From the NCBI GenBank assembly GCA_903847915.1, contig CAINEW010000009.1, forward strand, positions 1-46,943: a stretch of DNA of 46,943 nucleotides. The letters are read 5' to 3'. A program made the translations under genes and the position numbers. The notes under the pieces were generated by a model that did no database searches, had not been told where the DNA came from, and saw only the letters and a list, made by a program, of their open reading frames with translations. Positions 1 to 46,943 of this stretch are shown piece after piece; position 1 is the first letter of the stretch, and every line of letters starts with the position of its first letter. The stretch is from an uncultured bacterium. Lineage in GTDB: Bacteria > Patescibacteriota > Minisyncoccia > UBA6257 > GWB1-50-10.

Positions 1-50
1 AGAAAATTGTCTACTAAAGAGAAAATAATCCTAAAAAAGCTATTTTCCTC

Positions 51-70
51 TGTAACACTTTGTAACACTT
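51..70. repeat. Tandem 10-bp direct repeat upstream of the ABC ATPase
   Basis: Two exact adjacent copies of TGTAACACTT lie just before the ATPase start codon, followed by TTTAAT and the ATG. Only two units are present. They could be an operator for the ATPase promoter or a chance duplication; nothing else in the window repeats them. Confidence 0.5.
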
Positions 71-78
71 TTTAATTT

Positions 79-1635
79 ATGCCCATAAAATCTATCGTAA
101 AGCTTGAAAATATAGAAATGATCTATGATCAGGGAACCGAAACAGAGACGAGGGCTATTAAGAACGTTTCGCTTGAAATTGAAGAAGGAGAATATGTTTC
201 GTTCTTTGGAGGGTCTGGTTGTGGGAAAACAACCCTTATCTATATTATTGCTGGTATCCAAAAGAATACTGGAGGAACTGTTCTTGTGAACAATTTTAAT
301 CTTTCTACACTTTCTTCTTCGGATATTTCTCATTTTCGTCAAAGTACGATTGGGGTTATTTTTCAACATTTTAATCTTATCCCCACCCTTACCATCTTTG
401 ACAATATTGCTCTTCCTCTTATTTTCACTGGTATGTCACTTCGCGAACGCACTATTCGTGTACAAGAACTTTTAAAACAATTTGATTTGGTCACTTTTGA
501 ACGTTGGTATCCCCATCAACTTTCTGGCGGACAACAACAACGTGTAGCAATTGCACGTGCGATTGCAAATGACCCTCCGATTATTCTTGCAGACGAACCA
601 ATCGGCAACCTCGATGTTGCAAACGCGATGATTACCCTTGATTATCTTAAAAAATTAAATGAAGAAAATAAAAAGACAATTATTCTTGTTACCCACGAAC
701 TTTGGACATTGCGTGATGTACAAAAAATATTTTTTATGCGTGATGGCGCTCTTGAAAAAACAGAACTTAGAAAAGACCTAGAAGAAACAGCAATTCCTTC
801 TCCCACATCTCTTACTCATCGTATTGATCCTATTACCCCACCTATCGAGTTACCACAATCTCCAACACATATTCTTTGTCCCACTGAACCCCTTCCTCCT
901 CTTTCTCAAAAACCGACGCCTTCCTTACTTTCAGAAAAAAAATCTGAACCATCTGTTCAAAACGTACATTCATTACCACTAGAAAAACCTTCCGAACAAA
1001 TTGTTTCCCCAAAACCATATTTATCAACCTCTGAAGAAAAGGGGGTTGTTATTCCTGAAAAATCTGCGCCCCCTTCCCCTCTTCTTCTTTTTTCATTTCT
1101 TCATCCTACTCTTACGCGCGATGAACTTCGTGTGCGATTTTGCGCGCGCACTCTACTTAGGGACTATCCTTCCGCACAACAAGAACGCTTTGCAGAAATT
1201 CTTTTGCAATATAAAACATATCGTATTGGATATGATGAATTTGTTCTTCGCCTGGATACTCCTTTTCATAAAGGTGGAGTTGGATTATGGAAACGGAGTG
1301 CGGAAAAAATTGCAGAAAAAATTCGTACACTTTTTTCTTCGTGGCACACTATTGACGAAGTTCTTCTTACTCTTTCCCATGCTCCCTCAATACTTCTTAT
1401 AGACGACGCACGTCATATTCGTGAAATGTTTTTTGCTTCACGTTTTACCCCACCTCAACAAGAGCGTATTGAGCGTCTCCTTGAAGAAAAAATGCGGGGT
1501 AATAGTACCTGGGATCATTTTGAACACATGCTTTCACTTCCCCTTCGTGAAGCAGGCGCAGGACTACAAGGATCAACTCCTTCAAAAATGGTGCAATTAC
1601 TTAAAGTAGTATTTGCAGAAACCACTATTTCTTAA
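79..1635 (+). CDS. MacB/LolD-type ABC transporter ATP-binding protein with duplicated C-terminal domain
   Basis: Residues 1-225 form a complete ABC ATPase: Walker A GGSGCGKT (44-51), a Q-loop near Gln96, signature LSGGQ (148-152), Walker B with ILADEP (169-174) and the H-loop His206. The family energises MacB/FtsX-type permeases that export lipoproteins or peptides, or remodel the envelope. After the ATPase comes a Pro/Ser-rich linker (about 236-336), then two related copies of a roughly 70-residue domain (about 348-419 and 443-512), each with QQER, a (Y/W)D(E/H)F and a G-GL motif. I do not recognise this domain. The usual family length is about 230 aa, so the protein is more than twice normal size. 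The only candidate partner in the window is the permease encoded convergently, with an 11-bp 3' overlap. The ATG at 79 is preceded by an A/T-rich TTTAAT and no Shine-Dalgarno. Confidence 0.9.
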
Positions 1636-2815
1636 ATGCGTCTGCAGGAGAAAGCTTTACTGATCGGCGCGCAGGCCAATATCCCGTAAGCAAACTAATA
1701 AGAGTTGCAAAAAGCATTAAAAGTGCCATAAACCATAGCGGACGCACAAAGAGATCAAGCGGCTTTCCGTTGAGTGACCGCGCAAGAATTTTAAGTCCAT
1801 AATTAAAAATATCCGCAAAAAAGATACCTAAGAAAAGTCCCATGAGACCACCAAAGAGTCCAATCCAAAATGCTTCCATGAGAAACATTGCCCTTATATT
1901 ATTATTTGTTGCACCAAATACTTTCATAATGCCGACTTCTTTTGTGCGCTCAAGAAGCGAAATGGTCATCGTATTAAACATGCCAATTGCAGATACGATC
2001 AATGTTGTTGCACCAAACACACTTAAAAGGATGGTGGCGATATTTAAAATTTTTGTTGCTTGTGTAATGAGATCTAATTTTGCAGAAATAAATGCACCAC
2101 GATTGGTTAAAATATCACGAAGGGGAAACACTACCTCTGCATTTTCTGCGCGGATAAGCGCGGTTCGATAAGCAAAAGTTTCTTCTGAAAACACCACCGA
2201 AGGAATGAAAATAAGTGGACTGTTTTCTCCTTCCTGCTCTATGGTGCCGCGCACTGGCAATGCTTTTTCTTCGATGCGTCCGTCGGGCATTGCAATATTT
2301 ACGTTAAACATTTTACCTAAAATAAAACGTGAATCTATATCAAATAATTTAAGCGCAGGCCCAGACAACACAATCCCTACATCATGCGCATCACGAAATA
2401 CTTCTCCTGATGAAGGGATGATGCCTGCAAGTCGGAAATAATTAGGGTCAACCACCTTCACGCTCACTGCGCCGTGAATATTATCTTTTATTAATTCTCC
2501 CGAAAGATCTACCACAGGAGAGATTTCTGCTACACCAGCAATTTTACTCATATCCTCAATATCTTTTTTTTGAAGTGTTGCTCCCCCTTCGTTGCCAAAT
2601 GATGCTTCAAGCGAATAAAAAGAATCGTCTGTTTTTACTAATTGTTCAATAAGAATTTTTCGCACTCCAAATCCAAGAGATACCACAAAAAGCACCATAC
2701 CGATCCCTACTCCGATTCCGATTGTGGTTAGAAAACTACGCACTGATTTTCCTTTGAATGTGCGAAGGGAGAGACGGAAGAGGTCGCTGATGCGCAAATG
2801 GTGCGAGAACTGCAT
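1625..2815 (-). CDS. MacB/FtsX-family ABC transporter permease
   Basis: This 396-aa membrane protein has the MacB-type plan: a short cytoplasmic N-terminus, TM1 (about 29-50), a large extracytoplasmic domain (about 51-255), then three closely spaced TM segments (about 257-285, 310-333, 358-385), the last near the C-terminal GYWPARR and SPADAF motifs typical of FtsX-domain permeases. It is the natural partner of the convergent ATPase. It starts 7 nt after the rnhB stop codon, so it may be co-transcribed with rnhB. A TATAAT hexamer overlapping the rnhB stop lies 6 nt before the ATG and may give a leaderless transcript. The 3' end overlaps the ATPase gene by 11 bp, so the two subunits are made from opposing transcripts. 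Confidence 0.9.
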   Translation of the reverse strand: MQFSHHLRISDLFRLSLRTFKGKSVRSFLTTIGIGVGIGMVLFVVSLGFGVRKILIEQLVKTDDSFYSLEASFGNEGGATLQKKDIEDMSKIAGVAEISPVVDLSGELIKDNIHGAVSVKVVDPNYFRLAGIIPSSGEVFRDAHDVGIVLSGPALKLFDIDSRFILGKMFNVNIAMPDGRIEEKALPVRGTIEQEGENSPLIFIPSVVFSEETFAYRTALIRAENAEVVFPLRDILTNRGAFISAKLDLITQATKILNIATILLSVFGATTLIVSAIGMFNTMTISLLERTKEVGIMKVFGATNNNIRAMFLMEAFWIGLFGGLMGLFLGIFFADIFNYGLKILARSLNGKPLDLFVRPLWFMALLMLFATLISLLTGYWPARRSVKLSPADAFKK

Positions 2816-2821
2816 TCCTTT

Positions 2822-2827
2822 ATTATA
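2822..2827 (-). promoter_or_regulatory. -10 hexamer of the permease gene
   Basis: TATAAT on the minus strand lies 6 nt before the permease ATG and overlaps the rnhB stop codon. Transcription from it would start at or next to the ATG. No clear -35 is visible. Confidence 0.4.
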
Positions 2828-3512
2828 CCTTTTTCTTCTTATTCAGAAATGTCTTCCGGTGAAGAGGAGAGGCGCCGTAGCGCGCGAGTGCCCTGTAATG
2901 TGCCCGTGTACCATATCCTTTATGACTCTCAAATCCATATTGCGGATATTTTTTGTGCATTTTCGTCATATATTTATCGCGTGTCACTTTTGCGATAATT
3001 GAGGCGAGTGAGATTGCGGGTATTTTTTCATCTCCCTTAATTATGGTTTTCCCTATTCCTTTATAACTTTCTTGAAGATATAATCCGCCATCAAGAAGTA
3101 CAACGTGTTTTTTAATATGTTTTGAGTTTTTGGTTTTTAGTTTTTCATACGCTTGCGTAGCAGCGCGATTTGCGGCGCGCGTGATATTTATTTTATCAAT
3201 TATATTCGGTGCGATACTTACTATTTGATAGAAAATCTTTTTTTCTTTCTTTAATTTTTGCATATAGTGAAACCATTGCTCCCGCTGTAATGCAGAAAGT
3301 TTTTTAGAATCTTTGAGTTTTAATTTCTTATTTTTGAGATTTGATATTTGTAATTTGATATTTACCGTAGTCGCCAACGCGACTACGGTTATTGGTCCTG
3401 CAAGCGGGCCTCGCCCCACTTCGTCAATCCCAATAATGTAGCGTTTGGGCGAAGCTCGCCTTTTTTTGGCGGCTCTCCCCACTTCGTCAATCCCGATAAT
3501 CCACTTTTTCAT
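2823..3512 (-). CDS. rnhB: Ribonuclease HII with duplicated N-terminal motif
   Basis: RNase HII removes RNA from RNA-DNA hybrids and single misincorporated ribonucleotides. The genuine catalytic start is at residues 28-40 (GIDEVGRGPLAGP), which carries the first Asp-Glu pair; the later LLDGG and SIIAKVTRD segments supply the remaining acidic residues. A nearly identical copy, IIGIDEVGR, occurs at residues 5-13, followed by AAKKRRASPKRY. The DNA shows an in-frame duplication with a 63-nt period whose spacer contains a small GC-rich hairpin. No start codon lies between the copies, so the extension is probably translated. The total of 229 aa is slightly long for the family. An extended -10 sits 7 nt upstream of the ATG. 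Confidence 0.92.
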   Translation of the reverse strand: MKKWIIGIDEVGRAAKKRRASPKRYIIGIDEVGRGPLAGPITVVALATTVNIKLQISNLKNKKLKLKDSKKLSALQREQWFHYMQKLKKEKKIFYQIVSIAPNIIDKINITRAANRAATQAYEKLKTKNSKHIKKHVVLLDGGLYLQESYKGIGKTIIKGDEKIPAISLASIIAKVTRDKYMTKMHKKYPQYGFESHKGYGTRAHYRALARYGASPLHRKTFLNKKKKV

Positions 3513-3519
3513 TGTTTGT

Positions 3520-3525
3520 AGTATA
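3520..3525 (-). promoter_or_regulatory. Extended -10 promoter of rnhB
   Basis: The minus strand reads TGTTATACT, a TGn extended -10, ending 7 nt before the rnhB ATG. A TAGACA lies 15 nt further upstream. The spacing predicts transcription starting at the ATG itself, that is, a leaderless mRNA. Confidence 0.6.
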
Positions 3526-3542
3526 ACAAAATCCTCATTATG

Positions 3543-3567
3543 TCTACTAAATTACTATTGAATTTCC
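3543..3567. repeat. Short copy of the 11-bp-period repeat
   Basis: TCTACTAAA, TTACTATTGAA and TTTCC follow one another with the same 11-bp unit (TTACTAnnGAA) found in the larger arrays near serS and lysS. This copy lies between the divergent rnhB and dnaE promoters. Confidence 0.5.
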
Positions 3568-3584
3568 ATCCTTTTTTTCCTAAT

Positions 3585-3612
3585 TTGAGCTTCTCTTAAA
3601 ATACGGTACAAT
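3585..3612 (+). promoter_or_regulatory. dnaE promoter
   Basis: TTGAGC (3585-3590) and TACAAT (3607-3612) are separated by 16 bp. Transcription would begin around 3619, giving dnaE a leader of about 30 nt with no Shine-Dalgarno in it. Confidence 0.5.
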
Positions 3613-3648
3613 AGGAGAGATTTATGAAATCCTTACTTTCTCTTTTTT

Positions 3649-6600
3649 ATGGAAAATAAATTTGTTCATTTACATACTCATTCTCATTACTCTCTTTTGG
3701 ATGGACTTTCAAAAATTGATCCACTTATCGCACGAGTAAAAGAATTAGGGATGGATGCGGTCGCCCTCACCGATCACGGCAACTGCTACGGCGCGATTGA
3801 GTTTTACAAAAAAGCGAAGAAGGCGGGCATTAAACCCATCTTGGGGGTTGAGGCCTACATGGCACCCTACGGACATTTGAATAAACGCGCAAAGGTGGAT
3901 GAATTGCGTTATCACCTCATTTTACTTGCAAAGAATATGACGGGGTGGCAAAACATCATCGCCCTTGTGACGAAATCATACCTTGAAGGATTTTATTACA
4001 AACCGCGGATTGATAAAGAACTGCTTGCGGAACACCATGAAGGCGTTATCTGTCTTTCTTCGTGTTATTCCGGAGAAATTGCACGTCTTATTGTTTCAAA
4101 AAAAATGGACGAAGCGGAAGCGAGCATCCTTTGGTATAAGCAAACTTTCGGCGATGATTTTTATCTTGAACTTCAACCGCACGCGAAAGAAATTCATGAA
4201 CCGTTGATTCAGCTTTCTAAAAAATGTGGCGTTCCTCTTGTGGCGACGCAAGATTCTCATTATTTAAACCGCGATGATCGCACCGCGCATGAAATTCTTT
4301 TAGCCGTACAGACGAATGGTAAATTAGACGATCCTGATCGCCTTACCTTAAAAAAGTTTGATCTCTCGCTTCGCTCACCTGACGAAATGGCGGAAATTTT
4401 TAACAACATTCCCGAAGCGATTAGTAATACGTGTGTGATTCGAGATAAATGTAATGTGGAAATAGAACTCGGCAAAACCAAAATGCCTAAGTTTCCTCTC
4501 CCCGAAGGAATGGATTCAAAAACCTATCTCATAAATCTTGTCCATGAACGGCTCCCCCTCCGTTTCCCTCAACCGAGCGAGGCGGTGCTTGCGCGCGTGG
4601 AACGCGAATTAGCGGTCGTGACGAAAACCGACTTTTCCGATTACTTTTTGATTGTGCAAGATTTTATTCAATGGGCAAAAACGCATGGCATTGTTGTCGG
4701 CCCCGGGAGAGGATCTGCGGCAGGAAGTATTATTTCCTATATTTTAGGCATTACAAATCTTGATCCCCTCAAGTACGAGCTTCTTTTTGAGCGCTTTTTG
4801 AATCCCGACCGTATTGCCGCACCCGATATTGATATTGATTTTACTGATATTCGCCGTGATGAGGTCGTCGCTTACGTGCGCGACAAATATGGGAGTGATC
4901 GCGTCGCACAAATTATTACGTTTGGAACGATGGCAGCACGTGCGGCGATTCGCGACACGGGTCGTGCCTTGGCGCTTTCTTATGCTTTTTGTGATCAAAT
5001 CTCAAAACAAATTCCTTTCCAAAACACGATTGACCAAGCACTTGCGGCAGTACCCGAACTCAAGAAACAATATGAAAGCGACAGCCAAACGCGTCAGTTG
5101 ATTGATTCGGCAAAAAAATTAGAAGGCGTCGCGCGTCATGCCTCTGTCCACGCGTGCGGTATCGTGATTGCTGCTGAGCCCTTAACACAGGTGATGCCTC
5201 TTCAGCGCGCGCCTCAAGGAGATGACACGATTATTACTCAATTTGAAATGCATGCAGTGGAAGATTTGGGACTACTCAAGATGGATTTCTTAGGACTTAA
5301 AAATCTGACCATTATTGAACATACCATTCGGCTTATTAAAGATATTCATGGCGTCGTGCTTGATTTGGACACTATTCCCCTTGACGATAAAAAAACATTT
5401 GAGCTTTTTCAGCGGGGTGATACGACCGGCGTGTTTCAACTTGAATCCTCCGGTATGCGTGGCTACTTGAAAGAATTAAAACCGAGCGAACTTGAAGATA
5501 TCATCGCCATGATTTCGCTCTATCGCCCCGGCCCTATAGAACTTATCCCTTCGTACATCAAACGTAAATTTAAACGTGAACCGATTGTCTATCTCCACCA
5601 AAAATTAGAACCTATTTTAGGGAAAACGTATGGCGTCGGTATTTATCAGGAACAGATGATGCGCATTGCGCGCGACTTGGCGGGCTTTACCCTTGCGGAA
5701 GCAGACACGTTGCGCAAAGCGATTGGTAAAAAAATAAAATCACTTCTTGATGAGCAACAAGATAAATTGATTAACGGCATGGTGGTAAATGGTATTGACG
5801 TGAGAACCGCAAAAGCGATTTGGGACTTGTTCCCGCCATTTGCACGTTATGGATTTAACCGGTCGCATGCGGCCTGTTATGCGATGATTAGTTATCAAAC
5901 CGCGTATTTGAAAGCGCATTATCCCGTGGAATTTTCTTCAAGTTTGCTTAATATTTCCGGCACTGATGTAGATCGTATTAATTTTTTGGTGAGCGAAACG
6001 AAAAAACTGGGGATTCAAGTGCTTCCGCCGGATGTGAATTTAAGTGCACAGGACTTTGCTCCTGATGGCGCGAATATTCGTTTTGGATTGCTCGCGATTA
6101 AAAACTTGGGCGCGAATATTGTGGCAGTGATTATTGAAGAGCGCGCACGTGGCGGCCCCTATCTTGATCTCTCTGATTTCCTTCGCCGGATTCAACATAG
6201 AGACATGAACAAAAAGTCGTTGGAAAGTTTGATTAAGGCGGGCGCGTTTGACATTATGGGGATTGAACGCGGACAGGCACTCGCGAACATTGAGGAACTT
6301 CTGAAATTTAACCAAGCCGCAAAAAAGAATTCGTCGGCAAATCAATTTGATCTTTTCGGGCCTACGGCGACCTTCACGAGTGTGCGCATGAAGCCGGGAG
6401 ACCCTGTAGAATCCCACGTGAAACTCCAATGGGAAAAAGAGTTGTTGGGACTTTATATCACTGACCATCCTTTTTCTTCTTATAAAGATAAGGTGAAAAA
6501 ACTTGCGAAACCGATTGGAGAAATTCTTGCGATTCCTTCGTCTGAAGAACGGGGTCCGCGCGTACGCACCGCAGGAATGATTACCGCCGTGCAAAAAATC

Positions 6601-6798
6601 ATGACGAAAAAAAATGAGCCGATGCTTTTTGTGACGCTAGAGGACATGGAAAATAAAATTGAGCTTTTAGTATTTCATAATACCCTCACTAAAAACCTTG
6701 ATCTCTGGCAAGAACATAAAGCGATTCTTGTGGGCGGTAGACCTTCTTGGCGCAACGGAGAAATAAAACTCATTTGCGAAGCCGCAAAGGGGTTATAA
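3649..6798 (+). CDS. dnaE: DNA polymerase III alpha subunit
   Basis: This is the catalytic subunit of the replicative polymerase, family C, DnaE type. Residues 1-205 are the PHP domain, with HLHTHSHYSLLDG at the start, TDHGN and later DSHYLN. The palm follows, with GPGRGSAAGS (351-360) and the catalytic Asp pair in PDIDIDF (392-398). The tandem HhH region and a C-terminal OB fold (about residues 960-1045) complete the protein. At 1049 aa it is somewhat shorter than enterobacterial DnaE (about 1160), which could mean loss of the tau-binding tail. A bidirectional terminator follows. A 12-codon ORF opens at 3624 and overlaps the dnaE start in another frame; see findings. holB lies 37 kb away in the window. 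Confidence 0.97.
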   Translation: MENKFVHLHTHSHYSLLDGLSKIDPLIARVKELGMDAVALTDHGNCYGAIEFYKKAKKAGIKPILGVEAYMAPYGHLNKRAKVDELRYHLILLAKNMTGWQNIIALVTKSYLEGFYYKPRIDKELLAEHHEGVICLSSCYSGEIARLIVSKKMDEAEASILWYKQTFGDDFYLELQPHAKEIHEPLIQLSKKCGVPLVATQDSHYLNRDDRTAHEILLAVQTNGKLDDPDRLTLKKFDLSLRSPDEMAEIFNNIPEAISNTCVIRDKCNVEIELGKTKMPKFPLPEGMDSKTYLINLVHERLPLRFPQPSEAVLARVERELAVVTKTDFSDYFLIVQDFIQWAKTHGIVVGPGRGSAAGSIISYILGITNLDPLKYELLFERFLNPDRIAAPDIDIDFTDIRRDEVVAYVRDKYGSDRVAQIITFGTMAARAAIRDTGRALALSYAFCDQISKQIPFQNTIDQALAAVPELKKQYESDSQTRQLIDSAKKLEGVARHASVHACGIVIAAEPLTQVMPLQRAPQGDDTIITQFEMHAVEDLGLLKMDFLGLKNLTIIEHTIRLIKDIHGVVLDLDTIPLDDKKTFELFQRGDTTGVFQLESSGMRGYLKELKPSELEDIIAMISLYRPGPIELIPSYIKRKFKREPIVYLHQKLEPILGKTYGVGIYQEQMMRIARDLAGFTLAEADTLRKAIGKKIKSLLDEQQDKLINGMVVNGIDVRTAKAIWDLFPPFARYGFNRSHAACYAMISYQTAYLKAHYPVEFSSSLLNISGTDVDRINFLVSETKKLGIQVLPPDVNLSAQDFAPDGANIRFGLLAIKNLGANIVAVIIEERARGGPYLDLSDFLRRIQHRDMNKKSLESLIKAGAFDIMGIERGQALANIEELLKFNQAAKKNSSANQFDLFGPTATFTSVRMKPGDPVESHVKLQWEKELLGLYITDHPFSSYKDKVKKLAKPIGEILAIPSSEERGPRVRTAGMITAVQKIMTKKNEPMLFVTLEDMENKIELLVFHNTLTKNLDLWQEHKAILVGGRPSWRNGEIKLICEAAKGL

Positions 6799-6802
6799 AC
6801 AA

Positions 6803-6836
6803 AAATCACCCAAATGAGAGGGTGATTTGTTTTTAT
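6803..6836 (+). terminator. Terminator of dnaE (bidirectional)
   Basis: The stem AAATCACCC/GGGTGATTT with an 8-nt loop is followed by GTTTTTATT. T-rich sequence on the opposite strand lets it also serve the convergent orphan gene. Confidence 0.85.
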
Positions 6837-6849
6837 TCAATGCTTGTTT

Positions 6850-7263
6850 TTACTTCTCTTTTATTACAATTACTTTCCAATTTAGTTTTTGGCAAAACAG
6901 AGAAAGATCGTACATATTAGTAGGAAGCTTAAGAAGTGTTGTGTCTTGTTTGATATACTCTTTACATAAATCAATCCCGTTAAATGTAATTTCTGTAACT
7001 CCGTCCATAAATTCACTGGCGTAATTGGCGGGTAAAATTACTTTTATTTTTTTACCTGATGGTGAAATTGTTTGTGCTTCAAGTGAAACAGCAACATTAA
7101 AGCCATGCAATCCTTGAATTGAATCAATCCGAAATGTCACAGTCCCTATTTGAGGCTCTGATCTAATTTCAACGTATTGAGGATAAATTCTCTTTGAGAG
7201 TTTTTCTTGTGCTGAAGTTGTTCCCATCCATAAAAATAGAATGAGAATTAGAATAGATTTCAT
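6850..7263 (-). CDS. Small secreted protein, unknown function
   Basis: This 137-aa protein starts with a clear signal peptide (MKSILILILFLWMGTTSA, probable cleavage before QEKL), leaving about 118 residues rich in beta-prone segments with two Cys (LCKEY and LFCQK). No family is recognised. The ATG is preceded by AAGAAAGGT at good Shine-Dalgarno distance, unlike most core genes here. It stands alone between convergent dnaE and divergent thrS, and its A+T content looks higher than that of dnaE. It may be an accessory envelope or secreted protein. Confidence 0.75.
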   Translation of the reverse strand: MKSILILILFLWMGTTSAQEKLSKRIYPQYVEIRSEPQIGTVTFRIDSIQGLHGFNVAVSLEAQTISPSGKKIKVILPANYASEFMDGVTEITFNGIDLCKEYIKQDTTLLKLPTNMYDLSLFCQKLNWKVIVIKEK

Positions 7264-7389
7264 TTTATTACCTTTCTTATAATGAATAAATATATTGTTA
7301 ATTTACCCTTTCATTATATACCTATTCTTTATAAAAGTCAATATGCCAGCCGGTGGACTTAAAAATGTGCATATTTGCTTGTTATTTTG

Positions 7390-7395
7390 TATACT
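7390..7395 (+). promoter_or_regulatory. -10 hexamer of thrS
   Basis: TATACT, preceded by TTTTG, ends 9 nt before the ATG at 7405. This implies a leader of about 2 nt. It also argues that thrS starts at 7405 rather than at the upstream ATG used in the ORF track. Confidence 0.5.
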
Positions 7396-7404
7396 AAAAC
7401 CACT

Positions 7405-9168
7405 ATGAAAAAAGATAATCATCATGATGAAATTCGTCATTCGCTCGCCCATCTTCTTGCGGCGGCAGTGCTCAAAAAATACCCTAAAACAAAATTGGGT
7501 ATTGGACCCGTCATTGAACACGGCTTCTATTATGATTTTAAAACGCCCATGCCGCTCACTCCGGAGGATTTGAAAGAGTTAGAAACCACGATGCGGGATT
7601 ATATCAAACAATCACTCCCTTTTAAGGGTAAGAAAGTGACCCCCGCAGAAGCGAAAAAACTCTTTTCTCTAAAAGGCAGAGAGCAACCTTTCAAATTAGA
7701 ACTTATTGAAGAATTTAAGAAAGATAAAAAACCGCTTACGGTCTATGCCACCGGTGAGATCTTTTTAGACCTCTGTCGCGGAGGACATGTAAAAAATACG
7801 AAGGAAATCAATCCTGATGCATTCACGCTCACCCACCTTGCAGGCGCCTACTGGCGTGGCGACGAAAAAAAAGCGCAACTTACACGCGTCTATGGGCTCG
7901 CCTTTGAAACAAAGAAAGAACTAGATGAACATCTCGCGATGCTAGAAGAAGCAAAGCGACGCGATCATCGGAAACTCGGCGCGGAATTAGATCTTTTTAC
8001 TTTTGATGATTTAGTAGGTAAAGGACTCCCTCTATGGTTGCCTCACGGCACGATTCTCAAAAATCAAATAGAGCAGTGCGCGATAGAGATGGAAGAAAGG
8101 TATGGCTATGAACGCGTTTCTACTCCCCATCTCGCCAAAGAAGAGCTTTATCTTACTTCTGGCCATCTTCCCTATTACAAAGAAGGTATGTATCCGGCAA
8201 TGACGATGGACGACGGCACCTATTATTTGAAATCAATGAATTGCCCGCATCATCATTTGATTTACAAAGCACGTCCGCGAAGCTATCGCGATTTGCCGTT
8301 ACGTTTTGCGGAATACGGCACGGTCTATCGCAATGAACTTTCTGGTACCCTTGCGGGACTTTTGCGCGTGCGGATGCTTTCTATGAACGACGCACATATT
8401 TACTGTACAAAAGATCAGATTGAAGAGGAGTTTAAAAAAGTAATTGCGTTAAATCTTGAATACTTTAAATTATTTGGACTTACTCACTATTGGTTCCGTC
8501 TTTCCAAGTGGGATCCGAAACGGAAAGGAAAATATATCAACGAGCCCGCGAATTGGAAATTAACAGAAAGCGTATTGCGGAAGATATTAAAAGAAATGAA
8601 TGTACCTTTTACCGAAGTGGCAGACGAGGCAGCATTTTATGGTCCAAAAGTGGACGTGCAGTTTAAATCGGTTATCGGGCGCGAAGAGTCGCTTTCTACT
8701 ATTCAATTAGATTTTGCGGCGAAAAAAAGGTTTGGACTTTCGTATGTTGATAAGAACGGAAAAGAAAATAATGAAGTATTTGTGATTCATCGCGCTCCGC
8801 TTTCTACTCATGAACGTTTTATCGCCTTTCTTTTAGAACATTACGCAGGCGTATTTCCTTTGTGGCTTTCTCCTCTACAAGTAGCGATTTTACCGGTCAG
8901 CGAGAATCATTTTGCCCACGCAGAAATAATTACTCAAGAACTTAAAAAAAATCATATTCGCGTGACACTTAATTCTGCGAATGAGACATTGGGAAAACGC
9001 ATTCGTGAAGCAGAACTTAAAAAGATTCCCTCTATTCTCGTGATCGGAGATAAAGAGGTTGAGTCCGGTACCGTGAGCGTCCGCACGCGAGGCATTAAAG
9101 AAAGTGTAGTATTGCCTGTTGAAGAATATATCAAAAAACTCAAAGAGCGTATTTTTTCAAAATCTTAG
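7405..9168 (+). CDS. thrS: Threonyl-tRNA synthetase lacking the TGS domain
   Basis: It charges tRNA-Thr. From the start at 7405 the protein is 587 aa and begins directly at the second N-terminal (editing) domain, with HSLAH (12-16) and later CRGGH, the His/Cys set of the editing site. The roughly 60-residue TGS domain of typical ThrRS is absent. The class II core follows, with MNCPHHH and FAEYGTVYRNE. Its motif-2 region reads RVRMLSMNDAHIYC, where most bacterial enzymes have an FTQDDAHIFC-like sequence. The C-terminal anticodon-binding domain is intact (about 490-587). I reject the track's start at 7375 because the -10 hexamer lies downstream of it. The terminator after the gene overlaps the end of the convergent orphan gene. 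Confidence 0.95.
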   Translation: MKKDNHHDEIRHSLAHLLAAAVLKKYPKTKLGIGPVIEHGFYYDFKTPMPLTPEDLKELETTMRDYIKQSLPFKGKKVTPAEAKKLFSLKGREQPFKLELIEEFKKDKKPLTVYATGEIFLDLCRGGHVKNTKEINPDAFTLTHLAGAYWRGDEKKAQLTRVYGLAFETKKELDEHLAMLEEAKRRDHRKLGAELDLFTFDDLVGKGLPLWLPHGTILKNQIEQCAIEMEERYGYERVSTPHLAKEELYLTSGHLPYYKEGMYPAMTMDDGTYYLKSMNCPHHHLIYKARPRSYRDLPLRFAEYGTVYRNELSGTLAGLLRVRMLSMNDAHIYCTKDQIEEEFKKVIALNLEYFKLFGLTHYWFRLSKWDPKRKGKYINEPANWKLTESVLRKILKEMNVPFTEVADEAAFYGPKVDVQFKSVIGREESLSTIQLDFAAKKRFGLSYVDKNGKENNEVFVIHRAPLSTHERFIAFLLEHYAGVFPLWLSPLQVAILPVSENHFAHAEIITQELKKNHIRVTLNSANETLGKRIREAELKKIPSILVIGDKEVESGTVSVRTRGIKESVVLPVEEYIKKLKERIFSKS

Positions 9169-9683
9169 TAATAAAAAATCCCTTCTTTTTTCCAAAAGGG
9201 ATTTTTAAATAATACCACATTTGTATCTGTTGGAATCTCCTGTTTTTCATCAGGAGGAATCCAACGCTCTATGCCGTCCGCGATAAGGATAAGATAAGTA
9301 CTATCTGCTAATACATCATCAAGAAGAAATTGCTCGTCTCTCATCAGAATACTTGAGGGTACCACGACAAGATTTTTTTCATTTCCTATGAAACATGTAT
9401 TGTGAAAAAAATGTTTTGCAATCATAAATGCACTCTCTCCATTTTGAGCAATCCTTATTGATGAATCAACTTCATTTTCTGATAAGTTTGAATCAATATA
9501 GATTACACCACTCACATACCATCTACTATCCTGAAAAATATCTTCTGCAAGTTCCATCTTATTATTTTCACGATTATCGATAATAAGCACCACTGGAAAT
9601 TTTGGATAATTAAAGAGAGACGTAGTGCCTATTACTACACATACGATACAAAGAGAAAAAAATATATAAAAAAATCTACTCAT
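9165..9683 (-). CDS. Membrane-anchored or secreted orphan protein
   Basis: The 172-aa product begins MSRFFYIFFSLCIVCVVIGTTS, an N-terminal TM or signal-anchor segment, followed by a soluble extracytoplasmic part of about 145 residues with acidic stretches and PPDEKQE near the end. No family is recognised. The ATG at 9683 has AGGAG 7 nt upstream, so I prefer it over the TTG one codon earlier used in the ORF track. The last dozen codons are encoded by the thrS terminator hairpin, and the gene overlaps thrS by 4 bp. miaA diverges from it. Confidence 0.7.
   Translation of the reverse strand: MSRFFYIFFSLCIVCVVIGTTSLFNYPKFPVVLIIDNRENNKMELAEDIFQDSRWYVSGVIYIDSNLSENEVDSSIRIAQNGESAFMIAKHFFHNTCFIGNEKNLVVVPSSILMRDEQFLLDDVLADSTYLILIADGIERWIPPDEKQEIPTDTNVVLFKNPFWKKEGIFYY
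9174..9206 (+). terminator. Terminator of thrS inside the orphan gene's 3' end
   Basis: AAAAATCCCTT pairs with AAGGGATTTTT across an 11-nt loop just after the thrS stop. On the other strand the same bases encode the C-terminal residues of the convergent orphan. Confidence 0.85.
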
Positions 9684-9714
9684 CAATTTTCTCCTGATGA
9701 TTAGTGAATAAAAT

Positions 9715-9741
9715 TTGTAAATTACCGAAATTAAATATACT
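9715..9741 (+). promoter_or_regulatory. miaA promoter
   Basis: TTGTAA (9715-9720) and TATACT (9736-9741) are separated by 15 bp. The hexamer ends 14 nt before the miaA ATG, predicting a leader of about 8 nt without a Shine-Dalgarno. Confidence 0.45.
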
Positions 9742-9755
9742 ATAACAATATAAAA

Positions 9756-10670
9756 ATGTCAAAGAATCTTATTGTCATTCTAGGCCCCACTGCGAGTGGG
9801 AAAAGCGCACTTGCGGTTGCTCTTGCACAACGCGTGAATGGCGAGGTTATTTCTGCCGATTCACGACAGGTCTATAGAGGAATGGACATCGGCTCTGGGA
9901 AGATTACTAAAAGAGAGATGAAGGGCATCCCCCATCACCTCCTTGATGTAAGTTCTCCTAGATATAGATTTACAGTCACACACTATCAAAAACGTGCCCT
10001 TAAAGCGATTAATGATGTTTGGAGGCGAAGCAAGACACCCATTCTCTGCGGTGGCACAGGGCTTTATATTCACGCAGTGACGGATGGTATTATCATTCCT
10101 GAAGTAAAACCGAACTTTACACTTCGCAAGAAATTAGAAAAAATGAGTGTAGAACAATTATTTCAATTATTAAAAAAGAAAGATTCTCGACGGGCGAGTA
10201 TTATTGACCCTCATAATCCCCGACGATTGATAAGAGCACTAGAAATTATAGACACATTAGGAAAAGTGCCACAATTAAAATCAAAACCCTTGGATGCACA
10301 CATATTATTTATCGGTATTAAAAAAGATAAAGAAGAACTTAAAAAACTTATCACTGCTCGTCTCCACACGCGTCTTAAAAAAGGGATGATTCAGGAGGTA
10401 AAAAATCTCCACATAAAAGGTGCTTCATGGAAACGGTTAGAAGATTTTGGATTAGAATATCGTTTTATCGCACAGTTTTTACAAAAGAAAATTACCGAAC
10501 GGGAAATGATTGATTTTATTATTAAAGAGAGTGTGCAGTACGCAAAACGCCAAATGACCTGGTTTTCTTCTCATAATAAGAAAGGAGATAATCAAATTCA
10601 TTGGATAACAAATCAAAAACAAGCTTTTTCACTTATAAATAACTTCCTCACAAAAAATCCAAAATCCTAA
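9756..10670 (+). CDS. miaA: tRNA dimethylallyltransferase
   Basis: MiaA transfers a dimethylallyl group to N6 of A37 in tRNAs reading UNN codons. The protein shows the P-loop GPTASGKS (10-17), the substrate motif ISADSRQVYRGMDIG, and CGGTGLYI downstream, all characteristic of the family. At 304 aa it has normal length. No miaB lies nearby. It is transcribed alone from its own promoter and followed by a palindrome and a terminator shared with the convergent orphan gene. Confidence 0.95.
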   Translation: MSKNLIVILGPTASGKSALAVALAQRVNGEVISADSRQVYRGMDIGSGKITKREMKGIPHHLLDVSSPRYRFTVTHYQKRALKAINDVWRRSKTPILCGGTGLYIHAVTDGIIIPEVKPNFTLRKKLEKMSVEQLFQLLKKKDSRRASIIDPHNPRRLIRALEIIDTLGKVPQLKSKPLDAHILFIGIKKDKEELKKLITARLHTRLKKGMIQEVKNLHIKGASWKRLEDFGLEYRFIAQFLQKKITEREMIDFIIKESVQYAKRQMTWFSSHNKKGDNQIHWITNQKQAFSLINNFLTKNPKS

Positions 10671-10681
10671 AAATGAATTTA

Positions 10682-10711
10682 TACAATGTCTCACGATCGT
10701 GAAATCTTGTA
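10682..10711. repeat. 30-bp palindrome, copy 1 (imperfect)
   Basis: The core TCACGATCGTGA and right arm AAATCTTGTA match the perfect palindrome at 34521-34550 at 27 of 30 positions. Both copies sit next to the terminator of a minus-strand orphan gene. Confidence 0.75.
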
Positions 10712-10723
10712 CTTTCGTTATTA

Positions 10724-10758
10724 AAAAATCCCGCTGTAATCACTACAGTGGGATTTTT
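10724..10758. terminator. Bidirectional terminator between miaA and orphan gene
   Basis: AAAAATCCCGCTGTA pairs with TACAGTGGGATTTTT (one mismatch) around a short loop, with A and T tracts on both sides. It serves miaA (+) and the orphan gene (-). Confidence 0.85.
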
Positions 10759-10762
10759 ATTG

Positions 10763-11059
10763 TTACTGAATTTCATAAATTGTAATACCAGATTCTTCCC
10801 GAATAGGTAAAAGACTTAAACCACTTAATGCAGAAAAGCATTCTAAAAAAAATAATATCTCTTTTTTAGAAGAAAATTCTATTTTATTATCCCTACCAGA
10901 AGCCCATTCGAAATACATTGAAGTGAGTCCTCTTATGGGAGATAGAAGGATTGCTTCCTTGTCGATGTATTGTATAAAAATCTTATCTCCTTTACGAAGA
11001 CTCGTCTGATTATTTTCAAACGATAGCTTCAAATCTATCGTTCTTTCTTGTGATTGCAT
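10763..11059 (-). CDS. Orphan 98-aa cytoplasmic protein, unknown
   Basis: A small soluble protein with no signal peptide or TM segment. It begins MQSQERTIDLKL and looks alpha/beta mixed with a hydrophobic centre (EILFFLECFSALSGLSLL). No family is recognised. It lies 61 nt downstream of gatB on the same strand and ends at a good terminator, so it may be read from gatB or from its own weak promoter. No Shine-Dalgarno is visible. The 30-bp palindrome lies just beyond its terminator. Confidence 0.6.
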   Translation of the reverse strand: MQSQERTIDLKLSFENNQTSLRKGDKIFIQYIDKEAILLSPIRGLTSMYFEWASGRDNKIEFSSKKEILFFLECFSALSGLSLLPIREESGITIYEIQ

Positions 11060-11120
11060 AACTGTCCATAGATTGTTAATAATACTGAATACTTACTATT
11101 TTAGAATAACATTCTTATTA

Positions 11121-12542
11121 CTAATCTGTCAATAGCTTTTCAAAAAGTGCTCTAAGCACACTAGGATCGGCTTGGCCTTTGGTTTTTGCCATTCCTTGTC
11201 CTACCAAAAACTGCAGGGCGCTTGTTTTACCTTTTTTATAGTCCTCAACTACTTTTGGATGCACTCCAATAATTTCCTCTACAATCAGCTTTAATGTATT
11301 TTCATCGCCAATTACTTGCACACCACTTTGTTCTAAAAGTGTTTCTGGATCTTCGCCCGTATCTGCCATTTGTTTTAATAAATCTTTTGCAAGACGACTC
11401 AATAATTTTCCTTCATCAATAAGTGCCACAAAATGCGCGAAATGTTCTGGAGTGATTTTTGATTCACTTATTGTTATTTTTTTTTCTTTTAATAATCCTA
11501 ATAGATCGTTTAGATAATAATTGATAAGCGTGGAACAGGATGCATTTTCTTTTTTCTCCTGAAATTCTGATACTGCATTTTCAAAATAATCTGCCACTGA
11601 TTTATCTTCTGTAAGGATTTCTGCCTGCGCGGGCGTACATCCGAATTCATTAATAAACCGATGATATTTTGCTTCAGGAAGTTCGGGAAGAAGATTTTTA
11701 ATTTCTTCTCTATTCCATTTCGTGAGATCAAGAGGGGGCAAATCTGGCTCTGGGAAATAGCGGTAATCGTGCGCGGATTCTTTTGAGCGCTGACTTATTG
11801 TTATTTGCTTTTTCTCGTCCCACCCACGCGTTTCTTGCACCACTTTTTCTCCTCGCTCTAATGCCTCTTCTTGGCGCTTTAATTCATAACGAATAGCACC
11901 CTCTACCGCACGGAATGAATTAAGATTTTTTACTTCCACTTTCGTCCCAAATCCTTCGCCTTCTTCTTTGCGCACAGAGATATTTGCTTCCACACGCATT
12001 TGGCCCTGCTCCATATTTGCATCCGATACTCCTAAATAGCGCAATATTCTTTGTAATGCTTTTCCAAACGCGACTGCTTCTTCGGGAGTATGAATGTCTG
12101 GCTCGGTCACAAGCTCCATTAAGGGTACGCCTGCGCGATTATAATCCACTAAACTCATTCCTTCTTTATCGTGCCCTAAGGTCCCCGTATCTTCTTCAAG
12201 ATGTACACGCGTAATACGCACGCCTTTTAACATCCCTCCTTCTACTAATGGCTCTTCGTATTGTGAAATCTGATAGCCCTTCGGCAAGTCGGGATAAAAA
12301 TAACTCTTACGATCAAAATGGGAATGATCGGCTATTTTACTTTCAAGTGCATACCCTACTTTTACGACACTTTTTATTGCCTCCTCGTTCATGGTCGGCA
12401 ACACCCCCGGATGCGCAAGACAAATGGGACATACGTTTGTATTGGGTCGTGTTTCATAAGGGTCGTTCTTACACCCGCAAAACATCTTCGTGTGCGTTTT
12501 GAGTTCCACATGGATTTCTAACCCAATTGTCGGAATATACAT
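11121..12542 (-). CDS. gatB: Asp/Glu-tRNA(Asn/Gln) amidotransferase subunit B
   Basis: GatB of the GatCAB transamidase converts mischarged Glu-tRNA(Gln) or Asp-tRNA(Asn) to the amide form; this subunit carries the kinase active site and recognises the tRNA. The N-terminus has IGLEIHVEL and a zinc site with Cys 22, 24, 38 and 41 (CGC and CPIC). FDRKSYFYPDLPKGYQISQ and PLMELVTEPDI follow, and the C-terminal 150 residues form the YqeY-like tRNA-binding tail. The length of 473 aa is normal. gatA and gatC are not in the window. The extended -10 upstream supports the ATG at 12542. Confidence 0.96.
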   Translation of the reverse strand: MYIPTIGLEIHVELKTHTKMFCGCKNDPYETRPNTNVCPICLAHPGVLPTMNEEAIKSVVKVGYALESKIADHSHFDRKSYFYPDLPKGYQISQYEEPLVEGGMLKGVRITRVHLEEDTGTLGHDKEGMSLVDYNRAGVPLMELVTEPDIHTPEEAVAFGKALQRILRYLGVSDANMEQGQMRVEANISVRKEEGEGFGTKVEVKNLNSFRAVEGAIRYELKRQEEALERGEKVVQETRGWDEKKQITISQRSKESAHDYRYFPEPDLPPLDLTKWNREEIKNLLPELPEAKYHRFINEFGCTPAQAEILTEDKSVADYFENAVSEFQEKKENASCSTLINYYLNDLLGLLKEKKITISESKITPEHFAHFVALIDEGKLLSRLAKDLLKQMADTGEDPETLLEQSGVQVIGDENTLKLIVEEIIGVHPKVVEDYKKGKTSALQFLVGQGMAKTKGQADPSVLRALFEKLLTD

Positions 12543-12552
12543 ATATAAAGAG

Positions 12553-12561
12553 ATGATACCA
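12553..12561 (-). promoter_or_regulatory. Extended -10 of gatB
   Basis: The minus strand reads TGGTATCAT, a TGn plus hexamer, ending 10 nt before the gatB ATG. This gives a predicted leader of about 3 nt. Confidence 0.5.
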
Positions 12562-12583
12562 CGAGTTTTCTGAATTGAAAATA

Positions 12584-12612
12584 AAAAATCCCACTCATAG
12601 AGCGGGATTTTA
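12584..12612 (-). terminator. Terminator of the thymidylate kinase gene
   Basis: AAAATCCC-CTC pairs with GAG-GGGATTTT around a short loop and is followed by A/T runs. It lies 3' of tmk on the minus strand and upstream of the gatB promoter. Confidence 0.8.
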
Positions 12613-12615
12613 TAC

Positions 12616-13383
12616 TCATCGCCATAACGACATTACTGCCTCTTTTGTGTATTGTAATACCGCTTCGGGAGGCGCATTTCCGTCCACAATCACCACACGT
12701 TCGTTTTTCTCTTTTGCGAGATCAATACAAGAGCAATAGGTGTCTATTGTCCTCTCGATCTTTCCTTTTGTTTCATTCTCATCAAAATGTTTTTTTGATA
12801 TTTTCATGCGATGGATCACGGTTTCCACAGGAACATCTATATAGATCGTCAAATCTGGCACGCAATATTTATCACCAATAATTATTTCTCGCCAGTGATT
12901 GATTGTATGCAACGATATACCTTGCATCATGCCGTACACATTCGTACTCCATTGATAACGGTCTTGAATAGTGCTTATCCCCCATCCCAATCTTTTGAGA
13001 ATAATATGCTCAAGATCCATTCTCCTGTCAGCCATAAAGAGTGTTTGTTTTTCAAGAAAATCAAGTGGTTCTTTTCTTGAAATTTTATTCATGATGAGAT
13101 GGAGCATATCATAAAAGGCATTTGAGGGACCCCAAGAGAAACTTGATTTCCCAAGATCTTCAATCACCTGATTAAGATGAATGTTATCAAGTGAAATGTG
13201 ATCCGTCATAAGACGCACGAGCATACCAAAGACATTGTTACTTGTTGGCTCTTGGTTCAACATCACCGGAATCCCTTCTTTTTTGAGCGCTTCTGTGAGC
13301 CCACCGACTAATGTTGTTTTCCCTGCGTGTGTGACTGACTCCACCACAATAAACGCTGGGTTATGATTTTTTACCGATTTCAT
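12616..13383 (-). CDS. tmk: Divergent thymidylate kinase
   Basis: A P-loop nucleoside monophosphate kinase, most like thymidylate kinase (dTMP to dTDP). It has ESVTHAGKTT (15-24) as P-loop, the TMK-like ADRR segment, the DRYQWSTNVY motif and TIYIDVPVETVIHRM before the lid. The P-loop lacks the usual first glycine (the family has GxDGxGKS/T). I set the start at 13383, not 13467 as in the track, because AAAGGTG precedes this ATG and the longer form would include the rplK terminator. That leaves 255 aa, slightly long for TMK. A deoxynucleoside kinase is an alternative. Confidence 0.8.
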   Translation of the reverse strand: MKSVKNHNPAFIVVESVTHAGKTTLVGGLTEALKKEGIPVMLNQEPTSNNVFGMLVRLMTDHISLDNIHLNQVIEDLGKSSFSWGPSNAFYDMLHLIMNKISRKEPLDFLEKQTLFMADRRMDLEHIILKRLGWGISTIQDRYQWSTNVYGMMQGISLHTINHWREIIIGDKYCVPDLTIYIDVPVETVIHRMKISKKHFDENETKGKIERTIDTYCSCIDLAKEKNERVVIVDGNAPPEAVLQYTKEAVMSLWR

Positions 13384-13415
13384 ATCAGCACCTTTCTTTG
13401 TTTGTATTAAGATTT

Positions 13416-13456
13416 TAAAAAAATAACTACTGGAACCAAGTGTGCCAGTAGTTATT
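13416..13456 (-). terminator. Terminator of the secE-nusG-rplK operon
   Basis: The 12-bp stem AATAACTACTGG/CCAGTAGTTATT is followed on the minus strand by a T run. It lies 20 nt after the rplK stop. Confidence 0.9.
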
Positions 13457-13475
13457 GCAAAAGTCAAAAGGTTTA

Positions 13476-13901
13476 CTAATCGCCTATTTCAATGCCCATG
13501 TTGCGGGCGCTTCCTGCAATAATTTTCATTGCTGATTCAATATTTTCTGTATTCAAATCCACCATCTTTTTTTCAGCAATTTCGCGCAATTGCGCGTTTG
13601 TGATTTTACCCACTTTTTGCGTGTGGGGCGTTGCAGCACCTTTTTCTACGCCTGCATATTTTCTTAATAATGCTGACGCAGGAGAGGTTTTGAGTTTAAA
13701 TTCAAAGGTACGATCTTCAAAAATAGTAATTTCTGCAGGAACAATATCTCCCATCATTGTTTTGGTCGCCTCATTAAATTGCTGACAAAATTGAGCGATA
13801 TTCACCCCATGCTGACCAAGTGCAGGGCCGATCGGTGGTGCGGGATTTGCCTTACCTGCTTCAATTTGGAGCTTTAATACTGTCTTAATTGGTTTTGCCA
13901 T
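13476..13901 (-). CDS. rplK: 50S ribosomal protein L11
   Basis: uL11, part of the GTPase-associated centre at the base of the L7/L12 stalk. The N-terminal domain contains the proline-rich [16 protein letters not shown] that binds antibiotics and EF-G; the C-terminal domain binds 23S rRNA. At 141 aa it has the normal length. It follows nusG by 27 nt and ends the operon at a strong terminator. The usual next gene, rplA (L1), is not here, and rplJ-rplL form a separate unit at 24-25 kb. Confidence 0.97.
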
Positions 13902-13928
13902 AATGGTTTATAGTCCTTTATTTTTACC

Positions 13929-14489
13929 TTAAATCTTCTGAACTTGCAAGGAATCGAGCTCTACCAACGTTTCGCGTCCGAAAATAGGCACTGACACTTT
14001 GATTTTTCCGTGCTCGTTGTCCACTTCTGATACCTTTCCCTCTTGTTCCTTGAATGGTCCATCACTAATCTTAACTATGTCATTCACTTTGAAATCTACA
14101 TTAAATTTAATATCTTTTTCTCCCATACGAATCATCAGCTCATCAATTTCCTGTTTGGAGAGAGGGGTTGGCGTTGCACTGTTTGCACCCACAAATCCTG
14201 TGACACGCGGCGTATTACGCACCACAGACCATGAATCGTGATCCATAATCATATCCACCAATACATAACCGGGATAAATTTTTTCTTCTATGGTATAGCG
14301 CTTTCCGTTTTTTACTTTAATTTTTATTTCTTTCGGCACAATCACATTGAAAATTTTATCCGCCATAAAGAGCGATTCAATGCGTTGCTTCAAATAACGA
14401 GTGACGGCCTCTTCATAGCCCGAATAGGTGTGCACCGCATACCATTTACGATCACCTTGTGTTTCTTGTGTTGCGCGTTGTTCGTTCAT
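13929..14489 (-). CDS. nusG: Transcription antitermination factor NusG
   Basis: NusG binds RNA polymerase and suppresses pausing or couples it to Rho and the ribosome. Residues 1-120 form the NGN domain (KWYAVHTYSGYEE, YPGYVLVDM), and the C-terminal KOW domain begins near FKVNDIVKISDGPF. At 186 aa it has the usual length. It sits 6 nt after secE and before rplK, in the conserved secE-nusG-rplK order. No Shine-Dalgarno precedes the ATG. Confidence 0.97.
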   Translation of the reverse strand: MNEQRATQETQGDRKWYAVHTYSGYEEAVTRYLKQRIESLFMADKIFNVIVPKEIKIKVKNGKRYTIEEKIYPGYVLVDMIMDHDSWSVVRNTPRVTGFVGANSATPTPLSKQEIDELMIRMGEKDIKFNVDFKVNDIVKISDGPFKEQEGKVSEVDNEHGKIKVSVPIFGRETLVELDSLQVQKI

Positions 14490-14495
14490 AATGAT

Positions 14496-14684
14496 TTAGC
14501 GAGCAATAATAGTTTCAATGATTTTAAGAAAGAGAAAATCGAGTGCACCCAAAAATACCGCAAATCCTAATGAGATTCCGACAACAAACAATGTATATCG
14601 TGTTGCCTCTTCACGCGTGAGCCAATTTACTTTCCTTAACTCATCACGAGATTCTTCTAAGAACGTTTTGATTGATGTCGCCAT
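14496..14684 (-). CDS. secE: Preprotein translocase subunit SecE
   Basis: SecE is the small essential subunit of the SecYEG channel. The 62-aa protein has the conserved amphipathic helix with RKVNWLTREEA and one TM segment (about 30-52), as in single-span SecE of most bacteria. It is the first gene of secE-nusG-rplK and has a strong promoter immediately upstream, right behind gyrB. Confidence 0.93.
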   Translation of the reverse strand: MATSIKTFLEESRDELRKVNWLTREEATRYTLFVVGISLGFAVFLGALDFLFLKIIETIIAR

Positions 14685-14698
14685 AACGAATAGAGCTT

Positions 14699-14727
14699 AT
14701 TGTATCAAATGCGTATGGTTTTGTCTA
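14699..14727 (-). promoter_or_regulatory. Promoter of secE-nusG-rplK
   Basis: TAGACA (14722-14727) and TACAAT (14699-14704) on the minus strand are separated by exactly 17 bp, with a TGA extended -10. The hexamer ends 14 nt before the secE ATG. Confidence 0.7.
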
Positions 14728-14731
14728 GTTT

Positions 14732-16663
14732 TTATATATCTAAGTTTTTCACTGCGGTTGCGTGTGCCTGAATAAAATTTTTACGCGGCTCTACCACTTC
14801 ACCCATTAATACGTCAAACATATGATCCGCCGCGACGGCATCGTCTACCATTACCTGTTTTAATACACGCTTTTCAGGATGTAATGTGGTCTCCCATAAT
14901 TGCTCTGGATTCATTTCTCCTAAACCCTTATAGCGCTGAATGCCTGCCCCAGCACCCATTGCGCGCACAAATGTATCTCTCTGCTCCTCTGTGTAAGCAT
15001 ATTCTATTTCTTTCCCACGTTTAATTTGATAAAGAGGAGGTTGAGCAATATAAAGAAATCCTCCATCTATAATTTGAGGGAAATAGCGATAAAAAAGCGT
15101 CAAAAGAAGCGTACGGATGTGTGCACCATCAACATCCGCATCGGTCATTAAAATAATTTTATGATAACGCAACTTCGTAATATCAAATTGCTCTGAAATC
15201 GCCGTACCAAGCGCAATCACAAGCGAGCGAATTTCTTTATTAAGTAACATTTTATCAATACGCGCTTTTTCTACATTTAAAATTTTTCCTTTGAGTGGTA
15301 GGACTGCTTGCGTGCGTCTATCGCGTCCTTGTTTACACGAACCTCCTGCAGAATCACCCTCAACGATAAACATTTCTGATTCTTCTGCTTTTCGTGAACT
15401 ACAGTCAGCTAGCTTCCCTGGCAACGTTAATCCTTCTAAGGCTCCTTTACGGAGTACGGTGTCCTTTGCTGCCTTTGCTGCTTTACGTGCTTTCGCTGCA
15501 AGCACGTTTTTTTCTGCTACTTTGCGTGCATCAGCAGGATATTGTTCAAGATAATCTTTTAATCCTTCTGCGACGACTGCCTCTACTGCCGTGCGCGCTT
15601 CTGGATTTCCTAAACGCGCTTTTGTTTGACCCTCAAATTGCGGTTCACGAATACGCACAGAAAGCGCTGCCACCAATCCTTCGCGTACGTCATCACCGGT
15701 TAAATTTTCATCTGATTCTTTAATATATCCCTCTTTGCGCGCAAAATCATTCATCGTGCGCGTGAGTGCTGCACGAAATCCAGTAAGGTGCATTCCTCCA
15801 TCTGGCGTATAAATATTGTTTGCAAAACTCAATTCTTTATTTTCGATGTCGTCTACGTACACAAACGTCGCTTCCACATCCAACCCTTCATATTCGCGAT
15901 GCACCACAAACGGGTGATCGTGAAGTGGTTTTGCACCCCCGATAATATAGTGAATAAATGATTGGAGACCTCCTTCAAAATAAAATCCGTAAAAGAATGG
16001 TTGATCGCCACGTTCGTCTTTCACTTCCATACGCACCCCTGGTGTGAGATAAGCCTGCTGGCGAAGATGATCAAGAATTTTTTTCTCGTCAAATTCTATT
16101 TTTGCAAAAATTTCTGGATCTGGATGAAAAGTAATTTTTGTTCCCGTGTAATCAGATTTTCCTATCTTCTTTACATTATATTGTGGCACGCCACGTTTAT
16201 ATTCTTGCATATATATTCCTCCATCTTTATTTACCTCTGCTTTCATATTTGTGGAAAGTGCATTGACTACCGAGACGCCCACGCCGTGTAATCCGCCGGA
16301 TACTTTATAGGACTCTCCTCCAAATTTTCCTCCCGCGTGCAAGGTGCAGAGTGCGGTTTCTAATGCCGATTTTTTTGTTTTCGGATGAATATCCACCGGA
16401 ATGCCGCGTCCGTCGTCGGTCACTGACACTCCGCCATTTTTTAATAATTCTACAGTGATATTTTTTGCATGACCCGCCATCGCCTCGTCAATGGAGTTGT
16501 CTACAATTTCCCAAATAAGATGATGTAAGCCATCTACGCCCGTGGAACCGATATACATACCTGGACGTTTACGTACTGGCTCAAGCCCTTCAAGTACATA
16601 GATATCTTTTGCGGAATATGAGCTTTCTTTTTTTATTGTTTTTTCTTCTTTTTTATCTGCCAT
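14732..16663 (-). CDS. gyrB: DNA gyrase subunit B
   Basis: GyrB is the ATPase subunit of gyrase, which introduces negative supercoils. The GHKL ATPase domain shows EIVDNSIDEAMAG, DDGRGIPV and GGLHGVGVSVVNALS; the transducer domain follows, then the Toprim domain with EGDSAGGS, PLKGKILNVE and DADVDGAHIRTLLL. At 643 aa it matches the short Gram-positive-type GyrB without the enterobacterial insertion. ParE is the alternative, but the sequence fits GyrB better. It has its own promoter and a leader with hairpins. gyrA is not in the window. Confidence 0.93.
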   Translation of the reverse strand: MADKKEEKTIKKESSYSAKDIYVLEGLEPVRKRPGMYIGSTGVDGLHHLIWEIVDNSIDEAMAGHAKNITVELLKNGGVSVTDDGRGIPVDIHPKTKKSALETALCTLHAGGKFGGESYKVSGGLHGVGVSVVNALSTNMKAEVNKDGGIYMQEYKRGVPQYNVKKIGKSDYTGTKITFHPDPEIFAKIEFDEKKILDHLRQQAYLTPGVRMEVKDERGDQPFFYGFYFEGGLQSFIHYIIGGAKPLHDHPFVVHREYEGLDVEATFVYVDDIENKELSFANNIYTPDGGMHLTGFRAALTRTMNDFARKEGYIKESDENLTGDDVREGLVAALSVRIREPQFEGQTKARLGNPEARTAVEAVVAEGLKDYLEQYPADARKVAEKNVLAAKARKAAKAAKDTVLRKGALEGLTLPGKLADCSSRKAEESEMFIVEGDSAGGSCKQGRDRRTQAVLPLKGKILNVEKARIDKMLLNKEIRSLVIALGTAISEQFDITKLRYHKIILMTDADVDGAHIRTLLLTLFYRYFPQIIDGGFLYIAQPPLYQIKRGKEIEYAYTEEQRDTFVRAMGAGAGIQRYKGLGEMNPEQLWETTLHPEKRVLKQVMVDDAVAADHMFDVLMGEVVEPRKNFIQAHATAVKNLDI

Positions 16664-16678
16664 AGTGTTTTTTCACTG

Positions 16679-16698
16679 CCCTATCATTCCTGATAGGG
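16679..16698 (-). promoter_or_regulatory. Stem-loop in the gyrB leader
   Basis: The 8-bp stem CCCTATCA/TGATAGGG with a 4-nt loop lies in the gyrB 5' untranslated region, between a purine-rich AAAGGAGAG and a second small hairpin (AGTG/CACT) touching the ATG. No T run follows on the minus strand, so it does not look like a terminator of gyrB. It may control translation. Confidence 0.5.
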
Positions 16699-16722
16699 TT
16701 TCTCTCCTTTTTCCTTCCTTTA

Positions 16723-16751
16723 ATTGTATCAGAATGGCACCCAAAAAACAA
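16723..16751 (-). promoter_or_regulatory. gyrB promoter
   Basis: TTGTTT (16746-16751) and TACAAT (16723-16728) are separated by 17 bp, with a TGA extended -10. The resulting leader is about 50 nt, longer than most here. Confidence 0.6.
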
Positions 16752-16764
16752 CTAAAACAGGGTT

Positions 16765-17427
16765 TTATCGAGCTGATTTCTTGTCTCTTTTTATGAGTTT
16801 TTTGACCAAAATTGCCCCTATAATGAATATTATAAGCCCCCCTATGCTCCACGCCATATAATCTCCTAATTGTGCAAACGCCTCCGCATACGCGTTATAG
16901 GCCTCCCCTGCCCACCACCCGAGGATACTCATACAAAACGCCCGAACCATATTTCCTAAAAACGCCGAAATAAGAAATGCCCTTTTAGGGAAACGGATAA
17001 TACCTGCGACAAGCGAAATGAGTACGCTTGGGACAATTGGAAATGCACGTAAAAGAAATAAGAGATACCCTCCCTTATTATGAGACACCATTCGTGCTTC
17101 TTCTTTTTCTACGCGCTCCCATGAAATCCCAAACCATTTCCCAAATCGCAGAATCATTGTTTTTCCTCCCAAGTAGGCAATCGCGTACATGCACAACGCC
17201 CCAAGCGTGAGCCCTACTGTTGCCGGGAGTGTGACGCGCACAATCGCATCGGGGAGAATTTGCATAAGTGAATGTCCAGAAGGAAGTAAAAAAAATCCTG
17301 CGGCGAGAAGCACGAGTGAGGAGGGAATCGGCGCGATTATTTCTTCAATAAACGAACATAAAAAAACGGCGTAGATCCCATACTGCGCGATAACCATTCC
17401 GATGAGTGAGGAGAAATCAAATCCCAT
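16765..17427 (-). CDS. DedA/VTT-family membrane protein
   Basis: A 220-aa integral membrane protein with the DedA signature: an N-terminal F-E--IAPIPSS re-entrant segment (about 26-36), a central AYLGGK, and a later R-FPIVPSVLISLVAGI stretch with the conserved Arg and Pro. DedA proteins are implicated in lipid flipping (undecaprenyl phosphate or phosphatidylethanolamine) and proton-dependent membrane homeostasis; the substrate cannot be told from sequence. It is monocistronic, upstream of the gyrB promoter and divergent from recQ. The -10 is 7 nt from the ATG. Confidence 0.88.
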   Translation of the reverse strand: MGFDFSSLIGMVIAQYGIYAVFLCSFIEEIIAPIPSSLVLLAAGFFLLPSGHSLMQILPDAIVRVTLPATVGLTLGALCMYAIAYLGGKTMILRFGKWFGISWERVEKEEARMVSHNKGGYLLFLLRAFPIVPSVLISLVAGIIRFPKRAFLISAFLGNMVRAFCMSILGWWAGEAYNAYAEAFAQLGDYMAWSIGGLIIFIIGAILVKKLIKRDKKSAR

Positions 17428-17434
17428 ATGTTCC

Positions 17435-17462
17435 AGTATACTCTCGGCTTCTTGCTCTGCAA
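17435..17462 (-). promoter_or_regulatory. Promoter of the DedA gene
   Basis: TTGCAG (17457-17462) and TATACT (17435-17440) are separated by 16 bp on the minus strand. The -10 ends 7 nt before the ATG, so the transcript should be leaderless. Confidence 0.6.
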
Positions 17463-17509
17463 CAATCGTCTTGTTATTTTTTCTGTTTCTGTTTTCTCTA
17501 AAAATCCGC

Positions 17510-17515
17510 TATGAT
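17510..17515 (+). promoter_or_regulatory. -10 hexamer of recQ
   Basis: TATGAT overlaps the upstream ATG chosen in the ORF track and ends 10 nt before the in-frame ATG at 17526. This favours the downstream start. Confidence 0.45.
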
Positions 17516-17525
17516 GAATACTCCC

Positions 17526-18719
17526 ATGAAGACACTTTTGAAACAGCATTTTGGTTTTGAACAGTTTTTACCCCTCCAAGAGGAAATTATTCGCGATGTG
17601 ATTGCAGGTAAAGATGTCCTCGCTCTTCTTCCGACTGGTGCGGGCAAGTCATTATGTTTTCAACTTCCTGCGTTGCATTTTCCTGGGCTTACGTTAGTCG
17701 TTTCTCCCCTTATTGCCCTTATGAAAGATCAGGTGAACGCGCTCAAGGAAAAAGGCATTCCTGCAGCATATCTTAATAGCTCTCTTTCGGCACGCCAAGA
17801 TGCCGACATTCGCGATGATGTGGCACAGGGGGTGATCAAATTGCTTTATGTGGCGCCGGAGCGATTAATGAAAGATCACTTTTTAGATTTTATTAAAACG
17901 ATTCCCATTTCGCTTATTGCGGTGGATGAAGCGCACTGTATTTCCGAATGGGGACATGATTTTCGCCCCGACTATCGTTCGCTCGGCTATATTCGCGAAG
18001 TGTTTCCTGATGTGCCGATGATTGCGCTTACCGCAACCGCCACAGAGAAAGTGCGTAAAGATATTATTCGCCAGTTGGCATTAAAAGACGGGTATGCGAT
18101 GCATCAAGGAAGTTTCAACCGTCCGAATTTATATTATTTTATTTATCCAAAAAAAGGCGCGTATCATCATATCATCACTTACATTCAAACCCTGCCGAGC
18201 GCTTCGGGTATTATTTATTGCCACAGCAGAAAATCCACGGAGCTCATGACAGAATATTTAAATGAAAATGGTGTCCCCGCGCTTTCGTATCACGCAGGAC
18301 TTCCTCAAAAAGTGCGCACAGAAAATCAGGAACGATTTCAAAAAGGCGAAGTGCAAGTGATTGTGGCGACGATTGCGTTCGGGATGGGCATTGATAAGTC
18401 GGACGTGCGATTTGTGATTCACTATGATTTACCGAAAAATTTAGAAGGATACTATCAAGAAACAGGGCGTGCGGGGAGAGACGGCAAACACGCGGACTGT
18501 ATTCTCTTTTTCAGCGAAGGCGATCGCATCAAACACGAATTTTTTATTAACCAAATGGAAAGTGAGGTGCGCGCCCAAGCGCTCCGTGCCCATTTAGACA
18601 CTCTTGTCACGTTCTGCACTGCCCGCCATTGCCGTCGCGCGATGCTTTTGCGCTACTTCGGCGAAACCTATCCCTATTCTTCTTGTGGAAGTTGTGATGT
18701 CTGTATCGCTAAGTTTTAA
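17526..18719 (+). CDS. recQ: RecQ-family DNA helicase, short form
   Basis: A 3'-5' DNA helicase of superfamily 2, used in recombinational repair. It shows LPTGAGKSLCFQLPA (Walker A), DEAHCISEWGHDFRPDY (DEAH box plus the aromatic-rich loop) and ATIAFGMGIDKSDVRFVIH with QETGRAGRDG (motifs V and VI). It ends at a Cys cluster (CTARHC and SSCGSCDVC) that matches the RecQ zinc subdomain. The winged-helix and HRDC domains of full-length RecQ (about 600 aa) are missing. I start at 17526 rather than 17511 because the -10 overlaps the upstream ATG. The product is 397 aa. Confidence 0.92.
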   Translation: MKTLLKQHFGFEQFLPLQEEIIRDVIAGKDVLALLPTGAGKSLCFQLPALHFPGLTLVVSPLIALMKDQVNALKEKGIPAAYLNSSLSARQDADIRDDVAQGVIKLLYVAPERLMKDHFLDFIKTIPISLIAVDEAHCISEWGHDFRPDYRSLGYIREVFPDVPMIALTATATEKVRKDIIRQLALKDGYAMHQGSFNRPNLYYFIYPKKGAYHHIITYIQTLPSASGIIYCHSRKSTELMTEYLNENGVPALSYHAGLPQKVRTENQERFQKGEVQVIVATIAFGMGIDKSDVRFVIHYDLPKNLEGYYQETGRAGRDGKHADCILFFSEGDRIKHEFFINQMESEVRAQALRAHLDTLVTFCTARHCRRAMLLRYFGETYPYSSCGSCDVCIAKF

Positions 18720-18759
18720 TTAATTTTTTAGATTTCTTTTATATTCAATCCCCCTTGTG

Positions 18760-18954
18760 TGTAGCTCCAAGGGGAAGTTCACTACTCGCTCGCATACGCT
18801 GACTGCGTTTTGAAACCCATCGGTTTCAATGCCCGCCCGAACGTACCCCGCCAGAATGATTTGTCGGGCTGGCGTTCGGTGCGGGCAGGCTTCCGCTACG
18901 GGGAAACCTAACTTTCCCCGACCCTCTTCCTCGGTTCAATTCCCCTTTCCGCTT
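18760..18954. repeat. Hairpin-rich segment bounded by a copy of the tRNA-Glu 3' end
   Basis: TGTAGCTCCAAGGGGAA occurs at 18760-18776 and again, 194 bp on, at 18954-18970 inside tRNA-Glu. Between them are consecutive hairpins: TTGAAACC/GGTTTCAA (18810-18829), a 13-bp stem GCCCGCCCGAACG with its partner at 18873-18886, and GGGGAAA/TTTCCCC (18900-18919). A 15-bp inverted copy of the T-arm (18933-18947) faces the tRNA. No coding capacity is apparent. The segment is much more G+C-rich than its surroundings. Confidence 0.6.
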
Positions 18955-18955
18955 G

Positions 18956-19026
18956 TAGCTCCAAGGGGAATTGAACCCCTGTTACTGCCGTGAGAGGGCA
19001 ATGTCCTACCACTAGACGATGGAGCC
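18956..19026 (-). tRNA. tRNA-Glu (CTC)
   Basis: The minus strand folds as a cloverleaf: acceptor GGCTCCA/TGGAGCT (first pair G-U), D-stem GTCT/GGAC with AGTGGTA loop, anticodon stem TTGCC/GGCAG around CTCTCAC with anticodon CTC, and T-stem AGGGG/CCCCT with TTCAATT. The discriminator is A and CCA is not encoded. It follows murF by 56 nt on the same strand. Confidence 0.93.
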
Positions 19027-19082
19027 GTCTTATCTCTCTTACATCTATCTCCTTGTATCTTCCCCATCCTACAATTTATTTT

Positions 19083-20381
19083 CTATTCGTACAACCCGGG
19101 TTTTGAGAGCCACTCCTTATTTTGACGCACCAAAAGCATCGGCGCATGCCCCGGCTCGCGCATCACTTCTTTGACCACTTTTTCCATCCGTGCACCCTGT
19201 GAACCCTTCACTAACACCACATCATCTTTTTGAATTTTTGCCTGTAAAAATTGACCTGCTTCGCGCGTACTCATAAATGAAACCACCGCCTTTTTCGGGA
19301 ATCCTGTTTTGAGTGCTGATTCGGCAATGAATTTTCCGCGCAACCCTACGGTTAAAATCATATCCGCACATTGTGCCGCGAGACGCCCTATTTCTTCGTG
19401 TGCTTCAAGCGTGTAGGCACCGAGTTCCAACATATCCCCCAAGACCGCGATGCTCTGTTTTGCGTTCACGGATTTCAATACTTCTAGTGCTTCTTTTGTT
19501 GCGAGCGGTGAGGAATTGTAGGTGTCGTCAATAATGAGTGATTGTTTGAGCCCCGGCACGATACGCAATCTCCCTTGCGGCGCGCGATAGTTCTGGAGCG
19601 CTTCTCCGATCGTCACTAAATTCATTCCCATCACAATCCCCACTGCGGATGCGGCGCCAATCACATATCCCTGCGACTTTCCCAACCCTTCAATCTGGAG
19701 AGGTACGCTTGTTCCTTTATGTTCAATTTTACATGACACCCCCCATCCTTCCTCACGGATATGATTTTTGAGATTACTCACTTGAATGTCATTCGTTTTT
19801 TGAAATCCATAGGTTATGACACGCGCATTCGTACGATCTTTCAATGTCATTACTTTTGGATCGTCGCCATTTAAAATCGCGAACCCGTCTTTTGGTAATT
19901 CTGTAATGAGTAATGCTTTTTCATTAAAGAGTGCGGTGGGATTTTGAAATGCTTCCACATGGACAGGAATCTCGCTCATCGCGGTAAAAACGCCGATGTG
20001 CGGACGCGCAATCGCAAGTAGTTTTTTCATATCGTTCGGTGCATCTACGCCATATTCCAACACCAGCACTTCGGGATATTCTGTATTGCGCACGATAAGT
20101 TGCACTATCCCTTGCACAATTACTTTTATCCAAAAAAAGATGCCGCCTGTTTTTTTCCAATCACCTAAAATAGTGAGCGGAAGACCTAATTCATTATTAA
20201 AACTTTTGAGTGGTGCGCGTACACTTCGTTCTTTTGCCACAAGTGTGCCGATTGCTTCTTTCGTAGAGGTCTTCCCTACTGTGCCGGTAATACCCACAAT
20301 CGCGGGGTTATATTTTTTAATAGTAAGTTTTGCAAGAAAACCCACTATGTGTGCGAGGATAAAAAGAAGTTTTTTTTTCAT
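19083..20381 (-). CDS. murF: UDP-MurNAc-pentapeptide synthetase (D-Ala-D-Ala adding)
   Basis: A Mur-ligase that adds the terminal D-Ala-D-Ala dipeptide to UDP-MurNAc-tripeptide in the cytoplasm. The ATP site is GTVGKTST (33-40); the central domain has SFNNELGLPLT, typical of MurF, and the ILNGDDPKV segment; the C-terminal domain has DDTYNSSPLATKEALE and VLVKGSQGARME. A hydrophobic N-terminal stretch (about 4-20) may tether it to the membrane. The 432-aa length is normal. It is the last gene of the mraZ operon, 3 nt after ftsI. murE, mraY, murD, murG and murC are not nearby. Confidence 0.93.
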   Translation of the reverse strand: MKKKLLFILAHIVGFLAKLTIKKYNPAIVGITGTVGKTSTKEAIGTLVAKERSVRAPLKSFNNELGLPLTILGDWKKTGGIFFWIKVIVQGIVQLIVRNTEYPEVLVLEYGVDAPNDMKKLLAIARPHIGVFTAMSEIPVHVEAFQNPTALFNEKALLITELPKDGFAILNGDDPKVMTLKDRTNARVITYGFQKTNDIQVSNLKNHIREEGWGVSCKIEHKGTSVPLQIEGLGKSQGYVIGAASAVGIVMGMNLVTIGEALQNYRAPQGRLRIVPGLKQSLIIDDTYNSSPLATKEALEVLKSVNAKQSIAVLGDMLELGAYTLEAHEEIGRLAAQCADMILTVGLRGKFIAESALKTGFPKKAVVSFMSTREAGQFLQAKIQKDDVVLVKGSQGARMEKVVKEVMREPGHAPMLLVRQNKEWLSKPGLYE

Positions 20382-20384
20382 AGA

Positions 20385-21998
20385 TTATTGCGTTTTTTGA
20401 TCTGCTGGCTCACTTATCACGTCTGGAGGAATAGTGTAATAGTTAATCACAAACTGGGCAAGTTCTTTGAATCCAGGCACCACGGTAAGTCCTGCCAATT
20501 CGCCCACTTTTGGACGATCTAATTTTAAGAGCATCACCACGCGCGGATTCGTGGAAGGCACCATTCCCACAAACGTATGAATCAATTCATCGCTGTAGCC
20601 ACCTTTTTTAAAATCAGGAATGAGTGCAGTTCCTGTTTTTCCCGCAATATTATATCCAGGAATTGTTGTCACGTTCGCTTTTTTGACTGCCGCCTCCATC
20701 ATTTTAATTACTTTCTCTGCAGTTTCTTCCTTAATCACACGACGCACAACCGTTGGCTTTCCTTCCGTATCCACAAACGGCTTCATCAATACTCCTCTAT
20801 TTGCAATTGCAGAAAAGGCATTTACAAGTTGAATCGGTGTCACTCCTGTCCCTTGACCGAATGATGCAGTCGCAAAATCAACCGCGCGCGCATCTTTCCG
20901 TTCCAAATTTTTTAAACTCCCTGAAATTTCGTCTGGAAATCCTGCGCCTGTTTTATCTCCAAATCCAAATCGTTTCAAATAATCATAAAACACACCGTTC
21001 CCTGTCTGCTGTTCGGCAAAGACACTGCCGGTGTTGATAGAATTTTCAATCACTTGCGTCATTGTCACCTTTCCATACACCTTACTGTTCGCATTTTTAA
21101 TTGTCTTGCCATTTAATTTTACAAATCCTTTATCTACAAACGTAGTGTCTGGCGTAATTGCCCCTGTATCAATACCCGCAGACATTGTAAGTGGTTTAAA
21201 CACCGAGCCCGGCTCATAAAGATATTGGATTCCTGGATTTAAAAATGATTGTAACGAAGCGCCTTTATAACTATTAGGATTAAATGAGGGGGCATTCGCG
21301 AACGTTAATATCTTTCCTGTATATGGCTCTTGAATAATAATCGTACCTCCTGTCGCATCATTATTTTTTATCAATTTTTGGAGTAATTGTTCTGCTTGTG
21401 CTTGTAAATTTCTATCAATAGTGAGAGCAATGTCATTTCCTTTTGCAAGAGTGGTATCGTTCATTTTTTCCATCCCATAGAGCCCCGTTGGCACAGAGTG
21501 TGTTTCATTTAACCCCACAAACCCTAATACCTGACTTCCTAATTCTTCAAATGGATAAAAACGATATTGTTTAGTATCGGTATAAAGCCCCTCGATATGT
21601 GTGCCTTGTACTTTTTGTACCTCTTCATCGCTTGCCTTGTCTATAAGCAATTTAAAGAGTGTGTTTTTATTTTTGAGCGCTTCACGTATAGTTGCACGAT
21701 CAATATTCAAAAGATCAGATATTTGTCCCGCGGTTTCTTCTATGTCTTTTATTTCTTTAGGTACCACATAGATCACAGGCTCATCGCGATTTAACGCGAC
21801 TGGAATTTTTTCATTATTTCTATCTGTAAAAAAAATTTGCCCGCGACGTAAGGTGAGATGTGTTAATGCTTCATCGCGCGCTTCTGCACGAGTAACATAT
21901 TCAGTTCCTTTTTGAATTTGGAGATGATAGAGATTAAATCCTAATCCTACAAAGAGGAGGGTGAATATACTGATCAGTGAGAAGAAGCGAATCGTCAT
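20385..21998 (-). CDS. ftsI: Septal peptidoglycan transpeptidase (PBP3/FtsI-like)
   Basis: A class B penicillin-binding protein that cross-links septal peptidoglycan. An N-terminal TM anchor (about 5-24) is followed by the PBP dimerisation domain (RRGQIFFTDRN) and the transpeptidase domain with SVFK (265-268), SIN (320-322) and KTG (454-456). At 537 aa it is a usual size. Its start overlaps the ftsL-like gene by 4 bp (ATGA), and its position between rsmH/ftsL and murF supports a division role rather than elongation. The elongation-type PBP2 is encoded separately at 37-39 kb. Confidence 0.92.
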   Translation of the reverse strand: MTIRFFSLISIFTLLFVGLGFNLYHLQIQKGTEYVTRAEARDEALTHLTLRRGQIFFTDRNNEKIPVALNRDEPVIYVVPKEIKDIEETAGQISDLLNIDRATIREALKNKNTLFKLLIDKASDEEVQKVQGTHIEGLYTDTKQYRFYPFEELGSQVLGFVGLNETHSVPTGLYGMEKMNDTTLAKGNDIALTIDRNLQAQAEQLLQKLIKNNDATGGTIIIQEPYTGKILTFANAPSFNPNSYKGASLQSFLNPGIQYLYEPGSVFKPLTMSAGIDTGAITPDTTFVDKGFVKLNGKTIKNANSKVYGKVTMTQVIENSINTGSVFAEQQTGNGVFYDYLKRFGFGDKTGAGFPDEISGSLKNLERKDARAVDFATASFGQGTGVTPIQLVNAFSAIANRGVLMKPFVDTEGKPTVVRRVIKEETAEKVIKMMEAAVKKANVTTIPGYNIAGKTGTALIPDFKKGGYSDELIHTFVGMVPSTNPRVVMLLKLDRPKVGELAGLTVVPGFKELAQFVINYYTIPPDVISEPADQKTQ

Positions 21999-22288
21999 TG
22001 TGTTTGAGGGAGGATGTAGATGGGATGAGTATCTAAAATCAGATTATATTCTGCAATAAGCGTTGCTTTATCGGGCATTTTCATCGCCCCAAATTCTTTA
22101 TCTTTTAATTCTGCGTGGAGAGTTTTTTCGTTCACAATAGTTTGTCTTAGTTGTTTTACTATGTAGCGATCATTTGCAAGTGCACTATATTCACGCACAT
22201 AAAGAAATCCACCCACAACAAGCATTGTTCCTAATAATAAAAGTGTTCCTCGGAAACGTGCTTTGTGATGTGGGCGTAAAATGGTCAT
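21995..22288 (-). CDS. ftsL: FtsL-like cell-division protein
   Basis: A 97-aa bitopic protein: a basic cytoplasmic N-terminus (RPHHKARFR), one TM segment (about 13-30), then a coiled-coil-like extracytoplasmic region ending in Pro-rich PIYILPQTQ. Sequence similarity alone cannot prove FtsL, a fast-evolving protein. The call rests on topology, size and place: between rsmH and ftsI, overlapping ftsI by ATGA, exactly where ftsL lies in most division clusters. FtsL bridges FtsQ/FtsB and the FtsWI synthase. Confidence 0.7.
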   Translation of the reverse strand: MTILRPHHKARFRGTLLLLGTMLVVGGFLYVREYSALANDRYIVKQLRQTIVNEKTLHAELKDKEFGAMKMPDKATLIAEYNLILDTHPIYILPQTQ

Positions 22289-22325
22289 GATTGTTTTAAA
22301 AAAATAATTTTTTGTTTTTGTACTT

Positions 22326-23213
22326 TTAAAAAATGGTTATTACTCTTAATTTTGCTGAACGGCTTCGCGGATTTATTCTCTGTTCGTTCCGTGAAGGCGC
22401 GATGGGTTTTTTGGTGATCAATAATCCCTTCCCGTTTTTCACAATCTCCCGAAATGCGTTTTTTACAATACGATCTTCAAGAGAATGAAAGGCAATGATC
22501 CCCGCTCGTCCTCCTGAACGCACTATTTTAGGAAGTGTTGTTAAGAATGTTTGTAAATGGCCTAATTCATCATTCACCGCAATACGCAATGCTTGAAAAA
22601 TCTTTGTGGCGGGATGAATGCGCCCTCGTTTCCCTATTGCACGCACCACATATTCTGCAAGTTCTCGCGTCGTTTCAAATTTTTTTATCCTCCGTTCCAT
22701 CGTGATGGCGTGGGCAATGCGGAATGCTTGTCGCTCTTCTCCATAATCGCGAAATATTTTAATCAATTCTTCTTCCCGTGCGCCGTTTACTATCATTGCC
22801 GCCGTAATGCCTTTTGTGGAGTCATAGCGCATATCAAGCGGACCTTCGTGTATAAAACTTAATCCCCGTTCTGCTTCTTCTATTTGATAGGAAGAAAATC
22901 CTAAATCAAGAAGAATGCCGTCTACTCGCGTTATTTTTTTTTGAATTAACACACTTTCCATCTCACTGAAATTGCATTGCACACATATTATCTTTGCCCA
23001 TTCTTTTTTCTTCTCTTTTTTTATGCGATCTTCTACGCGACGAATCGCATCACTATCCGCATCAAGCCCGATCACCATTCCCTCGTTCCCTATTTTTTCT
23101 GCGAGCGCGATTGTGTGTCCTCCCCCTCCCAACGTTCCGTCAATCCATACTTCTCCTTTTTGCGGATTAAGTTTGGTGATTACTTCTTCTAAAAGAACAG
23201 GAATATGCATCAC
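22326..23213 (-). CDS. rsmH: 16S rRNA (cytosine1402-N4) methyltransferase
   Basis: RsmH (MraW) methylates N4 of C1402 in the ribosomal decoding centre. Visible motifs are HIPVLLEEVI at the N-terminus, the SAM-binding IDGTLGGGGHT, GLDADSDAI, DGILLDLGFSSYQ, and the C-terminal FHSLEDRIVK. The length of 295 aa is normal. It starts 2 nt after the mraZ stop. The C-terminus (INPRSRSAKLRV) is intact. Confidence 0.96.
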   Translation of the reverse strand: MMHIPVLLEEVITKLNPQKGEVWIDGTLGGGGHTIALAEKIGNEGMVIGLDADSDAIRRVEDRIKKEKKKEWAKIICVQCNFSEMESVLIQKKITRVDGILLDLGFSSYQIEEAERGLSFIHEGPLDMRYDSTKGITAAMIVNGAREEELIKIFRDYGEERQAFRIAHAITMERRIKKFETTRELAEYVVRAIGKRGRIHPATKIFQALRIAVNDELGHLQTFLTTLPKIVRSGGRAGIIAFHSLEDRIVKNAFREIVKNGKGLLITKKPIAPSRNEQRINPRSRSAKLRVITIF

Positions 23214-23215
23214 AT

Positions 23216-23647
23216 CTAAATTCCCATCTCGCCCAATTTTTCTGCAATCTCATCAGACGCCATTTCTGTTTTTGCGCGATATGCACTCCAAACTTCTGCG
23301 TCCCAAATTTCAATGCGATTGTAGAGTCCTGCCACAACCACTTGTTTTTTTAAACTCGCATACTCACGCAAATGGGTCGGCACTAAAATTCTTCCCTGCG
23401 CGTCTACTTCTACGTCAGATGCGCCCGAAAACATAAAACGTCCGAAGGCGCGCGCATTCGCTTGTGCAAGCGGGAGATTGTTCAACTTTTCTGAAATTTT
23501 CTGCCACTCCTCCGCGCCGAATACAAATAAACAATGATCAAGTCCTCGTGTGATGATGGCGCCGCTTTCTACTTTTCCGCGAAACTTTGACGGAATCGCC
23601 ATCCGGCCTTTTTCATCTAATGTATGTTTGTATTCGCCGAGTAACAT
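23216..23647 (-). CDS. mraZ: Transcriptional regulator MraZ
   Basis: MraZ is a DNA-binding repressor of the division/cell-wall cluster that forms ring-shaped oligomers of two SpoVT-AbrB-like halves. Both halves are visible: LLGEYKHTLDEKGRMAIPSKFR (2-23) with RGLDHCLFVF, and ASDVEVDAQGRILVPTHLREYA with VVVAGLYNRIEIWD. At 143 aa it has the normal length. It is the first gene of mraZ-rsmH-ftsL-ftsI-murF, and periodic TGGGG boxes upstream look like its operator. Confidence 0.96.
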   Translation of the reverse strand: MLLGEYKHTLDEKGRMAIPSKFRGKVESGAIITRGLDHCLFVFGAEEWQKISEKLNNLPLAQANARAFGRFMFSGASDVEVDAQGRILVPTHLREYASLKKQVVVAGLYNRIEIWDAEVWSAYRAKTEMASDEIAEKLGEMGI

Positions 23648-23681
23648 AGTTTTTTATAGATAATGTGAGGATAAGAGAAAA

Positions 23682-23735
23682 TCCAAGTTATCCCCAGATT
23701 TGGCACTTATCCCCACACTTATCCACATTTCCCCA
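23682..23735 (-). promoter_or_regulatory. MraZ operator: 10-bp-periodic TGGGN boxes
   Basis: On the minus strand, TGGGG, TGGAT, TGGGG, TGCCA, TGGGG and TTGGA start at steps of 10, 10, 10, 9 and 10 bp. Known MraZ operators consist of TGGGN repeats separated by 5 nt, so this is very likely the autoregulatory site. A possible promoter (TTGGAT, 18 bp, TATCTA) lies downstream, its -35 inside the last box. Another -10 (TGGTATAGT) lies upstream of the boxes. Confidence 0.75.
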
Positions 23736-24029
23736 CTTCTGTGATTAACTATACCACAAACAAAAAATACACCAAATGTGATGCATTATCCGAAAAACCC
23801 TTTTATTCTCTATCTTTTTTCCGCTTCCCCTTTTTGTTATACACAGCCCGATTTTCCGTTGGTTAATTATGTCTTAAAAATACCATTCCCCACAATCCGG
23901 TCTGATTTATAATTTATTTTTTCTTTAAAAATTTAGTGGGTGTTGTTTGGACCCCCGCCTACGCATTGCTTCGGACGGACAGGCCTGCCTGCCGGCGGGC
24001 AGGAAACCAACGAGTATTTATAGATAAAG
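23736..24029. other. Non-coding stretch upstream of mraZ and tRNA-Val
   Basis: No gene is visible between mraZ (23647) and tRNA-Val (24104), 456 bp in all. Besides the MraZ operator and the tRNA promoter it holds a very A/T-rich run (about 23903-23936), a TTATACACA at 23837 that resembles a DnaA box, and a GC-rich near-palindrome at 23984-24003. I see no convincing structured RNA. Confidence 0.5.
23984..24003. repeat. GC-rich near-palindrome
   Basis: CCTGCCTGCCGGCGGGCAGG is palindromic except for one position pair and stands out in A/T-rich surroundings. It resembles the GC-rich repeat elements near tRNA-Glu and in the rplJ leader. Confidence 0.5.
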
Positions 24030-24058
24030 TTGATTTGAGATAGAAAATAACATAAAAT
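24030..24058 (+). promoter_or_regulatory. Promoter of tRNA-Val
   Basis: TTGATT (24030-24035) and TAAAAT (24053-24058) are separated by 17 bp, about 45 bp upstream of the tRNA 5' end. Confidence 0.5.
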
Positions 24059-24103
24059 GATGGGGTAATATAGATCTATCAGGATTTATTGGTTATGGAC
24101 GGA

Positions 24104-24175
24104 GGGCGTTTAGTTCAGTGGTAGAACGTTGCATTCACATTGCAAAGGTCGCTGGTTCGATCCCAGCAACGCCCA
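24104..24175 (+). tRNA. tRNA-Val (CAC)
   Basis: The cloverleaf has acceptor GGGCGTT/AACGCCC, D-stem GTTC/GAAC with loop AGTGGTA, anticodon stem TTGCA/TGCAA around TTCACAT with anticodon CAC, and T-stem GCTGG/CCAGC with TTCGATC. The discriminator is A and CCA is not encoded. Confidence 0.95.
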
Positions 24176-24201
24176 CATTACAAGAACCTAATAAAACACA
24201 A

Positions 24202-24226
24202 AGCCCCGTGAGGGGCTCTATGTTTT
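24202..24226. terminator. Terminator between tRNA-Val and rplL (bidirectional)
   Basis: AGCCCC/GGGGCT with a GTGA loop is followed by CTATGTTTTTG on plus and by TTGTGTTTTATT on minus. It serves the tRNA and the rplJ-rplL transcript. Confidence 0.8.
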
Positions 24227-24241
24227 TGTTGTCTTCGAAAT

Positions 24242-24607
24242 TTAGGCAAGTTCGGCAACTGCGCCTGCTTCCTCTAATTTCTTTTTCAATTCTTCCGCTT
24301 CTTCCTTCTTCAATCCTTCCTTCACTGCTTTCGGAGCGGCATCTACGATATCTTTTGCTTCCTTGAGTCCAAGACCCGTCACTTCTTTTACAATTTTAAT
24401 CACGTTGATTTTCTGTTCACCTGCTACTTTCAAGACGACATTCCACGAGGTCTTTTCTTCGGCTGCTGCCGCACCTGCTCCCCCTCCGCTTGCCATCATG
24501 GCAGACGCAGACACGCCAAATTTTTCTTCAAGTACTTTCACGAGCTCTGCCAACTCTACCACTGTCAATTTTTCTATTGCTTCTATAAGTGAATTATATT
24601 TTTCCAT
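24242..24607 (-). CDS. rplL: 50S ribosomal protein L7/L12
   Basis: bL12 forms the ribosomal stalk dimers that recruit translation GTPases. The 121-aa protein has the N-terminal dimerisation helices ([27 protein letters not shown]), an Ala/Gly-rich hinge (about 38-50) and the globular C-terminal domain with [31 protein letters not shown]. It follows rplJ by 41 nt. The sequence is of normal length and highly conserved. Confidence 0.97.
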
Positions 24608-24648
24608 AGTATTGTTATTTGTTTTAATTATTTTTTATACGACCTTGT

Positions 24649-25152
24649 TTATGCTTGTTTACTCTTTTCGTTCAACACGAACAAGAATTTCTTAAGCGGT
24701 GAGGCAATCATACCGACCAACTGACCCAAGAGCACTTCGCGACTCGGGAGTGCGCCGATCATTTTTACCTCTTTGCCTGAAAGCTGTTTCTTTTCTCCTA
24801 AGAGGAATCCTCCTAAGATTTTAAAGATTTCTTCTTTCTTATTTTTTTCTTTTGCAAAGGCATAGACCGTGCCTGCGGTTTCCGAGAGATCTTTCGGGGA
24901 GATAATAATACCCGATTGCCCCGGAAACGTCTCACGATCAAACGTAAATCCTTCTTGTTCCAAAAGAATTTTTAAGAGACGCTTTTTCATTACGTGGAAC
25001 ATCCCACCCATCGCGCGGATGCTTTTACGGAATGTGGTCATTTCATTGACCGGCAACCCAGTAAAATCCGCAATGATAAGCGTTTCTTTTCCTTTGAGAT
25101 GTCCTGCGACATCTTTTACTTCTTGTATTTTTTGCGCTTTTGTCTTTGGCAT
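24649..25152 (-). CDS. rplJ: 50S ribosomal protein L10
   Basis: uL10 anchors L7/L12 dimers to 23S rRNA. The N-terminal domain (KAQKIQEVKDVAGHLKGKETLIIADFTGLPVNEMTTFRK) is typical, and the C-terminal helix (MIASPLKKFLFVLNEKSKQ) is the L12-binding helix. The 167-aa length is normal. It is the first gene of rplJ-rplL, read from a strong promoter and preceded by a roughly 210-nt structured leader in which L10 autoregulation is expected. Confidence 0.95.
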   Translation of the reverse strand: MPKTKAQKIQEVKDVAGHLKGKETLIIADFTGLPVNEMTTFRKSIRAMGGMFHVMKKRLLKILLEQEGFTFDRETFPGQSGIIISPKDLSETAGTVYAFAKEKNKKEEIFKILGGFLLGEKKQLSGKEVKMIGALPSREVLLGQLVGMIASPLKKFLFVLNEKSKQA

Positions 25153-25362
25153 ATGAATTTCATTCAGCCCGCCTTATAGGCGAGGTGTCCTATTTTGTCT
25201 ACAAAATAGGAAATTAAAAACTGCGACCTTTGCCGCAGAACATTGAACACTTCTTTTTGAAAAGTGTGGTGTTCCTCGATAGGTCCCTCCTTCTCCGCCA
25301 GCTGGCGGATACGGCGGGTAAATCTTATGTGCTTTTTTCTGCACTGCCTATTGTCTACGGAT
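25153..25362 (-). ncRNA. rplJ leader (L10-type autoregulatory leader, probable)
   Basis: About 210 nt separate the promoter from rplJ. The RNA can form the perfect 10-bp stem CCTATTTTGT/ACAAAATAGG (25189-25210), CGCC/GGCG next to the start (about 25171-25183), CTGCG/CGCAG (around 25221-25238), a hairpin with ACACTT arms, and the GC palindrome at 25294-25309. Long leaders of this kind in front of rplJ bind L10 or L10-L12 in other bacteria. I infer the same here; I cannot run a covariance model. Confidence 0.6.
25294..25309. repeat. GC-rich palindrome TCCGCCAGCTGGCGGA, copy 1
   Basis: A perfect 16-bp palindrome, identical to the one at 35291-35306. Here it lies in the rplJ leader, followed on plus by ATACGGCGGGT. 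Confidence 0.85.
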
Positions 25363-25368
25363 AGTTTT

Positions 25369-25396
25369 AGTATACTCTTTTTTATCTTTTCGTCAA
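25369..25396 (-). promoter_or_regulatory. Promoter of rplJ-rplL
   Basis: TTGACG (25391-25396) and TATACT (25369-25374) on the minus strand are 16 bp apart. It is among the best promoters in the window and lies just behind the dnaJ stop. Confidence 0.8.
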
Positions 25397-25403
25397 GGCA
25401 GCT

Positions 25404-26510
25404 TTAAAGCTCTATTTCAAGCTCTTCTAAGAGTTTTTTTGCTTTAGAAGAAAGGTGTTTTGGGGTACGCACAATGAGCGAGACATAACAATCCCCTCGC
25501 CCGAAACTTCCTAACCGTGGCATTCCTTTTCCTGTCACTTTTATTTTTTCTGCAAGATTAGTAGAAGCAGGAATTTCAAGTGAAAATGATTCACCGCCTA
25601 TATCGTGCATCATAATCTTTTTTCCTAGCAAGGCATCAGTAATACTAATTTCTTTTTTTGTAAAAAGATCATTTTTCTTACGCTCAAATATCGCATGAGG
25701 TTTTACTCTTACTACCACATACAAGTCACCATTACCACTTCCATATTCTCCCACTTCTCCCATATCTTTCATTTTAATAATTTGTCCATCTTCTACGCCC
25801 GCACCAATATGCACCTCTACCTCACGCGTACCTTTTGTTCTCCCTCGTCCACTACATACCTGACAAAATTTGTGAGGAATTTCTCCGCGTCCGTTACATT
25901 CCGTACAGGTCTGCACTTGTGCGAAATTACCGAAAAAAGTTTTTCGTTCTACTTTCACTTCTCCCCGCCCCTTACAGAGGGCACATTCTTTATATCCCTT
26001 ACTCTTGTCGTGTCCCAATCCTTTACAGGTATCGCACGCGACGAATGTTTCAAATCGTATTTTTTTCTTTACGCCATGAAATGCTTCTTCAAGGGTTATC
26101 TGTTCAAGAAATTCTATGTCCGATCCTTGCGTATACGTCTGACGGCGTGCGCGTCCGCCAAATTGTCCGCCAAAAATGCCTTCAAAAATATCTGATAAGT
26201 CGGGCATCTCTCCCCCTGCACTATTCCATTCAAATCCTCCTCCATTTTGAAATCCCCCAAATCCTCCCCATTGAGCTCCTTGCGCACCCGGATGTCCACC
26301 TTCAAACACTTGGCCGTATTGATCATATTGCGCACGCTTTTCTTTATTGGAAAGTACTTGGTATGCCTCATTAATTTCTTTAAACTTTGTATCCGTTCCT
26401 CCTGTCTTATCGGGATGATGTTGGTGTGCTAATTTGCGATATGCTTTTTTTATCTCTTCTTCTGTTGCGGTTTTTTGCACTCCTAATACTTTGTAATAAT
26501 CTTTTGCCAT
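25404..26510 (-). CDS. dnaJ: Chaperone protein DnaJ
   Basis: An Hsp40 that delivers substrates to DnaK and stimulates its ATPase. The J domain (1-70) carries HPD in [11 protein letters not shown]; a Gly/Phe-rich region follows (about 70-115); the zinc domain has four Cys motifs ([32 protein letters not shown]); and the C-terminal substrate-binding domain ends at residue 368. It is a full type I DnaJ. It lies 13 nt behind the membrane-protein gene that separates it from dnaK. A TATAAA hexamer just before the ATG may give a separate leaderless transcript. Confidence 0.97.
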
Positions 26511-26523
26511 ATTTTTTATACTA

Positions 26524-27579
26524 TTATTTTAATACCACAAACTCGCGGGAACGCATTTCGGTGGTAAGCGTAATAAATCCCAATGCAACCATAAATTTAA
26601 AAAGGAGTGTAGTAAGTATCAAAAACACAAATGAGAACAATCCTGCGACGCTCCGTATTGTAAAAAAGATAAGGAGTGCAAACACACCTCCTTCTATCAT
26701 GGGACCATAAGAGAATTTTTGAGTATTCTTTGTGACAAGCCCATATAACACATCTCCTATCTTTTGTGTTCCTTGAAATGGCCCTATATTTTTTTGAAAC
26801 ATTTCTTTCACTTCACTTATTTTTTTTGTAATAAACTCTTTTGTTTGTGCTTCAGAAAATGCATTATTCCCCACTTTCATAGTTCCCCCTACTTCTTTCA
26901 AAATATTTACTTGTTCTTTTTCCAGCTCTTTTCTGATTACTAATCCGATTACTTCATCTACTGTTTTGTTAAATGAAAAATCTGGAATCAAAAGACGCAC
27001 TATTGGCTCAGCACTTTTAAGCATTCCATTTGTAAAAGATTGACCAAAATGGGGATTAAGCGCATTTCCTTGAAATCCCACTATATAGACGACTCCTCCT
27101 ACAAAGAGCGACATACCTGTGAGGATACGGGGAAGTGCTGCATGTGCGCTGTGATATGTGTTTATCTTCATACTATTTTGCACCGCACGCATCCCACGAC
27201 GTAATCCACTATACATACAGAATGCAATTACCCCCCCCAGGAAGACGGTAATGAACGAATTTTGTGCAAGAATGTAGTCATATAATACTCCGAACACCAC
27301 TGCAACAATAAGCAGAGTAATGAGTATAATTTTTTTTCTGCTTTTTATACAGAGAGCGATAAGGAGAAAAAAAAGAATACTTACAATGCCCATAATTACA
27401 CTTCCTGTAAGGAAAGGTGTGACACTTTTCAAAATGAAAAGGCGCAACATATAACACATAAGTGCTATACTCCCAAGCGCTAATCCTCCAAGGAGCATAA
27501 TTTTGCCGAGTGATTGATCATCATCTACTTCTCGTGACTGACTTACTACTGTGAGATTATTATGAATTGGTTGGTTCAT
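26524..27579 (-). CDS. Unknown multi-pass membrane protein in the dnaK-dnaJ operon
   Basis: From the ATG at 27579 the protein has 351 aa. Hydrophobic stretches predict about seven TM segments: five in the first half (starting at [18 protein letters not shown]), then a soluble loop of roughly 130 residues with charged helices ([31 protein letters not shown]), and two more before the C-terminus. No family is recognised. The longer track ORF is rejected because its first 30 residues are antisense-like basic filler overlapping dnaK, and AGAGGA precedes the internal ATG. The start overlaps the dnaK end by 20 bp and the stop lies 13 nt before dnaJ, so it is translated within the heat-shock operon and is probably stress-induced. 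Confidence 0.8.
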
Positions 27580-29464
27580 GAGGTGGTTCCTCTTTTGGTG
27601 TTTCTTGATTTTGTGGTTCTTGTGGTGGTGTCTGCGGGGGCGTTTGTGAATTTTTGTACATCGCCTCACCTATTTTTTGGAGTGATTGTGAAAGCGTATC
27701 GGTTTCTGTTTTTATTACGTTCATATCTTCTTTATCTTTCACCTCTTTTACTTTCGCAATTTGATCTTCAACCTCTTTTTTAATTTCCACAGTCACTTTA
27801 TCCCCTGCATCACGAATACTTTTTTCTGCTACATAGATAAGTGACTCTGCTTGATTGCGCACCTCAATTAATTCACGCTTTTTTTCGTCTTCTGCTGCGT
27901 GAGTTGCTGCCTCTTGTTTCAAGCGTTCAATTTCATCTTTGCTTAAACTTGTGGATGCTTCAATGCGTACCGACTGACTTTTTCCACTCGCTTTATCTTT
28001 TGCAGACACCGTCAAAATGCCGTTTGCATCAATATCAAACGTCACTTCCACTTGTGGCACGCCACGCGGCGAAGGAGGAATACCATCTAAAATGAATCGT
28101 CCTAATGTTTTGTTGTCCGCCATCATCGGACGCTCTCCTTGACCGATATGAATTTCTACTGATGTTTGATTATCTGCTGCGGTGGAAAATGTTTGTGATT
28201 TTGAAGTTGGCACGGTAGTATTTTTCTGGATCATCGGCGTTGCCACACTTCCTAATGTTTCAATACTTAAGGTAAGCGGCGTGACGTCAAGCAAAAGAAT
28301 GTCTTTTACATCTCCCTGCAAAATACCCGCTTGTACCGCTGCGCCGATCGCGACCACTTCGTCCGGATTGATGCCTTTATGCGCTTCTTTTCCAAAAAGA
28401 TTTTTTACTGCTTCTTGAATCGCAGGCATACGGGTTTGACCTCCTACTAAAATTACTTCGTTAATATCAGAAAGCGCTAATCCTGCCCCTTTCGGTGCCT
28501 GTGCGGTCACCGCCTCTTTTACAAGTGTGATTGAACGATCAATTAATGGACGCACTAATTCTTCTAATTTTGAACGCGTAAGTTTAATTAAAAAGTGTTT
28601 TGGTCCTGACGCATCGGAAGTAATATAAGGCAAATTAATTTCACTCTCGAAAGCGGTTGAGAGTTCGTGTTTTGCACGTTCTGCTGCTTCTTTTAACCGT
28701 TGCAACGCGAGGGAATCTTTTGAGATATCAATACCATCTTGTTTTTTATATTCTGCAACAAGATGTTCAATAATAAGTTTATCTACATCATCTCCTCCTA
28801 GGTGTGTATCACCTCCTGTCGCTTTTACTTCTACAGTATCGTCTCCCACTTCAAGGATGGAAATATCAAACGTTCCTCCTCCAAAATCGTAGACCACAAT
28901 TTTTTCATTTTTTTGCTTATTTAATCCATAGGCGAGCGCCGCGGCGGTTGGTTCATTTAGAATACGACGCACTTTAAATCCCGCAATTTCTCCCGCGTTT
29001 TTTGTTGCTTGGCGCTGTGCGTCATCAAAATACGCTGGCACAGTGATAACCGCCTCTTCAATTTTTTCTCCCAATTTTGCCTCTGTATCTGCTTTTAATT
29101 TTTGGAGCACCATCGCAGAAATTTCTTCCGGCGTATACCACCGATCTCCCATTTTTACATCAATACCTCCATTTGCTGACTCTTTAATTTCATAAGGAAG
29201 CCATTGTTTGTCCCGCTTCACTTCTTCGTCATTAAATTTTCTTCCCACTAAACGCTTCACGGAAAAAATTGTGTTTTTTGGATTGACGACTGCTTGACGT
29301 TTTGCGAGAAGTCCTACATGACGCTCGTTTGATTTACTCATTGCGACAATAGAGGGGGTCGTGCGATTCCCCTCTTGATTCTCTAATACTCGTGGCTCAC
29401 CTCCTTCCATTACCGCCATTGCGGAGTTTGTTGTTCCTAAATCAATTCCTAAAATTTTTGGCAT
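27560..29464 (-). CDS. dnaK: Chaperone protein DnaK (Hsp70)
   Basis: An ATP-driven folding chaperone. The actin-like ATPase domain has [17 protein letters not shown] (6-22), [19 protein letters not shown] and [12 protein letters not shown]; the linker [15 protein letters not shown] leads into the substrate-binding domain; the C-terminus is a Pro/Glu/Gln-rich tail ([20 protein letters not shown]). The tail lacks the EEVD-like end of many Hsp70s. At 634 aa it is a normal size. It starts 32 nt after grpE with a TATAAT 11 nt before its ATG, so it may also have its own promoter. Confidence 0.98.
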
Positions 29465-29475
29465 ATTATTGTTTT

Positions 29476-29481
29476 ATTATA
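29476..29481 (-). promoter_or_regulatory. Internal -10 hexamer before dnaK
   Basis: A perfect TATAAT on the minus strand ends 11 nt before the dnaK ATG. No CIRCE accompanies it, so it could give CIRCE-independent expression. No good -35 is seen. Confidence 0.45.
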
Positions 29482-29496
29482 CTCTATTGTTATTTT

Positions 29497-30000
29497 TTAT
29501 TGACCTTGTTCTTTTGAAAGCACTACTCGTGCGGGACGCATTACTTTTTCTCCTAACATATATCCTCGTTCAATTTCTTTAATTATTGTTCCAGGAGGAT
29601 CTTCTGAATGTATTTCTGATACCGCCTCATGAATATTTGGATCAAATGGCATTCCTTGTGCGAAAGGAATTGCTTTTAATCCATATTTTTTAAGCATATC
29701 TTCTAGTTGGTTTTTTATTAAGATCATTCCCTTATGTGCTGGATCATCTTCTTTGAGTGTCTGCAATCCTAAGTTAAAACTATCTAAAATGGTGATACAA
29801 TCACGGATAATTCCTTCCTGTAATATTCTGCCCATTGCACGCGTCCGTTCTGTTTCTTCTTTTTTGTAATTAGTAAAATCTGCTTTTGCTCTTTTCCATC
29901 CTTCAAGATATTCATCGCGCTCTTTTTTTAACACTTCTAATTCTGTCATTTCTTTTTCTTCTTGTGGTTCATTATGTAATTGTGATAATGGTTCGTCCAT
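29497..30000 (-). CDS. grpE: Nucleotide exchange factor GrpE
   Basis: GrpE releases ADP from DnaK. The 167-aa protein has an acidic N-terminus, a long coiled coil (about 18-90, including YLEGWKRAKADFTNYKKE) and the C-terminal beta domain with PFDPNIHEAVSEI and GYMLGEKVMRPARVVLS, which carries the conserved DnaK contact. It lies 4 nt after hrcA and 32 nt before dnaK, the classical order. Confidence 0.96.
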   Translation of the reverse strand: MDEPLSQLHNEPQEEKEMTELEVLKKERDEYLEGWKRAKADFTNYKKEETERTRAMGRILQEGIIRDCITILDSFNLGLQTLKEDDPAHKGMILIKNQLEDMLKKYGLKAIPFAQGMPFDPNIHEAVSEIHSEDPPGTIIKEIERGYMLGEKVMRPARVVLSKEQGQ

Positions 30001-30004
30001 ATTT

Positions 30005-30700
30005 TTAAATCATATATTCTCTTGTGAGCGACCTTAACAACGAAAATGCTTTTTCATAGTCCATGCGCCGTGGTCCTACGAGACACAAGAAAAAATCTTC
30101 GTGGTTATGTTCAAATGTCCTTCCCATTACGGCGAGATGTTCGTTGCGAATAAGAGGATTCTCTCCTACGAACACATTGGGCCACAATAATTCTTCTTTC
30201 CATAACTCTTTTGTGTTGCTTAATTTATCTTCAAAGCGTTTAATTGCGTTTATCACATGAATTAATTCTTGTTTTTCTTCTATTTCAAGACGCGTGAGAA
30301 GTGATTCTAGTCCACTTTCATATATTTCTCCTTCTCCTATCACTGCTCCCACCGCACATACATTTAAGGTGCGCGCCACTTCTTTCACAAGTGATGCATA
30401 AGGATTGTTTTGCCACTCTTCTATCATTTGCTCCATCGCGTGAGATGTGCGTGCAATATCTTCTTTTAAGAGTGATGCCACAAAAAAACGATATGCTTTG
30501 TTGGTGGGAATACGCCCTCCTGAAGGGTGGGTTTGATAGAAATACCCTTCCTCACTTAGGACACCTAATTCGTGACGAATCATCGCTGGCTTGATGCCAA
30601 AATCGTAGTGCTCATAAAGTCGCTCGGACGTGATCGGCGCGCCGTATTTTATAAAATCACGAAGAGATGCGTCTAAAATTGCTTGTGTTCGTTCTTTCAT
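30005..30700 (-). CDS. hrcA: Heat-inducible transcription repressor HrcA, short form
   Basis: HrcA represses heat-shock operons by binding CIRCE. The N-terminal winged helix is clear (FIKYGAPITSERL, GIKPAMIRHELGVLSEEGYFYQTHPSGGRIPTNKAYRFFV), and the C-terminus retains the GPRRMDYEKAFSLLRSL signature. At 231 aa it is about 100 residues shorter than typical HrcA (around 340), and the loss lies in the middle. I use the ATG at 30700; the track's start at 30730 lies upstream of the -10 hexamer and within CIRCE. It is the first gene of its own regulated operon. Confidence 0.92.
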   Translation of the reverse strand: MKERTQAILDASLRDFIKYGAPITSERLYEHYDFGIKPAMIRHELGVLSEEGYFYQTHPSGGRIPTNKAYRFFVASLLKEDIARTSHAMEQMIEEWQNNPYASLVKEVARTLNVCAVGAVIGEGEIYESGLESLLTRLEIEEKQELIHVINAIKRFEDKLSNTKELWKEELLWPNVFVGENPLIRNEHLAVMGRTFEHNHEDFFLCLVGPRRMDYEKAFSLLRSLTREYMI

Positions 30701-30714
30701 ACGTAACACTAGTA

Positions 30715-30743
30715 AGTGTAATATTAGCACTCAAACTCGTCAA
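30715..30743 (-). promoter_or_regulatory. Promoter of the hrcA operon
   Basis: TTGACG (30738-30743) and TACACT (30715-30720) on the minus strand are 17 bp apart. The -35 and most of the spacer lie inside CIRCE, so HrcA bound there would block RNA polymerase. Confidence 0.7.
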
Positions 30744-30750
30744 GTGCTAA
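30724..30750 (-). promoter_or_regulatory. CIRCE element (HrcA operator)
   Basis: TTAGCACTC, nine bases, then AAGTGCTAA: the canonical CIRCE inverted repeat with a single mismatch in the second arm. It is the only CIRCE seen in the window. Confidence 0.95.
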
Positions 30751-30758
30751 TTTTGTTA

Positions 30759-31508
30759 TTATAAGCAACTATCCACAGTGGTAGTAGCAACCCCTCCATT
30801 AGTCACCCCAAGTCGATAACATGTCCCATTGGGCGCTTTAAGAAGTACTCCCGCAGAGGCATTTGTAAAACCGATATTGGATTCTGAAAGTATTCCTCCC
30901 ACCGTGTTCACTCGCCCGCTAAAATAAGCATTCCCCCATTTATTACTTGCATCGCCTAATCCTAATGGATTTCCTGGCGCAGGAAGAAGTGAGGTTTCAA
31001 ATGTTGCAGCATTTACACGAGTCATTGCACCACGCCATACTTTTGAAAATCGCGTGTCGGGCGCACCACTCCCATATTCAAGCGCCAATTCTATCTGCAC
31101 CACAGTTGCTCCTCCTGATGGTTGATATCGCGTGACTGAAAAATGATCCACATTTACTTTATTTGTTGTAAGTGCAAGCTCGCTTCCATCCCCTTGAGTG
31201 AGGTAGAGCATGTTTTCTCTTTGATAGATTGTTGTTTTATCAAGTGATGATGAGGCCATACGAAGTATCAATGTAGCACTTGTCACTCCTGGATCATTTT
31301 CTACTAATGAAGATTCACGCACAAGACGTTCAATTGTGCCTACTACAAATGAAATTTGCTGATTCACTTCTTGAGATGCTGACTGACGCAATTGTGTTTT
31401 TGTAACAGTGCTTAAGATACCCACCAAAAAAAGGGCACTTGCACCAAAGAGCGCGATATAGATTACCATTTCCACTAAGGTAAATCCCTGTTCTTTTTTA
31501 TGACACAT
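30759..31508 (-). CDS. Type IV pilin-like (pseudopilin) secreted protein
   Basis: The protein has a textbook class III signal: MCHKKEQG with cleavage before FTLVEMVIYIALFG, Glu at mature position 5, and a hydrophobic helix. Thus it is processed by a prepilin peptidase and exported by the type IV pilus machinery. The globular part is beta-rich; the C-terminal 70 residues (LGLGDASNKWGNAYFSGRVNT and following) look like a separate Gly/Asn/Ser-rich module ending in CYRL and DSCL, possibly a disulfide. I start at 31508 because an extended -10 lies between this ATG and the track start at 31565. The 249-aa length fits GspJ/PilW-like proteins. Confidence 0.85.
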   Translation of the reverse strand: MCHKKEQGFTLVEMVIYIALFGASALFLVGILSTVTKTQLRQSASQEVNQQISFVVGTIERLVRESSLVENDPGVTSATLILRMASSSLDKTTIYQRENMLYLTQGDGSELALTTNKVNVDHFSVTRYQPSGGATVVQIELALEYGSGAPDTRFSKVWRGAMTRVNAATFETSLLPAPGNPLGLGDASNKWGNAYFSGRVNTVGGILSESNIGFTNASAGVLLKAPNGTCYRLGVTNGGVATTTVDSCL

Positions 31509-31518
31509 TGTTTCTTTT

Positions 31519-31524
31519 AGTATA
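31519..31524 (-). promoter_or_regulatory. Extended -10 of the pseudopilin gene
   Basis: The minus strand reads TGGTATACT, ending 10 nt before the ATG at 31508, in the gap behind the FtsQ-like gene. Confidence 0.5.
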
Positions 31525-31539
31525 CCATTTTCTCCTCCT

Positions 31540-32373
31540 TTATTTGTAATACACACGATTTGCAATCCTTACATCAATATAGTGGACTGATGCAATTGGT
31601 GTGCTTTTTGTGATGCGTTCTATAATACGTGGTAATTCTTCTACGTGCCGATCAAGGGGGAGATGGAATGTGGGCCCTCCACGCGTATCTATTTGCCATT
31701 CTTTTAACGCGCGTGGTTTGATTGTTATTTTTTTTATTGATAATCCACTCCCTTTTATTTCTTCAATCGTTTTTAACATTCCTTCAAACCACGCATGAAC
31801 GGGTACAAGAGAGACCCCATCTTTTACCACATCGGGATTTTCATCTGTGATTTTTAAAATAAGTGTCCCTCCCGCATTCGGCACTAATGAAAACGCGACG
31901 CCTTCCTTATCAAATCCCCTGCAGACATCTTCGTTAGTATGACACCACATCCCAATCATCTCTCGTTCTTGTAATGCGATATTCACCGTTTTATTCCACA
32001 CATTTGTTTTTACTTCCATGGTCTTTAATGCAGGAAAGAGTGTTGCGGAGAGTGATGATGGTCCTCCTAATTTCCAAAAAAGAATATTCTGTTCTCCAAG
32101 CCATGCGCGCCATGTATGCGCTCCTGCCATTTGATTCACAAGAGATGCTTTCAGTGTTTCTTTTTCTATTGTGCGTGCGCCCTCAATCGTCACTCTATGA
32201 ATACGAAAAAACTCTCCATATAATAGAAAATATATTCCTCCTACTCCTGCACTTATTATTATCACAAATATAATGAGCCCCCACCATAGTGGCTTGAGTC
32301 GCTTTTTATTTCTTCTTCTCCCCCCTAATGCCTCACCTGGCATATAGGTTGTATTGTGCATTGATTTACTCAT
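31540..32373 (-). CDS. ftsQ: FtsQ/DivIB-like division protein with POTRA domain
   Basis: FtsQ links early and late divisome proteins. The protein has a basic cytoplasmic N-terminus (RRRNKKRLKP), one TM segment (about 28-52), a POTRA domain starting at FFRIHRVTIEGARTIEKETL, and a beta domain with NIALQEREMIGMW, the hallmark of FtsQ/DivIB. Two Cys (WCHTNEDVCRGF) may form a disulfide outside the cell. At 277 aa it has the usual size. I take the ATG at 32373; the track's GTG two codons earlier is possible. The start overlaps the preceding gene. No ftsA or ftsZ is adjacent. Confidence 0.82.
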   Translation of the reverse strand: MSKSMHNTTYMPGEALGGRRRNKKRLKPLWWGLIIFVIIISAGVGGIYFLLYGEFFRIHRVTIEGARTIEKETLKASLVNQMAGAHTWRAWLGEQNILFWKLGGPSSLSATLFPALKTMEVKTNVWNKTVNIALQEREMIGMWCHTNEDVCRGFDKEGVAFSLVPNAGGTLILKITDENPDVVKDGVSLVPVHAWFEGMLKTIEEIKGSGLSIKKITIKPRALKEWQIDTRGGPTFHLPLDRHVEELPRIIERITKSTPIASVHYIDVRIANRVYYK

Positions 32374-33019
32374 AGACACGAACTGGAAAAAGAGAGGTAC
32401 TCACCGCACTTCCATCACGGATGACCATTTTTACCATATAATCTCCTGAAATATTCCATATGTGACTTACAAGACGCATTGAATCTTCTGTTACGGTTCC
32501 ATCTTCTTTTTTTGTGTCTCCCCAATCAATCGCATATGTAAGTTTTTTATTCACCGAAAAAGCGAGTGGGATATTTATTTTAGTTAAAATGGTTGCGGGT
32601 GCGGGAGGCGTTTCAAATTGCTCTCCCTTTGGCGCAGGAAGCACGGGATTCCCTGTGGGACTTATGGTCTTAATATCTATTCCCTTCTTTGATGAGGTTG
32701 CGACCCCGAGGAGTGAGGAGGCGGAAGAGACAAGCGAGTCGCCAAGTGATTGAATGATTTCTCCCGTTTTTTGCTTTAAATAATTCTGCACATTTTTTTG
32801 CGCTTGTTGTTTTGTGTTATCCACTATTTTTTTTGTCCCTGTTTGTACTCCGTTTTTCACTGTATTTTCTATATTCTGCGCACGTTTTTGAATTGCCACA
32901 GGATCCCAAAAACGCATATAGGCATAATAGGCGCCATAGCCAATTCCTATAATCAAAACCCCCCACATTATTTTCCCGAACACCGCTTTCATTCCTTTTA
33001 TTATATACTTTTTTCTCAT
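32366..33019 (-). CDS. TM-coiled-coil-PKD-like extracytoplasmic protein
   Basis: A 217-aa protein of unknown function: a basic N-terminus, a TM segment (about 15-33), a long Lys/Gln/Asn-rich helix with coiled-coil character (about 42-100), a Pro-rich linker, and a C-terminal domain resembling a PKD fold (YAIDWGDT, then HIWNISGDYMVKMVIRDG). PKD domains usually mediate surface or protein contacts. It overlaps the ftsQ-like gene by 8 bp, so the two are translationally coupled. That suggests an envelope or division role. An internal ATG at 32992 is an alternative start. Confidence 0.75.
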   Translation of the reverse strand: MRKKYIIKGMKAVFGKIMWGVLIIGIGYGAYYAYMRFWDPVAIQKRAQNIENTVKNGVQTGTKKIVDNTKQQAQKNVQNYLKQKTGEIIQSLGDSLVSSASSLLGVATSSKKGIDIKTISPTGNPVLPAPKGEQFETPPAPATILTKINIPLAFSVNKKLTYAIDWGDTKKEDGTVTEDSMRLVSHIWNISGDYMVKMVIRDGSAVSTSLFPVRVYE

Positions 33020-33031
33020 ATTGCTAAAATA

Positions 33032-33060
33032 AAAACTCCCAAAATTATTATGAGAGTTTT
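33032..33060 (-). terminator. Terminator behind serS
   Basis: AAAACTC pairs with GAGTTTT around an A/T-rich loop and is followed by T-rich sequence on the minus strand. It lies beyond the 11-bp array, 77 nt after the serS stop. Confidence 0.65.
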
Positions 33061-33062
33061 TA

Positions 33063-33147
33063 TATCACTGATTTCTATCAAATTACTATGAATTTCTACT
33101 GAATTACTATCGTACTACTATTGTATTACTACCAAATTACTGAATCC
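33063..33147 (+). repeat. 11-bp-period repeat array at the 3' end of serS
   Basis: Successive units TTTCTATCAAA, TTACTATGAA, TTTCTACTGAA, TTACTATCGTA, CTACTATTGTA, TTACTACCAAA and TTACTGAATCC are 11 bp long, except one of 10. The last unit contains the serS stop codon and the last codons. On the serS-sense strand each unit carries TAGTAA or a variant. Confidence 0.8.
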
Positions 33148-34396
33148 CTTGTATCTCCTTCTTTCCTACAAATTCTTGGAGGGCTTTGGGGATTTTGACT
33201 GTGCCGTCTTTTGTTTGATTGTTCTCAATAATCGCTAGAATAGGGCGCTGGGAAAAGGCGGTAGCGTTTAACATATGCACCAATTCTTTTTTACCTTTTT
33301 CTGTTTTATATTTGGTGTTTACCCCCCGTGCTTGGAAATCGGTAGTGTTGGAGCAGGAGTGCGTTTCGCGATATTTTCCTTCTGCAGGGAACCATGCCTC
33401 AATGTCGTATTGGCGCGCGTCTGTCCACCCCATATCGCCCGTGCAGACCTCTACTACACGATACGGCAATTCTAATTTTTGCATTAATTCTTCTTGAAGT
33501 GAGAGAAGAAACTGATGCTCTTCCTCTGATTTTTCCGGCGTGGTGAATGAAAAGAATTCTACTTTATCAAATTGATGTACGCGCAAAATGCCTTTTGTGT
33601 CTTTTCCGTATGTTCCCGCTTCGCGGCGAAAACAGGTTGAAAATCCGATGTATCTGCGCGGGAGCGATTCTTTTTCTAGCACTTCTCCTCTATGTAGTGG
33701 TCCCATCGTATGTTCCGCGCTTCCTATGAGATAGAGGTCGTCTTTTCCTAAATGATAGCGCTCTTCTTTTTGATCGCCTGCCAAGCGCCCCATTTCTTCA
33801 TACACTTCTCCGCGGATCATGACCGGCGGAATCACTGGAATAAATCCGTGCGGGAGTGCCACGTCGTAGGCAAGGCGCACAAGCGCGAATTCCATAAGCG
33901 CCGCTTCGCGCATCAAATACCCGAAACGACTTCCGGTAATCTCTCCCGCTTTTTTGGTGTTGATTAATCCTAATTCTTCACCTAATGAAAAATATTCTTT
34001 TGGTGTAAAATCAAATTCCGGCTTTTTTCCCACTTCGCGAAGTATCTTATTTTCTGTTTCGTCTTTTCCCACAGGAACATTTACAAAAGGAACGTTGGGA
34101 ATTTTTTCAAAAAGTTCTTTGCGCTTATGTTCTAATTTTGTATATTCCTCTTCAAGCTCGCTTACCCGTTTTTTTAAAATTTGTGCTTTACTTAAGAGCT
34201 CTTCGGTTTGTCCGCGCGCGAGCTCTTTATTGACGAGATTTTGATCGGCTTTTAATTGATCTAACGCGACAGTTTTTGCCCGCCATTCTTCGTCTATACG
34301 AAAAAGCTTGTCCACAAGCTTCGGGTCGCATTTCTTCTTCGCGACGGCCTCCTTTACCATCTCGGGATTCTCCCGTATGAGCTGTATATCTACCAT
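33137..34396 (-). CDS. serS: Seryl-tRNA synthetase
   Basis: A class II synthetase that charges tRNA-Ser. The N-terminal 110 residues form the tRNA-binding coiled coil (LDQLKADQNLVNKEL, LEEEYTKLEHKRKELF); the core has FSTCFRREAGTYGKDTKGILRVHQF (motif 2), the serine-site CSNTTDFQARG, and LNATAFSQRPILAIIENNQ (motif 3). At 419 aa the length is normal. The stop codon lies within an 11-bp repeat array, and a second array in inverted orientation lies about 50 bp upstream of the start. A TAAGAT hexamer 6 nt before the ATG suggests a leaderless transcript. Confidence 0.97.
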   Translation of the reverse strand: MVDIQLIRENPEMVKEAVAKKKCDPKLVDKLFRIDEEWRAKTVALDQLKADQNLVNKELARGQTEELLSKAQILKKRVSELEEEYTKLEHKRKELFEKIPNVPFVNVPVGKDETENKILREVGKKPEFDFTPKEYFSLGEELGLINTKKAGEITGSRFGYLMREAALMEFALVRLAYDVALPHGFIPVIPPVMIRGEVYEEMGRLAGDQKEERYHLGKDDLYLIGSAEHTMGPLHRGEVLEKESLPRRYIGFSTCFRREAGTYGKDTKGILRVHQFDKVEFFSFTTPEKSEEEHQFLLSLQEELMQKLELPYRVVEVCTGDMGWTDARQYDIEAWFPAEGKYRETHSCSNTTDFQARGVNTKYKTEKGKKELVHMLNATAFSQRPILAIIENNQTKDGTVKIPKALQEFVGKKEIQGIQ

Positions 34397-34431
34397 AAAC
34401 CTATCTTACCTCATTTCTCTCATTTTGGGAA

Positions 34432-34447
34432 GATAAATGCATTTATC
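34432..34447. repeat. A/T-rich palindrome GATAAATGCATTTATC
   Basis: A perfect 16-bp palindrome upstream of the serS start codon, next to the inverted 11-bp array. It could be an operator; no second copy was noticed. Confidence 0.5.
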
Positions 34448-34495
34448 GAAATTTGGTAGTAATAAATAGCAATTCAGTGGTAATTTGATAGAAAC
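34447..34495 (-). repeat. 11-bp-period repeat array upstream of serS (inverted)
   Basis: On the minus strand the units read TTTCTATCAAA, TTACCACTGAA, TTGCTATTTA, TTACTACCAAA and TTTC. The first and penultimate units are identical to units of the array behind serS, so the gene is flanked by inverted related arrays. Confidence 0.75.
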
Positions 34496-34520
34496 CACCT
34501 ACTTTATGCACGTCACTTTG

Positions 34521-34550
34521 TACAAGATTTCACGATCGTGAAATCTTGTA
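34521..34550. repeat. 30-bp perfect palindrome, copy 2
   Basis: The left half TACAAGATTTCACGA is followed by its exact reverse complement. It matches the copy at 10682-10711 at 27 of 30 positions, and like it lies next to the terminator of an orphan minus-strand gene. Confidence 0.9.
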
Positions 34551-34577
34551 TTAAATTATTAGAGTTTTTTAATAATA

Positions 34578-34606
34578 AAAATCCCCATACATCGCATAGG
34601 GATTTT
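34578..34606 (-). terminator. Terminator of the 178-aa orphan gene
   Basis: AAAATCCC pairs with GGGATTTT across a 13-nt loop, with T/A-rich sequence downstream on the minus strand. It begins 6 nt after the stop codon. Confidence 0.8.
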
Positions 34607-34611
34607 AATCG

Positions 34612-35148
34612 CTATTCCATTTCTGCTTCTACATCTGCATCAGGAATTACATTAACAAGTTGATTGATGTTTTTTTGAATCATCTCAACTCCTTCCTTCC
34701 ATGTCAATTCGAATGATTTCTCGTGTCCTGTATATTCTGGGAGAAGATTTGGTTGCCACGTTGAAGTATTTTCTTGATCAACAACAACTCTGTTGTGATT
34801 AAAAAATTCATAACTGATCCAAATCCAACTACTAGAATCTACTTCGGGTGGGTTTACCACAAACACATACACACGAAACAAGTAATTAGCTTCAGGATCA
34901 CTTGGATCGTTAGCAAAAACATCATCAATACCATCCATTTCTCGCCAATTAGGATAAAGCACATCCAATACTTCAGAGTAACTTTGAACACATAGATATT
35001 GATTGTTTTCTCTAATATTGAGCTTATCAATCCATTGTTTTAGCTTATTGAAGCTTGATTTAGCCCCAACAATAGCTAATACATTGGAGTCATTAGGAAT
35101 TTCTATCCTCAACTCTTCCTCTGTACGTTCACTATTAGATTCTCTCAT
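34612..35148 (-). CDS. Orphan 178-aa acidic cytoplasmic protein
   Basis: An acidic soluble protein without signal or TM segments: a Glu-rich N-terminus, an alpha/beta middle with VLAIVGAKSSFNKLKQWIDKL, then FRVYVFVVNPPEVDSSSWIWISYEFF, and an acidic tail (DADVEAEME). No family is recognised. It has the best expression signals in the window: a consensus promoter, a leader of about 95 nt, and AAAGGAGGTGA before the ATG. That contrasts with the core genes around it and suggests an acquired or highly expressed gene. It stands alone between lysS and serS. Confidence 0.75.
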   Translation of the reverse strand: MRESNSERTEEELRIEIPNDSNVLAIVGAKSSFNKLKQWIDKLNIRENNQYLCVQSYSEVLDVLYPNWREMDGIDDVFANDPSDPEANYLFRVYVFVVNPPEVDSSSWIWISYEFFNHNRVVVDQENTSTWQPNLLPEYTGHEKSFELTWKEGVEMIQKNINQLVNVIPDADVEAEME

Positions 35149-35248
35149 TCTTATTCACCTCCTTTCTCCCTTTCTGGGGATGACTTGGCTCCTCACTACT
35201 CAATCATTTGTTCATAAGTGTTTAGAACCGTTATTAATTTGCTTTTTC

Positions 35249-35277
35249 AGTATATACCTTTTGTATTTTTTTGTCAA
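35249..35277 (-). promoter_or_regulatory. Consensus promoter of the 178-aa orphan gene
   Basis: TTGACA (35272-35277) and TATACT (35249-35254) on the minus strand are exactly 17 bp apart. The transcript would have a leader of about 95 nt with a full Shine-Dalgarno. Confidence 0.85.
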
Positions 35278-35290
35278 GCTTTTATGTCAA

Positions 35291-35306
35291 TCCGCCAGCT
35301 GGCGGA
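35291..35306. repeat. GC-rich palindrome TCCGCCAGCTGGCGGA, copy 2
   Basis: Identical to the copy at 25294-25309, and extendable by one A-T pair here. It stands upstream of the orphan gene's promoter, in an A/T-rich gap next to the 11-bp array. Confidence 0.85.
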
Positions 35307-35321
35307 TAAAAACCCTCATTA

Positions 35322-35387
35322 TTCCTATCTAATTACAACTAAATTACAATTGTATTACAACCGAATTACTATGGTATTACTATTGAC
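35322..35387 (+). repeat. 11-bp-period repeat array at the 3' end of lysS
   Basis: TTCCTATCTAA, TTACAACTAAA, TTACAATTGTA, TTACAACCGAA, TTACTATGGTA and TTACTATTGAC follow with an exact 11-bp period. The last unit contains the lysS stop codon. The orientation relative to the gene is the same as in the array behind serS. Confidence 0.85.
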
Positions 35388-36828
35388 CCCCTTCTTCCCT
35401 CATCAGCGGGAAGAAGACGGTTTCGCGGATGGGCTTATCCATAATAACCGCAAAGAGGCGCTCGGAGACGCCAAATCCTGCGGCTGGGGGCATGCCATAT
35501 TCTAATGCCTCCAAAAAGCTTTCATCTAATTGTTGTGCTTCTTTATCCCCTCCTTCACGCAATTTCATCTGTTCCTCAAAACGGGCGCGCTGGTCTAACG
35601 GATCATTTAATTCTGAAAATCCTTTCCCGAGCTCGGTGCCCCCTGCGAGAATTTGAAAACGTGCCACGCGATTTGGATTACTTTCTAATCGCTTTGCGAG
35701 GGGCTCTACTTCTACCGGCGGATCAATCAGAAAACACGGCTGAATTAATTTTGGTCGCACGGTTTTTTTATAAATTAAGTCAATCAAGCGTCCTTTACCG
35801 GCGTTATCTCCAATCTCAATATGGAGTTCTTGCACCTTTGCGCGCAATGTATCATCTGACACATTATCTAAATTAATACCTGTTTCTTTTTTAAATATTT
35901 CAAAATAATCCACTTTTTCCCATTTACCATCCCAGTTGATTTCATTCCCCTGATAGCTTGTAGTCATACTCGCGCTTATATTTTTCACCACTGCTTTATA
36001 CATTGCCTCCGTAAACGCCATCATGTCGTTGTAATCCGCATACGCCCAATAACATTCCATCTGCGTGTAATCCTGCAAGTGTTCGCGATCAATGCCTTCG
36101 TTTCTGAAAATGCGTCCGATTTCAAACACTTTTTCAAATCCTCCTACTAATGCTTTTTTGAGTGGAAGTTCAAGTGAAATACGAAGATAAAAATCTCTAT
36201 CTAGTGCATTATGGTGCGTGACGAACGGCTCTGCCTCCGCTCCTCCCGGCACGGACTCCAATACTGGCATTTCCACTTCCAAAAATCCCGCATTCTGGAG
36301 TATTTCGCGTATCGTGCGCCAAAATACATTTTTCTTTACAAATAGATCATGTGCATCTTTGTTTATAAGCGTGTCAATATAGCGCTTCCGTAATTTTATT
36401 TCTTCGTCTTCCAAACCATACCATGTGAGTGGCAAGGGGCGAAGCGCTTTTGTGATGATTCGCGCTTCGTGTACTTCTACGCTTTTTTCTCCCCGTTGAG
36501 TGGTGAACGCCACTCCTTTCACTTCTAAAAAATCTCCCATTTCACACACTTCTTTCAATAATGCAAACGAGACACACTTCTGTTCGTTGATCACTATTTG
36601 CACTTCTCCGCTTTCGTCTTTGAGATTCCCAAAAATAATTTTTCCTTGATCGCGCCATGCGATGATTCTTCCCGCGAGTGTTATGACTTCTTCTGATTTA
36701 TATTTTTCAAATTTATACACAAAATCGGCACATGACGTATCTTTCGTTACGTGCGCAGGATATGCATTCGCGTGTTCTGCATACACTTTTAATTTATTGA
36801 TACGCTCTTGAATAATATCTTCGCGCAT
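35380..36828 (-). CDS. lysS: Lysyl-tRNA synthetase (class II)
   Basis: It charges tRNA-Lys. The N-terminal OB-fold anticodon domain (about 50-150) is followed by the class II core with GRIFRNEGIDREHLQDYTQMEC (motif 2), GGTELGKGFSELNDPLDQRARF and the motif 3 segment GFGVSERLFAVIMDKPIRETVFFP. At 482 aa it is near the usual length. It is the last gene of the long mreB-to-lysS cluster, 15 nt after greA. Its stop codon lies within an 11-bp repeat array. Confidence 0.96.
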   Translation of the reverse strand: MREDIIQERINKLKVYAEHANAYPAHVTKDTSCADFVYKFEKYKSEEVITLAGRIIAWRDQGKIIFGNLKDESGEVQIVINEQKCVSFALLKEVCEMGDFLEVKGVAFTTQRGEKSVEVHEARIITKALRPLPLTWYGLEDEEIKLRKRYIDTLINKDAHDLFVKKNVFWRTIREILQNAGFLEVEMPVLESVPGGAEAEPFVTHHNALDRDFYLRISLELPLKKALVGGFEKVFEIGRIFRNEGIDREHLQDYTQMECYWAYADYNDMMAFTEAMYKAVVKNISASMTTSYQGNEINWDGKWEKVDYFEIFKKETGINLDNVSDDTLRAKVQELHIEIGDNAGKGRLIDLIYKKTVRPKLIQPCFLIDPPVEVEPLAKRLESNPNRVARFQILAGGTELGKGFSELNDPLDQRARFEEQMKLREGGDKEAQQLDESFLEALEYGMPPAAGFGVSERLFAVIMDKPIRETVFFPLMREEGGQ

Positions 36829-36843
36829 TGTGTTTATAGTTTC

Positions 36844-37305
36844 TTATTCAATATGCATCACGCGATAGCTCATTCCTCCTTTTGGTGTTTCTATAATCAT
36901 CACATCGCCCACCTTTTTTCCTAACAGTGCTTTTCCGATTGGTGATTCGTTAGAAATCTTTCCCTCTCCCGGGCGCGCTTCGTTTGATCCCACAATCGTA
37001 TACGAAAATTCTTCATCGTTTTTTTCTACTTTTATTTTACTTCCTACTTTTATCGTGGTTATTGCACCGCTTGTTTTTTCAATAATCGTTGCATTACGCA
37101 ATAATTCTTCTAAATCATTAATCTTACGTTCTAAACGAGATTGTTCCTCGCGCGCTTCTTGATATTCAGAATTTTCTGATAAATCACCTAAATCTTTTGC
37201 CTGCTTCAAACGATCCGCGACTGCTTCGCGTCCTTTTGTTTTAAGTGTTTTCACTTCTCCCACGATTTCATCGTACCGCTCTTTTGACAAATAAGATGTG
37301 TTCAT
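36844..37305 (-). CDS. greA: Transcription elongation factor GreA
   Basis: GreA rescues backtracked RNA polymerase by stimulating transcript cleavage. The N-terminal coiled coil has the acidic tip LSENSEYQEAREEQ; the C-terminal FKBP-like domain has SPIGKALLGKKVGDVMII. From the ATG at 37305 it has 153 aa, the normal length. The longer track ORF would overlap the mrdA gene and adds no conserved sequence. It begins 10 nt after the mrdA stop. Confidence 0.94.
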   Translation of the reverse strand: MNTSYLSKERYDEIVGEVKTLKTKGREAVADRLKQAKDLGDLSENSEYQEAREEQSRLERKINDLEELLRNATIIEKTSGAITTIKVGSKIKVEKNDEEFSYTIVGSNEARPGEGKISNESPIGKALLGKKVGDVMIIETPKGGMSYRVMHIE

Positions 37306-37315
37306 AATTTGGCTA

Positions 37316-39172
37316 TTATTTAAGACGATGTTCATAGTACCATAGAAGCGCATCTTTTGCCACCGGCAAGGCATTTAAGCTCCCTTCTTTTGCGTTTTCT
37401 ACTAATACGAGTATCGCAATTTGAGGATTTTCTGAAGGCGCAAATCCTACAAAAAATGCATTCAGTTTAGTGTTGAGGTTGGTCTGTGCCGTACCTGTTT
37501 TTCCTGACACGTGAAATGGTAAATCATTTAATATATGCGCAGAACCATAGGATTTTTCTACTACACTTCTCATTCCCTGTTGTATATGAGGGATGGCCCC
37601 TTTAATTTCTTCGCGCACATCTTTTAACACTACTGGTTGTGTGAAAGATGCCCTTTTTTTGTCCTTTGTAGATTCTACAGATGCCATAATTCGTGGCATA
37701 TAGAGCGTTCCTCCGTTTGCAATCGCGTTAATATAATTGAGTAGCCCAATGGGCGTGATAGAAAAATCACCTTGTCCAATACTTACGTTATAGGTGTCTC
37801 CAATACGCCATGGCGTGCCTGTTTTTTCTTTTTTCCATTCTGGGTCTGGTAAAAATCCTTTTTGCTCTCCTAAAAGATCAATTTGGGATGGCATATCAAG
37901 ATTAAATTTTTGCCACCATTCTTTGAGACGCGCAATTCCCAATCCTTTTTGATGTTCAAACCCTCCTCCTACTTCGTAAAAATAAATATTACTTGACTTT
38001 GCGAGTGCATCTTCAATATCCACCCATCCGTTTGGACGCCAATCCACAAAACGTGAAGGTGCGTCTGGATTGTAGGGATTGGGGATTTCAATATAGCCAC
38101 GTGAAAAAATTTTATCGTTTGGCATGATTACTTTCTCTGTGAGTGCTGCAGTTCCTACTAATGGTTTAATAGTAGATCCAGGATTATAGAGGCCACTTAC
38201 CGCCCTATTAAAGAGTGGGTTTGAAGGACGATTAAGATACATTGAAATGCGGCCTACTTCAAATGAGGGCATACTTACAAGTGCTAATACTTCTCCATTT
38301 TGAGGATTCATCGCAATAGCTACTGCTGCATCACGTCCTAATTCTTTCAATGCACGCGCAAGTCGCTCATAAAGATATACTTGAAAATCTGCATCAATAA
38401 ATGTCCGTAAATTATTTCCTGGTTGTGCTGTTTTTTCTGTGCGCTCTTCTTGAATTATCCCTTTTGCGCTTAAAAGAGTAAGGTGTTCCCCGTTCTTCCC
38501 CCGAATATTTTCGTCGTAATATGCTTCAAGGCCATCTTTCCCGATCGTGTCGTCGATCACTAATTCTCTATGTGTCTCTAAATCTTTTTTATCCACTCTC
38601 CCGGTATATCCCACCACATGTGCAAATGCGAGCGGATGCATTTCTGTTCTTTCAAATCCGTTTTGTAATTCAATATAAGGAAGAGGGGTGCGTGTAAGAT
38701 TAATAATAGTTGTTTCTGGTAAATTATTGGTAAGAAAAAAACGATCACTTAATGACCAATCGCGCGCGATAAATTTTTTATATAATTCTTCCTCACTTAA
38801 TCCTGTGATTTCGCTCAATATACGCAATGCTTCTTTACGTTCGCTGTATAAACGCGGAAGATTGTGTGGGATTAAATATGCCTCTACTGAGGGAATGTTG
38901 GTGACAATTGGTTTCCCAAAACGATCTTCAATAATGCCTCGTGGCGCGGAAATAATTCTTGTTTCACTCATATTTTCGTCAGCTCGTGCTGTATAACGCG
39001 CATGATCCCCTAACCCCACATTTAAAAATTGAATGAAAACTACTCCAAGAAGAATGCACGCACATATTACACTTGTATGAAATGCTGTTTTTGAAAGTGG
39101 TACTTCACGCAACTCATTCTCTGCACCTTGGTCGGTGAGCATTTCTTCTATATGAATTAAACGATTGCGCAT
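37316..39172 (-). CDS. mrdA: Elongation-type penicillin-binding protein 2
   Basis: A class B transpeptidase that cross-links side-wall peptidoglycan with the rod system. A TM anchor (about 31-53) is followed by the PBP dimer domain (APRGIIEDRFGKPIVTN) and the transpeptidase domain with STIK (333-336), SSN (393-395) and KTG (558-560). The 618-aa length and the conserved GYTGRVDKKDLE and GKDGLEAYYD segments identify PBP2 rather than FtsI. It follows the second mreB by 47 nt. mreC, mreD and rodA, its usual companions, are absent here. Confidence 0.93.
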   Translation of the reverse strand: MRNRLIHIEEMLTDQGAENELREVPLSKTAFHTSVICACILLGVVFIQFLNVGLGDHARYTARADENMSETRIISAPRGIIEDRFGKPIVTNIPSVEAYLIPHNLPRLYSERKEALRILSEITGLSEEELYKKFIARDWSLSDRFFLTNNLPETTIINLTRTPLPYIELQNGFERTEMHPLAFAHVVGYTGRVDKKDLETHRELVIDDTIGKDGLEAYYDENIRGKNGEHLTLLSAKGIIQEERTEKTAQPGNNLRTFIDADFQVYLYERLARALKELGRDAAVAIAMNPQNGEVLALVSMPSFEVGRISMYLNRPSNPLFNRAVSGLYNPGSTIKPLVGTAALTEKVIMPNDKIFSRGYIEIPNPYNPDAPSRFVDWRPNGWVDIEDALAKSSNIYFYEVGGGFEHQKGLGIARLKEWWQKFNLDMPSQIDLLGEQKGFLPDPEWKKEKTGTPWRIGDTYNVSIGQGDFSITPIGLLNYINAIANGGTLYMPRIMASVESTKDKKRASFTQPVVLKDVREEIKGAIPHIQQGMRSVVEKSYGSAHILNDLPFHVSGKTGTAQTNLNTKLNAFFVGFAPSENPQIAILVLVENAKEGSLNALPVAKDALLWYYEHRLK

Positions 39173-39219
39173 ATTTTCTTGCCTTTTCTACTACTCTTTT
39201 ATCACCAAATTCTCAACAC

Positions 39220-40254
39220 TTAAAAATGGAATGGGGTCGCTCCTGAAAATGTATTTAAGAGATGACGATAGTGCTCGAAATGTTCACAGATAAGCCCTGT
39301 GCCTCGTGCTACGCATGCAAGTGGATCCTCTACACTGTGGACTGCAACTCCGATTTCTTTTTGTGCGAGCTGATCAATGCCACGCATTAAACTTCCTCCC
39401 CCACTTAGATAAATACCATTTTTGTAAATATCACCCACAAGTTCTGCGGGAGCGTTTTCTATCAAATCTTTTAATGCTTCTACAATCATTTTTGCAGGAC
39501 GAACTAGCCAATAACGTACTTGAGTATCTTTAATAATAATTTCTCGTGGAAGCCCGTTACTCGCATCACGTCCGCGTACCGTAAGTTCAAGACGCTCTCC
39601 TCCTGTGAGAATAGATCCTACTGCAATTTTAATTTCCTCTGCGGTGGGTTCTCCGATATGAAGCTTCATTTCTTCGCGTACTCCTTTTATAATTTCTTGA
39701 TTATAATGATCCCCTGCAATTGTGAGACGTTTTGATCCTACAATACCATCCATAGAAATTATAGCGAGATCGGTGGCACCCGCACCAATATCTGCCACCA
39801 AATAGGCGGTGGGTTGTGTAATATCTAATCCACTCCCCAACGCGGCCGCAAGAGGTTGCTCAATAAGATAAACAGGGTTGCCTCCTACCTCTCGTATCAA
39901 ATCCTCCACTGATTTTCGTTCTACCTCCGTAAGATTCGTTGGCACACTCACAATGGTTTCAGTAATCCATGAACGCGGAAGTCGTTCTCGTTTCACAAAT
40001 CGTTCTAACATTTCGCGTGCCATATCAAAATCTGCAATTACGCCGTGACTTAAGGGACGAATCGCGGTGATGTGTGATGGTGTGCGACTTGCCATTCTTT
40101 TTGCATCAGCGCCTACTGCTACCACACGATTGGTACGATTATTGAACGCCACCATAGATGGTTCATTGACCACTACCCCTTTTTCTTGAAGATATACTTG
40201 AGTAGTGTCGGTACCAAGATCAATACCAATACGTTTTTTGAATACAAAACTCAT
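39220..40254 (-). CDS. mreB: MreB paralogue (MreB2), rod-shape actin
   Basis: A bacterial actin. Visible motifs are GIDLGTDTTQ (phosphate 1), VADIGAGATDLAIISM (phosphate 2) and GIYLSGGGSLMRGID (adenosine). It deviates from canonical MreB: GTDTT for GTTNT, and GAGATD for GGGTTE/D. The C-terminus carries an extra tail (CEHFEHYRHLLNTFSGATPFHF). It lies directly before mrdA and 2 nt after proS. The position next to PBP2 suggests that it acts in wall elongation, perhaps with the other MreB at 43.9-44.9 kb. Confidence 0.88.
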   Translation of the reverse strand: MSFVFKKRIGIDLGTDTTQVYLQEKGVVVNEPSMVAFNNRTNRVVAVGADAKRMASRTPSHITAIRPLSHGVIADFDMAREMLERFVKRERLPRSWITETIVSVPTNLTEVERKSVEDLIREVGGNPVYLIEQPLAAALGSGLDITQPTAYLVADIGAGATDLAIISMDGIVGSKRLTIAGDHYNQEIIKGVREEMKLHIGEPTAEEIKIAVGSILTGGERLELTVRGRDASNGLPREIIIKDTQVRYWLVRPAKMIVEALKDLIENAPAELVGDIYKNGIYLSGGGSLMRGIDQLAQKEIGVAVHSVEDPLACVARGTGLICEHFEHYRHLLNTFSGATPFHF

Positions 40255-40256
40255 AA

Positions 40257-41501
40257 TTATTTATTGATGTGAGAAATTATTTTTTCTTGTGAACAGAAGG
40301 TGGGTTCTTTTTCGTTGCGCGCTTTTAATTCTATTTCTTTTTTCTCTATGGTTTTCTCGCTTATAACCGCACGCCATGGAATACCAATTAAATCCGCATC
40401 AGCAAACTTCTCTCCTGCACCCAGTGCGCGGTCGTCATAGAGCACTTCTATCCCTTTCTCTGAGAGCCCATTATAGACCTCTTCTGCATATTTATTCAAG
40501 GCATCTCCTTCTCCTATCCTTAAAAGATGAATGGTGTAAGGCGCTACCGACTGTGGCCATTGCATCCCCTTTTCATCATGAAACGCTTCTACCACTGTCC
40601 CCACAAGACGACTTGGCCCAATACCATAGCATCCCATTGTCACTTCTTGTTTGTCTCCTTTGTTGTCTTGATAGGTTAACGAAAACGGATGAGAATACTT
40701 TGTTTTAAGTTTAAAGATATTTCCTACTTCTATTGCTTTGTGTATTTCAAGGTGTTCTGTATTACATACAGGACATTTTGGTATTTCTCCGCTAATTTCT
40801 TTATTGACTGCAACATCACACTTTGCACAAAGAAAAATTGTATCTTCACCTTCACCCGCAATTGTTTGAAATTCATGAGAATACTGTGAAAATGTCCCCC
40901 CTGAAGCGAATGTAAGATGGGTTTGCGCACCAATACCAATACGTTTGAATATGCGGTGGTATGCCTTTTTTACTTCTTCATAATAACGATCTAAATCTTC
41001 TTCGGTTGCGTGAAATGAATAGAGATCTTTCATGACAAATTCCCGCCCGCGCAGAATACCTGATTTTGCCCGTGGTTCATCACGAAATTTATTTTGTATT
41101 TGAAAAAGCGCAAAAGGGAGGTCTTTGTAAGAAAGATTAAGTTTTGCTACGAGTGGTGTTACCACTTCTTCGTGTGTAGGTCCTAATGCATATTCGTTAT
41201 GAGTGTAATAACTTGTAAAACGAAAAAGTGAGTCAAGTTTCTCCCATCGCTCTGTTGCTTCCCAATTGCTTTTTGGTTGAAGTGCAGGCATAAGAATTTC
41301 TTGACCTCCGACTGCTTCCATCTCTTCTCTTATAATTGCCTCTATTTTTCTTAATACGCGAAGTCCTAAAGGAAGAAATGTATAAACTCCTGCCATAAGT
41401 TTGTCTATGAACCCTGCGCGAATAAGTAATTGCGCATTTTGCGAGGTTTCATCTTTTGGCGCTTCTTTTCTTGTACTAAATGGATACTGTGATTGACGCA
41501 T
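40257..41501 (-). CDS. proS: Prolyl-tRNA synthetase without the editing insertion
   Basis: It charges tRNA-Pro. The class II core shows RAGFIDKLMAGVYTFLPLGLRVLRKIE, GPTHEEVVT (motif 2 region), FRDEPRAKSGILRGREFVMKDLYSFH and GCYGIGPSRLVG (motif 3), and a C-terminal anticodon-binding domain follows. The large INS editing domain of bacterial-type ProRS (about 570 aa in total) is missing. In that area is a compact Cys4 motif (CAKCDVAVN and CPVCN) that could bind zinc. At 414 aa it resembles alpha-proteobacterial and mitochondrial short ProRS. It begins 24 nt after rseP. Confidence 0.94.
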   Translation of the reverse strand: MRQSQYPFSTRKEAPKDETSQNAQLLIRAGFIDKLMAGVYTFLPLGLRVLRKIEAIIREEMEAVGGQEILMPALQPKSNWEATERWEKLDSLFRFTSYYTHNEYALGPTHEEVVTPLVAKLNLSYKDLPFALFQIQNKFRDEPRAKSGILRGREFVMKDLYSFHATEEDLDRYYEEVKKAYHRIFKRIGIGAQTHLTFASGGTFSQYSHEFQTIAGEGEDTIFLCAKCDVAVNKEISGEIPKCPVCNTEHLEIHKAIEVGNIFKLKTKYSHPFSLTYQDNKGDKQEVTMGCYGIGPSRLVGTVVEAFHDEKGMQWPQSVAPYTIHLLRIGEGDALNKYAEEVYNGLSEKGIEVLYDDRALGAGEKFADADLIGIPWRAVISEKTIEKKEIELKARNEKEPTFCSQEKIISHINK

Positions 41502-41525
41502 AATGATTATTTTTATTTTTTTTAT

Positions 41526-42572
41526 TTAGAAGAGTGCACGAATGTCATGCACACTCACGACGACCATAAGGAGAATAAGAATCCCGAATCCTATTCCGTT
41601 TATTATTGTTTGTGTTTTCAGCGAAAGTTGATTTCCTTTTATTTTTTCTATTATTAGCACTAATGCTCGTCCCCCATCGAGTGCGGGGAATGGGATGAGA
41701 TTTAGCACTGTGAGATTTAATGAAATAAGTGCAATAAGATTCATAAAATAGACAAACCCTAATTGTGTAGCACTATAGGCAAACCCGATAATACCAATGG
41801 GACCTGATACATTTTTTAATCCTTGCCCTTGACCTACCAATCCTGCAAAAAATGTTCCGAATCCTTTTATAATCATTCCGAACGCCGAAATGGTCTCGCG
41901 CGTCCCCTCTTTTATTCCTCCCCACAATCCTTGTTGCGGAATACCCACATCTGCAAGTTGCACTCCTAACGACCCTTCTCCTTCTGGCGGATTTATTCTT
42001 CCGACAAGCGTGAATAATTGAGATTCTTTCCCGCGCATTACTTCAACTGTTATTTTTTTTGTTACGCTTTTTTCTACCACTCCGATGACCGCCTCCACAT
42101 TTTCTGGATTTTCTTTCCGCTCAAGTTCACTTTGAATACTTAAAATAACGTCGTTCGCTTTCACCCCCGCAATCGCCGCAGGACTTTCTGGAGCTATTCC
42201 GCTTATAATCACATGATGTGGCGCACCTATTATTGCGACCATACAAAGGAGAAGCCACCCTACTCCTGCATTGACCGTTACTCCCGCAAGAATCACTGTT
42301 ATTTTTTTACTAAAGGACTGATGGATAAAACTTCGTTCTTTGTCTTTTCCTTCTTCTAACCCTTGCTCACCATACAATTTTACGAATCCCCCGAAGGGAA
42401 TACTATTAATACTCCATTCTGTTTCTCCTCGCTTTTTTTTAAAAATACGCGGAGGGAATCCAATACCAAATTCTTCCACTTTTATTCCACATTTGCGCGC
42501 CACAAAAAAGTGTCCTAGCTCATGTACTAATACAAGCAATGAAAGCCCTACTATAATTAAAATAATTGCCAT
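41526..42572 (-). CDS. rseP: RseP-like site-2 metalloprotease
   Basis: A membrane zinc protease of family M50 that cleaves TM segments, often to release stress sigma factors. HELGH (17-21) is in the first TM, a PDZ domain lies at about 120-200 (HHVIISGIAPESPAAIAGVKANDVILSI), and the C-terminal motif is NLIPFPALDGG, with the Asp ligand. At 348 aa it is a compact form with one PDZ domain. It follows frr by 5 nt. No sigma/anti-sigma pair is visible in the window, so its substrate is unknown. Confidence 0.92.
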   Translation of the reverse strand: MAIILIIVGLSLLVLVHELGHFFVARKCGIKVEEFGIGFPPRIFKKKRGETEWSINSIPFGGFVKLYGEQGLEEGKDKERSFIHQSFSKKITVILAGVTVNAGVGWLLLCMVAIIGAPHHVIISGIAPESPAAIAGVKANDVILSIQSELERKENPENVEAVIGVVEKSVTKKITVEVMRGKESQLFTLVGRINPPEGEGSLGVQLADVGIPQQGLWGGIKEGTRETISAFGMIIKGFGTFFAGLVGQGQGLKNVSGPIGIIGFAYSATQLGFVYFMNLIALISLNLTVLNLIPFPALDGGRALVLIIEKIKGNQLSLKTQTIINGIGFGILILLMVVVSVHDIRALF

Positions 42573-42577
42573 AATGA

Positions 42578-43123
42578 TTATGTATATAATTCTTCTGTTT
42601 TCTTTTTTATGAGTATATCAATACGTACATTCATTGCGTCGGTTTCTTTCTGGATGTTTTCTTTAAGAGAAAACTTTTCGTCTTCGCCGATTTCGTGCGC
42701 ATCAAATGATTGTTGTACTGTTTTATTTGCTCCTTCGCGTGCTTGACGGAGGCGAATACGATGATCTTCTGCAAGTCGTTTTATATGTTTTACTAATTCC
42801 TCTCTTCGTTCTTCACTTAACTCAGGCAAAAACACCCGCACGATATTTCCCTGTACTTGCGGATTGAGCCCTAACGAAGAGGATTCAATCGCTTTTGCCA
42901 CTGCGTTTATCGCACCTTGATCCCACACTTGCACCGTCAATTCTCGCGGGGGTACAACACCCACCGAACCTACATGGCTTATCGGCACCATTTGGTCGTA
43001 ATAAGACACTTTAATATCTTCAATAAGTGCAGTATTTGGTCTATTTGCACGCACTCCTTTTATTTCATGCTCATAGTTGGTGTAAATAGTTTCTAATTCT
43101 TTTTTATAATTTTCGATAATCAT
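42578..43123 (-). CDS. frr: Ribosome recycling factor
   Basis: RRF splits post-termination ribosomes together with EF-G. The 181-aa protein has the long three-helix bundle domain (KGVRANRPNTALIEDIKVSYY, ERREELVKHIKRLAEDHRIRLRQAREGANK) and the small domain II (LTVQVWDQGAINAVAKAI). I use the ATG at 43123 instead of the track's 43159, since a TACAAT hexamer ends 6 nt before it and the longer form would overlap holB. It lies 4 nt after the holB stop. Confidence 0.95.
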   Translation of the reverse strand: MIIENYKKELETIYTNYEHEIKGVRANRPNTALIEDIKVSYYDQMVPISHVGSVGVVPPRELTVQVWDQGAINAVAKAIESSSLGLNPQVQGNIVRVFLPELSEERREELVKHIKRLAEDHRIRLRQAREGANKTVQQSFDAHEIGEDEKFSLKENIQKETDAMNVRIDILIKKKTEELYT

Positions 43124-43127
43124 AGAG

Positions 43128-43904
43128 TTATTGTACCTTATACACTTTCTTAAATTCAATCGCTTTTTTTTGAAGTACTGGATTAAGATTGTAGCGACGA
43201 AGAGATGATTCGCGATTTAGTAACCACCTCACTGTCTGCGGACAGGCCCCCGACTTGTAGAAATGAACAATGTTTTCTTGGAGAATGTCTTGAAGAGACG
43301 ATTCGCTGTTTTCAATATTTTTCTCTTCTTTGCAAAGCGTATATGCTCTCCCGATCCGTCCCATTGCTTTTTCAACACATTTTTTTATATGTTCTGGCGC
43401 ACACCATTGTTCTTTTACTAATACCTCAATAAGCTTTTCTTTTTTCATGCGTTCAAAATAAATCCTATTGAGACGTGAAAGGAGTGGCGCAGGAAATGCG
43501 TCTTTGTCGTGTGTAATAAAAATTAAGAGTGCGTGCAGTGGCGGTTCTTCTACTATTTTTAAAAGCGCTCCTTGCGCTTCACGTGTCAGCATATGCGCCT
43601 CATCAATCACTACACTCCTTCGCGTACTTTGTAGTGGCGTTGTCCAAAGAAATTCTTTTATCGCACGCACCGCATCTATACCGATATTTTTTTTCTCATC
43701 TGGTGCAATCCATAACGCATCAAAAAGCGGCTTGTCGTTTATTTCAAACGCTCCATATTCCAACCTATGAAGTATATGACGTGCAAAAAGTGCCTTACCA
43801 ATGTGAGCGTCACCATAAAAAAGATACCCGTGACGTAACGCATTGTTTGTTATTAATATTTCAAATCCCTTGCGATGCGATTCATGTCCGTAAAGCATAT
43901 TCAT
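43128..43904 (-). CDS. holB: DNA polymerase III delta-prime-like subunit
   Basis: An AAA+ clamp-loader-type protein. Residues 1-165 show HGYLFYGDAHIGKALFAR (a P-loop with GDAHIGKA, degenerate relative to GxxGxGKT), the Walker B-like VVIDEAHMLTREAQGALLKIVEEPP, and LLSRLNRIYF in the sensor/arginine region, as in delta-prime. The Cys4 zinc module of DnaX and typical delta-prime is not present. The 258 aa are short for HolB (about 330), and the C-terminal collar domain is reduced. It overlaps mreB by 1 bp (TAATG) and precedes frr by 4 nt. Confidence 0.8.
   Translation of the reverse strand: MNMLYGHESHRKGFEILITNNALRHGYLFYGDAHIGKALFARHILHRLEYGAFEINDKPLFDALWIAPDEKKNIGIDAVRAIKEFLWTTPLQSTRRSVVIDEAHMLTREAQGALLKIVEEPPLHALLIFITHDKDAFPAPLLSRLNRIYFERMKKEKLIEVLVKEQWCAPEHIKKCVEKAMGRIGRAYTLCKEEKNIENSESSLQDILQENIVHFYKSGACPQTVRWLLNRESSLRRYNLNPVLQKKAIEFKKVYKVQ
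43130..43135 (-). promoter_or_regulatory. -10 hexamer before frr
   Basis: TACAAT on the minus strand ends 6 nt before the frr ATG and lies inside the holB 3' end. It could give frr an internal, leaderless transcript in addition to operon read-through. Confidence 0.4.
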
Positions 43905-44911
43905 TAGCGCGCATGGAGCAGGGTGCGTTTATACACATCCAAATGGCCTAAAATAGTTGCGGTGCCTTTTGCTACACATAGGATCGGCTCTTCGGCCACA
44001 TATGCTGAAACACCGAGCGAGCGTTTGATAAATTCTGGTAAATCGCGCACTTGTGCGCTTCCTCCTGAAAGGATAATACCTTTTTCCATAATATCCGCGG
44101 CAAGTTCTGGAGGTGTCACATTAAATACCGCCTGAATAGCATTCATGATATCAATCAAATGGCCGTTAATCGCTTCTGCCACTTCGTTCGAATTAATCGT
44201 GAGATCTTTTGGAAGACCAGAAGCGAGATCGCGTCCACGGATTTTGAATTCCGCTTTCGCACGATTCGGAATCGCGGTGCCAATGGCGATTTTGATATTT
44301 TCTGATGTATTTTCTCCAATCGCAAGCCCATATTTTTTCTTGATATATTCGCTAATAGAATGATCAAAACGATTTCCTGCCACCCGTAAACTTTCCCACG
44401 TGACGATGCCTCCCAATGAAATCACCGCAACCTCTGTTGTTCCCCCACCGATATTTACAATCATATTTCCTTCCGCAGAATGAATGGGAATCCCTGCGCC
44501 AAGTGCCGCGAGTAATGGCTCTTTCACTAAATACACTTCTTTGGCGCCCGCTTCACGCGCCGCATTCATCACCGCGCGATATTCGGTTGAGGTGATTCCT
44601 GCGGGCACCGAAATCACGACTTCTGGTTTTATCACATTAAATGATCCGATACTTTTTCGGATAAAATATTTTAACATTGCTTGTGTGATGTAATATTCCG
44701 CAATCACCCCGTCTTTGAGCGGGCGGTAGGTGACAATATCATCGGGCGTACGTCCTACCATTTCTTTTGCCTCTGCGCCCACTGCAAGGACTGTTTTATC
44801 TGATTTGCGCAATGCCACTGCGGTGGGTTCGTTAATCACAATACCCTGTTCTGGTAAAAATACTAATGTGTTGGTTGTACCTAAATCAATACCGATTTTT
44901 CGTGTAAACAT
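43904..44911 (-). CDS. mreB: Rod-shape determining protein MreB (canonical copy)
   Basis: An actin homologue that directs side-wall synthesis. It has the standard motifs: [24 protein letters not shown] (phosphate 1), NIGGGTTEVAVISLGGIV (phosphate 2) and KGIILSGGSAQVRDLPEFI (adenosine), and ends with EEPILCVAKGTATILGHLD. At 335 aa it has normal length and is closer to classical MreB than the paralogue 4 kb downstream. It is the first gene of the long minus-strand cluster and overlaps holB by 1 bp. Its promoter lies in the short divergent region with the PEGA gene. Confidence 0.94.
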   Translation of the reverse strand: MFTRKIGIDLGTTNTLVFLPEQGIVINEPTAVALRKSDKTVLAVGAEAKEMVGRTPDDIVTYRPLKDGVIAEYYITQAMLKYFIRKSIGSFNVIKPEVVISVPAGITSTEYRAVMNAAREAGAKEVYLVKEPLLAALGAGIPIHSAEGNMIVNIGGGTTEVAVISLGGIVTWESLRVAGNRFDHSISEYIKKKYGLAIGENTSENIKIAIGTAIPNRAKAEFKIRGRDLASGLPKDLTINSNEVAEAINGHLIDIMNAIQAVFNVTPPELAADIMEKGIILSGGSAQVRDLPEFIKRSLGVSAYVAEEPILCVAKGTATILGHLDVYKRTLLHAR

Positions 44912-44922
44912 GGTTGCTTCTT

Positions 44923-44951
44923 ACTTTACCCTCGCGCGCGCTCCTTTGCAA
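44923..44951 (-). promoter_or_regulatory. mreB promoter
   Basis: TTGCAA (44946-44951) and TAAAGT (44923-44928) on the minus strand are 17 bp apart. The -10 ends 11 nt before the mreB ATG. This should drive the whole mreB-to-lysS cluster. Confidence 0.6.
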
Positions 44952-44971
44952 GAAACACGGGAAAAAGGTAG

Positions 44972-44977
44972 GATAAT
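44972..44977 (+). promoter_or_regulatory. -10 hexamer of the PEGA gene
   Basis: GATAAT ends 13 nt before the ATG at 44991. No good -35 is seen; the region overlaps the divergent mreB promoter. Confidence 0.35.
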
Positions 44978-44990
44978 CACACCTTTCTTT

Positions 44991-45596
44991 ATGAAACTCC
45001 GAGCGCGGAAAATGATTTTTTATGCTTTTGCGATTGTGTTTGTTATCGCGGGCGCATTCCTTTTTTTACACGCAAAAGGATATGTGATTGATTTTCATCG
45101 CCTTACTCTTGTAAAAACAGGGGCACTGTATGTGCGCATTGAACCCACTGACGCACATCTTTTTATAGATGGTAAAGCATATCCTTTGGAAGATGAGGGA
45201 TTTTTTACTAAAGGTACGCTTGTGAGTGGACTTATTCCTCGCACCTATCATCTTGAAGTAAAAAAGGATGGCTTTCGTTCGTGGCTTAAAGATCTCACCG
45301 TAAGTTCTGGTCAAGTGGCTACCGCCCAATTTATTTATCTTATTCCAGAACATCCTTCGCTTACTCCATTTGCCTCGCAGGTCAATAATTTTTGGATAAC
45401 TCAAAAAGGCGCGCTCATTCAACAGAATGACTCTACGCTTCTTTTTGAAAATAAACCGATTCGTGGAAATCGTGTTGTTCTTGCAAGTCCCGAACACACT
45501 ACGATTATTACTAAAGCCCTCGACACTCATTTTCTTATCTCACTTGATTCACCTCAAAGCGCCCTCAATATTGATGCCCTTTTTTTCTTCACTTAA
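44991..45596 (+). CDS. PEGA-domain membrane protein, N-terminal part before a frameshift
   Basis: From the ATG at 44991 (the track start at 44730 lies antisense to mreB) the frame gives 201 aa. There is a TM anchor (about 8-30), then a PEGA domain (about 40-115: GALYVRIEPTDAHLFIDGKAYPL and TYHLEVKKDGFRSWLKDLTVSSGQ). A beta-rich region begins and stops abruptly at ALFFFT just after a run of seven T (45580-45586). The continuation is in the next frame. PEGA domains occur in surface and S-layer-associated proteins. The gene is either broken, phase-variable, frameshift-translated or affected by a sequence error. Confidence 0.8.
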   Translation: MKLRARKMIFYAFAIVFVIAGAFLFLHAKGYVIDFHRLTLVKTGALYVRIEPTDAHLFIDGKAYPLEDEGFFTKGTLVSGLIPRTYHLEVKKDGFRSWLKDLTVSSGQVATAQFIYLIPEHPSLTPFASQVNNFWITQKGALIQQNDSTLLFENKPIRGNRVVLASPEHTTIITKALDTHFLISLDSPQSALNIDALFFFT

Positions 45597-46338
45597 AGAG
45601 CGTCAATTAGGCCTTCCGGATGCGCTCCCTATTCGCTTTATTGATTTTAAAGATAAGAGCGAAACTTCACTTCTTCTTGCTACCCGCACTTCACTTTATG
45701 AGCTTGATACCAAAAAACTTACACTTAAAAAATGTATTACACTTCCTCATATAGATGACGTTACGCGCGCGGGCGATTCTGTTTTTCTTAAAACCCCTTC
45801 CTCTCTTATTTCTTTTAATATAAGAAAAGAAAGTACGAGTACGATTCCTTTTAGTTCCTCGTTACGCCTTACCAAAGGAATGGACGATGGGACGCTTCTT
45901 GTGCTCACGACGAGTGGTGATTTCTATCACCTCACTTCTTCTCCCTCAAGTACGACGCCTCTCGCTTCTCATGTCAGCTCTTTTACTCTCTCGCCTGAAG
46001 GAAAACGAGTGGCGCTGATTTCAAATTATGTTTCAGATCGTGACGCGCTTTCTCTCTTCTATCTCGCGCCTTATTTAGACGACACTAAAAAAGAGGAGGG
46101 ACAATTAGTGAAAATCCCTCTTAAGGAATCTTTAATAAAAACACTTTGGATTCCCCCGCTTTCTCAATCACTCGCACTTCTCACTTCTCATAATGATCTT
46201 ATGTTCACCGAACTTGATTCTCGCCTACCTCTCAACAGCGCGCCCATAGATCACGATGTGAAAAAAATAGATTTCTTTGATAATTATATTTTCATTCTCA
46301 AAAAGAATGGTGCACTTGAGACGTTTGGGGTGAAATAA
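45574..46338 (+). CDS. C-terminal part of the PEGA-domain protein (shifted frame)
   Basis: The frame running to 46338 continues the preceding protein: removing one T from the T7 run joins IDAL directly to SSLKERQLGLPDALPIRF. The part contains repeated beta-strand patterns (TSLYELDTKKLTLKKC, DGTLLVLTTSGDFYHLTS, SPEGKRVALISNY, ALLTSHNDLMFTEL) like a small beta-propeller (WD40/TolB-like). If expressed alone it could start at ATG 45574 (MPFFSSLKER), but it would lack the membrane anchor. Codon use resembles the first part, so decay, if any, is recent. Confidence 0.7.
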   Translation: MPFFSSLKERQLGLPDALPIRFIDFKDKSETSLLLATRTSLYELDTKKLTLKKCITLPHIDDVTRAGDSVFLKTPSSLISFNIRKESTSTIPFSSSLRLTKGMDDGTLLVLTTSGDFYHLTSSPSSTTPLASHVSSFTLSPEGKRVALISNYVSDRDALSLFYLAPYLDDTKKEEGQLVKIPLKESLIKTLWIPPLSQSLALLTSHNDLMFTELDSRLPLNSAPIDHDVKKIDFFDNYIFILKKNGALETFGVK

Positions 46339-46364
46339 AATTTTTCACCACATAATATTCTTTA

Positions 46365-46943
46365 TTAGGCGAATTGCATTATTTTTTTCATTCGCCCAGG
46401 CTGTGCCCAATTACAAGTTCCTTGCATACGCAACGAACTCAAATACTCTTGAATGAGTGGATTTGTTAATTTGTCAAAAACTTGCTTTGCTTCTTCTAGA
46501 GTGGAAACTCCGATATATGCATTTAAAGACTGATTACCTTGCCATGAACCTAAATAACTATCTGGCGTTAAAACTTTTGGAGTAAAAATGCTTTCACCAA
46601 ACGCTTTCCACATTATTTTGTAGGAAGCAAAACTGTACTCACCTACACCCATCAATGCCCACCAAAATCCCTTGTTTATCCAAGTATTTATAAGAACCCC
46701 CTTTCTATTTTCTAACATTGTTTTGTATTTAGAAAAATATTTAAAGAGCTCTTCGTCTTTTTTTAGTGTTTCAAGATCAATTGGTTTTCCATTCTCAAAA
46801 TGAGGAATAAGAATTACTTTTTCTGGTCTTGGGTTAGAAGAAGTTAATGTTGTAGATATCGTTAGAGGAAAAACATATTCCTTATTTACGATGACATTAT
46901 CCCCTAATTTATTTTTTAACCTCACTTTTTTATTATCTAAAAT
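46365..46943 (-). CDS. C-terminal part of a probable N6-adenine DNA methyltransferase (partial)
   Basis: The frame is open to the right edge (residues ILDNKKVRLKNK precede the track's GTG start), so this is the 3' end of a longer gene. Segments such as WWALMGVGEYSFASYKIMWKAFG, followed by a TLEEAKQVFDKLTNPLIQEYLSSLR element and CNWAQPGRMKKIM, resemble the target-recognition/C-terminal region of TaqI- and Eco57I-type N6-adenine methyltransferases. The catalytic NPPY motif would lie outside the window. I infer a restriction-modification or orphan methylase gene. The similarity is from memory of the family and is moderate. Confidence 0.5.
   Translation of the reverse strand: MLDNKKVRLKNKLGDNVIVNKEYVFPLTISTTLTSSNPRPEKVILIPHFENGKPIDLETLKKDEELFKYFSKYKTMLENRKGVLINTWINKGFWWALMGVGEYSFASYKIMWKAFGESIFTPKVLTPDSYLGSWQGNQSLNAYIGVSTLEEAKQVFDKLTNPLIQEYLSSLRMQGTCNWAQPGRMKKIMQFA

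What the first reader, a model, noticed from the sequence alone, without database searches (positions are those of the whole stretch)
18751..19026. 194-bp hairpin cassette bounded by a duplicated tRNA-Glu 3' end
Seventeen bases of the tRNA-Glu end (TGTAGCTCCAAGGGGAA) recur 194 bp away in direct orientation. Between lie at least three successive hairpins and an inverted 15-bp copy of the T-arm. tRNA 3' ends are classic integration sites, so this could be a remnant or minimal integrated element. Alternatively it is a structured RNA processed from the tRNA transcript. The G+C-rich content sets it apart.
Basis: partly seen in the sequence, partly recalled or inferred. Interest (0 to 1): 0.6.

Follow-up and report, generated by a model that had tools for sequence, protein, structure and literature searches.

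The report
Target-copying hairpin inserts at gene ends
The duplicated tRNA end marks one copy of an apparently undescribed family of tiny mobile hairpin elements, spread through the ultra-small Patescibacteria, that land at the ends of tRNA and other essential genes, with the gene end duplicated around them and a short mirror-image copy of that gene at one side of each insert.

Summary
In detail: 17 bp of the tRNA-Glu 3' end recur 194 bp away, with an inverted 15-bp T-arm copy and strong hairpins between. It is neither chance nor a one-off. A covariance model of the hairpin core finds about 16 copies in this genome, 35/42 family genomes, 83/200 order genomes and 22/380 genomes of the phylum. 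Of 145 copies dissected, 103 lie just downstream of tRNAs of 18 amino-acid types; many others sit at ends of conserved protein genes (fusA, lepA, rpsI, rplK, rpmG, rnhA, pgk). The layout is constant: intact gene end, reverse complement of its first 9-20 nt (A'), conserved hairpin body, second copy of the gene end. A' usually ends at tRNA position 53. A' matches its own target (median exact match 11 nt, about 6 for other tRNAs), yet body sequences group by genome, not by target. In G135, identical cores sit behind tRNA-Met and tRNA-Val with different matching arms. Empty sites exist in sister species. So this is a mobile, non-autonomous hairpin element whose arms are copied from each target. 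RT, tyrosine integrase and Y1 transposase do not track it. The enzyme is unknown; fold-back copying is my inference.

The parts
18955..19026 (-). tRNA-Glu(CTC), the target gene; break point p lies before its G53 (between 18977 and 18976)
   Evidence: ARAGORN and Rfam RF00005, 63.1 bits
18954..18970 (-). A_L: gene-end repeat inside the functional tRNA (TTCCCCTTGGAGCTACA)
   Evidence: the repeat finder D1
18933..18947 (-). A': 15-nt reverse complement of the T-arm and part of the acceptor strand (AAGGGGAATTGAACC)
   Evidence: the repeat finder I1, 100% complementary; target-specific in other copies
18899..18920 (-). H1, first conserved hairpin of the body, preceded by the conserved stretch GGAAGAGGGT(C)
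   Evidence: fold; covariation; covariance-model hit 18927-18873
18830..18887 (-). H2, G+C-rich 58-nt hairpin inserted at the H1/H3 junction; a separate dispersed hairpin family
18810..18829 (-). H3, second conserved hairpin of the body (TTGAAACCGATGGGTTTCAA)
   Evidence: fold; covariation
18777..18809 (-). H4 region and right end of the body (ACGCAGTCAGCG...GAGTAGTGAAC), variable stem
   Evidence: sequence comparison
18760..18776 (-). A_R: second, displaced copy of the tRNA 3' end, ending at the tRNA terminus
18743..18756 (-). possible decayed second A' (AAGGGGGATTGAAT), as expected of a tandem or older relic
   Evidence: sequence; intact equivalents after A_R in L023, L031, L205

Best explanation
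A non-autonomous mobile hairpin element. The mobile part is the body (GGGAAAGGGGTC-H1-(H2)-H3-H4, about 95 nt without H2). It enters a conserved gene near its end at point p (before G53 in tRNAs). The gene end downstream of p is duplicated, so the gene stays functional, and 9-20 nt of the target are copied as an inverted arm (A') joined to the left end of the body; the body's right end joins the displaced gene end close to p. Shown: the architecture, per-target matching of A', movement between targets within genomes, loss and empty sites, and conserved base-paired structure. Inferred: a nick or break at p; self-primed fold-back copying of the target to make A' (the folded body would bring its ends together at p); gap repair that duplicates the gene end; and an unknown enzyme acting in trans. 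Survivors are seen at gene ends because only there does a short duplication restore the gene. Horizontal spread by recombination that carries flanking DNA along also occurs.
For: Family found by a covariance model in own, family, order and phylum searches. 103/145 copies lie directly downstream of a tRNA, 18 amino-acid types; non-tRNA copies at ends of fusA, lepA, rpsI, rplK, rpmG, pgk and rnhA have the same layout. A' matches its own tRNA with median 11 nt against mean 5.9 for other tRNAs. A' ends at G53 in 58 of 81 measured copies; the distal copy mostly resumes at offset 6-8 and ends at or 1 nt past the annotated tRNA end in 44 of 77. Bodies cluster by genome: distance below 0.05 in 7.0% of same-genome/different-target pairs, 0.9% of same-target/different-genome pairs, 0.5% of other pairs; nearest neighbour same genome 39, same target 2. 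G135: identical cores at tRNA-Met and tRNA-Val with arms GGAGGGATCGAAC and CCTGCTGGGATCGAAC. Empty sites: rnhA filled in L253, empty in L289, L272 and L278; tRNA-Tyr filled in L255, empty in L292 and L290. fusA 3' copy in L336 has a 75-nt exact flanking repeat. Covariation: 219 compensatory cells, 0/500 shuffles reach it.
Against: No enzyme identified. Between the duplicated gene end and A' there is often extra sequence (a terminator or a new start codon) that the simple model does not explain. Some protein-gene copies have A_L and A_R diverged at synonymous sites, or foreign-looking gene ends (G012 fusA; pgk L140), which needs horizontal recombination as well. The first ~6 nt of A_R are usually altered. 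Part of the filled/unfilled variation between G063 and G064 is loss of the body, not absence.
Confidence: 0.6

Rival explanations
1. Remnants of tyrosine-integrase elements: direct repeats are attL/attR in T-loops, and the element carries a replacement gene end.
For: The repeat runs from the T-loop to the tRNA end, as at known tRNA att sites; replacement gene ends look foreign in G012 fusA; filled and empty sites exist.
Against: PF00589 gives no match in element-rich G014 and G027 and mostly a single Xer-like hit elsewhere, also in element-free genomes; one body type uses tRNAs of 18 amino-acid types and several protein genes; A' is newly matched at each target.
Confidence: 0.12
2. A' is a guide sequence: the element encodes a guide-plus-scaffold RNA that directs a nuclease or recombinase to the gene end (homing-like).
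For: A' (9-20 nt) sits directly 5' of a conserved structured scaffold and matches its target; p lies at a fixed place relative to A'; targets are highly conserved genes; the rnhA case shows a divergent tract around the insertion like co-conversion.
Against: Identical bodies carry different perfect guides in one genome, and bodies do not group by target, so new guides would have to be acquired at each move; the intact gene copy would stay a target; my inspection of the sequence next to p found no shared flanking motif; no candidate nuclease was tested.
Confidence: 0.13
3. Target-primed reverse transcription of a body RNA by a trans-acting reverse transcriptase, with template jumps making A'.
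For: Geometry fits: one end joins near p, a long target duplication, an inverted target copy at the other end, tandem arrays.
Against: RVT_1 is absent from 7 of 12 element-rich genomes tested and only a sub-threshold hit in the window's own genome; the body is complete at both ends in most copies; G-U pairs are rare in its helices (1.0% against 4.6% in tRNA stems).
Confidence: 0.08
4. A functional structured RNA processed from tRNA transcripts, like E. coli rtT RNA.
For: Conserved covarying hairpins next to tRNAs.
Against: Antisense copies at 5' ends of fusA, lepA, rplK and rnhA; terminators commonly lie between tRNA and body; presence is patchy even between sister species.
Confidence: 0.07

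Closest known systems
REP / CGTC-tagged palindromes and other MITE-like hairpins (PMC3733652)
   Same: Small non-coding palindromic elements, dispersed, non-autonomous, often with a GACG (CGTC on the other strand) tag beside a hairpin; CGTC repeats also lack a dedicated transposase.
   Different: REPs are 20-40 bp; here two conserved hairpins plus target-specific inverted arm and duplicated gene end, preferring gene ends.
tRNA-targeting integrative elements (tyrosine recombinases, tRNA 3' end att sites)
   Same: Direct repeat from T-loop to the tRNA 3' end; replacement gene end; filled and empty sites.
   Different: About 100-200 bp, no gene, many different targets for one body, inverted arm, integrase absent in some hosts.
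E. coli tyrT / rtT RNA repeats (from memory)
   Same: Repeat units downstream of a tRNA that contain a copy of the tRNA 3' end.
   Different: No target-specific inverted arm or mobility to other genes known to me; different sequence; not matched by Rfam.
IscB/TnpB guide RNAs, HEARO RNAs and IS110 bridge RNAs (from memory)
   Same: Target-matching segment next to a conserved structured scaffold in a mobile element.
   Different: No nuclease or recombinase linked; guide is re-made at each target; no Rfam match.

Membership tests
Tyrosine-integrase elements at tRNA genes | direct repeat of the tRNA 3' end at both element ends | tested here: met
Tyrosine-integrase elements at tRNA genes | an integrase in the element or at least in the host | tested here: not met
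   no coding capacity in the ~110-200 bp element; PF00589 absent in element-rich G014 and G027
Tyrosine-integrase elements at tRNA genes | one element type loyal to one or few att sites | tested here: not met
   tRNAs of 18 amino-acid types and several protein genes; bodies do not group by target
REP/RAYT elements | short palindrome with GTAG or CGTC tag | tested here: inconclusive
   GACG (CGTC on the other strand) found near the right end in 90/145 copies by simple search; length and anatomy differ
REP/RAYT elements | Y1 (RAYT) transposase in the genome | tested here: not met
   PF01797 found in only 4 of 14 element-rich genomes tested; divergent members could be missed
Retroelements (target-primed) | reverse transcriptase in the host | tested here: not met
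   RVT_1 absent in 7 of 12 element-rich genomes
RNA-guided systems (IscB/TnpB/IS110) | effector protein in the genome | not tested
Known structured RNA families (Rfam 15) | match at gathering score | tested here: not met
   only tRNA matches

The most novel reading that the evidence does not exclude
A phylum-wide class of mobile hairpin DNA that inserts by copying the target: each insertion makes a new inverted arm from the gene it enters and duplicates the gene end, using a fold-back mechanism carried out by an unidentified host or trans-acting enzyme.
Probability: 0.45. Interest if true: 0.85.

Novelty: categorically new. Interest (0 to 1): 0.75.

Why it matters
Known transposable elements carry fixed ends and duplicate at most a short target site. 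Here the element's arm differs at each locus and matches the gene it sits in, while the body is the same. That would be an unusual insertion chemistry, and the element would be a recurrent remodeller of tRNA and translation-gene ends in Patescibacteria, streamlined bacteria not usually thought of as rich in mobile DNA. Filled/empty pairs and recent intragenomic copies make the mechanism testable. Annotation pipelines may also mistake the duplicated tRNA ends for tRNA fragments or prophage scars.

Tried and rejected
Locus-loyal homing as the sole explanation: rejected because bodies group by genome and not by target. Integrase, reverse transcriptase and Y1 transposase as the mover: none tracks the elements. 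Search for an autonomous, gene-carrying version: two neighbouring copies in G294 (L345) flank unrelated genes and each sits at its own tRNA; viral contigs and phage records gave no match with strict patterns or one body, a narrow test. RecQ-based search for a syntenic empty site of the window itself: the relatives found have no tRNA near recQ. Literature searches found no description. Taking A_R/A_L as a simple target-site duplication: fits L336, L325 and L340, but not the copies with diverged ends. Errors of mine: alignment A1 holds one row typed partly wrongly and was not used; in A2 inserted hairpins were cut out of two rows (window, L005). The whole genome was not available as a file, so I worked by searches and stretches.

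Full report
Observation. The window contains tRNA-Glu(CTC) at 18955-19026 on the minus strand. On that strand the tRNA is followed by 6 nt, then a 15-nt perfect reverse complement of its T-arm (A', 18947-18933), then hairpins, then a second copy of its last 17 nt (A_R, 18776-18760). The finding is accurate in coordinates and content, and the folding is well beyond shuffles.

A family, not a one-off. Searching the genome with the cassette found many partial relatives. Inspection showed the same anatomy next to tRNAs of different kinds in this genome and in relatives. I built a 64-position covariance model of the core (H1, junction, H3). It gives about 16 convincing copies in this genome, 35/42 genomes of the family, 83/200 of the order and 22/380 genomes drawn across the phylum, 11 of them outside the class. 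Named relatives found through RecQ are Candidatus Paceibacterota MAGs. The window genome is 624 kb.

Anatomy. I dissected 145 copies. 103 have a tRNA ending within 160 nt upstream on the same strand, covering 18 amino-acid types. The others include copies at the 3' ends of rpsI, rplK, rpmG, pgk and fusA, and antisense at the 5' ends of fusA, lepA, rplK and rnhA; I assigned these genes by reading the translated flanks. The order is always: intact gene end A_L (with its trailer, or a start region), A', (nn)GGAA-GGGGGTC-H1-junction-H3-H4, then A_R. In tRNA copies A' ends exactly at G53 in 58 of 81 measured cases. A_R resumes exact identity mostly 6-8 nt after G53, and it ends at or 1 nt past the annotated tRNA end in 44 of 77. 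A slot between H1 and H3 may hold a further hairpin. In the window this is H2, a separate dispersed hairpin that can sit in either orientation.

The arm is made from the target. The longest exact match of A' with its own tRNA has median 11 nt; against other tRNAs the mean is 5.9. If each element were loyal to one gene, bodies at the same tRNA in different genomes should be alike. They are not: mean distance 0.305 against 0.306 for unrelated pairs. Same-genome copies at different targets are enriched for near-identity (7.0% below 0.05 against 0.5%), and nearest neighbours are same-genome in 39 cases and same-target in 2. In G135 identical cores lie behind tRNA-Met and tRNA-Val with arms GGAGGGATCGAAC and CCTGCTGGGATCGAAC; G014 shows the same over four tRNAs. 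This is the key result. The simplest reading is that the body moves and the arm is made anew at each landing.

Filled and empty sites. In the sister species G063/G064, the rnhA site is filled in L253 and empty in L289, L272 and L278. The tRNA-Tyr site is filled in L255 and empty in L292 and L290; there A_R is followed by the native trailer, and A_L by a different terminator. Other differences between the two species are losses of the body that leave A' and A_R scars. At rnhA the flanks of the insertion in G064 diverge from the sisters over about 100 bp and return to identity further out, which suggests arrival by recombination with foreign DNA. In G012 the functional fusA start is unlike its relatives, while the displaced copy next to rpsG looks native. 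In contrast L336 has a 75-nt exact flanking repeat, and G043 fusA copies are identical over roughly 60 nt, as expected of a recent local duplication. Tandem copies occur (L185, L186, L347).

Structure. On 102 distinct copies, H1 and H3 show 97.4% paired cells, 219 cells with changes on both sides and covariation above all 500 shuffles. The alignment was fitted to the model, so the counts lean towards it, but the slid controls are far lower. G-U pairs make up 1.0% of standard pairs, against 4.6% in tRNA acceptor and T stems of the same loci. That hints at selection on folded DNA rather than RNA, but it is not decisive.

Mechanism. Shown: layout, target matching, mobility, loss, conservation of structure. 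Inferred: a nick or break at p; the folded body brings its two ends together at p; a 3' end copies 9-20 nt of the target back to p, giving A'; repair then duplicates the gene end. Survivorship explains gene ends, because only there does a short duplication leave the gene intact. Unexplained: the extra sequence between A_L and A', the altered first nucleotides of A_R, and the enzyme.

Enzyme. RVT_1 is absent from 7 of 12 element-rich genomes. PF00589 gives no match in G014 and G027. Y1 transposase is found in 4 of 14 element-rich genomes. These are incomplete MAGs and single families, so absence is suggestive only. RNA-guided effectors were not tested.

Comparison with known kinds. The element resembles REP/CGTC palindromes in size class and tag (PMC3733652) and tRNA-targeting integrases in its direct repeats. 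It fails a defining test of each. Literature searches in the open library found no description, which does not exclude one elsewhere.

Noticed in passing
window 18830-18887; also L002, L003, L004, L005, L006, L020, L043: H2, a 58-nt G+C-rich hairpin, is its own dispersed family (also in another genus, G020), inserted repeatedly at the H1/H3 junction and in opposite orientation in L004.
   Followed up: partly
L053 (G000 C28:2614-2679): A copy sits antisense in the 5' end of lepA; the gene seems to restart at an ATG inside A'.
   Followed up: partly
L260, L293 (G063/G064 tRNA-Gly): A second, different hairpin body (GCCGGAGCATGTGCC...GAGGCGAAGCC) lies between an A'-like arm and a tRNA 3' end copy, so other body families may use the same mode.
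   Followed up: no
tRNA loci of G000, e.g. tRNA-Gly(gcc), tRNA-Pro(ggg), tRNA-Arg(tcg): Several tRNAs without this body also have partial 3' end copies downstream, apparently relics of similar events.
   Followed up: no
L023, L031, L205, L173: After A_R the gene's trailer and A' are repeated again and stop just before the body start: tandem arrays with lost bodies or solo relics.
   Followed up: partly
window 34074-34150: ARAGORN's tRNA-SeC call lies inside the seryl-tRNA synthetase ORF on the other strand and is not supported by Rfam: probably spurious.
   Followed up: no
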